This document shows positions 1-64,000 of a stretch of DNA of 64,000 bases, in pieces. Made by a program: the position numbers and the translations under genes. The notes under the pieces are model-generated. The model saw only the letters and a list, made by a program, of their open reading frames with translations, was not told where the DNA came from and did not search any database. Origin of the DNA: Bifidobacterium sp. B4142 (lineage in GTDB: Bacteria > Actinomycetota > Actinomycetes > Actinomycetales > Bifidobacteriaceae). The DNA lies in assembly GCF_026537325.1 (NCBI RefSeq), contig NZ_JAFNMJ010000001.1:744001-808000 (forward strand), read 5' to 3'. Every line of letters begins with the position of its first letter. Position 1 is the stretch's first letter.

Positions 1-1509
1 CAGAGTACAGCGATTCAGTTCAAATAAGTCTAGGACACTCTGAGCAGAAATATTAGGAAATATGTTAACGCTTATCACTTCAGCCTAGTTTGCGAGCAAT
101 GACATGAAGGACGCGGGTGATAAGAGCTAAATCCCATCTGGAACCACCCAATATAGTTTCGAAACACAACCTGCTTTTATAGCAAAATATAGCCAGTTAG
201 AAATATCTATAGAATCCTCATATTGGTATACGTCCCATACAAGGGTTCGCACTCCTTCTCGATTTCATGGTTCTCGTATGATATCGTTCCTGTCTTGTAA
301 AAAGTAGGTCCGGTTCGCAGGCGTCAAGGATCTCCACTCGTCGAATGCCGGTCAGCAGCCGGGACCACATGTGTCTTCCAACGGAGTTGCCAGATGAGGA
401 CGCCGCAGCGCACAGCATCGATTCCATTTCGGACATGCTAAAAGTGGTCTTTTCTCCGACGATCTTCTTGTACTGAGCATCCGTGCTTCGAGGAATGGGT
501 ATCTTTTACAGCTGTGTTGGACGGGATGATCCAGTTTCTTATTGGCATTATGGAAGACAGAGTGGAGCATCGACCTCAGCTATTTCTTTAGGTTGATGCC
601 TGCGTCTCCGAGTATTCGCCCCTTACAGTCATGAGATTCGGCTGTGTCCAGTATGCGCGTAATAACATCAGGGATGAACTTCACCAGCCGCTTGTCCTGA
701 TAGTCTGCGAGGTGGCTTTGCAGGACGTTGATATGCAGTCTGTAGGTCTTTGGAACCGCTATCTCTCTTTTCTTTCCCAAGAAGACGGGTGGGGGGGGGG
801 ATTATGAATCTAACGTGGCTGTCTTGTTCGCTTCCACCCCGTCTTTCTCTCCTTGCCTCGTTGCATCAGGCGCGGGCTTTCTCTGCGACGGATCCCGATT
901 TGTCTGCGGTGAAGGTCTTCTTTCGCCGCCGCCCGTCCGGATAGTACCCTAGGTATATTTGCTGCTTCTACTGTATCTTGCTTTTGATGACGGGTTACTG
1001 TCCCTGTCTTTGTTCGTTTAGGCGGCCTTGTACTCGAAAGGTATCCCGGCTTCGATAGCTCTTTTACGCTTCAGCTTCTGCCTTCCAAATTTTCTGTGAC
1101 ATTTGGGTGAAAACATCAGACCTTCGGTTGTGTATTAGTCGTGTATTTATGGTGTAAAATCGTTGATTTTCTGGCAATCTGTCAGGATAGTTCCTTATCT
1201 GCTTTTATTGCGCTGCTGATCCGTAGTCAGCAGGTGGCAGTTTTGAACCCTGTCTGGTGCACGAGAAGTTAATAGTTCCAGAGCTTCAAGGCTGGGGCCA
1301 TTCTTGTTTTCAGAGTCGGGCATATTACTTATACTGGATTCCCCTTCGGACTGACTCTGGCCGCATAGTATTGCGGCAGATAAGAGTCGCTACATTCTCG
1401 GGCCGGTATCTGGTCAGGAGTCCTATGTGCAAGTATGGAAGCTCGATTTTCTGCGTTTTCCATACGTTCAGTGTGTGTTCATCTGTACCGGTAGGATCTC
1501 GGCAATCTC
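1..1509. other. gene-poor region, no recognisable gene
   Basis: This stretch has only short frames on both strands, none with a recognisable family, a good ribosome binding site or the codon bias of the rest of the window. The minus strand between about 218 and 780 gives two fragments of roughly 70 residues (one starting TTG at 780) that look protein-like in composition. They are interrupted by stops and frameshifts, as expected for decayed genes. A run of ten G lies at 791-800. I see nothing else that can be named. Confidence 0.5.
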
Positions 1510-1766
1510 TACGGATGCCAGCGGCTTTGTTCGGCGGCGTAGCCATTTTCACTTTCATTGGTTCTCATGACTCGATTTGGCTTTGATATATAACCGGCAC
1601 GGGGGACTGGGAAGACGCACTGAGATGGTCGTTAGGTCTTCGTCAGATATGTGGACAGGATTGGTTCTATATCGTTTTTCGATGTTCCATCTCGTATTCG
1701 GGTCCCATTTTGTTGGGCATCTCGTTATCCACTTCGAAGTAGCCGTTAAATTCCCATCAGCTCCAT
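1510..1766 (-). pseudogene. decayed ribbon-helix-helix antitoxin-like gene
   Basis: Reading the minus strand from the ATG at 1766, fragments in different frames give a short acidic N-terminal part and then a stretch containing ISVRLPSP followed by a Lys-rich helix-like segment (around 1560-1626). That is the usual beginning of a ribbon-helix-helix DNA-binding domain. No single frame is open, so at least two frameshifts have occurred. It lies two bases downstream of a toxin-like remnant, in the toxin-then-antitoxin order of BrnT/BrnA-like modules. The assignment rests on motif memory only. Confidence 0.3.
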
Positions 1767-1768
1767 AG

Positions 1769-2084
1769 TCAATTCCTGGCAGTTCTGAGCTCTTGTATTA
1801 TATTTTCTGAAGTCATTGTCATGGCGTGATATATAAGCCACTTACCCGATCTGCTCTCTATTGAGTCGCTTTGGTAGATGGCTACCATTTCCAAGAGACG
1901 GCCTTTAGAATCCATGCCTATGGCTATTGAAGGAACGGATCTGTCGATTCTTGCCACGGAGATCATGCCCGATTTTCAGGACAATACTCAGGGATTGGCG
2001 TGGGCAATTGGCGGCGAGTGTGCTTGGCGCGGCGTTGATAACCCGTCTGAGGTGCTTCTCCAGCCTGCACTTTGGTTGAGCCAT
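1769..2084 (-). pseudogene. decayed small toxin-like gene (BrnT-like/actinobacterial type)
   Basis: The 65-residue frame 1966-1769 contains AIGMDSKGRLLEMVAI followed by WLIYHAM. Small actinobacterial toxins of the BrnT-like kind share this pattern (IGxDxxGRLLEVVxx...VIHAM). The expected N-terminal part is in another frame: an ATG at 2084 opens a frame (MAQPKCRLEKHLRR...) that runs across 1966 in the wrong register, so the gene appears frameshifted near 1960-1990. It is followed immediately by an antitoxin-like remnant. Family assignment is tentative and the gene is probably non-functional. Confidence 0.35.
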
Positions 2085-2265
2085 GCTGATAATCCTTAAA
2101 AAATGAGGGTGTCAAAGACTTTTGGCAGGGGAATTTTTGGTGGGCGAGGGTTGGGTTGATAGCTTGAGGGTGTCGGACTTGCGCAGGTCACGATGATGCA
2201 ACCACATAGTTATTAACCAACAATCAGTCAGCGAACGATGGTCAGGGAAAGCGAGTGGCAGGGGT

Positions 2266-2931
2266 ATGGAACTGGGCAATCAGATTCGCCGGTATCGCTC
2301 GGAGCGGGGCATGTCCCAGGATGATCTTGCGGGGAAGATATTTGTGTCCCGCCAGACCATATCCAACTGGGAGAACGACCGTACCTACCCGGACGTGCAG
2401 AACCTGCTCCTCCTGTCCAACCTCTTCGATGTGACCATAGACCAGCTGATCAAAGGAGACCTCGACATCATGGATAAGAGCATTGATTCGGAAACCAAAA
2501 ACCTTCGCCGACTCGGCTTGGTCTGTGGAATTCTCACGGTCTTCATGTTTTTGACCCTTATCGTCGGATTTACTTTCTATTTGAAGTTGAATAAGTCAGA
2601 TGTGATTCTGTATGCTATGCTTGTCTTGGCTCTGATAACGGGCATTTTGGATATTATAGCTGCCGCGTACATCGAGCAGATTAAAGCCCGCAATCATGTG
2701 CAGACCTATCGGGAGATCAAGGCCTTTCTGTCGGGCGAGGAAGTGGACCGCAGTAAACGAACCCGCTTTGAACGAAAGTGGGTCATACCCGGAAATCGAT
2801 ACTATAGCCAGGCGTTTAAGTCCCATCCGATTGTGGGGCCGGTCATCAATTTCTGTGTGACTTCTGCCGTTGGATTCTCTCTGGGTGCAGGTATCATCTG
2901 GACTCTGATTCATATCTTTGGCATGATCTGA
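2266..2931 (+). CDS. XRE-family regulator with membrane-spanning C-terminal region
   Basis: The protein has 221 residues. Residues 5-62 form a Cro/C1-type helix-turn-helix (MSQDDLAGKIFVSRQTISNW). The rest is hydrophobic, with predicted membrane segments at about 85-106, 113-136 and 191-218, and a basic stretch at 160-180 between them. Regulators of this form are common in Gram-positive bacteria, where a cytoplasmic DNA-binding head is tethered to the membrane. The signal sensed is unknown. The ATG at 2266 fits the family N-terminus (MELGNQIRRYR). It converges on a lipoprotein gene, with a hairpin between them. The preceding 160 bases hold no clear gene. Confidence 0.85.
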   Translation: MELGNQIRRYRSERGMSQDDLAGKIFVSRQTISNWENDRTYPDVQNLLLLSNLFDVTIDQLIKGDLDIMDKSIDSETKNLRRLGLVCGILTVFMFLTLIVGFTFYLKLNKSDVILYAMLVLALITGILDIIAAAYIEQIKARNHVQTYREIKAFLSGEEVDRSKRTRFERKWVIPGNRYYSQAFKSHPIVGPVINFCVTSAVGFSLGAGIIWTLIHIFGMI

Positions 2932-2955
2932 CCTGCATAGGGAAAGCAGATCGCA

Positions 2956-2990
2956 CCTAAGAAATACGCTTTTGTATGACATTTCTTGGG
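2956..2990. terminator. hairpin between convergent genes
   Basis: CCTAAGAAAT at 2956-2965 pairs with ATTTCTTGGG at 2981-2990, a 10 bp stem with one G-U pair and a 15-base loop. It sits between the stop codons of the XRE regulator (+) and the lipoprotein gene (-). No strong T run follows on either strand, so the terminator role is likely but not certain. Confidence 0.4.
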
Positions 2991-3028
2991 TAGAAGTTGA
3001 GGGGGAGGGGGCTATACAGATATTTTTT

Positions 3029-3499
3029 TTACTGCTTCTTGAGGTGAACGGTGGTTGTGGTGCCCATCGCGCTGGCCTTGTAGGTGATTTCACCGTTTTC
3101 ATACGTGAAATCTTTGGTGTCGTCCTGTGAGGCGAGCAAGCTCCGCGACATTTTGTCCTTGTTTCCCTGGCTGGTCCAAGAGTAGCCGCCAGCGGTGGTG
3201 GGCGGGGTGAAGCTGCCGGACCAATATAGGCTGGTGGTGTCGGGGCTCACCCAATTGATTTCTATACTATCAGCGGTCACCGTTGCCTGCTGGTAGTGGT
3301 CTTTATCGGAACCGTTTGTCTGCTTCCATGTCCCTGTTAGATCGGCCGGTTGTGGGGCTTTGTTCGTTTTCTTCGGCTCCCCTTGTGAACTGGTCGTTTG
3401 CTTTCCTGCATCCGAGCTTGTTGAAGAATTTCCTCCGCAGGATGACAAGCCTATCAACATGACTATCGCGGCAACTGGAGCCGCGATGCCCTTGCGCAT
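3029..3499 (-). CDS. small secreted lipoprotein, function unknown
   Basis: The protein has 156 residues. It has a short basic N-terminus (MRKG), a hydrophobic core at residues 5-18 and the lipobox LSSC with Cys21, so it should be lipidated and held on the outer face of the membrane. A Ser/Thr/Lys-rich linker (22-50) leads into a domain starting DLTGTWKQTNG and ending TVHLKKQ. This resembles lipocalin-like or small beta-barrel lipoproteins in which an xGxW motif opens the domain. An AGGAAG-type ribosome binding site lies 6-11 bases upstream of the ATG. No partner gene is evident. Confidence 0.75.
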   Translation of the reverse strand: MRKGIAAPVAAIVMLIGLSSCGGNSSTSSDAGKQTTSSQGEPKKTNKAPQPADLTGTWKQTNGSDKDHYQQATVTADSIEINWVSPDTTSLYWSGSFTPPTTAGGYSWTSQGNKDKMSRSLLASQDDTKDFTYENGEITYKASAMGTTTTVHLKKQ

Positions 3500-4404
3500 T
3501 TGCGCTTCCTCTCGTCCTCAGTGAACGGCAATAGAATATCATGCAGACCTAAGTGAGATTGAAGTCGGCATTCATATCAGCCCCCCTGTAGGTCACAGAG
3601 ATGACAGGTTTACGATGCTAATCGAATGCTGTGGAAAACAGCCCCAAGTTTGGAAACAATTCGTTAGCGTTGCTTTTGTGCATAGCTCCTGTGGACAAAT
3701 ATTCGATTCGATTGATAAATTGCAGAATAGGGTTCTCTTGCTTGAAAGTTTGAGCGTGATTCGTCCTTATACTTTTTAGAGTCAATGTGCTGTCAATCTG
3801 TCAGTTATTTGAAGAGCAGACGATGTTGTTGATTAGATGCTTGAATGGGAAAGTCATCAGACGATAGATCGAGTCTTTTTTATCAAAGAGGTGTTTGCGC
3901 GGCAGGATTGATATGTCTGCTGTGACATTAAAGTTAAGCCTATTTACCTTAAAGCCCTACCGTTTTCAGGGCGCTTGCCGCTTACTGGGTCAGAATGTAC
4001 GAAAAGTACTGTATTCAGTATGTTTAAGGTTTGATGCAGAGTCACCCCGCATTATATATTTCCCCCCACATCTTCTGCTGCAGAAGTTATAGCGGGCAGG
4101 GAAGCAATGGGAATGTTCAAGAATTTGTTTCAAAGTTAAGTTTGTTTTCAGCAGTCATAGCAAAGACATATAAGCGACGCATCAGTTACTGCCGGTCGAT
4201 GTTCAGTATCGTTTTGCCGAGTTACTTGATTATGGCATGTTGTAAGTGAGCGAACTTATGCAGAAAGCGATATATTCACACTGGACCTTGCATGAGTCAT
4301 GCTCTTCGTTCCCTGCAAAGGTGTCCGTTGATGTTTACACGCACTGATAGAGGGAATCCGAATAATGTTGATGGGTTTCCAGGCTGCGGTGTAGCTTATC
4401 AAGC
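3500..4404. other. intergenic region without a recognisable gene
   Basis: About 900 bases of comparatively A+T-rich sequence separate the lipoprotein gene from the exonuclease-like gene. Two short plus-strand frames (3895-4092 and 4031-4249) overlap each other, match no family I know and lack ribosome binding sites. They are probably chance frames. I found no tRNA or repeat here. Confidence 0.5.
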
Positions 4405-5757
4405 GTGAGGAAAAGGAAGAATGACAAGGGCACGTTGCTGGGTATTGTCATTCTTGCAGTGCTTGGTGTGATCATCATGCATCCGGTGATCTCAGGAATC
4501 AGTATTGCGGTTATCATTCTGTTGGTAGTGCTGTATGCGATGGCGCATAAACAGAAGACTAAAGACCTCGGAAATGAGCATATAAGCCCAACCGCTAAGA
4601 AAAGGCATGGTCCGAGAGGAAAACATGCAAAACGGCCCGCTGACGAACTAGTTCCTTTGAACGATAATGCGAAACCTGCCGACAACGATGACGGCTTGCC
4701 TGTGGATTATGTGGTGCTTGATACCGAGACGACGGGTCTGCGTGCACAGATGGATCAGATCATCGAGATCGGGGCAGTGAAGGTTCGCGGCCGGAGCATT
4801 GTCGACAGTTTTGATACCTTGGTCAATCCCGGCAGGAGTTTGGACAGCAGGATTGTCGAATTGACCGGCATTACTGATGCCATGCTGGAGGGTCAACCGA
4901 AAATCGGCGATGTGTTGCCTTTGTTCTGGTCCTGGGTAGGAGACGGCCCTGTTGTAGGTCATAATTTGCGTTTCGATATGAGGTTTTTCGAAGCTGAGAG
5001 TGCACGAGTCGGGTACACCATGCCCGGCCCAGTGTGCATGGATACCTTGCAAATGAGCCGAGCTTTGTTTCCGCAGGAGAAGCACCATCGGCTGCAGGAT
5101 CTTATTCGCAGATTCGGCATCGCAGAGAACGAGGAGCATCGTGCATTGTCTGACGCCGCGCAGACGCAGGAGTGCTTTGAATGGATGCGCCGGTATATGA
5201 GCGGACTAGGCGGTGGGTTCACTACTGTTCTCAATGCGTCAACTTCTTCAGCCACTGCTTCTATGGTATTGAAGCAGCCTAGGCAGTCCCGGCGTTTCAG
5301 GGGGAAGGGTGTGCATCGCCCATGCAATCAGCGTCCCGATGGTCAGTGCATCGTAGAGGGTATAGATAAGTGGCAGACCGTTGGTGTGTCGGGTGCGGCA
5401 AAGCATCAGGACCTGTTTTACCGATTCTCCACCAGTGACGAGGTCTGGGTGAGATTGCTGCATGGATTCATCAAAACAGGTAAGTACAAAGGCTGGCCGA
5501 CAATCCAAGTCTGGCTTGACGGAGAATATGCGGGATGCCTCACCGTATTGCAGACATCACGCCATTACCGCCAGGTTCCGCCTGAAGGCGGCGTATCGTA
5601 CGCACATTTCGGCGCTAGGACTAAAAGGGGAACCTGCCAGTTGCGGGTCTCATTTCCCTATGCCCATGCCGAGATAGAATTGAGCCAATTCGCGCAAACA
5701 GCTTCACTGAAGGAAGTTGATATGACTGGTTCGGCGCAGATGAAGTTTGAGATGTAG
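4405..5757 (+). CDS. membrane-anchored DnaQ-type 3'-5' exonuclease-like protein
   Basis: The protein has 450 residues. Two hydrophobic segments occupy residues 10-31 and 32-48, followed by a basic linker to about residue 80. Residues 102-265 form a DEDDh exonuclease domain: Exo I VVLDTETTGL with Asp106 and Glu108, Exo II GHNLRFDMRFF with Asp191, and Exo III HRALSDAAQT with His245 and Asp250, so the catalytic set appears complete. The last 180 residues match nothing I recognise. DnaQ-like proteins are normally soluble, so the N-terminal anchor is odd. The start is GTG at 4405. It could be a repair or RNA-processing nuclease at the membrane; the substrate is unknown. Confidence 0.8.
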   Translation: MRKRKNDKGTLLGIVILAVLGVIIMHPVISGISIAVIILLVVLYAMAHKQKTKDLGNEHISPTAKKRHGPRGKHAKRPADELVPLNDNAKPADNDDGLPVDYVVLDTETTGLRAQMDQIIEIGAVKVRGRSIVDSFDTLVNPGRSLDSRIVELTGITDAMLEGQPKIGDVLPLFWSWVGDGPVVGHNLRFDMRFFEAESARVGYTMPGPVCMDTLQMSRALFPQEKHHRLQDLIRRFGIAENEEHRALSDAAQTQECFEWMRRYMSGLGGGFTTVLNASTSSATASMVLKQPRQSRRFRGKGVHRPCNQRPDGQCIVEGIDKWQTVGVSGAAKHQDLFYRFSTSDEVWVRLLHGFIKTGKYKGWPTIQVWLDGEYAGCLTVLQTSRHYRQVPPEGGVSYAHFGARTKRGTCQLRVSFPYAHAEIELSQFAQTASLKEVDMTGSAQMKFEM

Positions 5758-5991
5758 CCAAATATTCAGATCTGCCTTGATGGTTATCCAACAGAACCGT
5801 AAAGCAAAGAAGCAAGAAACTTGGCTCAATAGTTCGTATTCCGGGTGAGCTCTGCCTAGGCAGACAGCATTCTGAATAGTCGAGTGCCGATGGCTACCTT
5901 GCCGCCAGCCGGGCGGCGGGGGCCGCTATCATGAGAGCCGGAACAGGATCGAGCGGGTCCTTCGGATCGGGGCCCGATGAAGGAATGCGAT

Positions 5992-6759
5992 ATGGCGGAT
6001 ATGGTTGACGATCACAATGACGATGAGGGCCCGGACCTGGGCAGGACTTACCACAGCGGTCCGGTAATCATGCGCGGGCCCATGATTCCTGAGGCGGATG
6101 CCAACGCTGGTTTGCTCTCATCGGGCGGTGATACGGACTGGCTGCATATGGATCCCTGGCGGGTGCTGCGCATCCAGGCTGAGTTCATCGACGGGTTCGG
6201 CGCGCTGGCTGAGCTGGGGCCGGCGGCTGCGATCTTTGGATCAGCCCGGACCGGCAGGGATGATCCCGCTTATGCTGCTGCACGAAAGATGGGCGGCGAC
6301 CTGGCCAAGGCCGGTATGGCGGTCATTACCGGGGGAGGGCCTGGCATCATGGAAGCGGCCAACAAGGGCGCGGCGGAGGTTGGCGGCAAGTCCGTCGGCT
6401 TGGGCATCGAATTGCCCATGGAGCAGGGGCTGAACCGCTGGGTGAATCTGGGCATCACCTTCCGCTACTTCTTCGTACGCAAGATGATGTTCATGAAATA
6501 CTCCTCGGGCATCATCGTCTGTCCTGGCGGGTTCGGCACCCTGGACGAGATGTTCGAGGTGCTGACCCTGGTCCAAACCCATAAGGCGCCCAGTATGCCC
6601 ATCGTCCTCTTCGACAGGGCCTATTGGCGGGGACTCTTCGACTGGATCTCGGACACGCTGAAGCAGAGGGGGATGATTTCTGAGCTGGACCCTGATCTGG
6701 TCATCCGCACTGATGATCCTGATGAGGCTGTCCAGGCCATCCTTCGTCACCGTGTCTGA
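5992..6759 (+). CDS. LOG family protein (TIGR00730-type)
   Basis: The protein has 255 residues from the ATG at 5992. An in-frame ATG at 5977 exists, but only 5992 has a ribosome binding site (GAAGGA six to seven bases upstream). The Rossmann-like fold shows FGSAR (82-86), GGGPGIMEAAN (114-124) and PGGFGTLDE (178-186), the phosphate-binding and catalytic motifs of the LOG family. Characterised members hydrolyse nucleoside 5'-monophosphates to base and ribose phosphate. The physiological substrate in bifidobacteria is not known. The N-terminal 50 residues, acidic and Gly-rich, extend beyond the core. It converges on the methyltransferase gene with a 19-base gap. Confidence 0.88.
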   Translation: MADMVDDHNDDEGPDLGRTYHSGPVIMRGPMIPEADANAGLLSSGGDTDWLHMDPWRVLRIQAEFIDGFGALAELGPAAAIFGSARTGRDDPAYAAARKMGGDLAKAGMAVITGGGPGIMEAANKGAAEVGGKSVGLGIELPMEQGLNRWVNLGITFRYFFVRKMMFMKYSSGIIVCPGGFGTLDEMFEVLTLVQTHKAPSMPIVLFDRAYWRGLFDWISDTLKQRGMISELDPDLVIRTDDPDEAVQAILRHRV

Positions 6760-6778
6760 ATAAGCAGGCGGGTAGTAG

Positions 6779-7465
6779 TCAGCGGGCGCGGGTGGCCATG
6801 ATCATGCCCGTGCCGATGGGCAACAGGCAGGATTCCCAAGCATTGTCTTTGCTTATGGCCTCCATGATGGTCCGTAAGGCGGTCGTTTTGGCGGACCTGT
6901 TGGCCGGGTTGAGCACACCGCCCTTGTCGGGGTCCTCAAGCAGGTCGAAGGCATCAGTGAAAATCAGCTGTCCCCGTTCCTTGAGCAGGCGCGGAGCCTG
7001 GTCCATGACCTGCTGGTAGTTGTCCCCATTGCCTGAGACGACGATAAGGTCGTAGTCGTTGGGGTTGAGCCTGGGGAAGTAGGTCCTGGCAGCCGCGTTG
7101 ACCGCCCGCAGCCTCATGCCTGGATGGACTTTCTCCATGCCAGCGAATATTTTTTTGACCAGCGAGGTGCCTTGGGCCGTGGAGTCAACGGCGGTGAACT
7201 GACCATGACCGTGCAGGCCCGTCATCAGGCGCAGGGCTTCGACTACAGAGCCGTTGCCTACCAGGATAATGGATGCCGGAGCGTTCCGGCCGGCCAGGAA
7301 CTGCAGGAAGGCGCCTTGAGACCGGGAACATTGGGCGAATCCGGCCTCTGTAGCCTTGTCTCGCAAGGTCTGCAACTTGTCGGATTCGACGTTCAGAGCG
7401 CTTGCCTCGGCGAATTCCCATCCTCTGGCGACGTTGTTGTACGAGGTTTTGTCCATGCTAACCAT
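6779..7465 (-). CDS. SAM-dependent methyltransferase, O-methyltransferase-like
   Basis: The protein has 228 residues from the ATG at 7465; another ATG follows at 7456, and neither has a strong ribosome binding site. The central part has a Rossmann-type SAM fold: a glycine-containing first strand (IILVGNGSVVEALRLM), an acidic end of strand two (FTAVDS) and a later YDLIVVSGNG strand. The order resembles small catechol-type O-methyltransferases. The acceptor is unknown. The frame stays open upstream to 7657, but that part overlaps the Fe-S subunit gene and is probably not coding. It lies 64 bases downstream of that gene, possibly in the same transcript. Confidence 0.7.
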   Translation of the reverse strand: MVSMDKTSYNNVARGWEFAEASALNVESDKLQTLRDKATEAGFAQCSRSQGAFLQFLAGRNAPASIILVGNGSVVEALRLMTGLHGHGQFTAVDSTAQGTSLVKKIFAGMEKVHPGMRLRAVNAAARTYFPRLNPNDYDLIVVSGNGDNYQQVMDQAPRLLKERGQLIFTDAFDLLEDPDKGGVLNPANRSAKTTALRTIMEAISKDNAWESCLLPIGTGMIMATRAR

Positions 7466-7529
7466 GGTAACGACTAGAGGGCACAAGCCTGTCGCCGGCT
7501 CTTGTTGCCCTGTGTGGGCATGAGTCTGG

Positions 7530-8765
7530 CTACTCCTTGACGGCTTCGACCAGCTTCCACATCTCTTCGCCCACGTCGATCCCTCGGGGGCAGGGTCGGG
7601 TGCAGGCCCGTATGGACTGGCAAGCCTGGATCCCGTCCACCTGGTCAATGGCTTCAAGACGTTCCTGCCGATGGCTGTCGCGGGAATCGTTGATGAATCG
7701 AGCCGCTGCGATCATGGCTGCCGGTCCGGCGAAGGCCTCACCGCCCGCATAAATGGGGCAGGCCCCCTGGCAGAGTCCGCAGGCGATGCAGGTGCTGAGT
7801 AGCTCATACCGGGCCAGCTCTTCCGGAGTTTGCTTGTATTCAGACGCTGGTTCTGTGTTGGCTGCTTTTGCCTTGGCTAACGGGTCTAGCTGAGAATCAT
7901 GGGTTTGCCGTTGATCAGATTCTCGATGACTCTGGCCGCTATCGGCAGAGGGATCATCATGGAGCAGATAAGGCTTGAAACGTCGAATCTGTTCAAACAT
8001 GGCATCGGTGTCCACTATCAGGTCTCTGAGTGGGGTAAAGCCGGGAAGCGGACGAATCTCTACAACTGAGGTTTCTGCATAGTCTGGAGTTTTAGTAAGG
8101 CCTGTAGCCTCTATAGGGACTGAAGGGTCTGTAGGGTCTGAAGCTTCCGAATGATTTGTAGCGCTGGGTTCTGTGTCCGAATTCGAATGCGCAGCCGACG
8201 AGGATACGCCAGTTACGGCGGCTGCCGTACCAGTGCGACGGAAGACTGAAGGCTGTTGGACCTGTGGATTTCCAGCAGCCACGCCGGGTGAGGCGTATGC
8301 GTTCAGCATGGTCTTGGATGCAGACAGGCAGTCGGCGATGGTGGCTGCGCAGAGCAGGTCCGGACGTCCGTTGATGAGCACGGCATCCGACCCGCACATG
8401 CCATGCCCACAGGAGTACCGGAAGTTCAGTGTAGGATCCGCCTCTCGTTTGATCTGCAGAAGGGCATCCAGAACGGTATGCTGCGGGGCAATGCGAATTG
8501 TGTACTCCTGCGTCCAACGGCGACCTCGAGCCCGTCGACTGCCCGCTGCGGCGAAAGGATTGCTTTTGGCAAAGGGATTGATTCGCGCCGGACGCTCTGA
8601 TTGAGGTCGTGGGGTAAACCGGGCTATTCGGAAAGTTACCGGACGGGGATCGCTGTCCGATGCGGATGCCTTGGATCCGTCTGATTCCGTGGACTGTGAT
8701 GTCACAGTTGCTCCTGTCCTTGCTCGGGATATGGCCCGATGCCCATTGATATGCGCGGACTCCAT
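7530..8765 (-). CDS. succinate dehydrogenase/fumarate reductase iron-sulfur subunit
   Basis: The protein has 411 residues from the ATG at 8765, which follows CAGGGATTAGG; longer starts would run into the upstream gene. The [2Fe-2S] site is SCGHGMCGSD plus a later Cys (Cys119, Cys124, Asp127, Cys139), with Asp in the third position as in E. coli SdhB. The C-terminal ferredoxin part has CIACGLCQGACP (Cys326, 329, 332, 336) and ACQSIRACTRPCP (Cys382, 388, 392), giving [4Fe-4S] and [3Fe-4S] sites. SdhB/FrdB proteins are usually 230-260 residues. Here an 80-residue N-terminal tail and a polar linker of about 170 residues between the Fe-S domains account for the extra length. It should pass electrons to or from the flavoprotein encoded just upstream. 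Confidence 0.88.
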   Translation of the reverse strand: MESAHINGHRAISRARTGATVTSQSTESDGSKASASDSDPRPVTFRIARFTPRPQSERPARINPFAKSNPFAAAGSRRARGRRWTQEYTIRIAPQHTVLDALLQIKREADPTLNFRYSCGHGMCGSDAVLINGRPDLLCAATIADCLSASKTMLNAYASPGVAAGNPQVQQPSVFRRTGTAAAVTGVSSSAAHSNSDTEPSATNHSEASDPTDPSVPIEATGLTKTPDYAETSVVEIRPLPGFTPLRDLIVDTDAMFEQIRRFKPYLLHDDPSADSGQSHRESDQRQTHDSQLDPLAKAKAANTEPASEYKQTPEELARYELLSTCIACGLCQGACPIYAGGEAFAGPAAMIAAARFINDSRDSHRQERLEAIDQVDGIQACQSIRACTRPCPRGIDVGEEMWKLVEAVKE

Positions 8766-8847
8766 CCTAATCCCTGACTGACCTGAATAGGTCTCGATTA
8801 GGTGCTCGTCTGACGAGTTTGGGTTCAGAGTCCATAATCGGAGTCCA

Positions 8848-10749
8848 TCAGTAGTTGCGGCCCTTGGGAGGCATGTCGACGATATGAACAGGCTGCCAGG
8901 AGACGTCTTCCTTAGCATCGATCATGGTGTGAGCCAGATAGTGTTCGTCATCGCGCTGCGGATAATCGCTGCGATACAGGGCGCCACGGGATTCCTGACG
9001 CTGTAGGCTGGCATTCAACACAGCCCGGGCCAGTGTCAGCAGGTTGTCCACCTCCATGATGGCGGTGACTTCCTGGTTGAGTACTGCTGTCTCACTGTGC
9101 GCATGTAGCTGTTTTGCATCAGTTTCCAGTTGATCCAGACCGCGCAAACCCTTTTCAATGCTGCCCTGATCGCATCGGACGGCAACGGCCTCCTCCATCA
9201 GCCGTCCCAGTCGGCCCATCAGTGCATAAGGGTTGTTCAGTGTGGCATCGTCATCGGAGTCGGAGGCTTCGTCTTGGTCGTCAGCCAATGCTGGTTCCGA
9301 GGATTCGCCGTTGCTTGCGCCAGCCAGCAACTCGTCCAGGAAGGCCTGACGCTTTTGCAGAGCTTGTGTGAGCGGAGACGTGTCGGTCGTGTCGTTTGGC
9401 TCATCGGCTTTGGTCATGGCGGCGGCGATGGTCTGCCCGGTCCTGGTGCCAAAGAGGCAGGCGTCCAGCAGGGAGTTGCCGCCCAGTCGGTTGGCCCCAT
9501 GAACGCTGACACAGGAGCATTCCCCGGCAGCGAACAGTCCGTCGACGATTCGACGGTGGCCATTCTGCCAACGATAGACGCGGCCACGATCGGTAATGGG
9601 AATGCCTCCCATGGTGTAGTGGGCAGTGGGTTTGACCGGAACCATGTCCACAGTGGGATCCAGGTGGGCGTAGCGATGGATGGTCTCGGTGACCTGGGGG
9701 AGCAGGGCAGTCATGCGTTGGCCATCAATACCGGTCATGTCCAGCCAGACGCAATCATGAGGTCCGTCCGGGTCCGATGGATCGGCCACCCCGCGACCTG
9801 CATCAATCTCGGCCATGATGGAACGGCTGACCACATCCCTGGCTGCCAGGTCGCCGTGTCCCGGCGCGTAGTCCTGCATGAAGGCCCGGCCTTGACTGTT
9901 CCGGAGCACGCCGCCTTCTGCACGGGAGGCCTCCGACAGCAGGATGCCGGTGTGGCCCAGGCCGGTGGGATGGAATTGGATGAACTCCACATCCTCCAGC
10001 TGCAGGCCGGCCTGCAGGGCGAGCGCCATGCCGTCACCGGTCAGATCCCAGGAGTTGGAGGTCGTATGGAAGAGTCGGCCCGCCCCACCCGTGCACAGGA
10101 CGATATTGTCGGCTTGGATAGCTTGCAGCTTGCCGGCGTGGGTGTCCAGGACGATCAGTCCACGGGCATGGCCGCCGGTTTCCTCATCAGCAGGCGGATC
10201 CACGACCAGATCGGTCACATACCATTCCTCAGCGAACTCGACTCCCAGACGCAGACACTGCTGCCAAAGAGCGTGCAGGATCTGGTGGCCGATACGGTCG
10301 GCTGCATAGGCTGCTCTCCGGACTGGGTGGCCACCATAATCGGCGGTATGGCCGCCAAACTTCCGCTGGGCGATGTGCCTGTCTTCAGTCCTTGAGAAGG
10401 CCACCCCGTCATGCTCCAGTTCGATGATGATGCCCGGGGCCTGCTCGGCCAGAATCCGCACGGCATCCTGGTCAGCCAGCCAGTCGCTGCCCTTGATGGT
10501 GTCGTAGTAATGCCAATGCCAGTCATCCTTCTCCTGATTGCCCAGACTGGCCGCGATGCCACCCTCTGCTGAGCCGGTGTGGGACCGCAGGGGCTGCAAC
10601 TTGGAGACGACTAGGACCTTTGGCGACGAATCGTTCCTATTTCCGTCGCTCTCCAGAGCCCTGTACAGTCCCAGAGCGGTTGACAACCCGGCCGCTCCGG
10701 CTCCGACGATGACGGCATCATAGCGGCTTCTGACCTTCTGCGGATTCAT
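8848..10749 (-). CDS. succinate dehydrogenase/fumarate reductase flavoprotein subunit
   Basis: The protein has 633 residues from the ATG at 10749; the frame is open further upstream, but that part is antisense to the alkyltransferase gene. It shows the FAD Rossmann motif ([14 protein letters not shown], 13-26), [16 protein letters not shown] with His57 in the position of the covalent-flavin histidine, the substrate-site motif QFHPTGL, then HYTMGGIPI and [13 protein letters not shown]. These identify SdhA/FrdA rather than L-aspartate oxidase, and the downstream Fe-S subunit confirms it. No SdhC/D or FrdC/D membrane anchor is adjacent, so whether the pair reduces fumarate with a soluble donor or docks on an anchor encoded elsewhere is open. 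The gap to the Fe-S gene is 82 bases. Confidence 0.88.
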
Positions 10750-10797
10750 ACCATTGATACTGTCACAACCCGTTGATAGTGGTGGCCCTTCCGGCTC

Positions 10798-11172
10798 ATG
10801 TCTGCTTACGCGGGCAGAATAGATCTTATGACCGAACTTTCCTTCTCCCAGCAGGTGTATCAGGTCGTCAGGCGGATCCCTCGCGGCAAGGTAGCCACCT
10901 ACGGTCAGGTCGCCTCCCTGACTGGTCACCCACGCAACGCCAGGTTCGTGGGTTATGCACTTCATGACAACCCCGAACCCGGGGTGATTCCCTGTCATCG
11001 CGTGGTCTTCCGCGATGGTTCTCTGGCGCCAGGATTCGCCTTTGGCGGTCCTGAACGTCAGCGTCAGCTGCTGGAGGATGAGGGCGTTCATTTTGTTCCT
11101 CCGCGTAGTGACGAGTCGGCTGGTGCAGATGGCTGGGTGGTGGATTTGGACCGCTGCCGCTGGCAGGCCTGA
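10798..11172 (+). CDS. MGMT-type DNA-protein cysteine methyltransferase family protein
   Basis: The protein has 124 residues and corresponds to the C-terminal DNA-binding/active-site domain of Ogt/[17 protein letters not shown] forms the helix-turn-helix region, and IPCHRVV contains Cys66, the alkyl-acceptor cysteine. Because Cys is kept (not Trp), it is not a typical ATL protein, although the length fits ATL/COG3695 proteins that lack the N-terminal domain. It would remove or flag O6-alkylguanine. A second in-frame ATG at 10828 ([12 protein letters not shown]) also fits the family start. It is divergent from the flavoprotein gene (48-base gap), and its last 85 bases overlap the 3' end of dprA on the other strand. 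Confidence 0.85.
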
Positions 11173-12719
11173 TTCTTCGGGTGCTCAGCTACGACGCATC
11201 CGTCCTTCAGGCTGATCAGATCACGAATCTCTAGGGATCCCAGCAGTTGCATCAGATGCCTGACGGAGAGCTCACGTCCTTGATTCGCCAGCTCAGCGCG
11301 AAGCTGTCCCGTCATGGGCGGACCTTCCCGACGCTGGTAAGTGCGGATAGCCGCCAGCACGGTTGCCTCTTCTTTGGTTAGAGACTCGTCATCTGCTTTT
11401 TTGCCTTCACTGTCAGTCCCCGAATTTGATGACTGGGTTGAAGGTTCGTCTCTATCGGTCGGGGATTGTTTAAGCACGGTTGGGCCCGGTTGGCCGCCGT
11501 TTATGGTCTGGTCCCGATGATCCGAACCAACCGTCGGTGTGCGTCGCGCGTTCTGCCTGTTCGTTTGATTACCGCGTGATTCGGCGGTATTGACTGAAGC
11601 GGAGGCTTCTTGACGGACGGACTTGCCGGGGTGAACCGGTCCATGGGCAGGGTGGCAAATGTCTCGGATGTCGGATGCAGACAGGAGTAGCTCCGCCTTG
11701 CCCTCATGGATGAGCCGGTTGCAGCCGGTGTTTTCCGGTTGATCGATTCTGCCAGGAGCGGCCAGTACGCGACGATCCAATTCGACGCCCCAGTTGGCTG
11801 TGTTCAACGCGCCTGATCTGTGCCGTGCCTGTGCCACCACAATATCGGAGGCTAGGGCGGCGATGATCCGGTTGCGCAGCAGGAAACGACGCGCCTCGGG
11901 GATGGTTCCGGGCGGCAGTTCGCTGATCAGTGCGCCGCCATCTGCCTCGATGTTTTCGAACAGACGGCTGTTGCGCTTGGGACCCATATGCAGCAAGCCT
12001 CCGGCAAAAACGGCGACCGTGCGTCCGCCGCCAGCGGCCAGGGCTCCCCAGTGAGCGGCGGCATCCGTACCCATGGCCCCACCGGAGACGACCAGATGGC
12101 CTTCGCCGGCGGCCTTCCTGGCTAACTGGTGAGCAGTGGACCGACCATACTCGTCACATGTCCTTGACCCGACCACGGCCAAGGGTCGGTCACAGCAGAT
12201 CAATGTTTCGGGATTGCCTTGCCCCCACAGGCAGAGGGGAGGGGCCCAATCGGAGCGGCGTGCCAGGTCATCCACCTGGCCTGGCCAGCAGGGATCGCTT
12301 GGGGTCATCACCCAGAATCGGCCTCCGCCAGTCATCATGGTCCGCACCTGGTCGGTGTCCATGGCAAGCAAGGGTGTCAGGCGTCTCCGCCAGGAGTTGC
12401 TGATCTTGTGGAACCGAGTGAGGTCCTCGGGGCTCGTTTGTCGTCCCCACCGGGCCGTCCCCTTCAGAAAGCGTTCATCCAGTCTCGTGCGAGCAGCATC
12501 ATGATGGCTGTCAGTCCCTGCTTGGTTTGGCGCTCTTAGCTCGATCAGATTTCGACAAAGATCGGCCGCCTGGTCCGAGCCCAACAGACAAGCAATCATA
12601 AAAGCATCGGGGCCATCTGCCGCTAGAGTCAGCACGGTTCTGGCAAGCCAGTCGCTTTCGACCATGGTCATCGGTTGCGGCTGGTCGTCAAGCATGGTCT
12701 TTATCATGGGTTGGGCCAT
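11088..12719 (-). CDS. dprA: DNA-processing protein DprA
   Basis: The protein has 543 residues. The Rossmann-like core shows [12 protein letters not shown] (GSR 184-186), [15 protein letters not shown] (211-224), TVAVFAGGL and RNRIIAALA (282-290), all hallmarks of DprA/Smf, which loads RecA onto incoming single-stranded DNA. An N-terminal helical extension precedes it. A polar linker of about 90 residues (roughly 370-460) separates it from a C-terminal winged-helix-like domain ([19 protein letters not shown]...). The ATG lies one base after the comM stop codon, so translation is probably coupled. The 3' end overlaps the convergent alkyltransferase gene by 85 bases. Confidence 0.92.
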
Positions 12720-12720
12720 C

Positions 12721-14307
12721 TCAGACGGCCCTTGTTCTGAGCAGAATGCCGGTGGTCACATCGTCGGCACCGGGGCTGGTCCGCCCGTCCAGGTCTGCCA
12801 GAGTCCACGCCAGGCGCATGGTCCGGTCGGCACCTCGCAGACTGATCCGCTGCCTGCGCAGGGCCTGATCAACGACCGAACGTGCCTTGGCTGATGTGTT
12901 CTGACGCAGCCATTCGCCGCTGATCTGAGCGTTGCAGGTCCAACCTTGCTTGCGAAAACGCTCTTTTGCCGTCTGGCGGGCGTGGGTCACACGCTGGCGG
13001 ATCTGAGCGCTGTGCTGGCGTGGACGGTGGTCGTCGAATCCCGGGTCGGTCACCGGGGGGACCGTGGTCTGGATGTCGATGCGGTCCATGATTGGTCCGG
13101 AAAGCCTGTTCCAGTAGCGGAGGCGTTCGCGGGGCGTGCAGGTGCAGCGCTCGCCGGTGCCGTATCCGTACCCGCAAGGGCAGGGGTTGGCAGCCATGAC
13201 CAGCTGGAAACGAGCCGGGAAGGTGGTGCTGCCCTTGGCCCGGGACAGGAAGATTCGCCCGATCTCCAGGGGCTCGCGCAGGGATTGGATCACCCTTGGG
13301 GAGAATTCCGGAGCCTCATCCATGAAGAGGACGCCGCGGTGGGCACGAGTGATGGCTCCTGGGGTGGCCAGTCCGGCGCCACCTCCGACCATGGCCGCCA
13401 TGGAGATCGTATGATGAGGAGCCTCGAAGGGTGGCACATCGGAGATCCCATACTGGCTCAGCGTGCCGCACAGGGATCGAATGGAGGCCACCTCCAGCTG
13501 TTGAACAGCGTCCAAGGCGGGCATGATGCTGGGAAGCCGTTCAGCCAGCATGCTTTTACCGGCTCCTGGAGGGCCGACCATGAGCATGTGGTGACCGCCG
13601 GCTGCAGCCACCATCATGGCCCACTTGGTCTCCTCCTGCCCAATCACGTCAGCCATGTCCGGCTTGGGCGGAGATGGGTCGGCATTGGCGGGGGAGTTGT
13701 CTTCATGCTGCCCGATTCTGGGATGCGCCTTCGCTATGGCGGTCGACTTGTCGGTGTCTAGGTGGCTGTCAAGCTCAGGAACGGCGATCCTGCCTCGCCC
13801 GCCCAAGGTTTGAATGAGCTGGCCCAGGTGGCGTAGTCCCACGACCTCGATATCGGGTACCAGATGAGCCTCGTCCAGGTTGTCTGCGGGGACGAAAGCC
13901 CGTGTGATCCCCTGGGCTCTGGCCTGCGTCAGGATGGGGAGCAGACCGTTGATCGGCAGAATCGTGCCATCCAGGTTGAGTTCGCCCAGGATGACCGTAT
14001 GATCCAGGCCTTCCGTCGGCAGTGCCCCGCCGGCTTCGAGGACACTGGTCGCAATGGCCAGGTCGTGTGAGGAGCCATGCTTGGGCTTTGAAGCTGGGGA
14101 CATGTTGACGGTGACCCTGGTCTGCGGCCACCGGAATCCGCAGGCCGAGCAGGCGGATTTGACCCGTTCCCTTGATTCCGACAGGGAGGCATCCGGTAGG
14201 CCGATGATGGAGAAGTAGGGCAGCCCTGGGGAGATGAAGGACTGTACGTGAATCAGAAAGGCCTTGAGGCCTATCAATCCCACGGATTCAGCGGATCCAA
14301 GACGCAT
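12721..14307 (-). CDS. comM: YifB/ComM-family Mg-chelatase-like AAA+ ATPase
   Basis: The protein has 528 residues from the ATG at 14307, preceded by GGAGG seven bases upstream. The N-terminal domain (about 1-200) has the family pattern SPGLPYFSIIGLPDASLSES. The AAA+ module has Walker A GPPGAGKS (245-252), a GVLFMDEAPEF Walker B, and a C-terminal helical domain rich in Arg/His. ComM is a hexameric helicase that promotes branch migration during natural transformation in Gram-negative species; in actinobacteria its role is less studied. The start overlaps the stop of yraN as TGATG, and its stop nearly touches dprA. The trio is therefore one coupled operon. Confidence 0.92.
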   Translation of the reverse strand: MRLGSAESVGLIGLKAFLIHVQSFISPGLPYFSIIGLPDASLSESRERVKSACSACGFRWPQTRVTVNMSPASKPKHGSSHDLAIATSVLEAGGALPTEGLDHTVILGELNLDGTILPINGLLPILTQARAQGITRAFVPADNLDEAHLVPDIEVVGLRHLGQLIQTLGGRGRIAVPELDSHLDTDKSTAIAKAHPRIGQHEDNSPANADPSPPKPDMADVIGQEETKWAMMVAAAGGHHMLMVGPPGAGKSMLAERLPSIMPALDAVQQLEVASIRSLCGTLSQYGISDVPPFEAPHHTISMAAMVGGGAGLATPGAITRAHRGVLFMDEAPEFSPRVIQSLREPLEIGRIFLSRAKGSTTFPARFQLVMAANPCPCGYGYGTGERCTCTPRERLRYWNRLSGPIMDRIDIQTTVPPVTDPGFDDHRPRQHSAQIRQRVTHARQTAKERFRKQGWTCNAQISGEWLRQNTSAKARSVVDQALRRQRISLRGADRTMRLAWTLADLDGRTSPGADDVTTGILLRTRAV

Positions 14308-15035
14308 CAGAAGGCCTCCCTGGTGTGCCTGAGGAAGACTGATCCCGGATTCCATCCACCCTTGCCCGAACAATTGGATCCTGTGGCGGCCTTGGCGGAT
14401 GCCTGACTGGAAGCCAGGGGATAGGGGTTCTCGGAATGCATGCTTCTGCCGGGGTCTGACTTGACTGACAGGCTGATGACATCGAAACGGGTGCCACGAT
14501 GCCGTGCGCTGGGAACTCGGTCATGGCTGATCAGCCATTGGACTGCGGCGCGACGAAGATGGGTCTGTTTGCGCGGGCCGACAGCCTGTTCTGGGGATCC
14601 GAACCGACCGGTGCGTCTGGTTTTGACCTCAACGAATACCAGAATTGATTCGGGATCCAGGGCGATGATGTCCAGCTCGCCGAACCGGCTTCTCCAATTC
14701 CGGGCTAGAATCTTCCAGTTGCGTTGCCGCAGCCACTGGCAGGCGTAGTCTTCGCCCAAACGTCCGAGTTCTCGGCTGCTTACGCCCCTGGCCCTGATCT
14801 GTCGCTCAACATCTGCCAGCTCCATGTCGATGGATTCATGGTTGCTCGTATTTAACCTTGTTCTTCCAGGCGGCGTGGTTTCTGGATTGTCGGCGGACCT
14901 GGTGGTAGCAGGCAAAGCGCTTATGGGCTGCGCGACCGTTGAGTCTGGAATCTTAATATCGGCGTCAGTGCTGCCAACCCGGTCGTTGAAAACTGTGAGG
15001 AGATTACTTGGTCTAGTCAGTGCTTGTGTGTCCAT
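14307..15035 (-). CDS. YraN family protein (UPF0102)
   Basis: The protein has 242 residues from the ATG at 15035. The conserved part begins about residue 72 (ELADVERQIRARGVSSRELGRLGEDYACQWL) and includes FGELDIIALD followed by VFVEVKTRR, a PD-(D/E)xK-like nuclease core. The first 70 residues are polar and unlike the family, so an ATG at 14825 (MELADVE) is a real alternative start; neither has a good ribosome binding site. UPF0102 proteins are resolvase-like but biochemically uncharacterised in most species. It heads the yraN-comM-dprA operon, overlapping comM by one base. Confidence 0.8.
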   Translation of the reverse strand: MDTQALTRPSNLLTVFNDRVGSTDADIKIPDSTVAQPISALPATTRSADNPETTPPGRTRLNTSNHESIDMELADVERQIRARGVSSRELGRLGEDYACQWLRQRNWKILARNWRSRFGELDIIALDPESILVFVEVKTRRTGRFGSPEQAVGPRKQTHLRRAAVQWLISHDRVPSARHRGTRFDVISLSVKSDPGRSMHSENPYPLASSQASAKAATGSNCSGKGGWNPGSVFLRHTREAF

Positions 15036-15583
15036 GTTTCAAGGAGACCACTGGAGGGAAGTCGGTGACTAGTCGAACCAGGCATGTGGTCGAATGAACC
15101 AGCGCACGCACGAAAGTGGATGAACGAGTGGATTGACGATACTGATGCTGTAGCTATCGCACTCATCTCTGCATCGGGCAGAGGCGGCAGAGGCAAGAAG
15201 GACCGAAACAAAAACCAAGGTATGCAGAAACCAAGCAAAGCGGGACTAAGCCAAGCGGAACTTAGGAAACAGAAACCAGGGAAATAGAAACGAGTGATAC
15301 CAGGTAAAGCAAATGAACAAGGGGAGCGGGGCAATAGGCAGGCAAAAGAACCAGAAGTAAAGAGACAGCAGAGGCCGGAAGACATCGCCGGCGAATTCGC
15401 TGGCAACGCTTTCCGGCCTGCTGTGGTCAACTATCCTTATGATTGATTAATCACCTTGTCGACCGAGTATTTGTCTGAAAGGAATGAGGCGATTGGGGCG
15501 GTTTGGGTTCCATTTGTCCACTCCTGTCTTCCGCTCTTGACAATGCCCAGACTCTTAGGCGATTTTCACCGGCCTCGAGCTCA
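15036..15583. other. intergenic region with structured segment
   Basis: No gene is supported here. Bases 15140-15360 are unusually purine-rich on the plus strand, with repeated AAACCA/GGAAAC words, and give no credible frame. The only clear structure is the long hairpin at 15365-15424 downstream of the pyridoxal kinase gene. Confidence 0.5.
15365..15424 (-). terminator. long nested hairpin downstream of pdxY
   Basis: ACAGCA plus GGCCGGAA on the left (15365-15380, with a two-base bulge) pairs with TTCCGGCC plus TGCTGT on the right (15411-15424). The interior contains a second self-complementary stretch, GCCGGCGAATTCGCTGGC (15387-15404). On the minus strand the structure is followed by a T-rich run (CTCTTTACTTCTGG), consistent with termination after the kinase gene about 160 bases upstream. 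The nested shape is larger than a simple terminator. Confidence 0.4.
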
Positions 15584-16477
15584 CTACTCCTGCATCAGAG
15601 CAGTCATCTGCCCCAGATCCAGCTCGAAGCTGACCCCGCGCTGCTGATAGTCGGGCTGATTGCGTGTGTGCTGCATGGCCGAGCGGACGAATTCGCCGGC
15701 AATTCGGGCTGCATCGGCCAGGCCTCGTCCTGCAAAGAGCGCCCCGCAGAGGCTGGAGGCAAAGGCATCGCCGGTGCCGTGGATCATGAAGGGCAGCTTG
15801 TCGTGGACCAGCTCGGTGCGCTCGCTGACCCCGCCATGATCTGCCGAGGCCACGAAGTTGCGCAGCTTGCCGTCCTTCCGATCGATGCCCTTGATGATGA
15901 CGTTTTTCGCGCCCATGTCCAGCAGGCGGCCCAGACGCTCGTCAACCTGGGTGTGGTCGAGGTCCTGGCCTTCATAGTCGATGCCGGTCAGCAGACTGAC
16001 CTCGGTCAAGTTGGGCATGAGCAGGTCGGCCCCATCGACCAGATTGGTCACGGCCCGGCACATTTCCTCGGTGTAGGTGGGGTACATGGATCCGCCGTCG
16101 CCCATGACCGGGTCGACCAGCCGCAGGGCCTTGGGGTATTCGCGATACATGCGCTGAATAATGTCGACCTGCTCGGCGCTGCCCAGGAACCCGCTGTATA
16201 TTCCGTCCAGTTCGACGCCCTCCTTCTGCCAGGCATCCAAGTATCCCGGCAGCATCTCGGTGGTGTCATGGAAGGTGTAGTCCTTGAACATGGTGTGCGC
16301 GCTGAACAGGGCGGTGGGCACCGGGCAAACGTCGCATCCGGCTGCCGAAAGGATGGGGATGGCGGCCGTCAGCGAGCACTTACCATACCCGCACATGTCA
16401 TGCACAGCGGCGACTCGGGGGATATACTTGCTGTCGCGCTGGTAGAGTCTGTTCTGATCGTCCGTCTGTCCGGCCAT
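15584..16477 (-). CDS. pdxY: pyridoxal/pyridoxamine kinase (PdxY-like)
   Basis: The protein has 297 residues and belongs to the ribokinase/ThiD superfamily. The N-terminus RVAAVHDMCGYGKCSLTAAIPILSA is typical of the short pyridoxamine kinases. VDPVMGDGG and MPNLTEVSLLTG are substrate/ATP-side motifs, and HGTGDAFASSLCGAL holds the catalytic Asp and anion hole. It phosphorylates B6 vitamers for pyridoxal phosphate salvage. The divergent neighbour is a PLP enzyme, a fitting but not proven link. The start at 16477 matches the start of the conserved region. Confidence 0.85.
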   Translation of the reverse strand: MAGQTDDQNRLYQRDSKYIPRVAAVHDMCGYGKCSLTAAIPILSAAGCDVCPVPTALFSAHTMFKDYTFHDTTEMLPGYLDAWQKEGVELDGIYSGFLGSAEQVDIIQRMYREYPKALRLVDPVMGDGGSMYPTYTEEMCRAVTNLVDGADLLMPNLTEVSLLTGIDYEGQDLDHTQVDERLGRLLDMGAKNVIIKGIDRKDGKLRNFVASADHGGVSERTELVHDKLPFMIHGTGDAFASSLCGALFAGRGLADAARIAGEFVRSAMQHTRNQPDYQQRGVSFELDLGQMTALMQE

Positions 16478-16603
16478 CTTTGAACTCCTTCATGCCTGCT
16501 GAGGCTGTTCGCAGCGGAGTCTTCTCCGTCGCTTACTCGACTCTACAGCGGAGGGGTTAAACGGGCACCGCCGCGTGTGCAATAGCGAGATAAAAAAGGC
16601 CAG

Positions 16604-16631
16604 TTTTCAACCTTTTGGAAGCTGTTATAAA
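16604..16631 (+). promoter_or_regulatory. candidate promoter for the sulfhydrylase gene
   Basis: TTTTCA (16604-16609) and TATAAA (16626-16631) are separated by 16 bases in the A+T-rich part of the divergent region between pdxY and the sulfhydrylase gene. This is the best sigma-70-like match there. A leader of roughly 110 bases would follow. No known riboswitch pattern was recognised in that leader. Confidence 0.3.
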
Positions 16632-16743
16632 AAAGGACGATACCGAAAAGTCTCTTCTGGCTTGAACAGGTGGGCTTGTGCCGCTTATGGTCACATTCAA
16701 GAACATGGACGAGGACGCACGTCACCAACAGATAGGAATCGAC

Positions 16744-18063
16744 ATGACCGACCAGAACCCGCACAAGTACCATTTCGAGACGCTTCAGCTCCACGTGGGC
16801 CAGGAACAAGCCGACCCAGCCACTGATTCCCGGGCCGTGCCCATCTACGCCACCACCAGCTACGTCTTCCACGACTTCGATCACGCCGAGGCCCGGTTCG
16901 CGCTGAAGGATCCGGGCAACATTTATGGCCGTCTGACCAACTCTACCCAGGGGGTTTTCGAGGACAGGATCGCCGCCCTGGAGAACGGCACCGCCGGTTT
17001 GGCTGTGGCTTCGGGAGCGGCAGCGGTGGAGTATGCCTTCCGGAACATCACCCAGACCGGGGACCATATCGTGTCCTCCAAGAACATCTACGGCGGAACC
17101 TTCAACCTCCTCAAGCACACTCTGCCCCGTGATGGTGTCGAGACCACCTTCGTGGATCCTTCGGACCCGTCCAACTTCGAGTCGGCCATCCAGGACAACA
17201 CCAAGCTGGTCTTCTTCGAGACCTTCGGCAACCCTAACGCCGACCTGCCCGACTTCGAGGCCATCTCCAAGATCGCCCATGACCACAACCTGCCGGTGAT
17301 CGTCGACAACACTTTCGCTACTCCTTACCTGTTCCGTCCACTGGAGCACGGTGCGGATGTCGTCGTGGAATCGGCCACCAAGTTCATCGGCGGCCATGGC
17401 ACCACTCTGGGCGGGGTCGTCGTTGAAGGCGGCAAGTTCGACTGGTCGGCAGTGCCCGGGAAGTTCCCCACCTTGACCGAGCCTGACCCCAGCTATCACG
17501 GGCTGCGCTTCTACCAGGATCTGGGCGCTGCGGCTTTCGTCACCCGCATTCGCGCCATCCTCCTGCGCGACACCGGCGCCGTCATCTCGCCCTTTGCAGC
17601 CTTCCTCCTCCTGCAGGGGACCGAGACACTCTCGCTGAGGGTTGAGCGTCACGTTGAGAACGCCCTGAAGGTAGTGGATTACCTGCAGACCGTGCCAGAG
17701 GTGGAGTCGGTCAGCCATCCGGCCATCGAGGGGCGCCCCGACCACGAGCTCTACAAGCGCTACTTCCCCAACGGCGCTGGTTCCATCTTCACCTTCGATC
17801 TGAAGGGCGGCAAGGATGCGGCCAGGGTCTTCATCAACAACCTGCATCTCTTCTCCCTCCTGGCCAACGTGGCTGATGTGAAGTCGCTGGCCATCCATCC
17901 GGCATCGACCACCCACTCCCAGGAGACGCCGGAGGAGCTGGAGGATCAGGCTATCCATCCCGGTACCATCAGGCTCTCCATCGGCACGGAGAACATCGAG
18001 GACATTCTGGATGACCTCAAGGCTGCCTTCCAGGCATTGAAGGAGTCCGGTCTGGCCAAGTAA
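16744..18063 (+). CDS. metY: O-acetylhomoserine sulfhydrylase (aminocarboxypropyltransferase)
   Basis: The protein has 439 residues from the ATG at 16744, preceded by ATAGGAA with a suitable gap; an in-frame upstream start at 16678 is poorer. It is a Cys/Met-metabolism PLP enzyme: [10 protein letters not shown] near the N-terminus, [18 protein letters not shown]-type strand ([12 protein letters not shown]), and [16 protein letters not shown] with Lys213 as the PLP lysine. The insertion [12 protein letters not shown] and the overall length fit O-acetylhomoserine sulfhydrylases rather than cystathionine gamma-synthase. It makes homocysteine from O-acetylhomoserine and sulfide. It is followed by a strong terminator, so it is probably monocistronic. 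Confidence 0.9.
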
Positions 18064-18130
18064 CCGGCAATTACACTTCCTTCTTGGTGCCATATCTGCG
18101 CGATATATGACCGAGAAGGCACAGAAGCAG

Positions 18131-18172
18131 AAGGTGCCTGTCGAAACCTCATTACGTTTCGATGGGCACCTT
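18131..18172 (+). terminator. rho-independent-type terminator after metY
   Basis: AAGGTGCC..TCGAAAC (18131-18147) pairs with GTTTCGA..GGGCACCTT (18156-18172), an 8 plus 7 bp stem with a two-base mismatch and an 8-base loop, ending in TTTGTATAT. It closes the sulfhydrylase transcript before the ABC exporter genes. Confidence 0.7.
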
Positions 18173-18258
18173 TGTATATGCCCTCTCATCCCCTCGCTCC
18201 AGTGGCAGAGAGCACCTGACCAGTCAGGCGGAAACGTTCTGGTGGGTATGATGGGAGT

Positions 18259-19149
18259 ATGAAACATGGAGCAAAGACGAGGGCGTCTTCCGATCCGTCG
18301 TCCGGTGCGGGGAAACCGAGGCAAATCGCCCAGGTGGCCATCAAGGCCAAAGGACTGACCAAGGACTATGGGAGTGGGGAGAACCTGGTCCATGCCCTCC
18401 GGGGTGTGGATGTCGAATTCGAACGGGGCAGGTTCACGGTCATCATGGGTCCCTCCGGGTCGGGCAAGTCCACCCTCATGCACACCTTGGCGGGCTTGGA
18501 CACCGTTACCTCCGGACATGTCTACCTGAACGGGACCGATGCCGTCGGCGTGAAGGGCAGGCGGGCCCGTCGTCAAGGAGGGCGGAGGGGCGTGGTCGAT
18601 CTGACCAAGCTCAACGACAATCAGCTGACCCTCTTGAGGCGCCAGAGTCTGGGCTTCATTTTCCAGAGTTTTAACCTCCTGCCCATGTTTACGGCCAAGC
18701 AGAATATCCTCATGCCTCTGATCCTGGATGGAGCCAAGCCAGACACAGCCTGGTTGGACATTCTGGCCAAGACCCTGGGTCTGGAAGAGAGGCTGAGTCA
18801 CCGGCCCAGCGAGCTTTCTGGTGGTCAACAGCAACGTGTGGCTATCGCCAGGGCCCTCATCACCAAGCCTTCCATTGTCTTTGCAGACGAACCCACCGGA
18901 AACCTGGACACGGCCTCTTCGACCGAAGTGCTCAGCTTCTTGCGGGATTCGGTCCGCGAGCTGGGGCAAACCATCATCATGGTCACGCATGATGTCTTTG
19001 CGGCCTCCTTTGCCGACCGGGCTTTGGTATTTGCGGATGGGCGAATCGTGGCAGACCAGGACAGACCCACTGTGGATTCCATGAACGCCTTGCTCTCCGA
19101 GGAAGTCATGGACTCCACAGCTACAGCTGACTCGGCTGCTCATCGCTGA
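18259..19149 (+). CDS. ABC exporter ATPase, MacB/LolD-like (first copy)
   Basis: The protein has 296 residues. A polar N-terminal tail of about 25 residues precedes the nucleotide-binding domain: Walker A GPSGSGKST, Q-loop region GFIFQSFNLLPMFTAKQN, signature LSGGQQQRVAIARAL, Walker B IVFADEPTGNLD and switch His in MVTHD. An insertion rich in Arg/Gly (about residues 95-115) sits between Walker A and the Q-loop, where MacB-type ATPases usually have a short loop. It powers the FtsX-family permease encoded 11 bases downstream. A second, closely similar pair follows at 22298. Confidence 0.92.
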   Translation: MKHGAKTRASSDPSSGAGKPRQIAQVAIKAKGLTKDYGSGENLVHALRGVDVEFERGRFTVIMGPSGSGKSTLMHTLAGLDTVTSGHVYLNGTDAVGVKGRRARRQGGRRGVVDLTKLNDNQLTLLRRQSLGFIFQSFNLLPMFTAKQNILMPLILDGAKPDTAWLDILAKTLGLEERLSHRPSELSGGQQQRVAIARALITKPSIVFADEPTGNLDTASSTEVLSFLRDSVRELGQTIIMVTHDVFAASFADRALVFADGRIVADQDRPTVDSMNALLSEEVMDSTATADSAAHR

Positions 19150-19160
19150 GGGGAATGCTC

Positions 19161-21854
19161 ATGTGGTTCGTTGCTAGGAAAATGATGCGGCATGACCTGG
19201 GCATGATGGTTCCCGCCGGCATCGCCATTGTCGTCGGAACACTGTTCATCGCCATGACCTTCCTCTTCGGCAACACCATGGACGTTTCCATGCGGCGGAT
19301 GGTCTCATCCGATGCCGCCCAGGCCAACTACGCCATCATCCCTGCGGAGGGCAACCATTCAGAGCAGAAAAGGGTGAAGGACTTCAAAACCGAGGAGCTG
19401 GCAAAAGTCCCAGGTGTTCACGCAGTCAGATCAGACACCCAGCTCATGGTGGATGTCCGCGTCGGCAAGATCAAGAGCGAGAGCGTGATTGCCATTCCTA
19501 TGGCGGATTCATCGCTGATGCCGATCGGTCTGGCCAAGGGATCCTGGCCTAGCTCTGATGACCAGGTGGTTCTACCCGGGCCGACTGTGTCCAGGCTCAA
19601 GCTTTCCCTCGGTGACAAGGTGGATCTGAACCTGTCGCCTAACATGCTGTATATTTCCGAGGACCTTGGGCCGAAAGGGCAAGCCAGCGCTGACCAGGTT
19701 GCGGGTAGGTTCATATCGAAGCCGCTGACCTTGTCGGGTGTCAGTTCGAACCAGGGCAACGAGGGCGACAGGTTTGGCGAATCGGGCGGCGCAATCGTAC
19801 TGACCCCCAAGACCATAGATGCCTTGATGGCTACAGCAGGTCTTGGCAACATGGGTAACCTGTATGCTCAGAACGTTTACCTGAATGTTGGCGGGCAGGG
19901 CAGCGACCTCGATGGGAGTCTGGCCTCTCTGCGCAAGCTCATGCCTTCCGGCTATTCCCTTGAGGACCGTCACACTATGGAGGACCGACTGGTCAAGACC
20001 GCACTCGGCGGTTCCCAAAACCCCGTGACCACCTTCCTTCTGGTCTTTGGCACGCTGGCCATGTTTGTGGCTGCCACCGTCATAGCTAACACCTTCCAGG
20101 TTATGGTGGCTCGGCAACGTCGCTACCTGGCCCTCCTGAGGACAATAGGCGCCGATAAGGGGCAGGTCAGGGCCAGCGTCCTGTTACGCTCCGTCATCCT
20201 GGGCGCTGTGGCCTCCCTGATCGGGGTCGTCGCCGCCATCGGCATCATGGCCGTTCTGGGTGTAGCCAAGGCTCATACGAGTTCCCTCTACTTCCAATTG
20301 AAGCTGACTCCGGCAGTCATCCTGGTGCCTCTCGTTTTCGGCATCGTCGTTACGGTCTTGGCCTCCCTGGGATCTTCATGGGCCGCCACCAGGGTCAGTC
20401 CTTTGGAGGCGCTGAGGCCTGCCGATCTTCTGCAGAACAAGCGGACGAGCAGAATACGACTGTTTGTCAGCGTGGTCATGATTCTGCTGGGCATCACCAT
20501 GACGGTCTGGTCTCTCTGGCAGGTCAGGCTCAATGTCACGGCAGACAAGGCCAGCAAGGCATCCGGAGACGGGCCGAATATCGTCGCTGCCATGGCTGTC
20601 ATCGGCATTGTCCTTGCCTTCCTAGGTATCCTTTTCAGCGCCAATCGTTGGATTCCTTTCATGCTCAAGGGAGTCGGGTCCCTGGTTTCGCGGATTGGGC
20701 CCTCGTCCACAATCGCCGTGGCTAACATTGCACGGAATCATTCCCGTGTGGCGGCAACAGGTAACGCCCTCCTGATCGGCGTAACGCTGGTCGCCACCTT
20801 GACCACAGGCGCCGCCAGTGCCAAGCAGACCATGGCCGACATGATGGATGAGCACTACTCGGTCGATCTGCAGATCAGCGCCGATGGCCTGGATGCCAAG
20901 GCTCTGAACGCCATTCGACGGATCGACGGGGTCGCACAGGCCGAACTGGTGCCCCAGTATGCTGCCATGGTCAAATCAGGCGGCGAGAACGGTGCAGGAA
21001 TGACTATTTTCGCCCTGGATGCGCACAAGATCGATCGCCTCCTGAATGCCAAGGTCGGCAAGGATCTTTCCGGACAAGATGCCCTTCTGCTTCCAAAAAG
21101 CCTCATGGATAAACAGAAGGATTTTCATGACGGCGGAAATCTGGGACTCAATGTACTCAACCCAATTCAAGGCGACGCTCAAGGCGGATCCGCATCGGTG
21201 GCTCAAAGACTCTTCGTGACCAGTGTCTACGCGCCCTTCCAGGGGATTGATGCCAGCGATTTATATGGCCTGACCGACTCCTCCTCGCTCAATGGCGTTC
21301 AGCCTCAGACCGTGCAGATCTGGGCCAAGGTCCATGGCTCGCCAACAGTCTCGGCGTTCATAGACAAGGTGAAGAGTGCACTTTCTGGGTATTCGGCTGT
21401 TTCCGTGAAGGGCGGGCTGGCTGAGAAGCAACAGTGGGACCGGACCATCGACAACCTGCTCATGATTATCCTCGCCCTGCTGGCGGTGGCAGTTGCCATC
21501 GCCTTGATCGGCGTGGCCAACACGCTTTCCCTTTCGGTGCTGGAACGTCGGCGTGAGTCCGCCACCCTGCGGGCCATCGGGATGACCCGCAAGCAGATCA
21601 GTCGGTCCTTGGCTGTGGAGTCAGGGCTGATAGCCCTGGGGTCGTCCTTGTCTGGCATGGTCCTGGGCCTGCTCTTCGGCTGGGCTGCAGCCTATGAGAT
21701 CTTCTCCTCTCTGGGGACTGTGGCTTTCCCCATTCCCTGGTCCACTGGACTGGTGATTCTGGTGGTGGCACTCGTAGCGGCGATCCTGGCAAGCGTCCTG
21801 CCAGCTAGACGCGTCAACCGGACTCCACCGGTTGTGGCTCTTGCTGAGGAATGA
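19161..21854 (+). CDS. FtsX-family ABC permease (first copy, intact)
   Basis: The protein has 897 residues from the ATG at 19161. That ATG is chosen over 19155 because GAGGGG then lies seven bases upstream and the N-terminus (MWFVARKMMRHD) matches the paralogue. It has one N-terminal membrane segment, a large extracytoplasmic MacB-core-like domain (about 45-280), three membrane segments with the FtsX pattern MVARQRRYLALLRTIGADKGQ, a second extracellular domain after an additional segment, and a final FtsX block (LERRRESATLRAIGMTRKQI). This ten-helix layout is typical of Gram-positive exporters of peptides or lipids. The substrate is unknown; the adjacent two-component system suggests a role in envelope stress or antimicrobial peptide resistance. 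Confidence 0.88.
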   Translation: MWFVARKMMRHDLGMMVPAGIAIVVGTLFIAMTFLFGNTMDVSMRRMVSSDAAQANYAIIPAEGNHSEQKRVKDFKTEELAKVPGVHAVRSDTQLMVDVRVGKIKSESVIAIPMADSSLMPIGLAKGSWPSSDDQVVLPGPTVSRLKLSLGDKVDLNLSPNMLYISEDLGPKGQASADQVAGRFISKPLTLSGVSSNQGNEGDRFGESGGAIVLTPKTIDALMATAGLGNMGNLYAQNVYLNVGGQGSDLDGSLASLRKLMPSGYSLEDRHTMEDRLVKTALGGSQNPVTTFLLVFGTLAMFVAATVIANTFQVMVARQRRYLALLRTIGADKGQVRASVLLRSVILGAVASLIGVVAAIGIMAVLGVAKAHTSSLYFQLKLTPAVILVPLVFGIVVTVLASLGSSWAATRVSPLEALRPADLLQNKRTSRIRLFVSVVMILLGITMTVWSLWQVRLNVTADKASKASGDGPNIVAAMAVIGIVLAFLGILFSANRWIPFMLKGVGSLVSRIGPSSTIAVANIARNHSRVAATGNALLIGVTLVATLTTGAASAKQTMADMMDEHYSVDLQISADGLDAKALNAIRRIDGVAQAELVPQYAAMVKSGGENGAGMTIFALDAHKIDRLLNAKVGKDLSGQDALLLPKSLMDKQKDFHDGGNLGLNVLNPIQGDAQGGSASVAQRLFVTSVYAPFQGIDASDLYGLTDSSSLNGVQPQTVQIWAKVHGSPTVSAFIDKVKSALSGYSAVSVKGGLAEKQQWDRTIDNLLMIILALLAVAVAIALIGVANTLSLSVLERRRESATLRAIGMTRKQISRSLAVESGLIALGSSLSGMVLGLLFGWAAAYEIFSSLGTVAFPIPWSTGLVILVVALVAAILASVLPARRVNRTPPVVALAEE

Positions 21855-22297
21855 CGGCAAGCAACCAGCGCGCATCATAAGCACCAGCCTTTATCCCAGC
21901 GCGCCTTGGTCGGCGTCGGGAATGATTGATTTGTCTCCCCAGATGCCGTCTTTACTGATGCTGCTTGGAAGGGAGCCGGCTTGAGCGAAGGGACCTTGAT
22001 ATTCCCGGAGTCAATCAAGGGGATCGAGGTAACTGTTGCAATCCATTGATCCGATGGTTGCATGTCTTGAGGCTCACGTCTTTTGCGCTGAACATGATGT
22101 TCTTCATCTCCCAGATGTCCATCCCCGCCGCTCCGCGTTTATTTGGATGGTGCCAGCCTAACAGGAAGAGTTTTTCAGCGCACTCATCCGTAAGAATGAT
22201 TATTTTCATCCTTCCTAGGGACCATATCGCGGCAGCTGATAGCCGCATAGGGTCGGAAGCTAACGGGAGAAAGGCTTCCTGGCGGATAAGGAGCACC
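21855..22297. other. intergenic region between the two exporter units
   Basis: These 443 bases contain an open frame contiguous with the next ATPase gene, but its sequence is unlike the family and the ribosome binding site is at 22289-22294, so it is untranslated leader. I see no convincing promoter, hairpin or small gene. Confidence 0.5.
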
Positions 22298-23182
22298 ATG
22301 CAGAACAAAGCGGATACTTCACCTTCACAAGGGTTAATCGACAGTGCAGGCCCAGGCGTCGCGGGACCGCCGGCCGTCAGCGCCAGGCAGCTGACCAAGG
22401 ATTATGGGCAAGGCTCGAATGCTGTCCATGCCCTGCGCGGAATTGACGTGAATTTTGAACGTGGCTGGTTCACGGCCATCATGGGGCCTTCAGGTTCGGG
22501 CAAGTCAACGCTCATGCACGTTCTGGCCGGTCTGGGTACTGTCACCTCTGGCCATGTCTATATGGCCGCTGATCTTCTGCAGCCGAAGAGCAGACATCGT
22601 CATCATTCATCGATCGATCAGGCTGGCCGAGTCGACCTGACACGAGTGGACGACCGTCAGCTGACCCTGATCAGGCGACGACATCTGGGATTCATCTTCC
22701 AGAGCTTCAACCTGCTGCCTATGTTCACGGCCAAACAGAACATCCTCATGCCGCTGGTACTGGATGGCGTTCGGCCCGACAACTCGTGGATGGAGCAGCT
22801 GGTAGATACTCTGGGTTTGTCGGAGAGGCTGGACCATCTTCCCGGGGAATTATCCGGGGGGCAGCAGCAGCGGGTCGCCATCGCCAGAGCGCTGATAACC
22901 AAACCCGGTCTGGTCTTCGCGGACGAACCGACGGGGAACCTGGACCTGGCCGCCAGCACTGGTGTTCTGAAGTTCCTGCGCGATTCCGTACGCGAGCTGA
23001 ACCAGACCGTCATCATGGTCACCCATGATGCCTATGCCGCATCCTATGCCGACCGTGCGCTGGTCTTTGCCGACGGACAGATCGTTGCGGACCGACAGGA
23101 TCCGACGGTGAAAGCCATGAACGATCTTCTGGCTGAACAAGTTTCGGCTGGCGCTGCTGACTATTCCCGGGTACAGGACTAG
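22298..23182 (+). CDS. ABC exporter ATPase, MacB/LolD-like (second copy)
   Basis: The protein has 294 residues from the ATG at 22298, with AAGGAG four bases upstream. It is strongly similar to the ATPase at 18259, including the same order of motifs: GPSGSGKST, FIFQSFNLLPMFTAKQN, LSGGQQQRVAIARALITKP, VFADEPTGNLD and MVTHD. The insertion after Walker A differs (His/Arg-rich, about residues 95-115), so the two copies have diverged there. The tail ends 10 bases before the start of a permease gene that contains an internal stop, so this ATPase may lack a functional partner or serve the first permease. Confidence 0.9.
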   Translation: MQNKADTSPSQGLIDSAGPGVAGPPAVSARQLTKDYGQGSNAVHALRGIDVNFERGWFTAIMGPSGSGKSTLMHVLAGLGTVTSGHVYMAADLLQPKSRHRHHSSIDQAGRVDLTRVDDRQLTLIRRRHLGFIFQSFNLLPMFTAKQNILMPLVLDGVRPDNSWMEQLVDTLGLSERLDHLPGELSGGQQQRVAIARALITKPGLVFADEPTGNLDLAASTGVLKFLRDSVRELNQTVIMVTHDAYAASYADRALVFADGQIVADRQDPTVKAMNDLLAEQVSAGAADYSRVQD

Positions 23183-23192
23183 GGGGTGCATT

Positions 23193-25862
23193 GTGTGGCG
23201 CATAACCCGTACGATGATGAAGCGCGATGCACGAATGATGATGCCGGCTGGTCTGGCCATCGTGATCGGCACCCTCTTTATGTGCCTGACACTTCTTTTT
23301 GGCAACGTGGCGAATGCCTCCATGCGTCGCGAGATCAGCATGGATGCCGGCCAAGCCAACTATGCTGTGACAGCCAGAAGGGATCAGGACAAGCCAATTC
23401 TGTTCGACGAGTTCGATAGCAGGGGGTTGTCGAAACTGCAGGGGGTTCGTGGTCTGCGCCCCGATGTCAACCTCATGGTGGATACGGAAGCAAACGGTCG
23501 GTCCAGCAAGGGGATTCTGGCCATTATGGGTGCCAGGCAGGAGCTCATGCCTATCGATTTGGATCGGGGACAATGGCCGGATTCAGACGATCAGGTGGTA
23601 CTGCCGCGTTCCGTCGCTGACAGGCTACAGGCCAGCCTTGGTGATAAAGTGCGCCTCCATCTATCCCCGTTGATGCTCCCAGAAAGTGACAGTGCTCAGG
23701 ATTCTTCAAATAAAGAACGCCTTGTTGACCAAGGTTCTGTGAACTTGACCATCTCAGGTATCAGCAAGAGCCGTGGTGGACAGTACGACGACTTCGGCGG
23801 AGCTGTGGTGCTGACGGGTTCTCGGATTGGTCGTCTGCTGACTAAGGTGGGAATGGTTGGACCGGAGTCCCCTCCTTTGGAAAACATCTATCTGTTGGTT
23901 AATGGCCAAGGCAAGGAACTTCAGAACACTCTGCATGACATCAGTCGATACGTTCCTGACGGATAACGGTTGGAGGGCCGTCGCGCCATGGAGGACAGGC
24001 TGCTCAGTGACCAGACTGGCAATGGTGTGAACATCATGACTGTCTTCCTCATGACTTTCGGTGTGCTGGCCATGGTGGTGGCTGCCTTGGTGATTGCCAA
24101 CACCTTCCAGATCATGGTGGCCAGACAGCGCAGGTATCTGGCCCTGCTGAGGGTTATTGGTGCGGATCGACGGCAAATCAGGTTAGGCGTGCTGCAGCAG
24201 GCACTGCTTCTTGGTGTCATATCGTCCTTGATTGGCATCCTGCTGGCCATGGGCTTGATGGGTCTTGCCGGTTGCCTTGGTTTGCATTCGGGCACCATGG
24301 AGCTTGCACTTCTGCTTACTCCTGCTGCCCTTTTGGTTCCATTTGCGCTTGGCGTTCTGGCAACCTTGGTGGCTGCCTTTGGGTCTACGCGTACGGCTAT
24401 CAAAGTCAGACCGCTTGAAGCCCTGCAGCCACTGGATTATCAGGAGCAAGGAAACAGGAAACGGACCGGTCTGCTGATCAGCATCCTGTTGGCGGTCATT
24501 GGCATAGCGTTCGTGATCTGGTCCTCTTGGCGCGTCAGGGAGCTAGTCAGGACAAACACCGGCGATACAGTCCAGACCAGTAATCAGCAGGAACTCTTGC
24601 TGGGTCTCGCAGTATTGGGTGTTTTGCTGATTTTTCTGGGTGCGCTGATCGGTGCGCGTCGATGGATTCCATCTCTTCTGCGTTGCCTGGGTAGACCTGT
24701 GTCCCGGATTGGACCATCTTGCAGGGTTGGAGTGGCGAATATCGCTCGAAATCCCTCACGAGTAGCTGCCACAGGTGTTGCTCTGCTGATTGGCGTAACC
24801 CTGGTCTCCACTCTAGCTACAGGTGCGGTAACCACTAAACGGACCTTGGCCAAGGATATTGATCAGCGTTATTCCTTGGATATTGAAATATCTGGCCAGG
24901 GGCTGAACAAGAATAATGTGCGGGCCATTGAGCGGATCAAAGGTGTTGCTGATGCAGAGCTGGTGCAGAGATTCAATGCCAAGGTCGAGTCGGGAGGTCC
25001 CTCACAAGATTCCATGACTGTCTATGCCTTGGATGCTTCACGTATCAGGCGTGTGCTTCATGCCGATCTGGGTCTGGGTATGCAAAGGTCGGATGCACTG
25101 CTGGTATCGACCAGAACGATTTCCAAGTATTCCGGTTACCGGAGCGGAAGTCAGTTGAAGTTGTCGATAGCTGATCCTCAGGCGGACGATGAACGTGGAA
25201 AAGAGTCAGTTACAAGAAGAACATTGACCGGGGTCTTTGCCGGATTCGGCGGGCTGGATACCAGTGGCGTCTATGCAATCACGGATCCCCAGAATGTCGC
25301 TGGGATAAACACCGAGACGCATGAAATCTGGATCAGGACGCAGAGAGATCGTGATGCCGCACTGCTCTTGGATGACATACGTCAGGCTGTCGGAGAGCAT
25401 GACGACATGGCTATCAGCGGTGGGCTGACGCAAAAGAGACTATGGGGCGAAAGAATCGATTCCTTGCTGGCGATCATGGTGGCATTGCTGGGCGTTGCGG
25501 TCATTATCGCCCTCATAGGGGTCTCCAACACTTTGATGATGTCGGTGCTGGAACGCCGTCGTGAGACCGCCACGCTTAGAGCAATCGGCATGAGCAGCGT
25601 CCAGGTTCGCCGATCCTTGGGAGTCGAAGCCTGCATGATTGCCCTAGGAGCCAGTCTGGCTGGAATCGTTCTAGGAATGCTATTCGGGTGGATAGGAGCC
25701 TATCAGGTCTTTGTTCCCTTAGGATCCGTGACCTTCACCGTGCCATGGTCGGCTTTTGCGCTGGTACTGCCGGTGGCCTTGCTGGCTGCGGTGGCAGCCA
25801 GTGTGCTGCCAGCCAGGGAGGCAGTTAAGGTTTCACCCATTGAGGCGCTCAGTGATGATTGA
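23193..25862 (+). pseudogene. FtsX-family ABC permease, second copy, interrupted by TAA
   Basis: A GTG start at 23193 (AGGGGG six bases upstream) opens 257 codons to TAA at 23964-23966. The same frame then continues to 25862 with the rest of the permease. The intact paralogue reads PSGYSLEDRHTMED here; this copy reads PDG, stop, RLEGRRAMED, so a Tyr codon has probably become TAA by one substitution. Everything else is well preserved, including the membrane blocks MVARQRRYLALLRVIG and LERRRETATLRAIGM, so the event is recent or the stop is suppressed. A downstream TTG (23970) or ATG (23988) could restart translation of the C-terminal 630 residues, but the N-terminal domain would be lost. Confidence 0.8.
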
Positions 25863-25881
25863 TACTGCTTGATGGCCGTGT

Positions 25882-26571
25882 TCATACCAGATGGTTTTCG
25901 TAAGGGAAGACCACTGCTTGGACACGGTCGCGGGCATTGTTTTTCTGGAGAATGTGAGTGACATGGGTTTTCACCGTGGGCAGTGAGATCCCCAGATTGT
26001 CGGCAATCTCCTGGTTGCTCAGGCCTTGGGCTATGAGAGCCAGGACCTGCAACTCGCGATCAGTGAGCAGGTCCGCTTCGGGATCGCGATAGGTTGAGCC
26101 CGATGGCATGGATTTGGTCTCAGGCTTGTCATGAGCCATATGCTCGATTAGGCGTTTTGTAGCCGAAGGGGCGATGATCGCATTGCCCTGGTGAACTGTA
26201 CGGATGGAGGACAAGAGGGTTTCAGGTTCGGTATCCTTGAGCAGAAATCCTGATGCGCCGGCTTTTATGGCAGCCATGACGTATTCTTCAAGATCGAAGG
26301 TGGTCAGCACAATGACCCTGGGCTCCGGACGGTCAGGCGACAGAGCAGTGATCCGGCGGGTGGCTGTCAAACCATCCATGCCGGGCATTCGGACATCCAT
26401 GAGGATCACATCAGGCCGCAGGCGTGAAGCCAGGTCCACCGCTTGATCGCCGTCCGCGCCTTGGCCAACCACGGTCATGTCATCCTGGGAGCCGATGACC
26501 ATGGCAAAGCCAGCCCGGACCAGATCCTGGTCATCCACGATGGCAACGCTGATGGGTTCGGTCCGTTCCAT
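25882..26571 (-). CDS. NarL/FixJ-type response regulator
   Basis: The protein has 229 residues. The receiver domain (about 7-125) has the acidic pair Asp13-Asp14, phospho-acceptor Asp59 in VILMDVRMPGMDG, Thr in VIVLTTFD and Lys in FLLKDTEPE. A linker leads to a LuxR-type helix-turn-helix (about 165-217: LTDRELQVLALIAQGLSNQEIA). The histidine kinase encoded 348 bases upstream on the same strand is its likely partner. The gene faces the damaged permease gene with a 19-base gap, and the exporter genes are plausible targets. Confidence 0.92.
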   Translation of the reverse strand: MERTEPISVAIVDDQDLVRAGFAMVIGSQDDMTVVGQGADGDQAVDLASRLRPDVILMDVRMPGMDGLTATRRITALSPDRPEPRVIVLTTFDLEEYVMAAIKAGASGFLLKDTEPETLLSSIRTVHQGNAIIAPSATKRLIEHMAHDKPETKSMPSGSTYRDPEADLLTDRELQVLALIAQGLSNQEIADNLGISLPTVKTHVTHILQKNNARDRVQAVVFPYENHLV

Positions 26572-26919
26572 AACTGCCTGCTTCTTTCCGCTAGATGATG
26601 GTCAGCGCCACCATTCGATTTTATCTGAGTCGAGTGTGGCTAGGAATTGCGACTGGTCTCAATTTGTAGCCAAGGTAATCGCTGTCTGACTGAGTGTTGT
26701 CTAAGCAATGGCTGTCTGAGTGATTGTTACCGAAATAACTGTTGACGGAGCCACTACCAAATGGTGAAGTGATCCGCTTCTGTCGTTGATTCCTGGGCTG
26801 GGCTGATCTTCCGGTCCGTGATTCATAGAATGCTCGATTCTTCTGCTGGGCTCATTGCCTGCTGTGTTCATTTCCTGTGTATCCATTTCCTGTGTGCTCG
26901 CCATAGGAGGTGCACATCA
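26572..26919 (-). other. spacer between histidine kinase and response regulator genes
   Basis: The 348-base gap is long for a cognate pair. It contains a 67-codon frame (26904-26701) beginning with a short repeated word (two copies of ACACAGGAAATG) and no ribosome binding site; it matches nothing known and is probably not translated. Repeats of CTGACTGAGTG/TGTCTGAGTG type occur around 26685-26725. A promoter for the regulator could lie here, but none stands out. Confidence 0.4.
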
Positions 26920-29688
26920 TCAAGAACGCTCATGTCTGCAGTCCGGTTGGTCCGATTGGACGCGCTTTGATTCCTTATCCTGTTGCGAATGTTGCGGAGG
27001 GTTGTCAAGCCGATCGTCAAGATCTACTGGCAAGGGTTTGGCTGGGTGAAGAGCCGGCAATGGTGCGGTCTTGTGGGTGGGATCGACCATATGGTTCCTG
27101 TCTGAATTGGTGCTCACGTCTGACACGTCGGTGGTGTCATTGTCTGAACGCAAATCAGTACTGGAACTGTGACGCAGGACAGTGAGCAGTTGTCGCATGC
27201 GAGCCAGGGCCTGGCGTCCTTGGGTTGCAATGTCGCCGAAGGCTTGCGCTACCTGTTCTGGGTGAGGGTCCACCTCCTTGGCTCGATAATCGTTCAACTC
27301 GGCGATGGCCTTGCCGGTGGATGCAATGACTGTATTCAGTGTGGCGGCCACCTCTACCTGCATGGTGGCGCCGATAAGTTCACGCTCTTGATTGGCTGCC
27401 AGAGCCTGGCTTTCCTGCAAGGTCTGGTTTAGCGCGCGCTCGCGCTCCTGCTGGAGAAGCAGAACCGAACCACGAGTGCGTCGGCGTGAGGCAATCAGAA
27501 TGGTCAGCAGACAGATCAAGGCCGGCGCGGCCATCACTATGAAAAGCGCTAAATGGGATGCAGAAAAAGAGGCTTCTGCTGGTCCTTTTGTTATGTAGGA
27601 CAAAATGGTGGGACACCCTTGGTTATTGACTGCACATCTGACAGTCCACAAAACCATATCTGTGATGACCGCGAACGGAACCCAGCGCCTGGTGGTGTCT
27701 TTACCGTAAACCATTGCTGAATAGACGGCGATTGGGGATAAGGCTGCAGCTTCTGGTAGCCAGGGCGAGAAAAGGAGCAGCAGGGCGGCAACTGCAGCTA
27801 CTATGGCGGCGCAAATGCCGGGACGGACCCTGCGCACAATCAGGGGCAAAGCGATAGCTAGTGTGGCAATGATTCTTGCTGGCCGGCCTGGATCATATTG
27901 GGGAGTGACAGGTGCTATGGCAAGAGCTTGACCTGGATTTTCTACCAATACGATTCCGATTACCAGACCCAGGTCTGCCGTCAACGGATGGCGTTGGAAC
28001 CAAACGAAGAGCGTGGAGACAATCGAACGCAAGGACCATTGCGTTTGTCGGTTGACGTGTATTCCTGCTTCAGGGTCGGGTTTTGGCGGAGCAGCAAAAG
28101 GAATCCGCGCCTGGAGGTGGTAACCGCCTTCTGGCTTGGGACCAGCTTGAAGGCTGCCACCCAGGGAAGTCAGTCGTTCGTGCATTCCCAAAAGGCCGAA
28201 ATCTGAATGCTCAGGTCGATCCATCTGCGGCGGAGAATCTGAATTGGTAGTGGCATGGTCGAGCGGGTGGTCGTCAATGGTGAGGCACAGACCGTCTGTG
28301 AGCCACTGTTCTTCAATCAGCACATCCGAAGCCGGAGCGGCATGCTTGCGAACGTTGGTCAAGGCTTCTTGGAGGACCCGATAAGCAGTCATGGCGCGGC
28401 TGCGATCCAACTTTTCTGGGTGGGGTCGGCCTTCGAGGCGTCGGTTGAATTGAGATTCTGGCTGAGCAAGTTGGGCGGCATCTATCAAGTTTGTCCATGA
28501 TTCGTAGCTGGTCGGCGGATTGCTTGAAGAGGTGGCATCTGAGGACCAAATACACGCATTGTCGGCCGTATCAACGTTAGCCTTGGCAGTGTTAGCAGCT
28601 GGAGTCTCTTTGCCTGTGTGAAGATAGTCGCTGGCTTGGCTTGGCTGAGTGCGATCCGTTCCGGGTGGATTCGGATCATGAGCGTTCGCGGATTGACGAG
28701 GGGAATTCGTTTGGGTGGTTGTTTGAGATTGGTCAAGGGTATGGATGTCGGCAGGGTCGGTTGGTGGTAGGGAAGACGGGTGTTGACCGGGAGGGGAATC
28801 CGCTGTTTTTTGGCTGGTTTCGGCCGCTGGGTTGGTCGGTGATTTGAGTTTGCCGAAGAGAGAGCTCAGCTCGCGTAGGGCGCGACGGCTCTCTTGATCG
28901 ATGGTGCGCATAGTCTTGAGGGCTAGGCTCGCATCGGCAGTGGCTGCGTATCTGCCGGCATCGGCCTGCACGATGACGATGGACAGTGTGTGGGCGACGA
29001 CATCATGCATGTCACGAGCTATGCGGGCCCGCTCAGCGCTGGCGGACAGGGCAGCGCTCTGTTCTGCCTGCAGGGCCAGAGCGTGGTTGCGTCGACGAGC
29101 CTCGTCAAGGGCATCTCGCCTGGTCCGCGTCCAGTAGGCTGCGACGATGGCTACGAGCAGTAAAAGCCCTTCGATCAGAAAATTCGATAGGAAGGTGGTC
29201 GCCAGTTCTCTGAATGAGATCGGCCACATAGAGGTGAGGTTCGGCTGTGCTCTTCCCGGAGGCAGAAACCCCAAATCGACCAATGTGAAGATAAGGCTGG
29301 ACAAGGGCGTCATGACCCAGGCCAAGGTCAGGTAGAGTCGACGCAAGGATGGGCGTCCGTAGAGCAGACAGGAATAGACCATAACCAGGCAGACTGCATG
29401 GGCGGGCATGATGGCTGGTCCCAAGAAAAGCTGAGCCAGAGCCACAGCAACGAAGAGCCAGGCTGCCAGGTCGGGGAATCGACGACGGATAACGGCAGGG
29501 GTTATGAGCAGGACCGTCCACATCAGGGTTAGGTTTTCCTGCAAGGGGATCAGGGCTCCATCTTTGAGATTGGCGGTGGAGCCGCTCACTAGAAGCAACA
29601 GAAGGATGGCGAAGAGAGCGTCAGTCAGCAGCGTTCGATTGTTGGACCTGGTGATTGGTCGCTGCGCTGTTTGACTGACTGTGTTCAT
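26920..29688 (-). CDS. double-module sensor histidine kinase (HisKA_3 type)
   Basis: The protein has 922 residues. Module one has about six membrane segments (20-186), a HisKA_3 helix with His228 in ARDMHDVVAHTLS, then a polar Pro/Ser/Thr-rich insertion of some 140 residues (285-425), and the ATPase domain with N-box EALTNVRKHA (441-450) and G-box DFGLLGMHERL (497-507). Module two repeats the pattern from about 553: new membrane segments up to 734, then a HisKA_3-like helix ERELIGATMQVEVAATLNTVI (769-789) in which the phospho-His position is not His, and no second ATPase domain. It probably phosphorylates the downstream NarL-type regulator. The second module may be a regulatory dimerisation or sensing unit. 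Confidence 0.88.
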   Translation of the reverse strand: MNTVSQTAQRPITRSNNRTLLTDALFAILLLLLVSGSTANLKDGALIPLQENLTLMWTVLLITPAVIRRRFPDLAAWLFVAVALAQLFLGPAIMPAHAVCLVMVYSCLLYGRPSLRRLYLTLAWVMTPLSSLIFTLVDLGFLPPGRAQPNLTSMWPISFRELATTFLSNFLIEGLLLLVAIVAAYWTRTRRDALDEARRRNHALALQAEQSAALSASAERARIARDMHDVVAHTLSIVIVQADAGRYAATADASLALKTMRTIDQESRRALRELSSLFGKLKSPTNPAAETSQKTADSPPGQHPSSLPPTDPADIHTLDQSQTTTQTNSPRQSANAHDPNPPGTDRTQPSQASDYLHTGKETPAANTAKANVDTADNACIWSSDATSSSNPPTSYESWTNLIDAAQLAQPESQFNRRLEGRPHPEKLDRSRAMTAYRVLQEALTNVRKHAAPASDVLIEEQWLTDGLCLTIDDHPLDHATTNSDSPPQMDRPEHSDFGLLGMHERLTSLGGSLQAGPKPEGGYHLQARIPFAAPPKPDPEAGIHVNRQTQWSLRSIVSTLFVWFQRHPLTADLGLVIGIVLVENPGQALAIAPVTPQYDPGRPARIIATLAIALPLIVRRVRPGICAAIVAAVAALLLLFSPWLPEAAALSPIAVYSAMVYGKDTTRRWVPFAVITDMVLWTVRCAVNNQGCPTILSYITKGPAEASFSASHLALFIVMAAPALICLLTILIASRRRTRGSVLLLQQERERALNQTLQESQALAANQERELIGATMQVEVAATLNTVIASTGKAIAELNDYRAKEVDPHPEQVAQAFGDIATQGRQALARMRQLLTVLRHSSSTDLRSDNDTTDVSDVSTNSDRNHMVDPTHKTAPLPALHPAKPLPVDLDDRLDNPPQHSQQDKESKRVQSDQPDCRHERS

Positions 29689-30301
29689 GGAATGAACACT
29701 ATTCGGGGGCGGAGGGAGGTGCCATCAGTCCGAGGGATGATGTGGTCAAATGTGGGCCCAGGCTGTCTCAAAGTGGATAAGTCGGAGCAGTCGCAATCGG
29801 AAGTGGGTGCTGAATGGCGAGTCGGAAGATAGTGAGTCGGAAGATGGCGGCTTTGCAGATGGCGATTGCCGTTATCGGTCTAGCCGCTTTGGCTTTGGGA
29901 GGCCTAGTACCGTTCCTTGCCGTGGTGCTGTACATGCATTCTTATGTACACGCATTCTTACATGGAATGGCTTTCTGCATAGCATGCACGGCCGAGACGT
30001 ATGCGTACCCCAATGCACGTCCCAACCCTTGGAGGGCTTTAACTGGCAATAAGTATGGATTCTGTGCTTGGATTCAACAGGCAGTGAGAGCGGATCGCAG
30101 ACTTGCGCTCAGTCGGCAATGAGTTTGGGTTCCATATGGATTCCACATTTGTGCTCAACCGGCAATTGGCAACCGGCAACAAGTATGCACCCCATATCCA
30201 TCCATCCAGCCTGTATTCCACAGATACCAGTCAGGCCGACGAATCGTCGTGCATTCTGCAACGGTTCGTCGGCCTGACAACGCAGGGGAGGGCACCCAAT
30301 C
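29689..30301. other. intergenic region without a supported gene
   Basis: The region has low-complexity words (AGTCGGAAGAT at 29817-29845, CAACCGGCAA at 30158-30178, GGATTC repeats). One plus-strand frame (29814-30122, 102 codons) has a hydrophobic stretch, but no ribosome binding site, no known family and a poor C-terminal half. I do not call it. The promoter of the histidine kinase gene should be near 29690-29760 on the minus strand. Confidence 0.45.
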
Positions 30302-31285
30302 TCAGGAGAAGCGCAGCCGAATCTGCTCGGCCGTGCCGTAGGAGGCCTGCGCCCCCTGTCCGGTGGCAGCGTAGGCGGAGACGTAGGAGGCCAGCTGGGC
30401 GGCCTGCACCAGGGTCATGTCGGAGGCCAGGCCGGCCAGCACGGTGCCCATAAAGGCGTCCCCGCAGCCGGTGGTGTCCACGGCGTCTACATGCACGGCG
30501 TGAATCCGGTAGGTCTGGCCCTGGTCCAGCACCATGGATCCCTCGCCGCCCAGGGTGACGATGGCCCGGTGGAAGCCGAAGTCCTGCATGGTCTGGTTGA
30601 TCCGGTCCCAGTCGGCCCCCAGCCAGTCGCCGTTCTCGGGCTCGTCGATGCCCAGCAGCTGGGCCATCTCATGCTCGTTGACCAGGATCAGGTCCGAGTT
30701 GGCGATCAGGTCGGCGGGCAGGTCGGCGCGGAAGGGGGAGTCGTTGAGCAGCACGGTCATGCCTGCCTCGTGGCCCATGCGCGCGACCTCGGTGACCGTC
30801 TCGATGGGGCTCTCCAGGCACAGGCCCAGCACCTTGGCCGAGGTCAGGGCCTGGCGGGAGCGGTGGGCGTAGTCCACATCCACCTTGCCGTTGGAGCCGG
30901 GGGAGTAGACGATGGTGTTCTCGCCGCGCGCGTCCACGGTGATGACTGTGGTTCCGCTGGCTCCCGGCACGGTCATCACATGGGAGACGTCCACCCCGGC
31001 GTTGCCCAGCTGCCCCAGCAGGAAGTCGGCGTTGGAGTCGGATCCCACGGCCCCGAAGAGCCTGACCTGCGCGCCGATGCGGGCCGCGGTCGCCGCCTGG
31101 TTGGCCGACTTGCCCCCGGGCAGCACCTGCAGGGGACCCCCGTTGATGGTCTCGCCGGGCTTGGGCAGCCGGTCGGTGTTGACGGTGTAGTCCGCATTCA
31201 TGGACCCGACCACCGAGATGGATCCCGTGATGGTATCCAGTCCCTTGAGCACCTGGTCGGGTGCCGCCGCCATATCTTGAATCAT
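30302..31285 (-). CDS. rbsK: ribokinase
   Basis: The protein has 327 residues from the ATG at 31285 (GGAG with a 5-6 base gap; an in-frame ATG at 31327 has no such site). PfkB-family motifs are SVVGSMNADYTV at the start, PGGKSANQAATAARIG (signature 1) and VDTTGCGDAFMGTVLAG (signature 2, catalytic Asp). The ribose-binding pattern NAD...G..NGG fits ribokinases. It converts D-ribose to ribose 5-phosphate. It lies 54 bases downstream of a LacI-family regulator in the same direction, presumably co-transcribed; no ribose transporter or pyranase gene is in the window. Confidence 0.88.
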   Translation of the reverse strand: MIQDMAAAPDQVLKGLDTITGSISVVGSMNADYTVNTDRLPKPGETINGGPLQVLPGGKSANQAATAARIGAQVRLFGAVGSDSNADFLLGQLGNAGVDVSHVMTVPGASGTTVITVDARGENTIVYSPGSNGKVDVDYAHRSRQALTSAKVLGLCLESPIETVTEVARMGHEAGMTVLLNDSPFRADLPADLIANSDLILVNEHEMAQLLGIDEPENGDWLGADWDRINQTMQDFGFHRAIVTLGGEGSMVLDQGQTYRIHAVHVDAVDTTGCGDAFMGTVLAGLASDMTLVQAAQLASYVSAYAATGQGAQASYGTAEQIRLRFS

Positions 31286-31339
31286 GTTTCTCCGTTCCTT
31301 GATGAGCTTGTCCGCCTTGATGATCACGCTGTGACAGGT

Positions 31340-32374
31340 TCAGGGATCCTGGCCGGTGTGTGCGGGCGGGCGACCCACCGAGGCGCAGTGGCGGTAGCTG
31401 GTCTGCAACCGGACCGACCGCACGGGCGAGCCTGCCATCAGAGCCAGGAGCATGTCCACGCAGCGGGTCCCCATGGTGTCGATCTGCTGGGAGATGGTCG
31501 ACACGGCCGGGGTCAGGATGCGGAAGACGGGCAGGTCGTCGAAGGTGATCATGGACAGGTCCTCGCCGATGCCGATTCCTTGGGACTGGGCCGTTTTGAT
31601 GGCGCGTATGGCATCCAGGGAGGATCCGAAGAGCACGCCGGTGATGCCCTGCCGGGCCCAGAGGTCGATCATGTCGGGGTCGAAGGTGCCGGGCTCTACT
31701 TGGTCGGACAGGGGGTCGTCCATGCCCTCGATGTCTGCCAGCAGGTCCCGGTAGACGTTCAGGCGTTCGCGGAAGGTGGCCGATTCCTTGAGGGGCCCGG
31801 GCACCAGGGTGATGCGTCGGTGGCCTTCGGCGTGCAGATCTTTAAGGGCCTGCCTCAGGCCGGGCTCGGGGTCGGCGTCCACGCAGGGGATGGTCCGTCC
31901 GTCGCGTCCGGCGGCACCCTCGGCGGCACGGTCCACGCAGACCAGGGGCAGTCCGCGTCTGGTCAGCTCCTCCAGGGTGTGCGAGGAACGCGGCCCGGGC
32001 ACGATGATGGCTCCGTCGATGTGTTGGCCCAGTAGGTTGCGCACCTGGGCCCGGTCCTCGCCGGGGTCGCCCTGGGTGGAGGTGCAGATCAGGGTCTGGA
32101 AGCCATGGTTGAGCAGCTGGCCCTGGATCAGGTAGGCCAGGTCCGCGAAGTAGGAGTTGCGGATGTCGGGGATGAGCAGGCCGATGGTGCGCGAGTGTGC
32201 GGAGTGCATGGATCGGGCCCGGGAGTCCGGCACATAGTGCAGGTCGTGGATGACCTGGTTGATGCGCTGTCGTGTGGCGGGGGAGATGCGCCCGGAGTCG
32301 TTGAGGGCTCGGGAGACCGTCGATACGGAGACTCCGGCCCGTTGGGCCACATCCCTGATCGTCGCGTACGCCAT
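31340..32374 (-). CDS. LacI-family transcriptional regulator (probable ribose regulator)
   Basis: The protein has 344 residues from the ATG at 32374. Upstream in-frame starts add a basic stretch not typical of the family, and GAAAGG lies just upstream of 32374. The helix-turn-helix and hinge are at 4-60 (TIRDVAQRAGVSVSTVSRAL, then HYVPDSRARSMHS). The periplasmic-binding-like effector domain follows (TIGLLIPDIRNSYFADLAYLIQ). Its position directly upstream of rbsK suggests it responds to ribose or a related sugar. A perfect-looking operator with a central CG step lies about 110 bases upstream, consistent with autoregulation. Confidence 0.88.
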   Translation of the reverse strand: MAYATIRDVAQRAGVSVSTVSRALNDSGRISPATRQRINQVIHDLHYVPDSRARSMHSAHSRTIGLLIPDIRNSYFADLAYLIQGQLLNHGFQTLICTSTQGDPGEDRAQVRNLLGQHIDGAIIVPGPRSSHTLEELTRRGLPLVCVDRAAEGAAGRDGRTIPCVDADPEPGLRQALKDLHAEGHRRITLVPGPLKESATFRERLNVYRDLLADIEGMDDPLSDQVEPGTFDPDMIDLWARQGITGVLFGSSLDAIRAIKTAQSQGIGIGEDLSMITFDDLPVFRILTPAVSTISQQIDTMGTRCVDMLLALMAGSPVRSVRLQTSYRHCASVGRPPAHTGQDP

Positions 32375-32851
32375 CATGGCCTTTCGTCGAAGTGGTCGGC
32401 CGCCGGGCCGGACTGCCGACCTCGGCGGTTGCCTGACCGCCGCCATGGGCAGGCGAACGGTTCTGACAGCCTTCAGTTATATCAGTGCGGTAACGATACC
32501 GCAACTTTCACAGCATGGCCCGTCGAGGCTTGGCTTTGAGTGAAGGCGAGCGAGGTTGAATGCTCGGGGATGAAGCTGCTGTTTGCGCGATTATGCTGGG
32601 ATAGGGAGATGGACAGCGGCCGGGCTGGCTGGAGGCTGTTGAGCCTTTTGGCTGGCCTGGCCGTGTTTCCCTCCTCTCCCGGGCGGGGGCGGGGGCGTGC
32701 ATGCCTGCCCTCGGCTTCCGCCTGCAGAAGTGTGGTGGGGGCGCGGGAGGAGGTGTCGGCTCTCTTGAGGTTTGAGCCTTGATTGGCGTTTCCTCCCTGC
32801 TCCCCCTGTATGGGCCGGGGGCGGGGGGATTGATACGCCGCCCGGCCGTTC
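32375..32851. other. regulatory region of lacI-rbsK and 3' flank of the RCC1 pseudogene
   Basis: Besides the operator at 32486-32503, this region contains at 32731-32806 a degraded version of the hairpin found after the intact RCC1 gene (GGGGGCGCGGGAGGAGGTGTC, then TTCCTCCCTGCTCCCCC). This shows that the duplication extends past the stop codon. No gene is supported here. Confidence 0.5.
32486..32503. promoter_or_regulatory. LacI-type operator upstream of the regulator gene
   Basis: TGCGGTAACGATACCGCA is an 18-base palindrome with a central CG and one mismatched pair. This is the form expected for LacI/GalR-family operators. It lies 112 bases upstream of the regulator start at 32374 and is the only such palindrome seen nearby, so autoregulation of the lacI-rbsK unit is inferred. 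Confidence 0.6.
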
Positions 32852-35800
32852 TTACTCGTGCGAAGTGTGTAGCAGTTGGCGTTGTTCCCTTCTGTGGCGG
32901 CGTGAGGCGAGGACCCCGCCCATGCCGGTCATGCCCGTGGCGAGGGCGAGCAGGATGCCTTCCCCGCCTGCCTTGGGGAGCACGCCTGCAGGCAGGTACG
33001 TGTACCTGAGGGAGGTGTCGGGCGTTTGGGGTGCGCCGCCCAGCGTGTAGTCCACGCTGACTGTGACCGTGCCCGGCTGGTGTGCGGGCGTTGTCACGCT
33101 GACGCTGCTGCCGTCGCCGCGCGTCAAACCTGATACGGGTGTCTGGTCGAATCTGACGCCGGTGATCACCAGCTGCAGGTTGAACGCCACCGGCACAGGA
33201 GCCGACTTGGTGTTTGTGGTGCCGTCGCCGAGCTGGCCATTGTCGTTCCATCCCCAGGCGTAGGCGTTCCCGTCGCTGCCCACGGCCAGCGAATGATGGA
33301 ATCCGCCGCTCACCTGTGTGGCTTTCAGTCCTATGCTCTTGTCGGTGGGGTTGGCGGGGTCGCGCACGCGCGGAGGAACAGGATTCACGTCACCGTACCA
33401 GCTGACAGTGTTGTTGCCGAGCGGGCCATCCTGGTTGCATCCCCATGCCCAGGTGTTTCCGTCGCTGCCCACGGCCAGCGAATGATCGTTCCCGGCGCTG
33501 ACCTGTGTGTAGGTGAGATCCGCGGTCGTGTCTGTAGGCTTCCCTACTTTGACCGGCGTAGTACGGCTGGTGTCTGTCCCGTCGCCGAGCTGGCCATCGC
33601 CGTTGTCTCCCCAGGCGTAGGCGTTGCCGTCGCTGCCCAGGGCCAGCGAATGCCGACTTCTGGCGCTGACTTGCACGTAGGTGAAGTCCGCGGGTGTGCC
33701 TTCAGGCTTGCTCACCTTGACCGGTGTAGTCCTTTGAGTGGTTGTCCCGTCGCCGAGTTGGCCATACCAGTTGTCTCCCCATGCGTAGGCGTTCTCGTCG
33801 CTGCCCACAGCCAAGGAAAAACCATAGGATCTCCTACTGTCGTATGATGATCCGCTGACCTGGCTGAACCTGATGCCTCGGCTGGTGTCTGGCGGGGTGA
33901 GGATGGTGGTTTCGTTGCCGAGCCGGCTGCCCTGGTCGGGGTTGATTTTCCATGTATTGTTGGGGTCTTTGAAGGTCCATTTGGCGGTCAGGGTCAGATC
34001 CTTGGTGACGGGTTTGCTGAAGTCGTAGGCGACTTCGCCGGTGAACCATCCGTCGAACTGGTAGCCCTCACGCGCAGGGTCGGGGGAGGGCCGCTTCGCC
34101 CTGCCGTTCGGGGTCGGGAATTCCTGGTTTGCTGGTTCGGGTTTTCCTCCGTCCGTGTCGAAGTGGACCGTAAACGTGGATTTTTGCTCAGTGCCTCTGG
34201 TCAGCGTCTGGTCGACGGTGTAGTTGAGGTTTTTGGTGAAGGGCTGGCCGTCCTGTCTGCCGGCGAGTGTGATGGTGGCTTGTCCCGGCTTGTGGGCGGG
34301 TATGTCTGTCTGCCAGGCGTCGTTGTTCTTGGTGAGGTTGAGCGGCTGGCTGTCCATGCCGGCTGATTCCAGTGTGGGTGCCTATGCGGTGTCGGGTCTT
34401 GCCGGCTGGCCGCGCTTGCCTTGCCCGTCCAGGCTCCACGTGAGTATGTTGCCCTTCGTGCTGATGGCGGTGATCCTGCTGCCTGTCTTGACGGCTTGCA
34501 TGTAGTGCTGGTTCCCGTCGTCCGCTCGGGTGAGTGTTTCGCCTGGCTTCCAGGCCCAGAGGTGGCCGTTCGTGTCGGTGATGACGGCCTGTCTGTCGTT
34601 GGCGCTGATCGAGTTGGCTTTCATGCGTTCCGGCAGGCTGACCGCTGTGGGGCTGGTCGTGTTGTCGGCCAGGTAATGGATCTGCCTTTCTGCGTCCAGG
34701 AGGAGGAACCCCTGGTCGAGGGCCTGGGCCTGGAGAATGCGCATGCCCGGGTCCTGCCTGATGCGTTCGGGTTCGACGTTGCCGGTGTTGCTCGCATGCC
34801 AGGTCCAGGCCTGCCCGTCCGCGTCCAGGGTGAGGGTCCGGCTGCTGGTGGCGGCCGAGAGTACTGCCTGAGCCTGACCGGGCAGGTCGACTGTGGCTTG
34901 TTCTGTGGGTTTCATGTTCGGACCGTCGGTTTGGCTGGCCTGGTAGGCGTGGACCTGTCCCTGCCGGTCGACGGCCAGCAGCCGGCCGCCGTTGATGCTG
35001 ATGCTGGTGAACTTGGTGTTCTGGCCGGTATCAAGAATCGTGGGTGTCGCTTGTCCGCGGGTCCAGGTGTATATCTGCTGGTCGGATCCGAGGGCGGCCT
35101 GCCATCGGCTGCCGGCTGCAACCTGCAGGTAGCGGAACCCGCCGGGAGCCTGGGCAGGAGTGGGAACCTGCATGGGTGTGTTGTCCTGCGTCCATGTGTA
35201 GATGCGGCCGTCGCCGGTCAGGCCTACGATCTCGTTTCCTGCGCTTTGGATGCTGGTGTAGTAGGGTTCCTGCGGGCTGGGTGGGCTGATGGTCAGCCGG
35301 GCGCCGGAGGCGGGCCCGTGGTCCGGATTCAGCGTCCAGTCCGTGGTCTTCGACCATTGGGCTGTCAGGGTGGTGTCCTGGAGGATGGGGGTCTGGAAGT
35401 CGAAAGGCTGGCCGTCGAGTGTTCACCCGTCGAACCGGAAGCCTTGACGTTGCGGATTGTGTTGCGGGGGAGTGGCGAGGGTGCCGGTTTTCACGGTTGA
35501 CTGTGTTGGCTTGCTGCCGTCGTCGGGGTCGAAGCGCACCATGTGCGGAGTTTGATCATCACTATCGGATGGCTTGGTTGAAGCGGATCATGTGGTGTCA
35601 GGCGTTCCGGTCGGCGATGACGGGGTGTTTGGGCTTGGTGTCGTGGTGCTTAACGGTGAGGAAGGTGTCAGTGGTGATGGTGTGGGTAGTGGCGTGCTGG
35701 TTGCGTTGCTGTGGAGAGTGGCGGGAGTTTGCTCAGATACACGAGGGGTCTGAAGCCCCCCTGTGAGGATAGGAGCGTCCGACTGGGCGATGCGATGCCC

Positions 35801-36060
35801 AGGCCTGCCAGCAGGCCCAGCAGGACGATCATCATCACCATGATGCGACGCAGTTGGGAAACCAGGTGCATGACTTGTAAACCCCTTCACCAAACACCAA
35901 GCGAAGCCAACAGCTCGCTGATAAATGTCGTCTTTTTTCGGAAAGCTGTCCTTTCTTTCAACGCCGGATCTGTACCGGATCGCAGGAACCATGGCGGAAG
36001 CCAGCCGTCTTTTCGTTACCCCTGTTTTTCACCATACCACCCATCCGGCAAACAATACAC
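32731..36060. repeat. left copy of tandem segmental duplication
   Basis: This unit, comprising the 3' hairpin remnant, the RCC1 pseudogene and its upstream leader, matches 36261-39995 along its length. Nucleotide similarity is especially high between 34400-35560 and 38290-39460. Matching landmarks are the hairpin (32731 vs 36261), C-terminal anchor (32852 vs 36378), signal peptide (35871 vs 39778) and the leader word CCCCTTCACCAAACACCAAGCG. The copy has four canonical RCC1 repeats where the right copy has six. Confidence 0.8.
32852..35871 (-). pseudogene. LPxAG-anchored RCC1/InlB-repeat surface protein, silent copy
   Basis: Compared with the right-hand paralogue, this copy has four lesions. 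One base is lost in the signal peptide (GCATC-GCCC), so the leader from the ATG at 35871 runs into an early stop. The in-frame stops are TGA at 35588 (paralogue Gly), TGA near 35420 (paralogue Trp of FDGW) and TAG at 34382. All remaining pieces stay in one register (stops at 35588, 34382 and 32852 are in the same frame), with InlB-type repeats, a divergent propeller and four canonical RCC1 repeats. The C-terminus reads LPKAGGEG, hydrophobic stretch, RRHRR. No expression of a full product is expected. The G run after the signal peptide is only six here. It could serve as a donor for gene conversion. Confidence 0.85.
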
Positions 36061-36377
36061 ATAAACTAGCTCAGCAGTCCCGTGACAATAATCATCCTCA
36101 GTTGGTGGAATGCTGTTGTTCAAAGCAATTATGCCAAGCCGTGAGGCAAGGATGAGAGCTGAGCTGGCTTGGAGTCATGTGACCTTAGTGAGTCTGGCCA
36201 CGTCAATATCTGTCTCAGGCGGAAACGAGAGCGGCTCGCCCGTATTGTCGTCGATAGAAGTGTGGTGGGGGCGCAGGAGGAGTGTCGGCTCCTTGGGGAT
36301 TGAGCCTTGTATGACACTTTCCTCCATGCGCCCCCATTGAGGCGGGTGGACGGGAATTGACCCATCTACCGGCCTTC
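35872..36377. other. junction between the two duplicated units
   Basis: 35872-36060 is the diverged copy of the leader upstream of the intact RCC1 gene. 36061-36257 is unrelated filler without a gene. 36261-36340 holds the hairpin after the intact gene. No coding region is supported. Confidence 0.55.
36267..36335 (-). terminator. large stem-loop after the RCC1 surface-protein gene
   Basis: GGGGGCGCAGGAGGAGTGTC (36267-36286) is nearly complementary to GACACTTTCCTCCATGCGCCCCC (36313-36335). Between them GGCTCC...GAGCC (36287-36306) forms an inner stem. It starts 43 bases after the gene's stop codon and probably ends its transcript, though no long T run follows. A decayed copy follows the pseudogene. 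Confidence 0.55.
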
Positions 36378-39300
36378 TTACTCGTGTGAAGTATGTAGGA
36401 GTTGCTGCGTTTCTCGCCTATGGCGGCGGGATGCCAGAACCCCACCCATGCCCGTCATGCCGGTGGCCAGGGCCAGCAGAATGCCCTCACCGCCGGCCTG
36501 AGGGAGCACGCCTGCAGGTGTGTACGTGTATCTGAGGGACGTGTCGGTCAGTGTGTTTCCCGCGCCGCCCATCGTGTAGTCCACGCTGACCGTGACCGTG
36601 CCTGGCAGATGTGCAGGCGTGAGCACTGTGACGCTGTTGCTGTTGCTGACAGGAGTCAGATGTGTGCCGGGGCTGGTGTCGAACTTGGCTGCGGCGATCA
36701 CCGGTTGCAGGTTGAACATCACCGACACGGGAGCTAACTTACCGTTAGTGGTGCCGTCGCCGAGCCGACCGTTTCCGTTGTTTCCCCATGCGTACACGTA
36801 TCCGTCACTGCCCACGGCCAGCGAATGCCAGTATCCAGCACTGATCTGTGTGGCTTTTAATCCTTTGCTCGTATCAGTGGGGTTGGCGGGGTCACGCACG
36901 GGCACAGGAACATACGAATCCGTTTTTGTGTTGTTACCGAGCTGACCATACCAGTTGTATCCCCAGGAGTATGCATATCCGTCACTGCCCAGAGCCAGCG
37001 AATGCCAGTATCCGGCGCTGACCTGTGAGGCTTTCAGTCCTTTGCTCGTATCAGTAGGGTTGGCGGGGTCGCACACGCGCACAGGAAAAGGATTTCCACC
37101 GTAGCTGTCGTTGATGGTGTTGTTACCGAGTTGGCCCTTGACGTTCCATCCCCAGGCGTATGCATATCCGTCGCTGCCCACGGCCATTGAATGATCGTAT
37201 CCGGCGCTGATCTGTATGGCTTTCAGCCCTATACTCTCATCAGCAGGGCTGTCGGGAGTGCGCACGAGTACCGGGAAAGGCGAATACTCACTGGAACCGC
37301 TGGTGTTGTTGCCGAGTTGGCCATACCAGTTCCATCCCCAGGCGTATGCGTATCCGTCGCTGCTTAGAGCCAGCGAATGCCAATATCCTGCGCTGACTTG
37401 TACGGCCTTTAGTCCTCTGCTCTCGTCAGTAGGGCTGCCGGGGTCGCGTACGCGCACAGGAACATGCGAATCCGTTTTCGTGTTGTTGCCGAGTTGGCCC
37501 CAATTGTTGTTTCCCCAAGTGTAGACGTATCCGTCGCTGCCCACGGCCAACGAATGCCGACCTCCGGCGCTGACCTGTACGTAGGTGAAATTCGTTGGCA
37601 GATCTGGATACGTCTTGCGATCAGGTTTCTGTACCATGACCGGCGTATATCTGGAGTTTTTGGCCGTCCCGTCGCCGAGCTGGCCATACGTGTTGTCTCC
37701 CCAGGCGTACGCGTTCCCGTCGCTGCCCACAGCCAGGGAGAATGAACCAGTGTTTGAGCTGCTGATCTGGTTGAACTTGATACCGTTTGTATTGGTTGGT
37801 GGGGTAATGGTGGTCCTTTCACCGCCGATTTGGCTGCCCGTATCAGGGCTTATTGTCCATTTGTTTGACGACCAATGTGCAGTAAGTCTGAGGTCCTTGG
37901 TGACGGGCTTGCTGAAGTCGTAGGCGACTTCGCCTATGAACCATCCGTAGAACTGGTAACCAGCGCGCGTCGGGTCGGGGGAGGGCCGCTTCACCCTACC
38001 GTACGGGTAGCCGACTTGCTGGGGTTCCGGTGCCTGGCCTCCTCCGGCTGTATCAAAAGTGACCGTGTGGGTGGAACCCTGTTGGACATCCCTTAACAGC
38101 GGCCGATCGACGGTGTACTTGAGGCTCCTGGTGAATGGCTGGCCATCTTGTCTGCCTGTGATAGTGATGATGACTGGTCCGGGCTTATGGGCTGGAGCTT
38201 CTACCTGCCAGGTGTCGTCTGTTTTGCTGAGCGTCAATGCCTGGCCGCTCATGCTGGCTGATTCTAGTGTGAACGTTGTGATAGTGGCGATTCTTGCAGG
38301 CTTGCCCTGATCACTGTGAGGGTTCAGGCCCCAGGTGAACAAGTTGCCTTGCCCGTCTATGGCAGTGATCCTGCTGCCGGCTTCGGCGGCCTGCATGTAC
38401 TGCTGGCTCCCGTTGTCCATACGCATGGGTGCTTCGCCCGGCTTCCAGGCCCAAAGGTGGCCGTCCGTGTCGGTGATGACGGCCTGGCTATCGTTGGCGC
38501 TGATCGAGTTGGCTTTCATGCGTTCCGGCAGGCTGACCGCTGTCGAACTGGTCGCGCTGTCAGCCAGGTAATTGATCTGCCTTTCTGCGTCCAGGAGGAG
38601 GAACTCTTGGTTGAGGGCTTGGGCTTGGATGATGCGCATGCCCGGGTTTTGTTTGATGCGTTCGGGTTTGATGTTGCCGGTGTTGCTCGTGTCCCAGGTC
38701 CAGGCTTGCCCGTCCGAGTCCAGGGCGAGGATCCGGCTGCTGGAGGCGACGGCTGTGACGGATTGCGTCTTTCCGGGCAGGCTGGTTGCTGCCTGCTCTA
38801 TACATTTCGTGTTCGGGTTCGGGTTCTGACCGGACTGGTAGGTGTGGATCTGTCCTTGCCGGTCAACGGCCAGCAGCCGGTCGTCGTTGATGCTGATGCT
38901 GGTGAATTTGGTGTTCTTGCTGGTCTCGAGGATGGTGGGCGTGGGCTGTCCGTTGGTCCAGGTGTATATCTGCTGGTCGGATCCGAGAGCAGCTTGCCAT
39001 TGGCTGTCGGCTGCGGCCTGCAGGTAGTGGAACCCGTTGGGAGCCTGGGTGGGGAGAGGAAATTGTACGGGTGTGCCGTCTTGCGTCCAGGTGTAGATGT
39101 GGCCGTCCCCGGTCAGACCGATAAACCGGTCTCCTGCGCTTTGGATGCTGGTGTAGTAGGGTTCCCGCGGGCTGGGCAGGTTGATGGTCAGCCGGGCGCC
39201 GGAGGCGGGCCCGTGGTCAGGGCTCAGTGTCCAGTCCGTGATTTTCGTCCATTGGGCTTTCAGGGTGGTGTCCTGGAGGATGGGGGTCTGGAAGTCGAAG

Positions 39301-39778
39301 GGCTGGCCGTCACGTGTCCATCCGTCGAATCGGAAGCCTTGACGTTGCGGGTTCTGTTGCGGGGGAGTGGCGAGGGTGCCGGTTTTCACGGTTGATTGTG
39401 TTGGCTTGCTTTCGTCGGCTGGGTCGAAGCGCACCATGTGCGAAGCTTGATCATCCGTCTTATCGGATGGCTTGGTTGAAGCGGATCCTGTGTTGCCTGG
39501 GCTGCTTGTCGGCGATGACGGGGTGTCCGGGTTTGGTGTGGTGGTGCTTAATGGTGAGGAAGGTGTCAGCGGTGATGGTTTGGGTAGTGGTGTGCTGGTT
39601 GCGTTGCTGGGGAGAGTGCCGGGGGTTTGGTTAGCTACGCGAGGGGTCTGACGACCCCCCCCCCCCCGGTGAGTATGGGAGCGTCCGCCTGGGCGGATGC
39701 GACGCCCAAGCCTGCCAGCAGGCTCATCAGGACGGTCATCATCGCCAGGATGCGACGCAGACGGGAAACCAGATGCAT
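36378..39778 (-). CDS. phase-variable LPxAG-anchored RCC1/InlB-repeat surface protein
   Basis: The start at 39778 gives a signal peptide (MHLVSRLRRILAMMTVLMSL..ASA, residues 1-29), followed six codons later by a run of 13 G. With 13 G the frame hits TAG after 47 residues. With 11 or 14 G it joins the long downstream frame, and 14 gives 1133 residues. That protein has a Pro/Ser/Thr-rich stalk (about 45-110), an InlB/Flg_new-type repeat (FRFDGW..LKAQW), about seven divergent propeller blades (SDQQIYTW, DGQAWTW, DGHLWAW, QGNLFTWG), a second InlB-type repeat (YQFYGWF), six canonical RCC1 repeats (SLAVGSDGYVYAWG..GQLG), an IPT-like strand region, LPQAGGEG, a hydrophobic helix and RRHRR. A sortase-anchored adhesin or carbohydrate-binding protein is likely; the ligand is unknown. 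As assembled the gene is OFF. Confidence 0.85.
36740..37770 (-). repeat. six RCC1 coding repeats, period about 180 bases
   Basis: The word encoding SDGxxYAWG, with flanking (L/M)AxGS and GQLGxxT, recurs six times, near 36800, 36985, 37165, 37350, 37530 and 37720, with high similarity between units. The silent copy has four such units (33265-33820). Near-identical units of this kind readily change number by recombination or slippage. Confidence 0.75.
39655..39667 (-). repeat. G13 homopolymer (contingency) tract
   Basis: Thirteen consecutive C on the given strand are 13 G on the coding strand, six codons after the predicted signal-peptide cleavage site of the RCC1 surface protein. Tracts of this length are prone to slippage in replication. 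The register needed for full-length translation is 3k+2 (11 or 14 G). In the silent paralogue the same site has only six G, in the correct register. Confidence 0.85.
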
Positions 39779-40031
39779 GAAACCAAAACCCCTTCACCAA
39801 ACACCAAGCGGAATCAGAACCGCTTACCGAATAAAGTTCTGTCTGTCGGAAAGCCACCCATTGCTCAACGTCAGTCCGTGCAACAGATTGCACGAATCCT
39901 GACGCAAGCCAGTCGTCTTCTCGACGTCCCCCGCTTTTCACCCTACCACCCAGCCCGCCAACAACACACAAGCCAGGTCCAACCGCCCGGAGACAATGAA
40001 CCCGACTGATCTCAAAGAAAGGAGCCAGCGC

Positions 40032-41411
40032 ATGACCAACCAGGGATACTATCTGCCGGGACTCTACGTTCGGGAGGGGTCCATCCCCGTTCCCTTGGAC
40101 TGGGCGGGCAGTGAACCTGGCGTCTGGCGAGCCGAAGACCATTCGGACCAGGCGGTCATCCGCTGCTTCTACCGCGTGGTCTGCGCACCCGAGCACATCC
40201 ACGACGACCTGCCGCTGCTGGTCTACCTGCAGGGCGGACCCGGCTCGGGCGCCCCACGGCCGCTGAACGCCACTGCCGACGGGTGGATGGCCGAGGCTTT
40301 ACGCCACTTCAGCATTGTCCTGCCCGACCAGCGGGGTACAGGCCGGTCCAGCGCCATCGACGGCTCCACCATGGCCTCCCTAGGCGAGCCCCGGGCCCAG
40401 GCCGACTATCTGAAGCATTTTCTGGCGGACTCCATCATCCGGGACTTCGAGCACCTGCGTCGTACGGTCTTCGCCGGCCGTCCCTGGGTGGCCCTTGGAC
40501 AGAGTTTCGGCGGCTTCCTGACCCTGGCCTACCTGTCGAACTTCCCGCAAGGGCTTGCTGCGGCCTTCACTGCCGGGGGCGTGCCGCACATCCTCACGGA
40601 TGCCTATGAGCTCTTCTCCCACACATTCGCCAAAATGGCCCAACGGTCCCAGGCTTTCTACCAGCGCTATCCGGGGGATCAAGACCGTGTGGCAGCTATT
40701 GCCGACCGGCTGGCCCAGGGCGATGTGGTCCTGCCCGGCGGCGACCCCCTGAGTGTGGAGCGGCTGCAGACTCTGGGCGCGGACCTGGGCAAGAGCGGCG
40801 GGTTCGAGCGCCTTCACTGGCTGCTGGACACGGCCTTCCTGGATGGCGACGGCAGCCTGCCCGTTTCCAGTGCTAGCAGCTCCCGGGCCACCCTCTCGCA
40901 GACTTTCCTGGAGGGGGTGCGGGCGGCCACCTCGGTCAGCCCGCTCTACTGGCCCCTGCAGGAGTTCATCTACGCCGACGGGAACTGCGGCCCCCTGCGC
41001 TGGGCAGGGCAGCGGGTGCGCGACACCCGCCCCGAATTCGACACCGCTGCCCGCCCGCTCATGTTCACCGGGGAGGCGATCTTCCCCTGGATGTTCGAGC
41101 AGGAGGCGGCCCTGCGCCCCTTCGGCCCGGCGGTCAGCCTGCTCATGGAGGAGGGTTCCTGGGGTCACCTGTACGATCCCGAGCGCCTGGCCGACAATCA
41201 GGTTCCCCTGCAGGCCGCGGTCTATGCCGACGACCTTTATGTGCCCTCCGAGCTCCAGCTGGACACTCTCTCGCGCGTGGGCCACGCCCATGCCTGGGTG
41301 ACCAACGAGTTCGAGCACGACGGCCTGCACGGGGACAGGGTCTTCGCCCACCTCTACCGGCTGGCCCTGGGGCGCGGCGATCTGGAGGGGCTCTTCCCGG
41401 CGCGCGGCTAG
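40032..41411 (+). CDS. S33-family alpha/beta hydrolase (proline iminopeptidase-like)
   Basis: The protein has 459 residues from the ATG at 40032, preceded by AAAGGAG seven bases upstream; an earlier ATG at 39996 lacks this. Motifs of the prolyl aminopeptidase family are GGPGSGAPRP (oxyanion loop), PDQRGTGRSS, GQSFGGFLTLAY with nucleophile Ser, and a C-terminal His in FEHDGLHGDR. It probably releases N-terminal Pro or other residues from short peptides in the cytoplasm. It is divergent from the RCC1 surface protein gene; the shared upstream region is about 250 bases. proC follows after 10 bases, which fits a proline-related pair. Confidence 0.88.
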   Translation: MTNQGYYLPGLYVREGSIPVPLDWAGSEPGVWRAEDHSDQAVIRCFYRVVCAPEHIHDDLPLLVYLQGGPGSGAPRPLNATADGWMAEALRHFSIVLPDQRGTGRSSAIDGSTMASLGEPRAQADYLKHFLADSIIRDFEHLRRTVFAGRPWVALGQSFGGFLTLAYLSNFPQGLAAAFTAGGVPHILTDAYELFSHTFAKMAQRSQAFYQRYPGDQDRVAAIADRLAQGDVVLPGGDPLSVERLQTLGADLGKSGGFERLHWLLDTAFLDGDGSLPVSSASSSRATLSQTFLEGVRAATSVSPLYWPLQEFIYADGNCGPLRWAGQRVRDTRPEFDTAARPLMFTGEAIFPWMFEQEAALRPFGPAVSLLMEEGSWGHLYDPERLADNQVPLQAAVYADDLYVPSELQLDTLSRVGHAHAWVTNEFEHDGLHGDRVFAHLYRLALGRGDLEGLFPARG

Positions 41412-41421
41412 ACTTGAGGGC

Positions 41422-42225
41422 ATGAACACGGACTCATTGACTCTCGGATTCATCGGATACGGCAACATGGCCCAGGCCATGGCCCAGGGGCTGGTCGACG
41501 CTGGTGTGCTGCCCGGCGGCCGGATTGTGGCCTGCGCAGCCCACTATGACCGGCTGGTGGGGCGTGCGGCGCAGCTGGGTGTGCGGCCCATGCACTCAGG
41601 CACCGAGGTGGCTGCGGCCGCCGACCTGGTGGTTCTGGCCGTCAAACCGGGGCAGGTGGCCCAGGTCTGCGAGCCTATCCGCCATGAGCTGGCTGACCCG
41701 GATCGCATGGTCCTCTCGGTGGTGGGCGGCATGACCCTTGAGGACTATGCCGACATTCTGGCGGAGGGCACCCACCTGATCTGCGCCGTTCCCAACACCC
41801 CCATTTCAGTAGGGCAAGGGATTCTGATCACCCAGGAGGACGACACCCTGACCGACCAGCAGCGGGAGCTCTTTACCCGGGTCTTCGACCCGGTGGCCAT
41901 GATCGAGCGGCTGCCCCGGGAGCTGGTCTCGGTGGGCACGACCATCGCCGGATGCGCGCCCGCCTACACGGCCATGTACATGGAGGCCTTGGCCGATGCC
42001 GGGGTGGAGCATGGGCTGCCCAGGCAGGCGGCCTACCGGCTGGCGGCGCGAATGGTGGAGGGGACAGGAGCCCTCTACATGTCCACCGGCACCAACCCCG
42101 GGGCCATGAAGGACGCGGTCTGCTCGCCGGGCGGAACCACCATCAAGGGGGTCGCCTCCTTGGAGAAGCACGGCTTCCGTGGAGCGGTCATCGAAGCCAT
42201 CGATGCGGTGGAGCGCGGCGACTGA
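41422..42225 (+). CDS. proC: pyrroline-5-carboxylate reductase
   Basis: The protein has 267 residues, normal for the family. The N-terminal NAD(P) fold begins LGFIGYGNMAQAMAQGL. VVLAVKPGQV and VVGGMTLEDYA follow. AVPNTPISVGQG and the C-terminal NPGAMKDAVCSPGGTTIKGV match the P5CR signature around the active site. It catalyses the last step of proline synthesis. It follows the S33 peptidase gene closely and precedes ychF by 57 bases. Confidence 0.93.
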   Translation: MNTDSLTLGFIGYGNMAQAMAQGLVDAGVLPGGRIVACAAHYDRLVGRAAQLGVRPMHSGTEVAAAADLVVLAVKPGQVAQVCEPIRHELADPDRMVLSVVGGMTLEDYADILAEGTHLICAVPNTPISVGQGILITQEDDTLTDQQRELFTRVFDPVAMIERLPRELVSVGTTIAGCAPAYTAMYMEALADAGVEHGLPRQAAYRLAARMVEGTGALYMSTGTNPGAMKDAVCSPGGTTIKGVASLEKHGFRGAVIEAIDAVERGD

Positions 42226-42282
42226 GCCTGCCATCCTGAGGGGAGCCACGCCGGGGGCAGTCCGGGCAATAGACTGGTGGAT

Positions 42283-43389
42283 ATGTCGTTAACCATAGGA
42301 ATCGTCGGGCTGCCCAACGTCGGCAAGTCCACACTCTTCAACGCCCTCACCCGCAACAACGTTTTGGCGGAGAACTACCCTTTCGCCACCATCGAGCCCA
42401 ACACCGGCATCGTGCCCCTGCCCGACGACCGGCTGCCCGTCTTGGCTAAGTTGGTCCACACAGACAAGATTGTGCCCGCCACGGTCACCTTCGTGGACAT
42501 CGCCGGCATCGTCAAGGGGGCCTCGGAGGGGGAGGGGCTCGGCAACCAGTTCCTGGCCAACATCCGCGAGGCCGACGCCATCTGCGAGGTGGTACGCGCC
42601 TTCAATGACGACGATATCGTCCACGTCAACGGCAAGGTGGATCCGGCCGACGACATCGACACCATCAACACCGAACTGATCCTGGCCGACATGCAGACCA
42701 TCGACAAGGCCCTGCCCAAGCTGGAGAAGGACCAGCGCGGGGGCAAGATCAAGCCTGCCTACCTGGACACCGTCCGCAAGGCCAAGGAGATTCTGGGCCA
42801 GGGTCGCACCATCGACCAGGCGGCCAAGGCCGGTGACATCGACAAGGACGAGCTCTACGACCTGCATCTGATGACCGCCAAGCCATTCATATACGTCTTC
42901 AACGTGGACGACGACGAGCTGCAGAACGAGGACTTGAAGAAGCAGCTGGCCGACTCCGTGGCTCCCGCGCCTGCCATCTTCCTCAACGCCCAGTTCGAGT
43001 CCGAGCTGACCGAGCTTGACGAGGCGGACGCCCGCGAGATGCTGACCGATGCCGGGCTTACGGAGTCCGGCCTGGACCAGTTGGCCCGGGTGGGCTTCGA
43101 CATTCTTGGCCTGCAGACCTTCCTGACCGCCGGGGTCAAAGAGGTGCGCGCTTGGCAGATCCACCAGGGCTGGACCGCCCCGCAGGCTGCCGGTGTCATC
43201 CACACCGACTTCGAGAAGGGTTTCATCAAGGCCGAGGTGGTCTCCTACGACGACTTCGTGGCCGCCGACGGCTCCTACGCCAAGGTGCGCGAGGAGGGCA
43301 AGATGCGCCTTGAGGGCAAGGACTACGTCATGCAGGACGGCGACATCGTAGAGTTCAAGACCGGCATACCCTCCGGTTCCAAGAAGTGA
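42283..43389 (+). CDS. ychF: redox-regulated/ribosome-binding ATPase YchF (Obg family)
   Basis: The protein has 368 residues from the ATG at 42283 (MSLTIGIVGLPNVGKST); a GTG two codons upstream is less likely. The P-loop is GLPNVGKST, followed by switch II DIAGIVKGASEGEGLGN, where YchF lacks the usual catalytic residue, then a coiled-coil insertion (about 130-200), FNVDDDELQNED and a C-terminal TGS domain (AWQIHQGWTAPQAAGVIH). YchF prefers ATP and associates with ribosomes. The stop overlaps the next gene's GTG start by four bases. Confidence 0.93.
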   Translation: MSLTIGIVGLPNVGKSTLFNALTRNNVLAENYPFATIEPNTGIVPLPDDRLPVLAKLVHTDKIVPATVTFVDIAGIVKGASEGEGLGNQFLANIREADAICEVVRAFNDDDIVHVNGKVDPADDIDTINTELILADMQTIDKALPKLEKDQRGGKIKPAYLDTVRKAKEILGQGRTIDQAAKAGDIDKDELYDLHLMTAKPFIYVFNVDDDELQNEDLKKQLADSVAPAPAIFLNAQFESELTELDEADAREMLTDAGLTESGLDQLARVGFDILGLQTFLTAGVKEVRAWQIHQGWTAPQAAGVIHTDFEKGFIKAEVVSYDDFVAADGSYAKVREEGKMRLEGKDYVMQDGDIVEFKTGIPSGSKK

Positions 43390-44186
43390 GCGCCAAGCCA
43401 GGGTTCGCCATTCGCCGGGGTCGTGGGCTGCCGCTGATCTTTGCGCATGGGTCCGGTGTGGACCACCACATCTTCGACGACCTGGATCCCGTATTCGAGC
43501 GGGTGGGCGGCTTCGAGCGGATCTATCTGGACCAGCCCGGCTTCGGCCGCACGCCGCCCGACCCGTCCATCCTCGACCTGGACGGTCTGGCCCGGTGGCT
43601 GAATGACCAGGTGGACATTTTCAGTGGCGGTGGCCCTTTCGCCTTGGTGGGCAACTCCATGGGCGGGCTGCTCAGCCGTCATGCCGCCGCCGGTCGACTG
43701 GAGCGCTGCCGGGGGATGGCCCTGCTCTCCTCGGTGGTCGACCCTGTGACCGCCCACAGGCGCCTGCCCCCACGTCAGGTGCTGATCCGGGACGACCAGG
43801 GACTGGCCGACGTGGACGAGTTCACCAGGCATGCCTACCGGCAGATGGCCGTGGTGGAGTCCCGGAAGCACCTGGAGGCCTACCAACGGACCATCATGCC
43901 CGGTATTCGTTCTGCCGATGCCGATACGGTGGCTCGAATGGAGGGGCACTATCAGCTGGATATGGACTTCGACCAGGTCTGGTCCGGATTCATGGCCCCT
44001 GTGCTCTTTGTCTGTGGACGCCAGGACGACCGTGTGGGCTACCTGGACCAGTTCGACCTGGCCTGCCGCTTCCCTCGAGCCTCCTACTCGGTGCTGGATC
44101 GGGCCGGCCATAATGTGCAGATCGAGCAGAACGCCTTGGTTTGTGACCTGCTGGAGGACTGGGCCAGGCAGGTGCTGAAAGGCTGA
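43386..44186 (+). CDS. alpha/beta hydrolase
   Basis: The protein has 266 residues starting at GTG 43386, overlapping the ychF stop as GTGA. The fold is indicated by PLIFAHGSGVDHHIF, DQPGFGRTPPD, VGNSMGGLLSRHAA (nucleophile Ser), a late Asp in CGRQDDRVGY and His in GPAGHNVQIEQ-type context (RAGHNVQIEQN). Similar proteins include C-C bond hydrolases and esterases, and the substrate cannot be told. Translation is probably coupled to ychF. Confidence 0.82.
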   Translation: MSAKPGFAIRRGRGLPLIFAHGSGVDHHIFDDLDPVFERVGGFERIYLDQPGFGRTPPDPSILDLDGLARWLNDQVDIFSGGGPFALVGNSMGGLLSRHAAAGRLERCRGMALLSSVVDPVTAHRRLPPRQVLIRDDQGLADVDEFTRHAYRQMAVVESRKHLEAYQRTIMPGIRSADADTVARMEGHYQLDMDFDQVWSGFMAPVLFVCGRQDDRVGYLDQFDLACRFPRASYSVLDRAGHNVQIEQNALVCDLLEDWARQVLKG

Positions 44187-44240
44187 GTCTCTCCCGGTTT
44201 CGTCTGCCATTACAATGAACTGTGCATACAGGTTCGTTCA

Positions 44241-45032
44241 ATGGCGACGAAGGGGAAGGACATGGCTGTCTGGGGATTGGATGGCGAACGCCTTAAGCGG
44301 CGTGCGCTCGCCATGCTCCGTTGGTTGCAGGACCCTGTCCGCCGCACGCCTGTGGTAGTGACAAGCGCCCTGCTGACGCTGTTGCTGACAGTCCTGATCG
44401 TCAACCTGTTCCAGCCGGTGGATGCGGCTCATGCGGAACGAACCACAGCTGCGAGCGCTTCGAGCACATCCACCGTTTCGGTCAGACGATTCCCCAAGGC
44501 ACATCATCCCGGCAAATCTGCCTCCTCCTCTTCATCAACCACAAAGAATCAGACAAAGCAGCAGAAGCCAGACCCTGCTGCTACTTCCGCTCATCCTGTC
44601 GATTGGCTCAAGCCTTCCGAGCAGGTTGATTACCCGGATCCTGCAGCCCATCCTGGCCTATCCTTGGAGGTCAGCCTTCAGGACCAGCGGGTCTATGTGC
44701 GCGACGGGTCTGAACTGCTCTACTCCATGTACGCCTCGACGGGCATGGATGACTCCACGCCCAGGGGTAGCTTCCGCATCCAGGCCGAGCGCGGCGACCA
44801 CTTCTACAATCCCGGCGAGGGGATGGGCGCCCGCTACTACACCAGTTTTCTGAACCACGGGGTCTTCCTCTTCCATTCGGTTCCCACCGATTCCAAGGGC
44901 GGATACATCAAGGAGGAGGCCGATATGCTGGGCATCCGCCCTGGCTCCCACGGCTGCATCCGACTGACGGTGCCCGACGCTCGATGGATCATGCAGTCCG
45001 TGCCCACCGGCACGCCCGTCCTGGTCAAGTGA
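44241..45032 (+). CDS. L,D-transpeptidase (YkuD domain), membrane-anchored
   Basis: The protein has 263 residues. A basic cytoplasmic head (1-36) leads to a membrane segment at about 38-58 (VVVTSALLTLLLTVLIVNLF), a Ser/Thr/Lys linker (65-120) and a YkuD domain from about 130 to the end, with HSVPTDSKGGY, then SHGCIRLTVPDARW containing catalytic His and Cys. It should form 3-3 peptidoglycan cross-links or attach proteins outside the membrane. The ATG at 44262 (after GGGGAAGGAC) is an alternative start. Confidence 0.88.
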   Translation: MATKGKDMAVWGLDGERLKRRALAMLRWLQDPVRRTPVVVTSALLTLLLTVLIVNLFQPVDAAHAERTTAASASSTSTVSVRRFPKAHHPGKSASSSSSTTKNQTKQQKPDPAATSAHPVDWLKPSEQVDYPDPAAHPGLSLEVSLQDQRVYVRDGSELLYSMYASTGMDDSTPRGSFRIQAERGDHFYNPGEGMGARYYTSFLNHGVFLFHSVPTDSKGGYIKEEADMLGIRPGSHGCIRLTVPDARWIMQSVPTGTPVLVK

Positions 45033-45152
45033 ATCCAGTCGGTGCCGGAACAGCTGCGTCCAAAATGTGACCATTCGCCGTCGTGCCTGCCCTCGGTTTT
45101 CTAACTTTGCCCTACCACAGAGAGAGCTATCGAGAGGAAGTGGTCAGGAATA

Positions 45153-46160
45153 ATGCAAAAGGTGCAGCGGTTCAGTGACTGGTTGACTAAGTGGTTCATC
45201 CTGGTGGTCCTAGCCTGGGCCGCCATGAATTTCTTCGTCCCGCAGATGAGCATTTGGGCCCGCAGCTACACCAACTACTTCCTGAGCATTATCCTCTTCG
45301 GTATGGGGCTGACCCTGAGCCTGGACGATTTCAAGCGAATCATCAAAATGCCGCTCATGGTCATCGTCGGCACCGTGGCCCACTACCTGATCATGCCCCT
45401 GTTGGCCGTGCTGCTCTGCCGCATCTTCCGCTTGGACGGCATGATCGCCGTGGGAGTCATCCTGGTGGGCTGCTGCCCCTCGGGGACCTCCTCCAACGTC
45501 ATGTCCTATCTGTCGCGCGGCGATGTGGCCCTGGACGTGTCAATAGGCCTGCTCTCCACCCTGTGTGCGCCCTTCATGATCCCCATGCTGATGAACCTGC
45601 TGGCCAGCCAGTATGTGGCCATCCCTACCAAGCAGCTCTTCCTGACCGCCCTTGAGGTTGTGCTGATCCCTATCGCCCTGGGCCTGGCCGTCCACGCCTT
45701 ATTCAAGGAAAAGGTGCAGAAGGTGACCGTGGCTCTGCCGGCAGTCTCGCAGATCGCCATCCTGGTCATCATCGGCGTGGTCGTCTCCGTCAACCACGCC
45801 AAGCTCTTCACCGCCGCCACCGCCCTGGTCCTGCCGGTGGTCATGCTCCACAACCTGTGCGGGTACGGGCTGGGCTTCCTCTTCAGCCGGCTCATGTACC
45901 GCATCTACCCGAAGGGGTTCCGCTACGCCCAGCAGAAGGCCATCACCTTCGAGGTGGGCATGCAGGATTCAGGACTGGGCGCGACCCTGGCCCTGCAGGC
46001 CTTCGCCGCCGACCCGATTGTGGCCATCCCGTCCACTTTCTTCAGCGTCTGGCACAACATCTCCGGTTCGGTGCTGTCCGCCTGGTGGCGTCGGCATGAC
46101 GACCGGCTGGGGATTGCTGCCGACTCCGCCCAGGGTCGTCCCGAGTCGGCTCGTGCCTGA
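45153..46160 (+). CDS. bile acid:sodium symporter (BASS) family transporter
   Basis: The protein has 335 residues with about nine to ten hydrophobic segments from residue 15 to 310. The family signature GCCPSGTSSNVMSYLSRGDVALDVSI is present around residues 106-131 and holds sodium-site residues. FEVGMQDSGLGATLALQ is the second conserved crossing. Members transport bile acids, keto-pantoate/pantothenate precursors or other organic anions, so the substrate is open. AGGAAT precedes the ATG. It converges on the fluC genes with a 34-base gap. Confidence 0.85.
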   Translation: MQKVQRFSDWLTKWFILVVLAWAAMNFFVPQMSIWARSYTNYFLSIILFGMGLTLSLDDFKRIIKMPLMVIVGTVAHYLIMPLLAVLLCRIFRLDGMIAVGVILVGCCPSGTSSNVMSYLSRGDVALDVSIGLLSTLCAPFMIPMLMNLLASQYVAIPTKQLFLTALEVVLIPIALGLAVHALFKEKVQKVTVALPAVSQIAILVIIGVVVSVNHAKLFTAATALVLPVVMLHNLCGYGLGFLFSRLMYRIYPKGFRYAQQKAITFEVGMQDSGLGATLALQAFAADPIVAIPSTFFSVWHNISGSVLSAWWRRHDDRLGIAADSAQGRPESARA

Positions 46161-46194
46161 TTCTCGAACACCTTTCTTGCTGGCTGGGTCTCTG

Positions 46195-46575
46195 CTACAT
46201 GCCTGGTCCGGCCAGCAGGAAGCCCAGGGCCGTCAACAGAGGCGGCAGGAAGATCGATGCCGCTAAATAGCCCAGGGCTTCCAGATGTCGCCTCTGCCCA
46301 GCCAGGGCCAACACTTCGTTGACTGCTGTCGAGAAAGTGGAGAAGCCGCCCAGCAGTCCTGTGGCCAGCAGCAGCCGCCCCCAGGCAGGCAGTCCGTGGA
46401 AGGCGGCAAGGGCGGCCACCAGCCCTGCAGCCAATCCGGCCAGCAGGTTGATGATCATGGTTGACAGGGGCAGGTCCACCTTCCAGCGGGCCTTGACCAG
46501 GGTGTCCAGCAGGTAGCGCAGTCCGGCCCCCAGGCCGCCGCACAGGCAGATCAGCAATGTAAATGTAATGGTCAT
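46195..46575 (-). CDS. crcB: fluoride channel subunit FluC/CrcB (subunit with Phe box)
   Basis: The protein has 126 residues from the ATG at 46575, which overlaps the stop of the upstream subunit as ATGA. Four membrane helices are evident. CGGLGAGLRYLLD is the N-terminal signature, INLLAG carries the conserved Asn, and LLGGFSTFSTAVNE is the third-helix break with both Phe residues that line the fluoride path. Fluc channels are dual-topology dimers; a tandem pair of genes indicates a heterodimer. Expression should follow the fluoride riboswitch upstream of the operon. Confidence 0.9.
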   Translation of the reverse strand: MTITFTLLICLCGGLGAGLRYLLDTLVKARWKVDLPLSTMIINLLAGLAAGLVAALAAFHGLPAWGRLLLATGLLGGFSTFSTAVNEVLALAGQRRHLEALGYLAASIFLPPLLTALGFLLAGPGM

Positions 46576-47009
46576 CGCCCACCTGCCTGGATGTGTGCAG
46601 CGAGTTGCGCTCCCAGCGCGGCCATGGCCCAGGAAACCAGGAGGCCACCGGCAAAGGAGACCAGCAGGTAGGCAACCGTTGCCTGAGCTTGACCGCCCGA
46701 CAGGCCCTGGACCAGTTCCAGCGAGAGGGTGGACATGGTCGACAGGCCTCCGCACAGACCCATGCCCAGGCCCTTGTTGGCCAGCTGCCTTCGGCGTGCA
46801 TGTGCGCTTTTTGGCAGCCCGGCCAGGAAGGCGGTTAGCAGGGCATAGCCTGCGCAGGCGATCAGATTGGCCAGGAGGGTTCCCGGATGCAGTGGGCCGC
46901 TCTGGCCCGGCAGGAGGCTCAAGGCGTACCGGCAGCCGGTGCCCAGTGCTCCGCCCAGCATCACCGCCAGGGTTGTGGCCATATCAGGTCCAGTAGGGGG
47001 TTTGGTCAT
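46572..47009 (-). CDS. crcB: fluoride channel subunit FluC/CrcB (second subunit)
   Basis: The protein has 145 residues from the ATG at 47009; an in-frame ATG at 47102 falls at the edge of the riboswitch and is unlikely. Motifs are MLGGALGTGCRYALS, LLANLIACAGYALL and GLCGGLSTMSTLSLE. In the last one both Phe-box positions are Leu and Met, while the partner subunit keeps FSTFST, so the two chains look specialised for a heterodimer. Four membrane helices are predicted. It is translationally coupled to the second subunit by an ATGA overlap. Confidence 0.88.
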   Translation of the reverse strand: MTKPPTGPDMATTLAVMLGGALGTGCRYALSLLPGQSGPLHPGTLLANLIACAGYALLTAFLAGLPKSAHARRRQLANKGLGMGLCGGLSTMSTLSLELVQGLSGGQAQATVAYLLVSFAGGLLVSWAMAALGAQLAAHIQAGGR

Positions 47010-47102
47010 TGAAAGTCTCGGTTCCCGACGGATCAACGTCCGCAGGGTGGGGCTGAACGGCATGCGCCTGCACCCGGCCCGCAGACGGGGGCGTCGAATC
47101 AT

Positions 47103-47168
47103 GGTGCAGGAACTATCAGCAGTTTGCAGTTCGGGGCTCTAGCCCCGGGCGGGTTCCATCGCCCGAGG
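47103..47168 (-). ncRNA. fluoride riboswitch (crcB motif)
   Basis: On the minus strand GGGCGATGGAACCCGCCC forms the conserved stem and GAUG-containing loop. It is followed by a GGGGC...GCCCC hairpin and then AACTGC...CTGATAGTTCCTGC, whose GTTCC can pair with GGAAC of the first element as in the crcB-motif pseudoknot. The order and spacing match the fluoride riboswitch apart from the extra G-C hairpin (47132-47147). It ends about 95 bases before the first fluC start, leaving room for an expression platform. Confidence 0.8.
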
Positions 47169-47219
47169 CTCATTTTAGGAGAACAAGGGGACCGCAGCCG
47201 CCACAGCTGTCGTGACTGC

Positions 47220-48572
47220 TCACTCGGTGTGGTTCTCCGGGTCCAGGGTCAGCCGGTCGTCGTCGGCATCGTAGTCAAAGAGCTCCCCGTATCGACCCCA
47301 GGTTATGGCCGTGTCGAACTGCTGGACGGCCTCCTTGTCCGAGTGGTGGGCTCTCAGCAGGTCCAGAATCAGGGAGCCGTGCAGGCTCTTGTCGTCGCTG
47401 TTCTTCAGGGCCCGGTCGATGATGCGGATCAGCGGAACATGAGCCATCAGCATTCGGGAAAACATCTCCTTGCTCTCCAGGATGTCCGCGTCGTTCCAGG
47501 CTCGGCCCTGGTCGGTCAGGCTGACGTGCCCGTTGTCGGCCTGGAAGATGCCCAGCATGAGTCCGGCATCGATCAGCGGGAAGAGGTCGTCCACCTCGAA
47601 GGAGAGCTTGGCGGCCAGGTCGGCCAGGTCCATGCCGTTGGGCTGGTTGACCATGACGTCGGCCAGGCCGGCCAGGCCGCCGGGTGTGGCGTCGGGCAGG
47701 TTGCGTTCAGTGATGTCCTCGTCCCGTACCGAGTCCCGCACGGCCTGACGGTTGCGCACCTTGGTCTGTAGACGGCGGCGGATGTCCTCGCTGTCACGCC
47801 GGCCGGTGAGGATGGAATAGAGGTAGTCCACGCAGGACTGGAAGAGGTCGGACTGCTTGTCCCGAGGCCTGTCCAGATGGATGGGCACGTCTGCGATGAC
47901 CCGGCCGGGATGCGAGTCCAGGACCAGAACCCGGTCGGCCATCTCTACGGCCTCCTCAATGTTATGGGTGACGATCAGCACCGACTTGACGCTGCCTGCC
48001 TCCTCCGACCAGACCTTGAGGACCTCCTGCCGCAGATTCTCGGCTGTCAGCACGTCCAGGGCCGAGAAGGGCTCATCCATGAAGAGGGCGTCTGGCTTGA
48101 GGACCAGGGCCCGGGCGATGCCCACGCGCTGTCGCATGCCACCGGAAAGCTCCTTGGGGTAGGCGCTTTCGAAGCCGTCCAGGCCGATGGCGTCGATGGC
48201 GGCCAGGGAAAGGCTCTCGCGCTTTTTCCTGGGCACCCCCCGGGCCTGCAGACCCAGCTCAACGTTGTTCTTGACGGTCAGCCAGGGCATCAGGGCGAAG
48301 CTCTGGAAGACCAGGGCCACGCCGGGGTTGGGCCCGTCCAGCTGCCTGCCCCGGTATTCGACGCTGCCCTTGCTGGCCGGTACCAAGCCGGCCAGAATGC
48401 GCAGCAGGGTGGACTTGCCGGCGCCTGAGCGGCCCAGGATGGCCACCACCTCGCCCTCGTGCAGAGTGAAGTCGATGTTGTCGAGGACAGTCAGTTCCGC
48501 GCCCTTGTCGGACTGGTAGGTCTTGGTCACGTGCTCGGCCGTGATGATCCCGTTGGAATTGATCTTGGTCAT
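47220..48572 (-). CDS. NitT/TauT-type ABC transporter ATPase with AAA-associated C-terminal domain
   Basis: The protein has 450 residues from the ATG at 48572, with AGAGG seven to eight bases upstream. The nucleotide-binding domain (about 10-250) shows GRSGAGKST, VFQSFALMPWLTVKNN, LSGGMRQRVGIARAL, ALFMDEPFSALD and VTHNIEEAVEMADRV, the pattern of nitrate/sulfonate/taurine importers. Residues 295-445 form the winged-helix-like AAA-associated C-terminal domain seen in a subset of these ATPases (GLADVMVNQPNGMDLADLAAKL...). It works with the fused permease encoded 20 bases upstream. The substrate is unknown. Confidence 0.88.
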   Translation of the reverse strand: MTKINSNGIITAEHVTKTYQSDKGAELTVLDNIDFTLHEGEVVAILGRSGAGKSTLLRILAGLVPASKGSVEYRGRQLDGPNPGVALVFQSFALMPWLTVKNNVELGLQARGVPRKKRESLSLAAIDAIGLDGFESAYPKELSGGMRQRVGIARALVLKPDALFMDEPFSALDVLTAENLRQEVLKVWSEEAGSVKSVLIVTHNIEEAVEMADRVLVLDSHPGRVIADVPIHLDRPRDKQSDLFQSCVDYLYSILTGRRDSEDIRRRLQTKVRNRQAVRDSVRDEDITERNLPDATPGGLAGLADVMVNQPNGMDLADLAAKLSFEVDDLFPLIDAGLMLGIFQADNGHVSLTDQGRAWNDADILESKEMFSRMLMAHVPLIRIIDRALKNSDDKSLHGSLILDLLRAHHSDKEAVQQFDTAITWGRYGELFDYDADDDRLTLDPENHTE

Positions 48573-48592
48573 TGTCGAACCTCTCAGACTTC

Positions 48593-50356
48593 TCATGTCA
48601 GGGAATAGCGCCGTTGTGCCAGTGATTGCAGGGGAGACCAGAAGAACCGGTCGGCCAGGACCACGAAGACGCTCATGACGGCCACCCCCAGGATGATGCG
48701 GGGGGTGTCTCCAGTGGCGGTCACCTGGGCGATGTAGGCTCCAAGGCCCCGGGCCGTCAGTGCGGTCTTGCCGTAGGAGACCACCTCGGAGACGATGGAG
48801 GCATTCCAGGCTCCGCCGGCCGCTGTAATGCCGCCGGTGCACCAGGAGTCGAACAGGGCCGGCAGGATCAGGGTCTTCCATCGTTGCCAGCGGTTCTGGC
48901 CCAGGCTGCGCGACATCTCCAGCAGGTCGTCGGGGATGGCCGAGGCCCCGGCGATGACATTGAAGAGGATGTACCACTGGGTGCCCAGGGCCATGAGCAG
49001 GATGCTGCCCCAGTTGATGTCGATTCGCCAGATGATGAAGATCATGGTGACGAAGGGGAAGATGAAGTTGGCCGGGAAGGAGGCCAGGATCTGCACCAGG
49101 GGCTGCAGGTAGCGGGAGATGCGCGGATTCATGCCGATCAGAGCGCCTATCGGGACCCATACGATCGTGCAGGCCACCATCAGGATCAGCACTCGCAGGA
49201 AGGTCAGCAGACCCAGCTGGAAGACGTGCCCGACCTCGCCCAGGCCCAGAGGGCGGATGACCAGACGGTCCAGTTGCCAGAGTCCCCACAGGCCAATCGA
49301 GGCCAGGCAGGCCCACCAGAACAGGTCGCCTGCATGCCTGCGTCCGCCGCTCCGGCTCCAACGCGCCCCGGTTCGGCCCATGGGGCGGGTGATCCGGTCC
49401 AACAAGTCAGTCAGGGGATGGCCCACCAGACCCAAGAGGTCCTTGACCCCGGACAGACGGATGACCGTTAGTACCAGGCTGTGCCGGGGCTCGCTTGACT
49501 GGCTGCTGGTGTAGCGGAACTTCTCGGCCCAGGCGGTCAGCGGCTTCCAGAGCAGGAAGTCAATCAATAGGACCACCACGATCATGGTCAGGATGGCCAT
49601 CCCCACCTTGCCCAGGTCCTGCTCGGCGGTGGCCTCCTCCACGAAGGAGCCGATGCCGGGCAGGGCAAGGGTCCTGTTGTTGACCGAGATCATCTCGGAG
49701 GCGGTCAGGAAGAACCAACCGCCGCCCATGCTCATCATGCAGTTCCAGAGCAGGGGGATCATGGCGTTGGGCACGTCCAGTTTCCAGAAGCGCTGCCAGC
49801 GGGTCAGGCGCATCAGCCTCACCGCTTCGTCCAGGTCGGCGGGCTCGCTGGTCAAGGAGTTATAGAAGGAGAAGGCCATGTTCCAGGCCTGGCTGGTGAA
49901 GATGGCGAAGATGGAGGCCGCCTCCACGCCCATGATGGACCCGGGGAAGAGGACCAGCCAGATGGAGATGGTGGCCGACAGGAAACCCAGGACGGGCACC
50001 GACTGCAGGATGTCCAGCAGGGGGATGAGCACGGCGCCCAGGCGGCGGGAGCGCGCGGCGGCCAGTCCGTAGAGGAAGGCGAAGACCAGGGAGACGATCA
50101 GGGCTGTGAACATGCGGAAGAGGGAGCGCAGTGCGTAGTAGGGCAGGTTGGCCGGGTCGGTGGAGACGTGCGAGGGTACGCCTGCAGGACCGATGGGGGC
50201 ACCCAAGGCTGGCAGCAGATAGGCCAGGGCCCCCAGCAGGACCAGCGCGCCTATGGCTACGGCCAGGCCCGTCCATATACGGGTGGAGCGCGATGCCTGG
50301 CTGCGGTCGTCGTTCAGCGGAGAACGGAGCATTCCTGGCAGTGCGACAGTATTCAC
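48593..50356 (-). CDS. NitT/TauT-type ABC permease, two permease domains fused
   Basis: The protein has 587 residues from the GTG at 50356, preceded by GGAGG. The first binding-protein-dependent permease domain covers about 80-285 (loop EPADLDEAVRLMRLTRWQRFWKLDVPNAM). A linker of about 65 residues leads to a second domain at about 360-580 (loop IPDDLLEMSRSLGQNRWQRWKTLILPALF). Each has its EAA-like coupling loop, so one chain replaces the usual homodimer. No substrate-binding protein is encoded nearby. Bicarbonate, nitrate, sulfonate or thiamine precursors are typical substrates of the wider family, but none can be assigned. Confidence 0.85.
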   Translation of the reverse strand: MNTVALPGMLRSPLNDDRSQASRSTRIWTGLAVAIGALVLLGALAYLLPALGAPIGPAGVPSHVSTDPANLPYYALRSLFRMFTALIVSLVFAFLYGLAAARSRRLGAVLIPLLDILQSVPVLGFLSATISIWLVLFPGSIMGVEAASIFAIFTSQAWNMAFSFYNSLTSEPADLDEAVRLMRLTRWQRFWKLDVPNAMIPLLWNCMMSMGGGWFFLTASEMISVNNRTLALPGIGSFVEEATAEQDLGKVGMAILTMIVVVLLIDFLLWKPLTAWAEKFRYTSSQSSEPRHSLVLTVIRLSGVKDLLGLVGHPLTDLLDRITRPMGRTGARWSRSGGRRHAGDLFWWACLASIGLWGLWQLDRLVIRPLGLGEVGHVFQLGLLTFLRVLILMVACTIVWVPIGALIGMNPRISRYLQPLVQILASFPANFIFPFVTMIFIIWRIDINWGSILLMALGTQWYILFNVIAGASAIPDDLLEMSRSLGQNRWQRWKTLILPALFDSWCTGGITAAGGAWNASIVSEVVSYGKTALTARGLGAYIAQVTATGDTPRIILGVAVMSVFVVLADRFFWSPLQSLAQRRYSLT

Positions 50357-50721
50357 GATGGCCTCCCTCCAAGGTGCGGAACATCCCTGTCGGCAGCCTC
50401 GAAGACGGCGTGGCGATCGGCCATGAGCCGACCATTGTCATCGTTCAAGCTTCGGCTTCGCATGGTATTTGGCCCTGCATTAGTCCCTGCCTTGATCCGA
50501 CGGGGACTGTTGACCTGCGCGGGGTGTCTCCACCACTTTGCGGCAGCATGCCTTGTCCATGCGGTAGCTTCACCTACCGACCACCCAATAACATAGATGG
50601 CACCAAGAGCAGTGTCAAGCATTTGCCAAACCAGCGTTGCCGTCCTTGCCAGGACTGACAATGGCAGGGGCTTGCACGCAGTCAGTGCAGGCACGAACTT
50701 GAATGTAAGGAGCGAATCCCT
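50357..50721. other. divergent intergenic region
   Basis: This region separates the fused permease gene (-) from the flavodoxin-fold oxidoreductase gene (+). An open minus-strand frame crosses it and overlaps the permease start, but has no ribosome binding site or recognisable sequence. AAGGAG at 50708-50713 serves the rightward gene. I found no riboswitch pattern that could indicate the importer's substrate. Confidence 0.45.
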
Positions 50722-51354
50722 ATGAAGATCGTGGCAGTCACGGCCAACCCCGAACCCAAGAGTCTGACCGATGCGGCGGGCAATGCCCTGCTGGACGGGG
50801 CGGCCGAGGGCGGGGCTCGCACCGAGTTGATCGACCTTTGCGCCGAGGGGTTCAATCCCGTCTTCGGCATGGAGGACAGGACCCACTACCTGGGCCAGGG
50901 TCCTATGCCCGAGGATGTCCAGGCCATGCAGGAACGCATCAAGGATGCGGACGTGCTGGCCCTGGTCTTCCCTGTCTACTGGTACAGCATGCCGGCCATC
51001 ATGAAAGGCTTCATCGATCGGGTCATCTGCCGGGGCTTCGCCTATAACGTTGATGGAACCCCCGGAGCCTTGGCCGGACGTCGGGTGGAGCTGATCATGC
51101 TGACCGGCGGGGAAAAGGAATGGTACCAGTCCAGCGGCATCGGTGAGGCCTTGGACAACCAGCTCCGTCGGCAGACCTTCCTCAAGTACTGCCAGGTCGC
51201 CCAGGTGGAGACCATCTATGTGGATAATCTGGAGTCGGGCAACGACGAGCAGCAGGCGCGCGAGGCCGCCGACCGGCACCTGGTGGCCCTGGCCCTGAAG
51301 GGTCGTCGGCTGGCCGCAGGCACCGAGCCCGGAGCAGGCCAGGACGCTCAGTGA
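50722..51354 (+). CDS. flavodoxin-fold NAD(P)H oxidoreductase
   Basis: The protein has 210 residues. KIVAVTANPEPKSLTDAAGNALLDG is the FMN-binding N-terminus of the NQO/MdaB family, FPVYWYSMPAIMKGFIDRV is the active-site and FMN loop, and LTGGEKEWYQSSG follows in the dimer-contact region. It probably reduces quinones or similar acceptors with NAD(P)H and FMN. Its stop codon overlaps the GTG start of the glycosyltransferase gene by four bases. Confidence 0.85.
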   Translation: MKIVAVTANPEPKSLTDAAGNALLDGAAEGGARTELIDLCAEGFNPVFGMEDRTHYLGQGPMPEDVQAMQERIKDADVLALVFPVYWYSMPAIMKGFIDRVICRGFAYNVDGTPGALAGRRVELIMLTGGEKEWYQSSGIGEALDNQLRRQTFLKYCQVAQVETIYVDNLESGNDEQQAREAADRHLVALALKGRRLAAGTEPGAGQDAQ

Positions 51355-52514
51355 CGCTCGGCATCGGGTTCGTCTTCGATGACACCCTGGATGTGTTTGA
51401 CGGGGTCCAGCAGCACATTCTGACCCTGGGACGGGAGCTGTGCAGGCGGGGCCATAGGGTCCAGTATCTGGTCGGGCAGACCGCCCATCCGCCGGTTGAC
51501 GGAGTCCACTCCCTGTCCCGCAACGTCATGGTCTCCTTCAACGGCAACAGGATGCGCATACCGCTGCCAGCTCCCAAGGCGCCTATCCGCCGGGTCCTGG
51601 AGGCCGAACACTTCGACCTGCTGCACGTCCAGGCCCCCTACAGCCCCTTCCTTGCCGGTCGGGTCATCCGGGCCGCAGACCCGGCAACGGCCCTGGTGGC
51701 CACCTACCACATCGCCCCCACGGGGAATCTGCAGCTGCTGGGCGGCCGGCTGCTGGGGTTGATCAACCGCAGGACCCATAGGCGCATCGACAGAGTCATA
51801 GCGGTCTCGCCTGTGGCGGCCAGCTATGCCCGGCAGACTGCCGACGCGCCCAGCAGGGTGGTGGCCAACCCTGTGGACGTGGCTGCCCTGCGCCGGGCCC
51901 GTCAGGCCGCTGGCGACCAGGAGGTGGCGCGCCTGCACGGCCAGGGGCCGCATCTGGTCTTCCTGGGGCGGTTCGTGGCTCGCAAGGGGGCGGGGATCCT
52001 GCTGTCAGCCCTCCAGGCGGGGGAGCGGACCGGCATCCTGCCCGAAGGCCTGCATGTGACCATGGCCGGCAAGGGGCCGCTACTGGAGGACTGCCGTCGA
52101 AAGGCTGCAGCCCTGCGCACCCCGGTGGCCTTCCCCGGCTTTGTGGATGAGAAGGACAAGCCCGCCCTGCTGGCCTCATCCGATCTGACCGTCTTTCCCT
52201 CCACCAGGGGCGAGTCCTTCGGTATCGTCCTGCTGGAGGCAATCGCCTCGGGCACGGCTCCGGTGCTGGCCGGGGACAATCCCGGCTACCGGTCCACCCT
52301 GATGGGTGATGAGCGGGCTCTGGTGACTGTCGACTCGCCCAACACCCCCGAACTGCTGGCCCGGCGAATCGTTCAGGCTCTGGGGGACCCCTCCTGGAGG
52401 CGAAATGTGCGCCATGACCAGCTGGCGCTCTTGGACCGCTACGACGTGACCACCGTGGCCGATCAGGTGGAGGAGGTCTACCGGCAAGCCATTCAAGACC
52501 GCCGTCTCATGTAG
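51351..52514 (+). CDS. glycosyltransferase, family 4 type
   Basis: The protein has 387 residues, starting GTG at 51351. It is a GT-B fold: IGFVFDDTLDVFDGVQQHILTLG at the N-terminus, FDLLHVQAPYSPFLAGR, a mid-chain HIAPTG, then the C-terminal nucleotide-sugar domain with VFLGRFVARKGAG, MAGKGPL and the E-x7-E motif in RGESFGIVLLEAIASG. Relatives include the PimB/PimC mannosyltransferases of actinobacteria, so a mannosyl transfer to a lipid or polysaccharide is plausible but unproven. It lies nine bases upstream of the UPF0182 gene. Confidence 0.85.
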   Translation: MTLGIGFVFDDTLDVFDGVQQHILTLGRELCRRGHRVQYLVGQTAHPPVDGVHSLSRNVMVSFNGNRMRIPLPAPKAPIRRVLEAEHFDLLHVQAPYSPFLAGRVIRAADPATALVATYHIAPTGNLQLLGGRLLGLINRRTHRRIDRVIAVSPVAASYARQTADAPSRVVANPVDVAALRRARQAAGDQEVARLHGQGPHLVFLGRFVARKGAGILLSALQAGERTGILPEGLHVTMAGKGPLLEDCRRKAAALRTPVAFPGFVDEKDKPALLASSDLTVFPSTRGESFGIVLLEAIASGTAPVLAGDNPGYRSTLMGDERALVTVDSPNTPELLARRIVQALGDPSWRRNVRHDQLALLDRYDVTTVADQVEEVYRQAIQDRRLM

Positions 52515-52523
52515 GGTAGGTAC

Positions 52524-55500
52524 ATGTCATTCTTTGATTTCTTCGGTTCCATGTTCGACCCTGAGGGCGGTCCAGGCGGACCAGGCCGGCGTCGCAATGA
52601 CGACGACCCGGTCATCCTGCATGTGCAGACCGATGGGGAGGGTCCCGGCCAAGGGGGCGGCAGCACGCCCCGTTTCCGCTTCGCCGGACCAGGTGACCCC
52701 CGGCTGACCTCCCGCAAGAAGGACAGTAACGGACCTTCCCGGGGCATGCGGATTCTGGCCGTGGTTGTCGCTGTCGTCCTGGTCGTCCTCCTGCTCCTGT
52801 TCGGGCTCAGTCGCTTCATCACCGATGTCATGTGGTTCTCCCAGTTGGGGGCGGCACGGATTGTCTGGACCCAGCTGGGTATCAAGGTGGGCCTGTGGCT
52901 GGCCTACGCCCTGCTGCTGGCCGCGGTGACCCTGCTCTCGGCCTTCCTGGCCATCCGCAGCCGTCCCGATTCGCCCGACGGGTCCACCATCAGGGTCAGG
53001 GGCGATCTGATCGAAGTCGGCAAGGGGGTCTCTTCACGCAAGGCGCTTAAGGTGGCCGCGGTGGTCTCCCTGGTCGTCGGTGTTTTCTTTGGCTTCCAGT
53101 TCAACGCCGACTGGAAGCAGGTGCTCCTGCTCTTCAACGCCCAGTCCTTCGGGGTGCGCGATCCCCAGTTCGGCTTGGATAACGGCTTTTATGTCTTCAT
53201 CCTGCCCGGGCTGCGGCTGTTGGTCTCCTCCCTGCTGATGATGCTGCTGGCGGCCACGGTCTTCAGCCTGGTCACCAACTTCCTCATGGGCGGGATCCGG
53301 CTGACCATGCCCGTGCAGGGCCGCGGCATTCTGGAGATGACCCGTGCCGCCCGCAGGCAGGTAGCCGTCTGGCTGGTCCTGTTCATGCTGGTATGGGCCG
53401 GCGATACGGCCTTGGGCGTCTTCGGCAGGCTGACCGAGGAGGGCGATCGGATCACCGGCGCCTCCTACACCTCGGTCAAGGCGGCCATTCCCGTGACCCT
53501 GATTATGGCCGTGGTCATGGCCCTGCTGGGCATTATCCTGGCTGTCTGGATTCTGCGCTCGCCCACCCTGGAACCCGGCCGTGTCCATGCAGGATCGCTG
53601 GGGTCGGCCGTCAAGCAGTGGCGGGTTCCCGTCCTGGCTGTGGCCGTCACCATTGTGCTGTCCCTGCTGCTGACCGTCTTCTGGCCGGCACTGGTCCAGC
53701 GCTTCCGGGTCAACCCCAACGCTCAGGAGATGGAGTCCGCCTACATCCAGCGCAACATCACCGCCACCGCCCAGGCCTATGGGCTGGACAGGCTGAAGAC
53801 CGAGGCCTATGACGCCACCACCGAGGTCCAGTCAGGCGCCCTTTCCCGGGATGCAGAGACCACCGCACAGATTCGTCTGCTGGATCCCCAGGTGGTTTCG
53901 CCCACCTTCCGGCAGCTGCAGCAGTCCAAGCAGTACTACACCTTCGAGGACACCCTGGCCGTCGACAAGTACGACATCGACGGGGTCAGCCAGGATACGG
54001 TCATCGGCGCTCGCGAGCTGGACCTGGAGGGCAACGACAACCGCAACTGGGTCAACGACCACACGGTCTTCACCCACGGCTACGGCATTGTGGCCGCCTA
54101 CGGCAACAAGGTCACCCCGGACGGGCAGCCCGAGTTCTTCGAGCAGGACATCCCCACCAGGGGCAAGCTGACAAGCAGCCAGCACTACGAGCCGCGAATC
54201 TACTTCTCGCCCAATGCGCCCGAGTACTCCATCGTCGGCGCGCCCCAGGACTCCTCAGGCTGGGAATTCGACTATCCCACCGGCTCCAAGGGAGCCACCA
54301 ACACCTTCAAGGGCAACGGCGGCCCCTCGGTGGGCAACTTCCTGGCCCGGGTCCTCTACGCCATCCGATTTGGATCCGACCAGATCCTCTTCTCGGACCG
54401 CGTCACGCCCGACTCGCAGATCCTCTACAACCGCTCGCCCAAGGAGCGCGTGGCCCAGATCGCCCCCTATCTGACCCTGGACGGACGCGTCTATCCGGCT
54501 GTGGTTGATGGACGGGTCAAGTGGATCGTCGACGGCTACACCACCTCTGATGCCTACCCCTACTCCCAGAAGGTGGATCTGGGTCCCATCACCCAGGACA
54601 CGACCACCCTGAGTTCGGAGGCCGTCAAGGGCCTGGGTTCCCAGAAGGCCAACTACATCCGCAATTCCGTCAAGGCCACGGTCGATGCCTATGACGGCTC
54701 GGTGGACCTCTATGCCTGGGATGCCAAGGATCCGGTGCTCAAGGCTTGGCAGAAGGTCTTCCCCGGCCAGTTCAAGCCGCTCTCGTCCATCTCGGGCGAC
54801 CTGATGAGCCACATGCGTTACCCGGAGAGCCTGTTCAAGGTGCAGCGCCAGCTCCTGTCCCAGTACCACGTCAACTCGGCCAGCCAGTTCTTCTCCGGCG
54901 AGGACTTCTGGCAGACCCCCGTGGATCCGACCGGAACCAGCAAGGAGCAGAAGGCCGGGGTCAAGCAGCCTCCCTACTATCTGACCCTGCAGACGCCGGG
55001 GACTGACAAGCCCGCCTTCTCGCTGACCTCCACCTTCATCCCCGCAGGCACCTCCACCAGGGAGATTCTGACCGGGTTCCTGTCTGTGGATTCCGACGCC
55101 GGGTCGACCAAGGGGGTGATAGGCCCGGACTACGGGACCATCCGGCTGATGGAGCTGCCCAAGAATTCCAATGTGCCCGGCCCAGGGCAGGCTCAGAACA
55201 ACTTCAACTCGGATGCCGCGGTCTCCACCGAGCTCAACCTGCTCCAGTCCGGGTCCACCAAGGTCAAACGTGGCAACCTGCTGACCCTGCCCATAGGCGG
55301 CGGACTGATCTACATCCAGCCGGTCTACGTCCAGTCCAGCGGCGCCACCAGCTTCCCCCTGCTCAAGCGGGTTTTGGTGGCCTTCGGAGACAAGGTCTCT
55401 TCCTCGGCCACACTGGATGCTGCTCTTGACAAGACCTTCCAGGGCAACTCGGGTGCGTCGGCCGGCGATGCCGACAACACCGGACGCACCAAATCTGATG

Positions 55501-55730
55501 CTGATCAGAGCGACCAATCCGGTAAAGCCCCGGATAAGACCGCCGGCTCCGGTGGGGCGTCGGCCACAGCAGGACAGGCCCTGAAACAGGCCTTGGACAA
55601 GGCCAACCAGGCCATGAGTGACGGCGATGCCGCCCTGAAGAAGGGCGACTTCAGCGCCTACGGCGAGGCGCAGAACCGTCTGCGCGAAGCCCTCAAGGAA
55701 GCCTCCGACCAGGAGGGTGGCAACAGGTGA
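52524..55730 (+). CDS. UPF0182 family large membrane protein
   Basis: The protein has 1068 residues. A Gly/Arg-rich N-terminal tail (10-75) is followed by about seven membrane segments between 77 and 400, and then a large extracytoplasmic part. MESAYIQRNITATAQAYGLD, RIYFSPNAPEYSIVG and ASQFFSGEDFWQTPVDP are typical of UPF0182/COG1615. The C-terminal 100 residues are polar and rich in Ser/Gly/Ala/Lys, with a coiled-coil-like ending. Function is unknown; the family is widespread in actinobacteria. Its stop overlaps the GTG of the acetyltransferase gene (GTGA). Confidence 0.9.
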   Translation: MSFFDFFGSMFDPEGGPGGPGRRRNDDDPVILHVQTDGEGPGQGGGSTPRFRFAGPGDPRLTSRKKDSNGPSRGMRILAVVVAVVLVVLLLLFGLSRFITDVMWFSQLGAARIVWTQLGIKVGLWLAYALLLAAVTLLSAFLAIRSRPDSPDGSTIRVRGDLIEVGKGVSSRKALKVAAVVSLVVGVFFGFQFNADWKQVLLLFNAQSFGVRDPQFGLDNGFYVFILPGLRLLVSSLLMMLLAATVFSLVTNFLMGGIRLTMPVQGRGILEMTRAARRQVAVWLVLFMLVWAGDTALGVFGRLTEEGDRITGASYTSVKAAIPVTLIMAVVMALLGIILAVWILRSPTLEPGRVHAGSLGSAVKQWRVPVLAVAVTIVLSLLLTVFWPALVQRFRVNPNAQEMESAYIQRNITATAQAYGLDRLKTEAYDATTEVQSGALSRDAETTAQIRLLDPQVVSPTFRQLQQSKQYYTFEDTLAVDKYDIDGVSQDTVIGARELDLEGNDNRNWVNDHTVFTHGYGIVAAYGNKVTPDGQPEFFEQDIPTRGKLTSSQHYEPRIYFSPNAPEYSIVGAPQDSSGWEFDYPTGSKGATNTFKGNGGPSVGNFLARVLYAIRFGSDQILFSDRVTPDSQILYNRSPKERVAQIAPYLTLDGRVYPAVVDGRVKWIVDGYTTSDAYPYSQKVDLGPITQDTTTLSSEAVKGLGSQKANYIRNSVKATVDAYDGSVDLYAWDAKDPVLKAWQKVFPGQFKPLSSISGDLMSHMRYPESLFKVQRQLLSQYHVNSASQFFSGEDFWQTPVDPTGTSKEQKAGVKQPPYYLTLQTPGTDKPAFSLTSTFIPAGTSTREILTGFLSVDSDAGSTKGVIGPDYGTIRLMELPKNSNVPGPGQAQNNFNSDAAVSTELNLLQSGSTKVKRGNLLTLPIGGGLIYIQPVYVQSSGATSFPLLKRVLVAFGDKVSSSATLDAALDKTFQGNSGASAGDADNTGRTKSDADQSDQSGKAPDKTAGSGGASATAGQALKQALDKANQAMSDGDAALKKGDFSAYGEAQNRLREALKEASDQEGGNR

Positions 55731-56257
55731 GCGCCACCCGGCGCATCCGGCTCTGCCGCCGCGGGGACCTGGAGGCGGTCACCGCCATCTACAACCAGGC
55801 CGTCATGGATGGCGGTTCCACGGCGGATACGGCCCCGGTCAGCCTGGATCAGCGCCTGCAATGGTGGCTGGACCACGATCCTGACCAGGGCCATCCGGTC
55901 CTGGTTCTGGAGCAGGAGAGCAAGGTGCTGGCCTTCGGCTCCCTGTCGGCCTACTACGATCGGCCCGGCTACCAGGAGACCTGCGAGCTGAGCTATTACG
56001 TGGATCGCGGCAGCCGTGGACGCGGCCTGGGCGTCCTGATGGTTTATTCGCTTCTGGAGCGCGCCCAGCAGGTGGGCATGCGTCTGGCCGTGGCCATCAT
56101 CTTCGATGACAATACGGCCTCCAAGGCCCTGCTGCACCGCTTCGGATTCAGCCGCTTCGGCCTCCTGCCCCAGGCCGCCTGGGACCGGTTCGTCCTGCAT
56201 GACGTCTCCTACTGGAGCCTGTCCCTTGAGCGAAACGGGGTCGGGGAGCCTGTGTAG
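55727..56257 (+). CDS. GNAT family N-acetyltransferase (phosphinothricin acetyltransferase-like)
   Basis: The protein has 176 residues from the GTG at 55727. RIRLCRRGDLEAVTAIYNQAVMDGGSTAD matches the start of the Pat/YncA-like group. DRGSRGRGLGVLMVYSLLERA is motif A with the acetyl-CoA pyrophosphate loop (R/Q-x-x-G-x-G/A pattern), and DNTASKALLHRFGFSRFGLL is the C-terminal motif. It probably acetylates small amine substrates such as methionine derivatives. It is coupled to the UPF0182 gene by overlap and followed by pth after 40 bases. Confidence 0.85.
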   Translation: MSATRRIRLCRRGDLEAVTAIYNQAVMDGGSTADTAPVSLDQRLQWWLDHDPDQGHPVLVLEQESKVLAFGSLSAYYDRPGYQETCELSYYVDRGSRGRGLGVLMVYSLLERAQQVGMRLAVAIIFDDNTASKALLHRFGFSRFGLLPQAAWDRFVLHDVSYWSLSLERNGVGEPV

Positions 56258-56297
56258 AATCTCACCGTCCCGTTTGAGAGCAGGAGGTATCACCTAC

Positions 56298-56897
56298 ATG
56301 GCATCCGATTTCTGGCTGATAGCCGGACTGGGCAACCCGGGTGACGAGTACAAGGGCACCAGGCACAACATGGGCTTCATGTGCGCCGATCTGCTGGCTG
56401 AACGCTGGTCGGTCAACCTGCGCGACCACAAAGGTCTGGCCCAGCTGGGCCGTGGCACCCTGGATCTTGACGGACGCCGCACACCCTTCTTCCTGGCCAA
56501 GCCGTTGACCTTCATGAACGACTCCGGCGATGCCCTGGCCTCCATCTGCTCTTATTACCACATACCAGTTGGCCGGGTAGTGGTCATCCATGACGATATG
56601 GACTTGGAATTCGGCCGGATCAAGGTCAAGACTGGCGGGTCCTCTGGCGGGCACAACGGCATCCGTTCCATAGACCGCTCCCTGGGCAGCAATGCCTACG
56701 CCCGGGTCCGCATGGGTGTAGGGCATGCCCGGAGAGGTCCCGATGCCCACCGCCGCACTGTGGACTGGGTTCTGGGCACCTTTGTCGGCGATCAGCGCAA
56801 GCGTCTGCCCGAGTTCCTGGCCGACGGCGCGGATGCCGCGGAAACCGTGATCATCAAGGGTCTCAGCCAGGCTCAGGAGCAGTTCAATGGTCGATGA
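56298..56897 (+). CDS. pth: peptidyl-tRNA hydrolase
   Basis: The protein has 199 residues from the ATG at 56298; AGGAGG lies ten bases upstream. The active-site residues of Pth are present: Asn13 in LIAGLGNPGDEYKGTRHNMGF with catalytic His23, Asn in KPLTFMNDSG, and Asp in VIHDDMDLEFG. GGSSGGHNGIRSID carries the tRNA-contact loop. It recycles peptidyl-tRNA dropped by stalled ribosomes. Its 3' end overlaps mfd by 11 bases. Confidence 0.95.
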   Translation: MASDFWLIAGLGNPGDEYKGTRHNMGFMCADLLAERWSVNLRDHKGLAQLGRGTLDLDGRRTPFFLAKPLTFMNDSGDALASICSYYHIPVGRVVVIHDDMDLEFGRIKVKTGGSSGGHNGIRSIDRSLGSNAYARVRMGVGHARRGPDAHRRTVDWVLGTFVGDQRKRLPEFLADGADAAETVIIKGLSQAQEQFNGR

Positions 56898-59800
56898 GCA
56901 TACCCAGACAGGGCAGGGGGCCAGCAAGAATGCGGAGCCCCAGGAATCGCTGAACGGGTCCCTGCGTCCCCTCCTGGACGCCCTGCAGGCGGATGCTGCT
57001 TTCAATAGATTGGTCCATGGAGACTCCCAGCCTGCGGCTGACACCGACACCTCCCTCATGGTCCAGGCTCCCCAGGGGATCAGACCAGCCCTGGTCGCCG
57101 CAGCGGCCGGACGTGGCCCGGTCGTCCTGGTGGTCCCCTCCGAGCGTGACGCCCAGGAGATGACCGGCGCCATCCGCTCCTGGTATGAGGGCGACCCGCG
57201 TGATGTGGCCCTGCTGCGCTCCTGGGAGACCCTGCCTCACGAGCGGCTCTCACCCCGGGCAGACACCGTGGCCTCGCGGATGGCCGTCTTCAGGCGGCTG
57301 GTCCACCCGGTAGAGGATGACCCTGATTTCGGCCCCATCCGCATCCTGGTCATGCCTGTGCGCTCCCTCCTGCAGCCGGTGGTCAAGGGTCTGCAGGATG
57401 TCGAGCCCCTGGTCTTCCTGCGCGGCCAGGACATGCCTTTGGACCAGGCAGTCGAAGCTCTGGTCCGCAACGCTTACACCCGTGTGGATCTGGTCATGGA
57501 GCGCGGCCAGTTCGCCGTCCGAGGCGGCATTCTGGATGTTTTCGTCCCCACTATGGCCCATCCGGTGCGCATCGAGTTCTTCGGAGACGAGGTGGACACT
57601 ATCCGCAGCTTCCACGCCTCCGACCAGCGCACCTACGGCCCAGAGCTGGACCGGATCTGGGCGCCGCCCTGCCGCGAGCTGCAGCTGACTGACCAGGTCC
57701 GAACCCGTGCCCGCTCCCTGATCGGGAGCATCCCCAACGCCGACGACATGCTGGAGTCGATCGCCCAGGCCATTCCGGTAGAAGGCATGGAATCCCTCCT
57801 GCCTGCCCTGGTCGACGATCTGGTGCCGGTAGGGTCCATGCTGCCCGAGGACGCTCTGGTTCTGCTGTCGGAACCACAGCTGCTGGCCCGCTCCGCCCAG
57901 GACCTGGTCAAGACCGCCAACGAGTTCCTGGCCGCCAGCTGGCATGTGGCAGCCTCCGGGCAGGGCTCGGGCGCGCCCATCAGCTTCGACAGTGCCAGCT
58001 TCCTGGACTACGACGAGGTCATCTCATCCCTGGAATACCGCAAGGGGGAGGTCTGGAAGCTGACCGACCTGTCGGTGGATCCGGACCAGGAAGGGGCTGA
58101 GCGTCTGGATGCCCTGGCACCGGACCAGTACCGCGGAGACGAGGATCGGGCCGCCTCAGGCATCGCCTCCCTGTTGGAGCGAGGCGACCGGGTCGTGGTC
58201 ACCGCTCCGGCCCAGGGGACGCTGAGTCGTCTGCGTCGGGCCGTGCAGACCACAGGCATCACCGGCTTGGAGTACCACCGCTCCCTGGCTGTGGACGGTT
58301 TCGTGGACCAGTCCGCCCATCTGGCCCTGCTGACCGAGCGCGACCTGACGGGGCGCACCAGTGTGGCCGCCGGCAGCAAGACCTCCAACCGCCGGCGCAA
58401 GGCCATCGACCTGGATGAGCTCAAGCCCGGCGACTACGTGGTCCACGATCAGCACGGCATCGGCCGCTTCCTGGGCATGCGCCAGCGCAGCGTGGGCGTA
58501 GGTCCCAGCAAGGGCAGCCGGGAGTATCTGGTCCTGGAGTACGCACCCTCCAAGCGCAACGCCCCGCCAGACAAGCTCTTCGTGCCGGCCGACCAGTTGG
58601 ATCAGGTCAGCCGCTACATCGGCGCCGAGGTTCCGAGGCTCAACAAGCTGGGCGGATCCGACTGGTCGGCCACCAAGGCCAAGGCCCGCAAGCATGTTCA
58701 CAAGATCGCCCAGGGCCTGGTCAAGCTCTACTCGGCCCGGCAGCGCACCAAGGGCTTCGCCTTCAGTCCTGACACCCCCTGGCAGAAAGAGCTGGAGGAT
58801 GCCTTCCCCTACCAGGAGACGCCCGACCAGCTGACCGCTATCGACGATGTCAAGGCTGACATGGAGAAGCCAGTGCCCATGGACCGCCTGATCTGCGGGG
58901 ATGTGGGCTTCGGCAAGACCGAGGTAGCCATTCGTGCCGCCTTCAAGGCTGTTCAGGATGGCAAGCAGGTGGTGGTTCTGGTGCCCACGACCCTGCTGGT
59001 TCAGCAGCACTACCAGACCTTCACCGAGCGCTTCGAGGGCTTCCCGGTGGACGTGGCCGCCATGAGCCGCTTCCAGACCGCCAAGGAGAACCAGGCCACC
59101 ATGGAGGGCCTGGCCAGTGGGGCCGTGGACGTGGTCATCGGCACCCACAAGCTGCTCAACCCCCGCATCCGCTTCAAGGATCTGGGTCTGATGATCGTGG
59201 ACGAGGAGCAGCGCTTCGGCGTGGAGGCCAAGGAGACCCTCAAGGCTATGCGGACCAATGTGGACGTCCTGTCCCTGTCGGCTACGCCAATCCCTCGCAC
59301 CCTGGAGATGGCGGTGACCGGCATCCGGGAGATGTCCACCCTTGCTACGCCCCCCGAGGACCGTCTGCCGGTGCTTACCTATGTGGGTGCCTACGAGGAC
59401 GCCCAGGTGACCGCAGCCATTCGCCGCGAACTCCTGCGCGGGGGACAGATCTTCTACATACACAACCGGGTCGAGGACATCGGCAAGGTCTCGGCCAAGG
59501 TGCAGACCCTGGTCCCCGAGGCCAAGGTGGGCGTGGCCCACGGCAAGATGGGGGAGAAGCAGCTGGACGGGGTCATCCGCGACTTCTGGCACCGGGACAT
59601 CGATGTGCTGGTCTGCACCACCATCGTCGAGACCGGCCTGGATATTCCCAACGCCAACACGCTGATCGTGGACCGGGCCGACCGTTTCGGGCTCTCCCAG
59701 CTTCACCAGCTGCGGGGCCGGGTGGGACGAGGTCGGGAACGGGCTTACGCCTACTTCCTCTATGACCCCAGCAGGCCCATGACCCAGACCGCCCACGACC

Positions 59801-60510
59801 GGCTAGCCACCATCGCCCAGAACACGGCGCTGGGTTCCGGCTACGACGTGGCCATGAAGGACCTGGAGCTGCGCGGCACCGGCAACCTGCTGGGAGACGA
59901 GCAGTCCGGCCACATCGAAGGGGTCGGCTTCGACCTTTACGTGCGTATGGTCTCCGAGGCGGTGGAGGAGTACAAGGAACCCGGACGGACCGAACCTGTC
60001 ACCGTCAGCATCGACCTGCCCCTGGAGGCCTCCATTCCAGTCGACTACATAGACTCGGACAAGTTGCGTCTTGAGGCCTACCGCAAGCTGGCCTCGGCCC
60101 GCAACGAGCAGGATCTGCGCGACCTGCACGAGGAACTGACCGATCGGTATGGGCGTCCGCCGGCCCAGTTCGACACCCTTTTCGCTGTGGCCCGGCTTCG
60201 GGCCAAGGCTCGTTCGACGGGCATAGCGGAGATCGCCTCCCAGGGCTCCAGAGTGCGGATCAGGCCTGTGGCCATGCCCGACTCCCTCCAGGCCAGGATT
60301 GCTCGCATCTACAAGGGCAGCCAGTATCGACCGGTGACGCAGACACTGATGGTTCCCGCGCCATTTGCGGGGTCGCTGGGTTCGGGCCCCATGGATTCGG
60401 CGGCCATGACCGCCTGGGTGGACACCCTTCTGGACGACCTGGCCTGGGGGCTGCCCAAGTCCTCGGATCAGGGAACGCCGACGGGCAACGCACCGGTCCA
60501 ACAAAACTAG
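56887..60510 (+). CDS. mfd: transcription-repair coupling factor Mfd
   Basis: The protein has 1207 residues, a normal length. The N-terminal UvrB-like region includes RMAVFRRL and the UvrA-binding surface. A RNA-polymerase-interacting domain starts near GDYVVHDQHGIGRFLG. The translocase has Walker A CGDVGFGKTEVAIRAAFKA, DEEQRFG (Walker B), SATPIPRTLEMAV, and the TRG motif region FYIHNRVEDIGKV; the C-terminal D7 domain ends the chain. Mfd removes stalled RNA polymerase and recruits UvrA. The ATG lies within the end of pth, indicating coupled expression. Confidence 0.95.
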   Translation: MVDEHTQTGQGASKNAEPQESLNGSLRPLLDALQADAAFNRLVHGDSQPAADTDTSLMVQAPQGIRPALVAAAAGRGPVVLVVPSERDAQEMTGAIRSWYEGDPRDVALLRSWETLPHERLSPRADTVASRMAVFRRLVHPVEDDPDFGPIRILVMPVRSLLQPVVKGLQDVEPLVFLRGQDMPLDQAVEALVRNAYTRVDLVMERGQFAVRGGILDVFVPTMAHPVRIEFFGDEVDTIRSFHASDQRTYGPELDRIWAPPCRELQLTDQVRTRARSLIGSIPNADDMLESIAQAIPVEGMESLLPALVDDLVPVGSMLPEDALVLLSEPQLLARSAQDLVKTANEFLAASWHVAASGQGSGAPISFDSASFLDYDEVISSLEYRKGEVWKLTDLSVDPDQEGAERLDALAPDQYRGDEDRAASGIASLLERGDRVVVTAPAQGTLSRLRRAVQTTGITGLEYHRSLAVDGFVDQSAHLALLTERDLTGRTSVAAGSKTSNRRRKAIDLDELKPGDYVVHDQHGIGRFLGMRQRSVGVGPSKGSREYLVLEYAPSKRNAPPDKLFVPADQLDQVSRYIGAEVPRLNKLGGSDWSATKAKARKHVHKIAQGLVKLYSARQRTKGFAFSPDTPWQKELEDAFPYQETPDQLTAIDDVKADMEKPVPMDRLICGDVGFGKTEVAIRAAFKAVQDGKQVVVLVPTTLLVQQHYQTFTERFEGFPVDVAAMSRFQTAKENQATMEGLASGAVDVVIGTHKLLNPRIRFKDLGLMIVDEEQRFGVEAKETLKAMRTNVDVLSLSATPIPRTLEMAVTGIREMSTLATPPEDRLPVLTYVGAYEDAQVTAAIRRELLRGGQIFYIHNRVEDIGKVSAKVQTLVPEAKVGVAHGKMGEKQLDGVIRDFWHRDIDVLVCTTIVETGLDIPNANTLIVDRADRFGLSQLHQLRGRVGRGRERAYAYFLYDPSRPMTQTAHDRLATIAQNTALGSGYDVAMKDLELRGTGNLLGDEQSGHIEGVGFDLYVRMVSEAVEEYKEPGRTEPVTVSIDLPLEASIPVDYIDSDKLRLEAYRKLASARNEQDLRDLHEELTDRYGRPPAQFDTLFAVARLRAKARSTGIAEIASQGSRVRIRPVAMPDSLQARIARIYKGSQYRPVTQTLMVPAPFAGSLGSGPMDSAAMTAWVDTLLDDLAWGLPKSSDQGTPTGNAPVQQN

Positions 60511-60520
60511 TATCCTGTAA

Positions 60521-61849
<1,329 letters not shown>

Positions 61850-61906
61850 GGCCTTGCCAGTCGGGCCGGACCTCTTGCAGGTTTTGACGCGACTGTAGAG
61901 TCTTTC

Positions 61907-61944
61907 ACCCGTGGCGGTCCGCGTCGGCTGCCGCGGGTATTTTT
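61907..61944 (+). terminator. terminator or attenuator abutting the next start codon
   Basis: ACCCGTGGCGG (61907-61917) pairs with CTGCCGCGGGT (61928-61938), an 11 bp stem with two G-U pairs, followed by ATTTTT and directly by ATG (61945). It is a standard intrinsic terminator for eno. Its position leaves no room for a separate ribosome binding site before the downstream gene. Confidence 0.75.
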
Positions 61945-62529
61945 ATGGGTATGGCCAAGAACAAACGTGGCGGCGGCGACCGGCGGACGAGCAGGCGGTC
62001 GTCGGGACCCATCACCTTCTTTGTGGCGATCATCATCGTGGCCCTGGGACTGATCCAGCTGGTCTCCACCTTCCATGCCTATGCCATCAATCTTTCCGAG
62101 CTCAACGGCCTGCGCAACCAGCAGGCCCAGCTTGTCGAGCACAAGCGCGACCTGGAGAACCAAATCCGGCGCTGGGACGACAAGGCCTATGTGACTGCCC
62201 AGGCCCGTGACCGTCTGGGATTCGTCTTCCCCGACGAGGAGGCTATCCGGGTCCTGCACCCGGAGGCAGTCACTGGAGGCAAGGACAAGGACCAGGCCGG
62301 AAGCAGGGGAGTTCGGGCCCCGAGGAAGAATTCTCTGCCCTGGTATCAGGAGATGGCGTACTCCTTTGCCAAGGCCGATCAGAACTCGGCTGCCAATGGG
62401 AGCAAGGGGAGCACAGGCCAGCAACATGGCGACGGAACCAGTCCGAACGAATCTGCTAGTCCGTCTGGTTCAAGCAGTCCAGGTGGCTCTGAGGGCTCCT
62501 CCTCATCCGAGGACGGGGGAGGGCAGTGA
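61945..62529 (+). CDS. FtsB/DivIC-like septum formation initiator
   Basis: The protein has 194 residues from 61945, or 192 from the second ATG at 61951. A basic N-terminus is followed by one membrane helix (about 23-43: PITFFVAIIIVALGLIQLVS), a coiled coil (about 52-80: ELNGLRNQQAQLVEHKRDLE) and the conserved segment YVTAQARDRLGFVFPDE. This is the order of bitopic divisome proteins of the DivIC/FtsB family. The last 60 residues are Ser/Gly-rich. It sits between eno and the DUF501 gene, the usual actinobacterial order. An intrinsic terminator touches its start codon. Confidence 0.9.
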   Translation: MGMAKNKRGGGDRRTSRRSSGPITFFVAIIIVALGLIQLVSTFHAYAINLSELNGLRNQQAQLVEHKRDLENQIRRWDDKAYVTAQARDRLGFVFPDEEAIRVLHPEAVTGGKDKDQAGSRGVRAPRKNSLPWYQEMAYSFAKADQNSAANGSKGSTGQQHGDGTSPNESASPSGSSSPGGSEGSSSSEDGGGQ

Positions 62530-62608
62530 ACTCCGAAGGTTGGGATTTCGTCGTGCCAACTGTTAATGAACTCAGCAGCAGGGAACAATCAGGAAAGATG
62601 AGGACAGC

Positions 62609-63301
62609 GTGATCAAGGCCCAGGAAAGGCCCCAGGCAGCAGTGGAATCTCGAGCCGCAGTCAAGCTCTGGACCGAGCCTAGACTCTCCAACCTGGTTAC
62701 TGACCGGGACCTGGTGGCGGTCAGCAATCGCGTCCAGGAGCTTTTGGCGACCCCGGCCACACCGGATCAGATAGCCGTCGTGAACAGCCAGCTCGGCCGC
62801 TACCCGCGGGGCATGGTGGCTGTGGGTGCCCGTTGCGTCTGTGGGAATCCGCTGGCTGTGGTCACTCGGCCCCAGCTGGAAGATGGCACACCCTTTCCGA
62901 CCACCTGCTATCTGACCAGCCCCGAGGCCGTCAAGGCCGTCTCCCGGCTGGAGGCTGACGGCGTCATGGCCGACTGGAATGCCGAGCTGGGTTCGGATCC
63001 GGATCTGGCCAGCGCCTACCATAGGGCCCACGAGCTCTATCTGGTCTTCCGCTCTGCATTGGCCAAGCTGTTGGGCGACGACGAGGGGCACATCGCCGGA
63101 GTCTCGGCCGGTGGCATGCCCAAGCGGGTCAAGTGTCTGCATGCTCTGACCGCCCAGTCTCTGGTTATGGGTTCGGGGGTCAATCCCCTGGGCGACCGGG
63201 TCCTGGGGCTGGTGCGTCAGGCATTCGACCCGCAGGTCTGCCGGTGTGCCCAGCCTTGGACTGAGACATCCGGGCAAGAGAACTGGCAGGGAAACCAATG
63301 A
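62609..63301 (+). CDS. DUF501 domain protein
   Basis: The protein has 230 residues from the GTG at 62609 (GAGGA six bases upstream). DUF501 sequences recognised are CVCGNPLAVVTRPQLEDGTPFPT, CYLTSPEAVKAVSRLEADGVM, HIAGVSAGGMPKRVKCLHAL and NPLGDRVL. The function is unknown, though conserved Cys and His residues may bind a metal. The gene regularly stands between the DivIC-like and Ppx/GppA genes in actinobacteria, as here. A possible upstream start of the phosphatase gene (63298) overlaps its stop codon. Confidence 0.88.
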   Translation: MIKAQERPQAAVESRAAVKLWTEPRLSNLVTDRDLVAVSNRVQELLATPATPDQIAVVNSQLGRYPRGMVAVGARCVCGNPLAVVTRPQLEDGTPFPTTCYLTSPEAVKAVSRLEADGVMADWNAELGSDPDLASAYHRAHELYLVFRSALAKLLGDDEGHIAGVSAGGMPKRVKCLHALTAQSLVMGSGVNPLGDRVLGLVRQAFDPQVCRCAQPWTETSGQENWQGNQ

Positions 63302-63312
63302 AAGGGGCTTCC

Positions 63313-64000
63313 ATGGATCAGGTGACAGTGGCGGGCGTGGACTGCGGCACCAACTCTATACGTCTGCTGATAGCCCAGGTGGACTGCCAGGGACTCCATC
63401 CGGTGGCTCCCAGGCTGATGCGGGTCATCCGGTTGGGGGAGGGCGTGGACCGTAACCGCCGTTTCGCTGACCAGGCCCTGGAGCGCACCTTTGAGGCATG
63501 TCGGATCTTCGCCCAGCAGCTGCAGGAGCACCCGGTGGATGGCCTGCGCTTTGTGGCCACGTCAGCCACCAGGGATGTCGATAACCGCGAAAGTTTCGAG
63601 GAAGGGGTGCGTTCCATATTAGGAGTTATGCCCGAGGTTATCAGCGGCTCCCAGGAGGCCTCGCTAAGTTTTCTGGGCGCGGTCAGCGTTCTGGAGCAGC
63701 GGGTCAGCGCCGACATGCCTCCTGCACCCTACTTGGTGGTCGATCTGGGTGGTGGCTCCACCGAGCTGGTCCTGGGCGGGGACGGGAGATATCTGCCTGT
63801 TGACCAAGTCAGAGCCTCCTACTCCATGAACATCGGATCCGTTCGGATGACCGAGCGCCATCTGCTGGACGATCCGCCCACCCAGGAGCAGATCAACCAG
63901 GCGCTTGAGGATGTCGACTGCTGGATCGACCGGGCCTTCGGCCAGGTCCCTGTGGCCAGGGTAGGCAGTGTGATCGGGGTCTCCGGCACGGTCACCACCA
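63313..64000 (+). CDS. Ppx/GppA-family exopolyphosphatase (3' end outside the window)
   Basis: The frame is open to the window edge, about 229 codons. From the ATG at 63313 (AAGGGG five bases upstream) the protein begins MDQVTVAGVDCGTNSIRLLI, the first phosphate-binding loop. FVATSATRDVDN and VVDLGGGSTELVLGG (second loop) follow, and the last visible residues are GVSGTVTT. An in-frame ATG at 63298 overlaps the DUF501 stop. It should hydrolyse polyphosphate or (p)ppGpp; the family member cannot be told without the C-terminus. Confidence 0.92.
   Translation, partial: MDQVTVAGVDCGTNSIRLLIAQVDCQGLHPVAPRLMRVIRLGEGVDRNRRFADQALERTFEACRIFAQQLQEHPVDGLRFVATSATRDVDNRESFEEGVRSILGVMPEVISGSQEASLSFLGAVSVLEQRVSADMPPAPYLVVDLGGGSTELVLGGDGRYLPVDQVRASYSMNIGSVRMTERHLLDDPPTQEQINQALEDVDCWIDRAFGQVPVARVGSVIGVSGTVTT

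Follow-up and report, generated by a model that had tools for sequence, protein, structure and literature searches.

The Opa proteins of Neisseria are encoded by a family of many genes, in which every paralogue carries a separate repeat near its signal peptide and is switched independently by slippage; the repeat is a pentamer and the host is a Gram-negative pathogen. In bifidobacteria, the closest described system is that of B. breve UCC2003, in which G-runs of 10-11 lie between a signal-peptide ORF and an LPXTG ORF in two pilus clusters (bbr_0113 and bbr_1889; PMC9187656). Replication slippage was shown for these tracts, with lengths that vary within the population and in-frame lengths that are enriched in mice; the measured lengths differed from the annotated ones (PMC9187656). 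Poly-G stretches are also present in pilus clusters of B. dentium (PMC12104195). RCC1-repeat proteins, in turn, occur in 19 copies in B. asteroides PRL2011 (PMC3447821) and in 7-24 copies per genome in bee bifidobacteria (PMC4449606).

The window, which is the whole stretch of 64,000 nucleotides analysed here, contains a gene in which features of these systems come together. It has the same multi-paralogue slippage layout as opa, with a G-run in a Gram-positive insect symbiont instead, and no sequence kinship is implied. Like B. breve bbr_0113 and bbr_1889, it consists of a short ORF with a Sec signal, a G-run and a long ORF with an anchor motif, is OFF as annotated and would be ON depending on the number of G (PMC9187656). 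It resembles the RCC1 proteins of bee bifidobacteria in its Flg_new and RCC1 domains, its sorting-type C-terminus and its tandem arrangement (PMC3447821, PMC4449606). What the B. breve tracts switch is the leading gene of a pilus cluster that includes a dedicated sortase, whereas the window gene belongs to a large family of RCC1 paralogues and lies on contig C1, the two sortase matches of the source genome being on contigs C15 and C16. With sortase matches on those two contigs only, the window gene is not part of a pilin cluster with a dedicated sortase of the type of Penno et al.

The original prediction held that such switching is little described in bifidobacteria. The mechanism had, however, already been shown in B. 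breve (PMC9187656). For the RCC1 family of bee bifidobacteria, no report of switching was found in the open-licence literature. In the available text of the two papers on the RCC1 family, a term search found 'homopolymer' in neither (PMC3447821, PMC4449606), 'phase' was absent from PMC4449606, and 'phase variation' and 'slippage' were absent from PMC3447821. Both the mechanism and the family are known; their union and its scale were not found in print in the open-licence literature.

The tract in the window is very probably a contingency locus that switches a wall-anchored RCC1 protein by slippage. This reading of the sequence is supported by the position of the tract, the frame logic, the anchor signal, the variation in length between orthologues, the constraint on OFF bodies and the lack of a detectable MutS. 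We infer slippage in living cells, its reversibility, surface display and an adhesive role of the RCC1 protein.

Tract, frames and protein parts in the window

The homopolymer of 13 G (39655..39667, minus strand; C13 on the plus strand) is located 37 codons past the start codon, an ATG at 39778 that is preceded by a GAAGGGG stretch 10 bases to its 5' side. The ORF from this ATG (39635..39778, minus strand) specifies a signal peptide and four Gly residues encoded by the tract (MHLVSRLRR...GGGGVVRPLA), and ends after 47 codons on a TAG at 39637-39635; this is the OFF product in the present assembly. Behind the tract, the body frame (36378..39653, minus strand) is open for 1091 residues and contains a Ser/Pro-rich linker, List-Bact (Flg_new/InlB-type) repeats, RCC1 repeats and an LPQAG anchor. 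Re-reading the sequence thus bore out the predicted tract on the coding (minus) strand, the early TAG in the signal-peptide frame and the long repeat-containing frame with its anchor.

Six RCC1 and two List-Bact (Flg_new) stretches were detected in the body using Pfam, and its sequence matches among PDB chains are mostly RCC1-type propellers, e.g., UVR8, HERC2, and RCC1; the body is therefore predicted to fold as an RCC1-type propeller. The C-terminal sorting-type signal (36381..36506, minus strand) consists of an LPxTG-like motif, LPQAG (36506-36492), a hydrophobic stretch and a charged RRHRR tail, and most of its positions are invariant or nearly so in 12 aligned sequences; cleavage by a sortase is predicted. 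The adhesin of the original prediction is putative, as a sorting-type C-terminus and β-propeller repeats are all that is visible.

In the proposed mechanism, the polymerase would slip while copying the G-run, by which run length and reading frame would come to vary among descendant cells. In one frame, the ribosome would proceed from the signal peptide into the body to give the wall-anchored RCC1 protein, while in the other two it would meet a stop shortly past the tract (OFF). With a tract of its own in front of each paralogue, a population could carry many surface combinations. MutS domain V was not found in the source genome using a search that was positive in 11 of 14 control genomes, and NucS is present. 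NucS-type repair is not known to correct indels in homopolymers.

Runs of at least 11 G give three overlapping matches in the window, against a mean of 0.30 in 100 dinucleotide shuffles, 4 of which reach three. Runs of 8 G are not rare in the window (9 matches, 10.7 expected by shuffling), so that recurrence of the tract at the same place in relatives is the better evidence. A scan for promoters and terminators gave about as many matches as in shuffled sequences. A GTG ORF of 1274 aa (40202-36378, minus strand), which has no evident signal peptide, crosses the G13 tract in the body frame and overlaps an ORF on the opposite strand (39996-41411); because of this ORF, automatic annotation may wrongly report an intact gene.

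Tract length and frame in related genomes

The tract was followed in 27 congeneric genomes, one per species and including the source genome (2.22 Mb, 19 contigs), the nearest named relatives of which are B. apousia, B. mizhiense, B. mellis, B. polysaccharolyticum, B. choladohabitans, and Bifidobacterium sp. 7101. The named relatives inhabit honey bees. A pattern of one C and at least seven G followed by TCGTCAGACCCC was found at 73 places in 11 of the 27 genomes, the source genome among them, with 1 to 15 places per genome where present. One more copy has an A before the G-run (L135), giving a total of at least 74. As the patterns used to collect these 74 copies required a tract, only the census of 34 genes presented below speaks to the generality of the arrangement.

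Both flanks could be read for 72 copies, L073 and L077 being set aside for their short upstream flank at a contig edge. Tract length in the 72 copies was 12 G in 45, 11 in 13, 13 in six, 14 in four, 15 in three, and 17 in one. The signal-peptide frame enters the body in 18 copies (ON) and is OFF in 54, where it ends after 39 to 71 codons from the start codon chosen by the script; this start is doubtful for L083 and L132, which are OFF with a proper start too. L073 has G11 and is ON, with 1134 aa, and the start of L077 falls beyond the contig end; among all resolved tract copies, 19 of 73 are in frame and 54 are out of frame. Tracts of 11, 14 or 17 G give ON as a rule, the exceptions being L064 (13 G, ON) and L135 (11 G, OFF), in which the signal-peptide parts differ in length. 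One of the two OFF frames reaches its stop 7 codons past the tract in all 72 copies, the other after 5 codons in 71 of them. Among the 18 ON copies, L106 (64 aa) and L107 (790 aa) show only a short body within the stretch covered.

The number of ON copies (18 of 72) is compatible with a share of one third (p 0.17), and for this reason no claim is drawn from the excess of G12. No copy is ON in genomes G021 (0 of 16), G010 (0 of 5) and G023 (0 of 5), as compared with 7 of 12 in G019; these differences and the G12 excess (45 of 72) could partly mirror sequencing or assembly habits. GGG accounts for 14 % of the Gly codons in the bodies (1033 of 7164), whereas the glycines after the signal peptide are encoded by a pure G-run, a contrast that illustrates rather than tests, the 74 copies having been selected for the G-run.

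The length of 13 G could itself be a sequencing or assembly error, the true length of the tract in the window being different. Homopolymers are error-prone, and this draft assembly contains an implausible run of 85 G at the very end of contig C18 (L019:3007-3091) as well as a G22 facing a C9 near the end of contig C1 (L008:3011-3053), both of which are probably artefacts of sequencing or assembly and call for caution about the tract lengths of this draft. In B. breve, too, measured lengths departed from the annotation (PMC9187656). An error of this kind would nevertheless leave unexplained both the family-wide pattern and the spread of lengths (11-17) among copies of one genome, which is also seen in the single-contig assemblies G007 and G019. 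We regard it as unlikely, albeit deserving of attention, and it may hold for the window copy while the switch stands.

Tract length was compared between species: lengths differ in 18 of 29 reciprocal-best pairs between genomes at a flank identity of at least 90 % (the pairs share members), in 10 of 18 at 92 % or more, and in 5 of 6 at 94 % or more. In the clearest pair (L086/L133), the flanks are 99.2 % identical and G11 (ON) stands against G12 (OFF). On a quick tree from the bodies of 70 copies, with two bodies of less than 700 codons left out, the ON/OFF state requires 13 changes for 17 ON copies, compared to 15.5 (sd 1.1) for shuffled labels; 13 or fewer changes were needed in 17 of 300 shuffles, and in 26 of 300 when labels were shuffled within genomes. 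For tract length, 21 changes are required versus 24.8 after shuffling, a value reached in 1 of 300 shuffles and in 6 of 300 within genomes. The ON/OFF state thus shows only a weak kinship signal and is close to random on the tree, and tract length follows descent to some extent, as expected if length changes in one-base steps.

Gene conversion of promoter, signal peptide and tract as one homogenised 5' cassette was also considered. It was dropped, as the mean identity of the 5' part (0.72-0.83) was not clearly above that of the body (0.69-0.79) in 42 sampled paralogue pairs from five genomes, compared within the main subfamily and over two body stretches.

Long homopolymers can also cause RNA polymerase slippage. 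With a tract of fixed length, slippage during transcription or frameshifting by the ribosome at the G-run might therefore yield the two products, in which case an OFF length would still give some protein; since close orthologues vary in length and frame, which would be needless for a fixed programmed signal, this explanation has little probability.

Tract-less copies and constraint on OFF genes

RCC1 paralogues occur in tandem arrays: the window holds a decayed second copy, and the relatives show series with many tract copies spaced at about 4.1 kb. In the decayed copy (32852..35992, minus strand), the tract is G6 and the frame breaks, the body being left in pieces (32852-34357 and 34382-35173) with two TGA and one TAG inside. 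Elsewhere in the source genome, two more RCC1 genes identified by Pfam (L012 and L018), located on contigs C11 (about 78.5 kb) and C16 (about 39.2 kb), carry G15 after the signal peptide, have quite different flanks and are both OFF, whereby all three tract-bearing RCC1 genes that were framed among the 19 matches listed for this genome are OFF. Two RCC1 genes of the same genome without a tract (L136 and L137) are open from a signal-peptide-like start. A G10 located about 18 bases past the stop of another of its RCC1 genes (L004:3085-3094) cannot switch that frame.

A census of RCC1 genes not chosen by their tract was made by a protein search of the 27 genomes, which yielded, among the matches listed, 34 further genes with a match starting at query residue 9 or before. 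At least 10 G were present in the start region of nine of these, two in frame and seven out of frame. The other 25, with at most 6 G, were all in frame and had a hydrophobic, signal-peptide-like start, which indicates that breaks concentrate at the tract. The listed matches of that kind beyond the 34 are L139 (G6, in frame) and the decayed copy of the window, which is the one tract-less copy found out of frame. When the census is pooled with the 72 copies above, 20 of 81 genes with a tract are in frame versus 25 of 25 without one (Fisher p 2.5e-12, a guide only, as the genes are related). In three copies (L153, L164, and L168), the G-run is broken up by other bases; all three are in frame and look like locked-ON forms.

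The bodies of OFF genes are mostly intact: in the stretches covered, 51 of 54 have no stop for 900 codons or more, and the remaining three are open for 650, 788, and 840 codons. dN/dS was calculated with a Nei-Gojobori script over at most 999 codons for 20 pairs picked from the closest pairs. It ranged from 0.15 to 0.55 in 13 OFF-OFF pairs, among them the window copy paired with L082, its nearest relative (0.35; both OFF). In the seven pairs in which one or both copies are ON, it ranged from 0.10 to 0.75, the highest value resting on very few changes. As OFF bodies are constrained over such distances, these genes were probably ON during a large part of their history. The truly broken tandem neighbour and the three OFF genes of the source genome would fit a window gene that is dying, with the out-of-frame tract as its first frameshift, but the constraint on OFF bodies, the window copy included, and the intact frames of the 25 tract-less census genes make this highly improbable.

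The slippage phase-variation layout proposed in the original prediction is thus supported by comparison, through the frames, the differences in length and the constrained OFF bodies. Three of the features expected of a gene with translational phase variation by a poly-G repeat were found: a homopolymer in the 5' coding region sets the frame, its length differs between close orthologues, and OFF bodies are intact.

Other putative switched fronts and a possible surface repertoire

In the more distant genome G002, the frame logic is that of the window gene, with the G-run located within the signal peptide. Two complete G10 copies continue for 1102 and 1103 residues and a third stays open as far as the stretch extends, while in G11 copies the frame ends at 24 to 35 codons; L143, L144, and L145 are among these genes with a G-run within the signal peptide, open with G10 and closed with G11. 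Pfam assigns the nine bodies behind such runs to RCC1 (six), leucine-rich-repeat (two), and List-Bact-repeat (one) proteins, from which it appears that the switched front is not confined to RCC1 bodies.

Runs of at least 10 G number 30 in the source genome, of which two are doubtful because they lie at contig ends, and 6 to 98 per genome in 26 of the 27 congeneric genomes. The neighbours of other tracts in the source genome, for which Pfam on 39 proteins gives co-location only, include GH38 alpha-mannosidase genes (L003, L011), HsdM and GmrSD-type genes (L002, L017), Abi_2 (L016), GH43 (L017), and an ABC ATPase (L015).

It seems somewhat probable that bee-gut bifidobacteria have a combinatorial surface repertoire, in which a genome would hold as many as about 15 RCC1 wall proteins, all switched independently through separate G-runs, beside tract-less, locked-ON copies. 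In one relative, the front also heads leucine-rich-repeat and List-Bact-repeat proteins. If true, the repertoire together with the many other G-runs would make up a phasome comparable in scale to those of Neisseria or Campylobacter, here in a symbiont of the insect gut. The finding links the RCC1 surface family of bee bifidobacteria to the pilus switch by G-tracts known from B. breve. It suggests that stochastic switching acts on highly variable surface proteins of a bee symbiont, which could account for such genes seeming broken in assemblies. The bee gut, with its culturable strains, would offer a simple system in which to study selection on commensal surface variants by the host, phage or neighbours.
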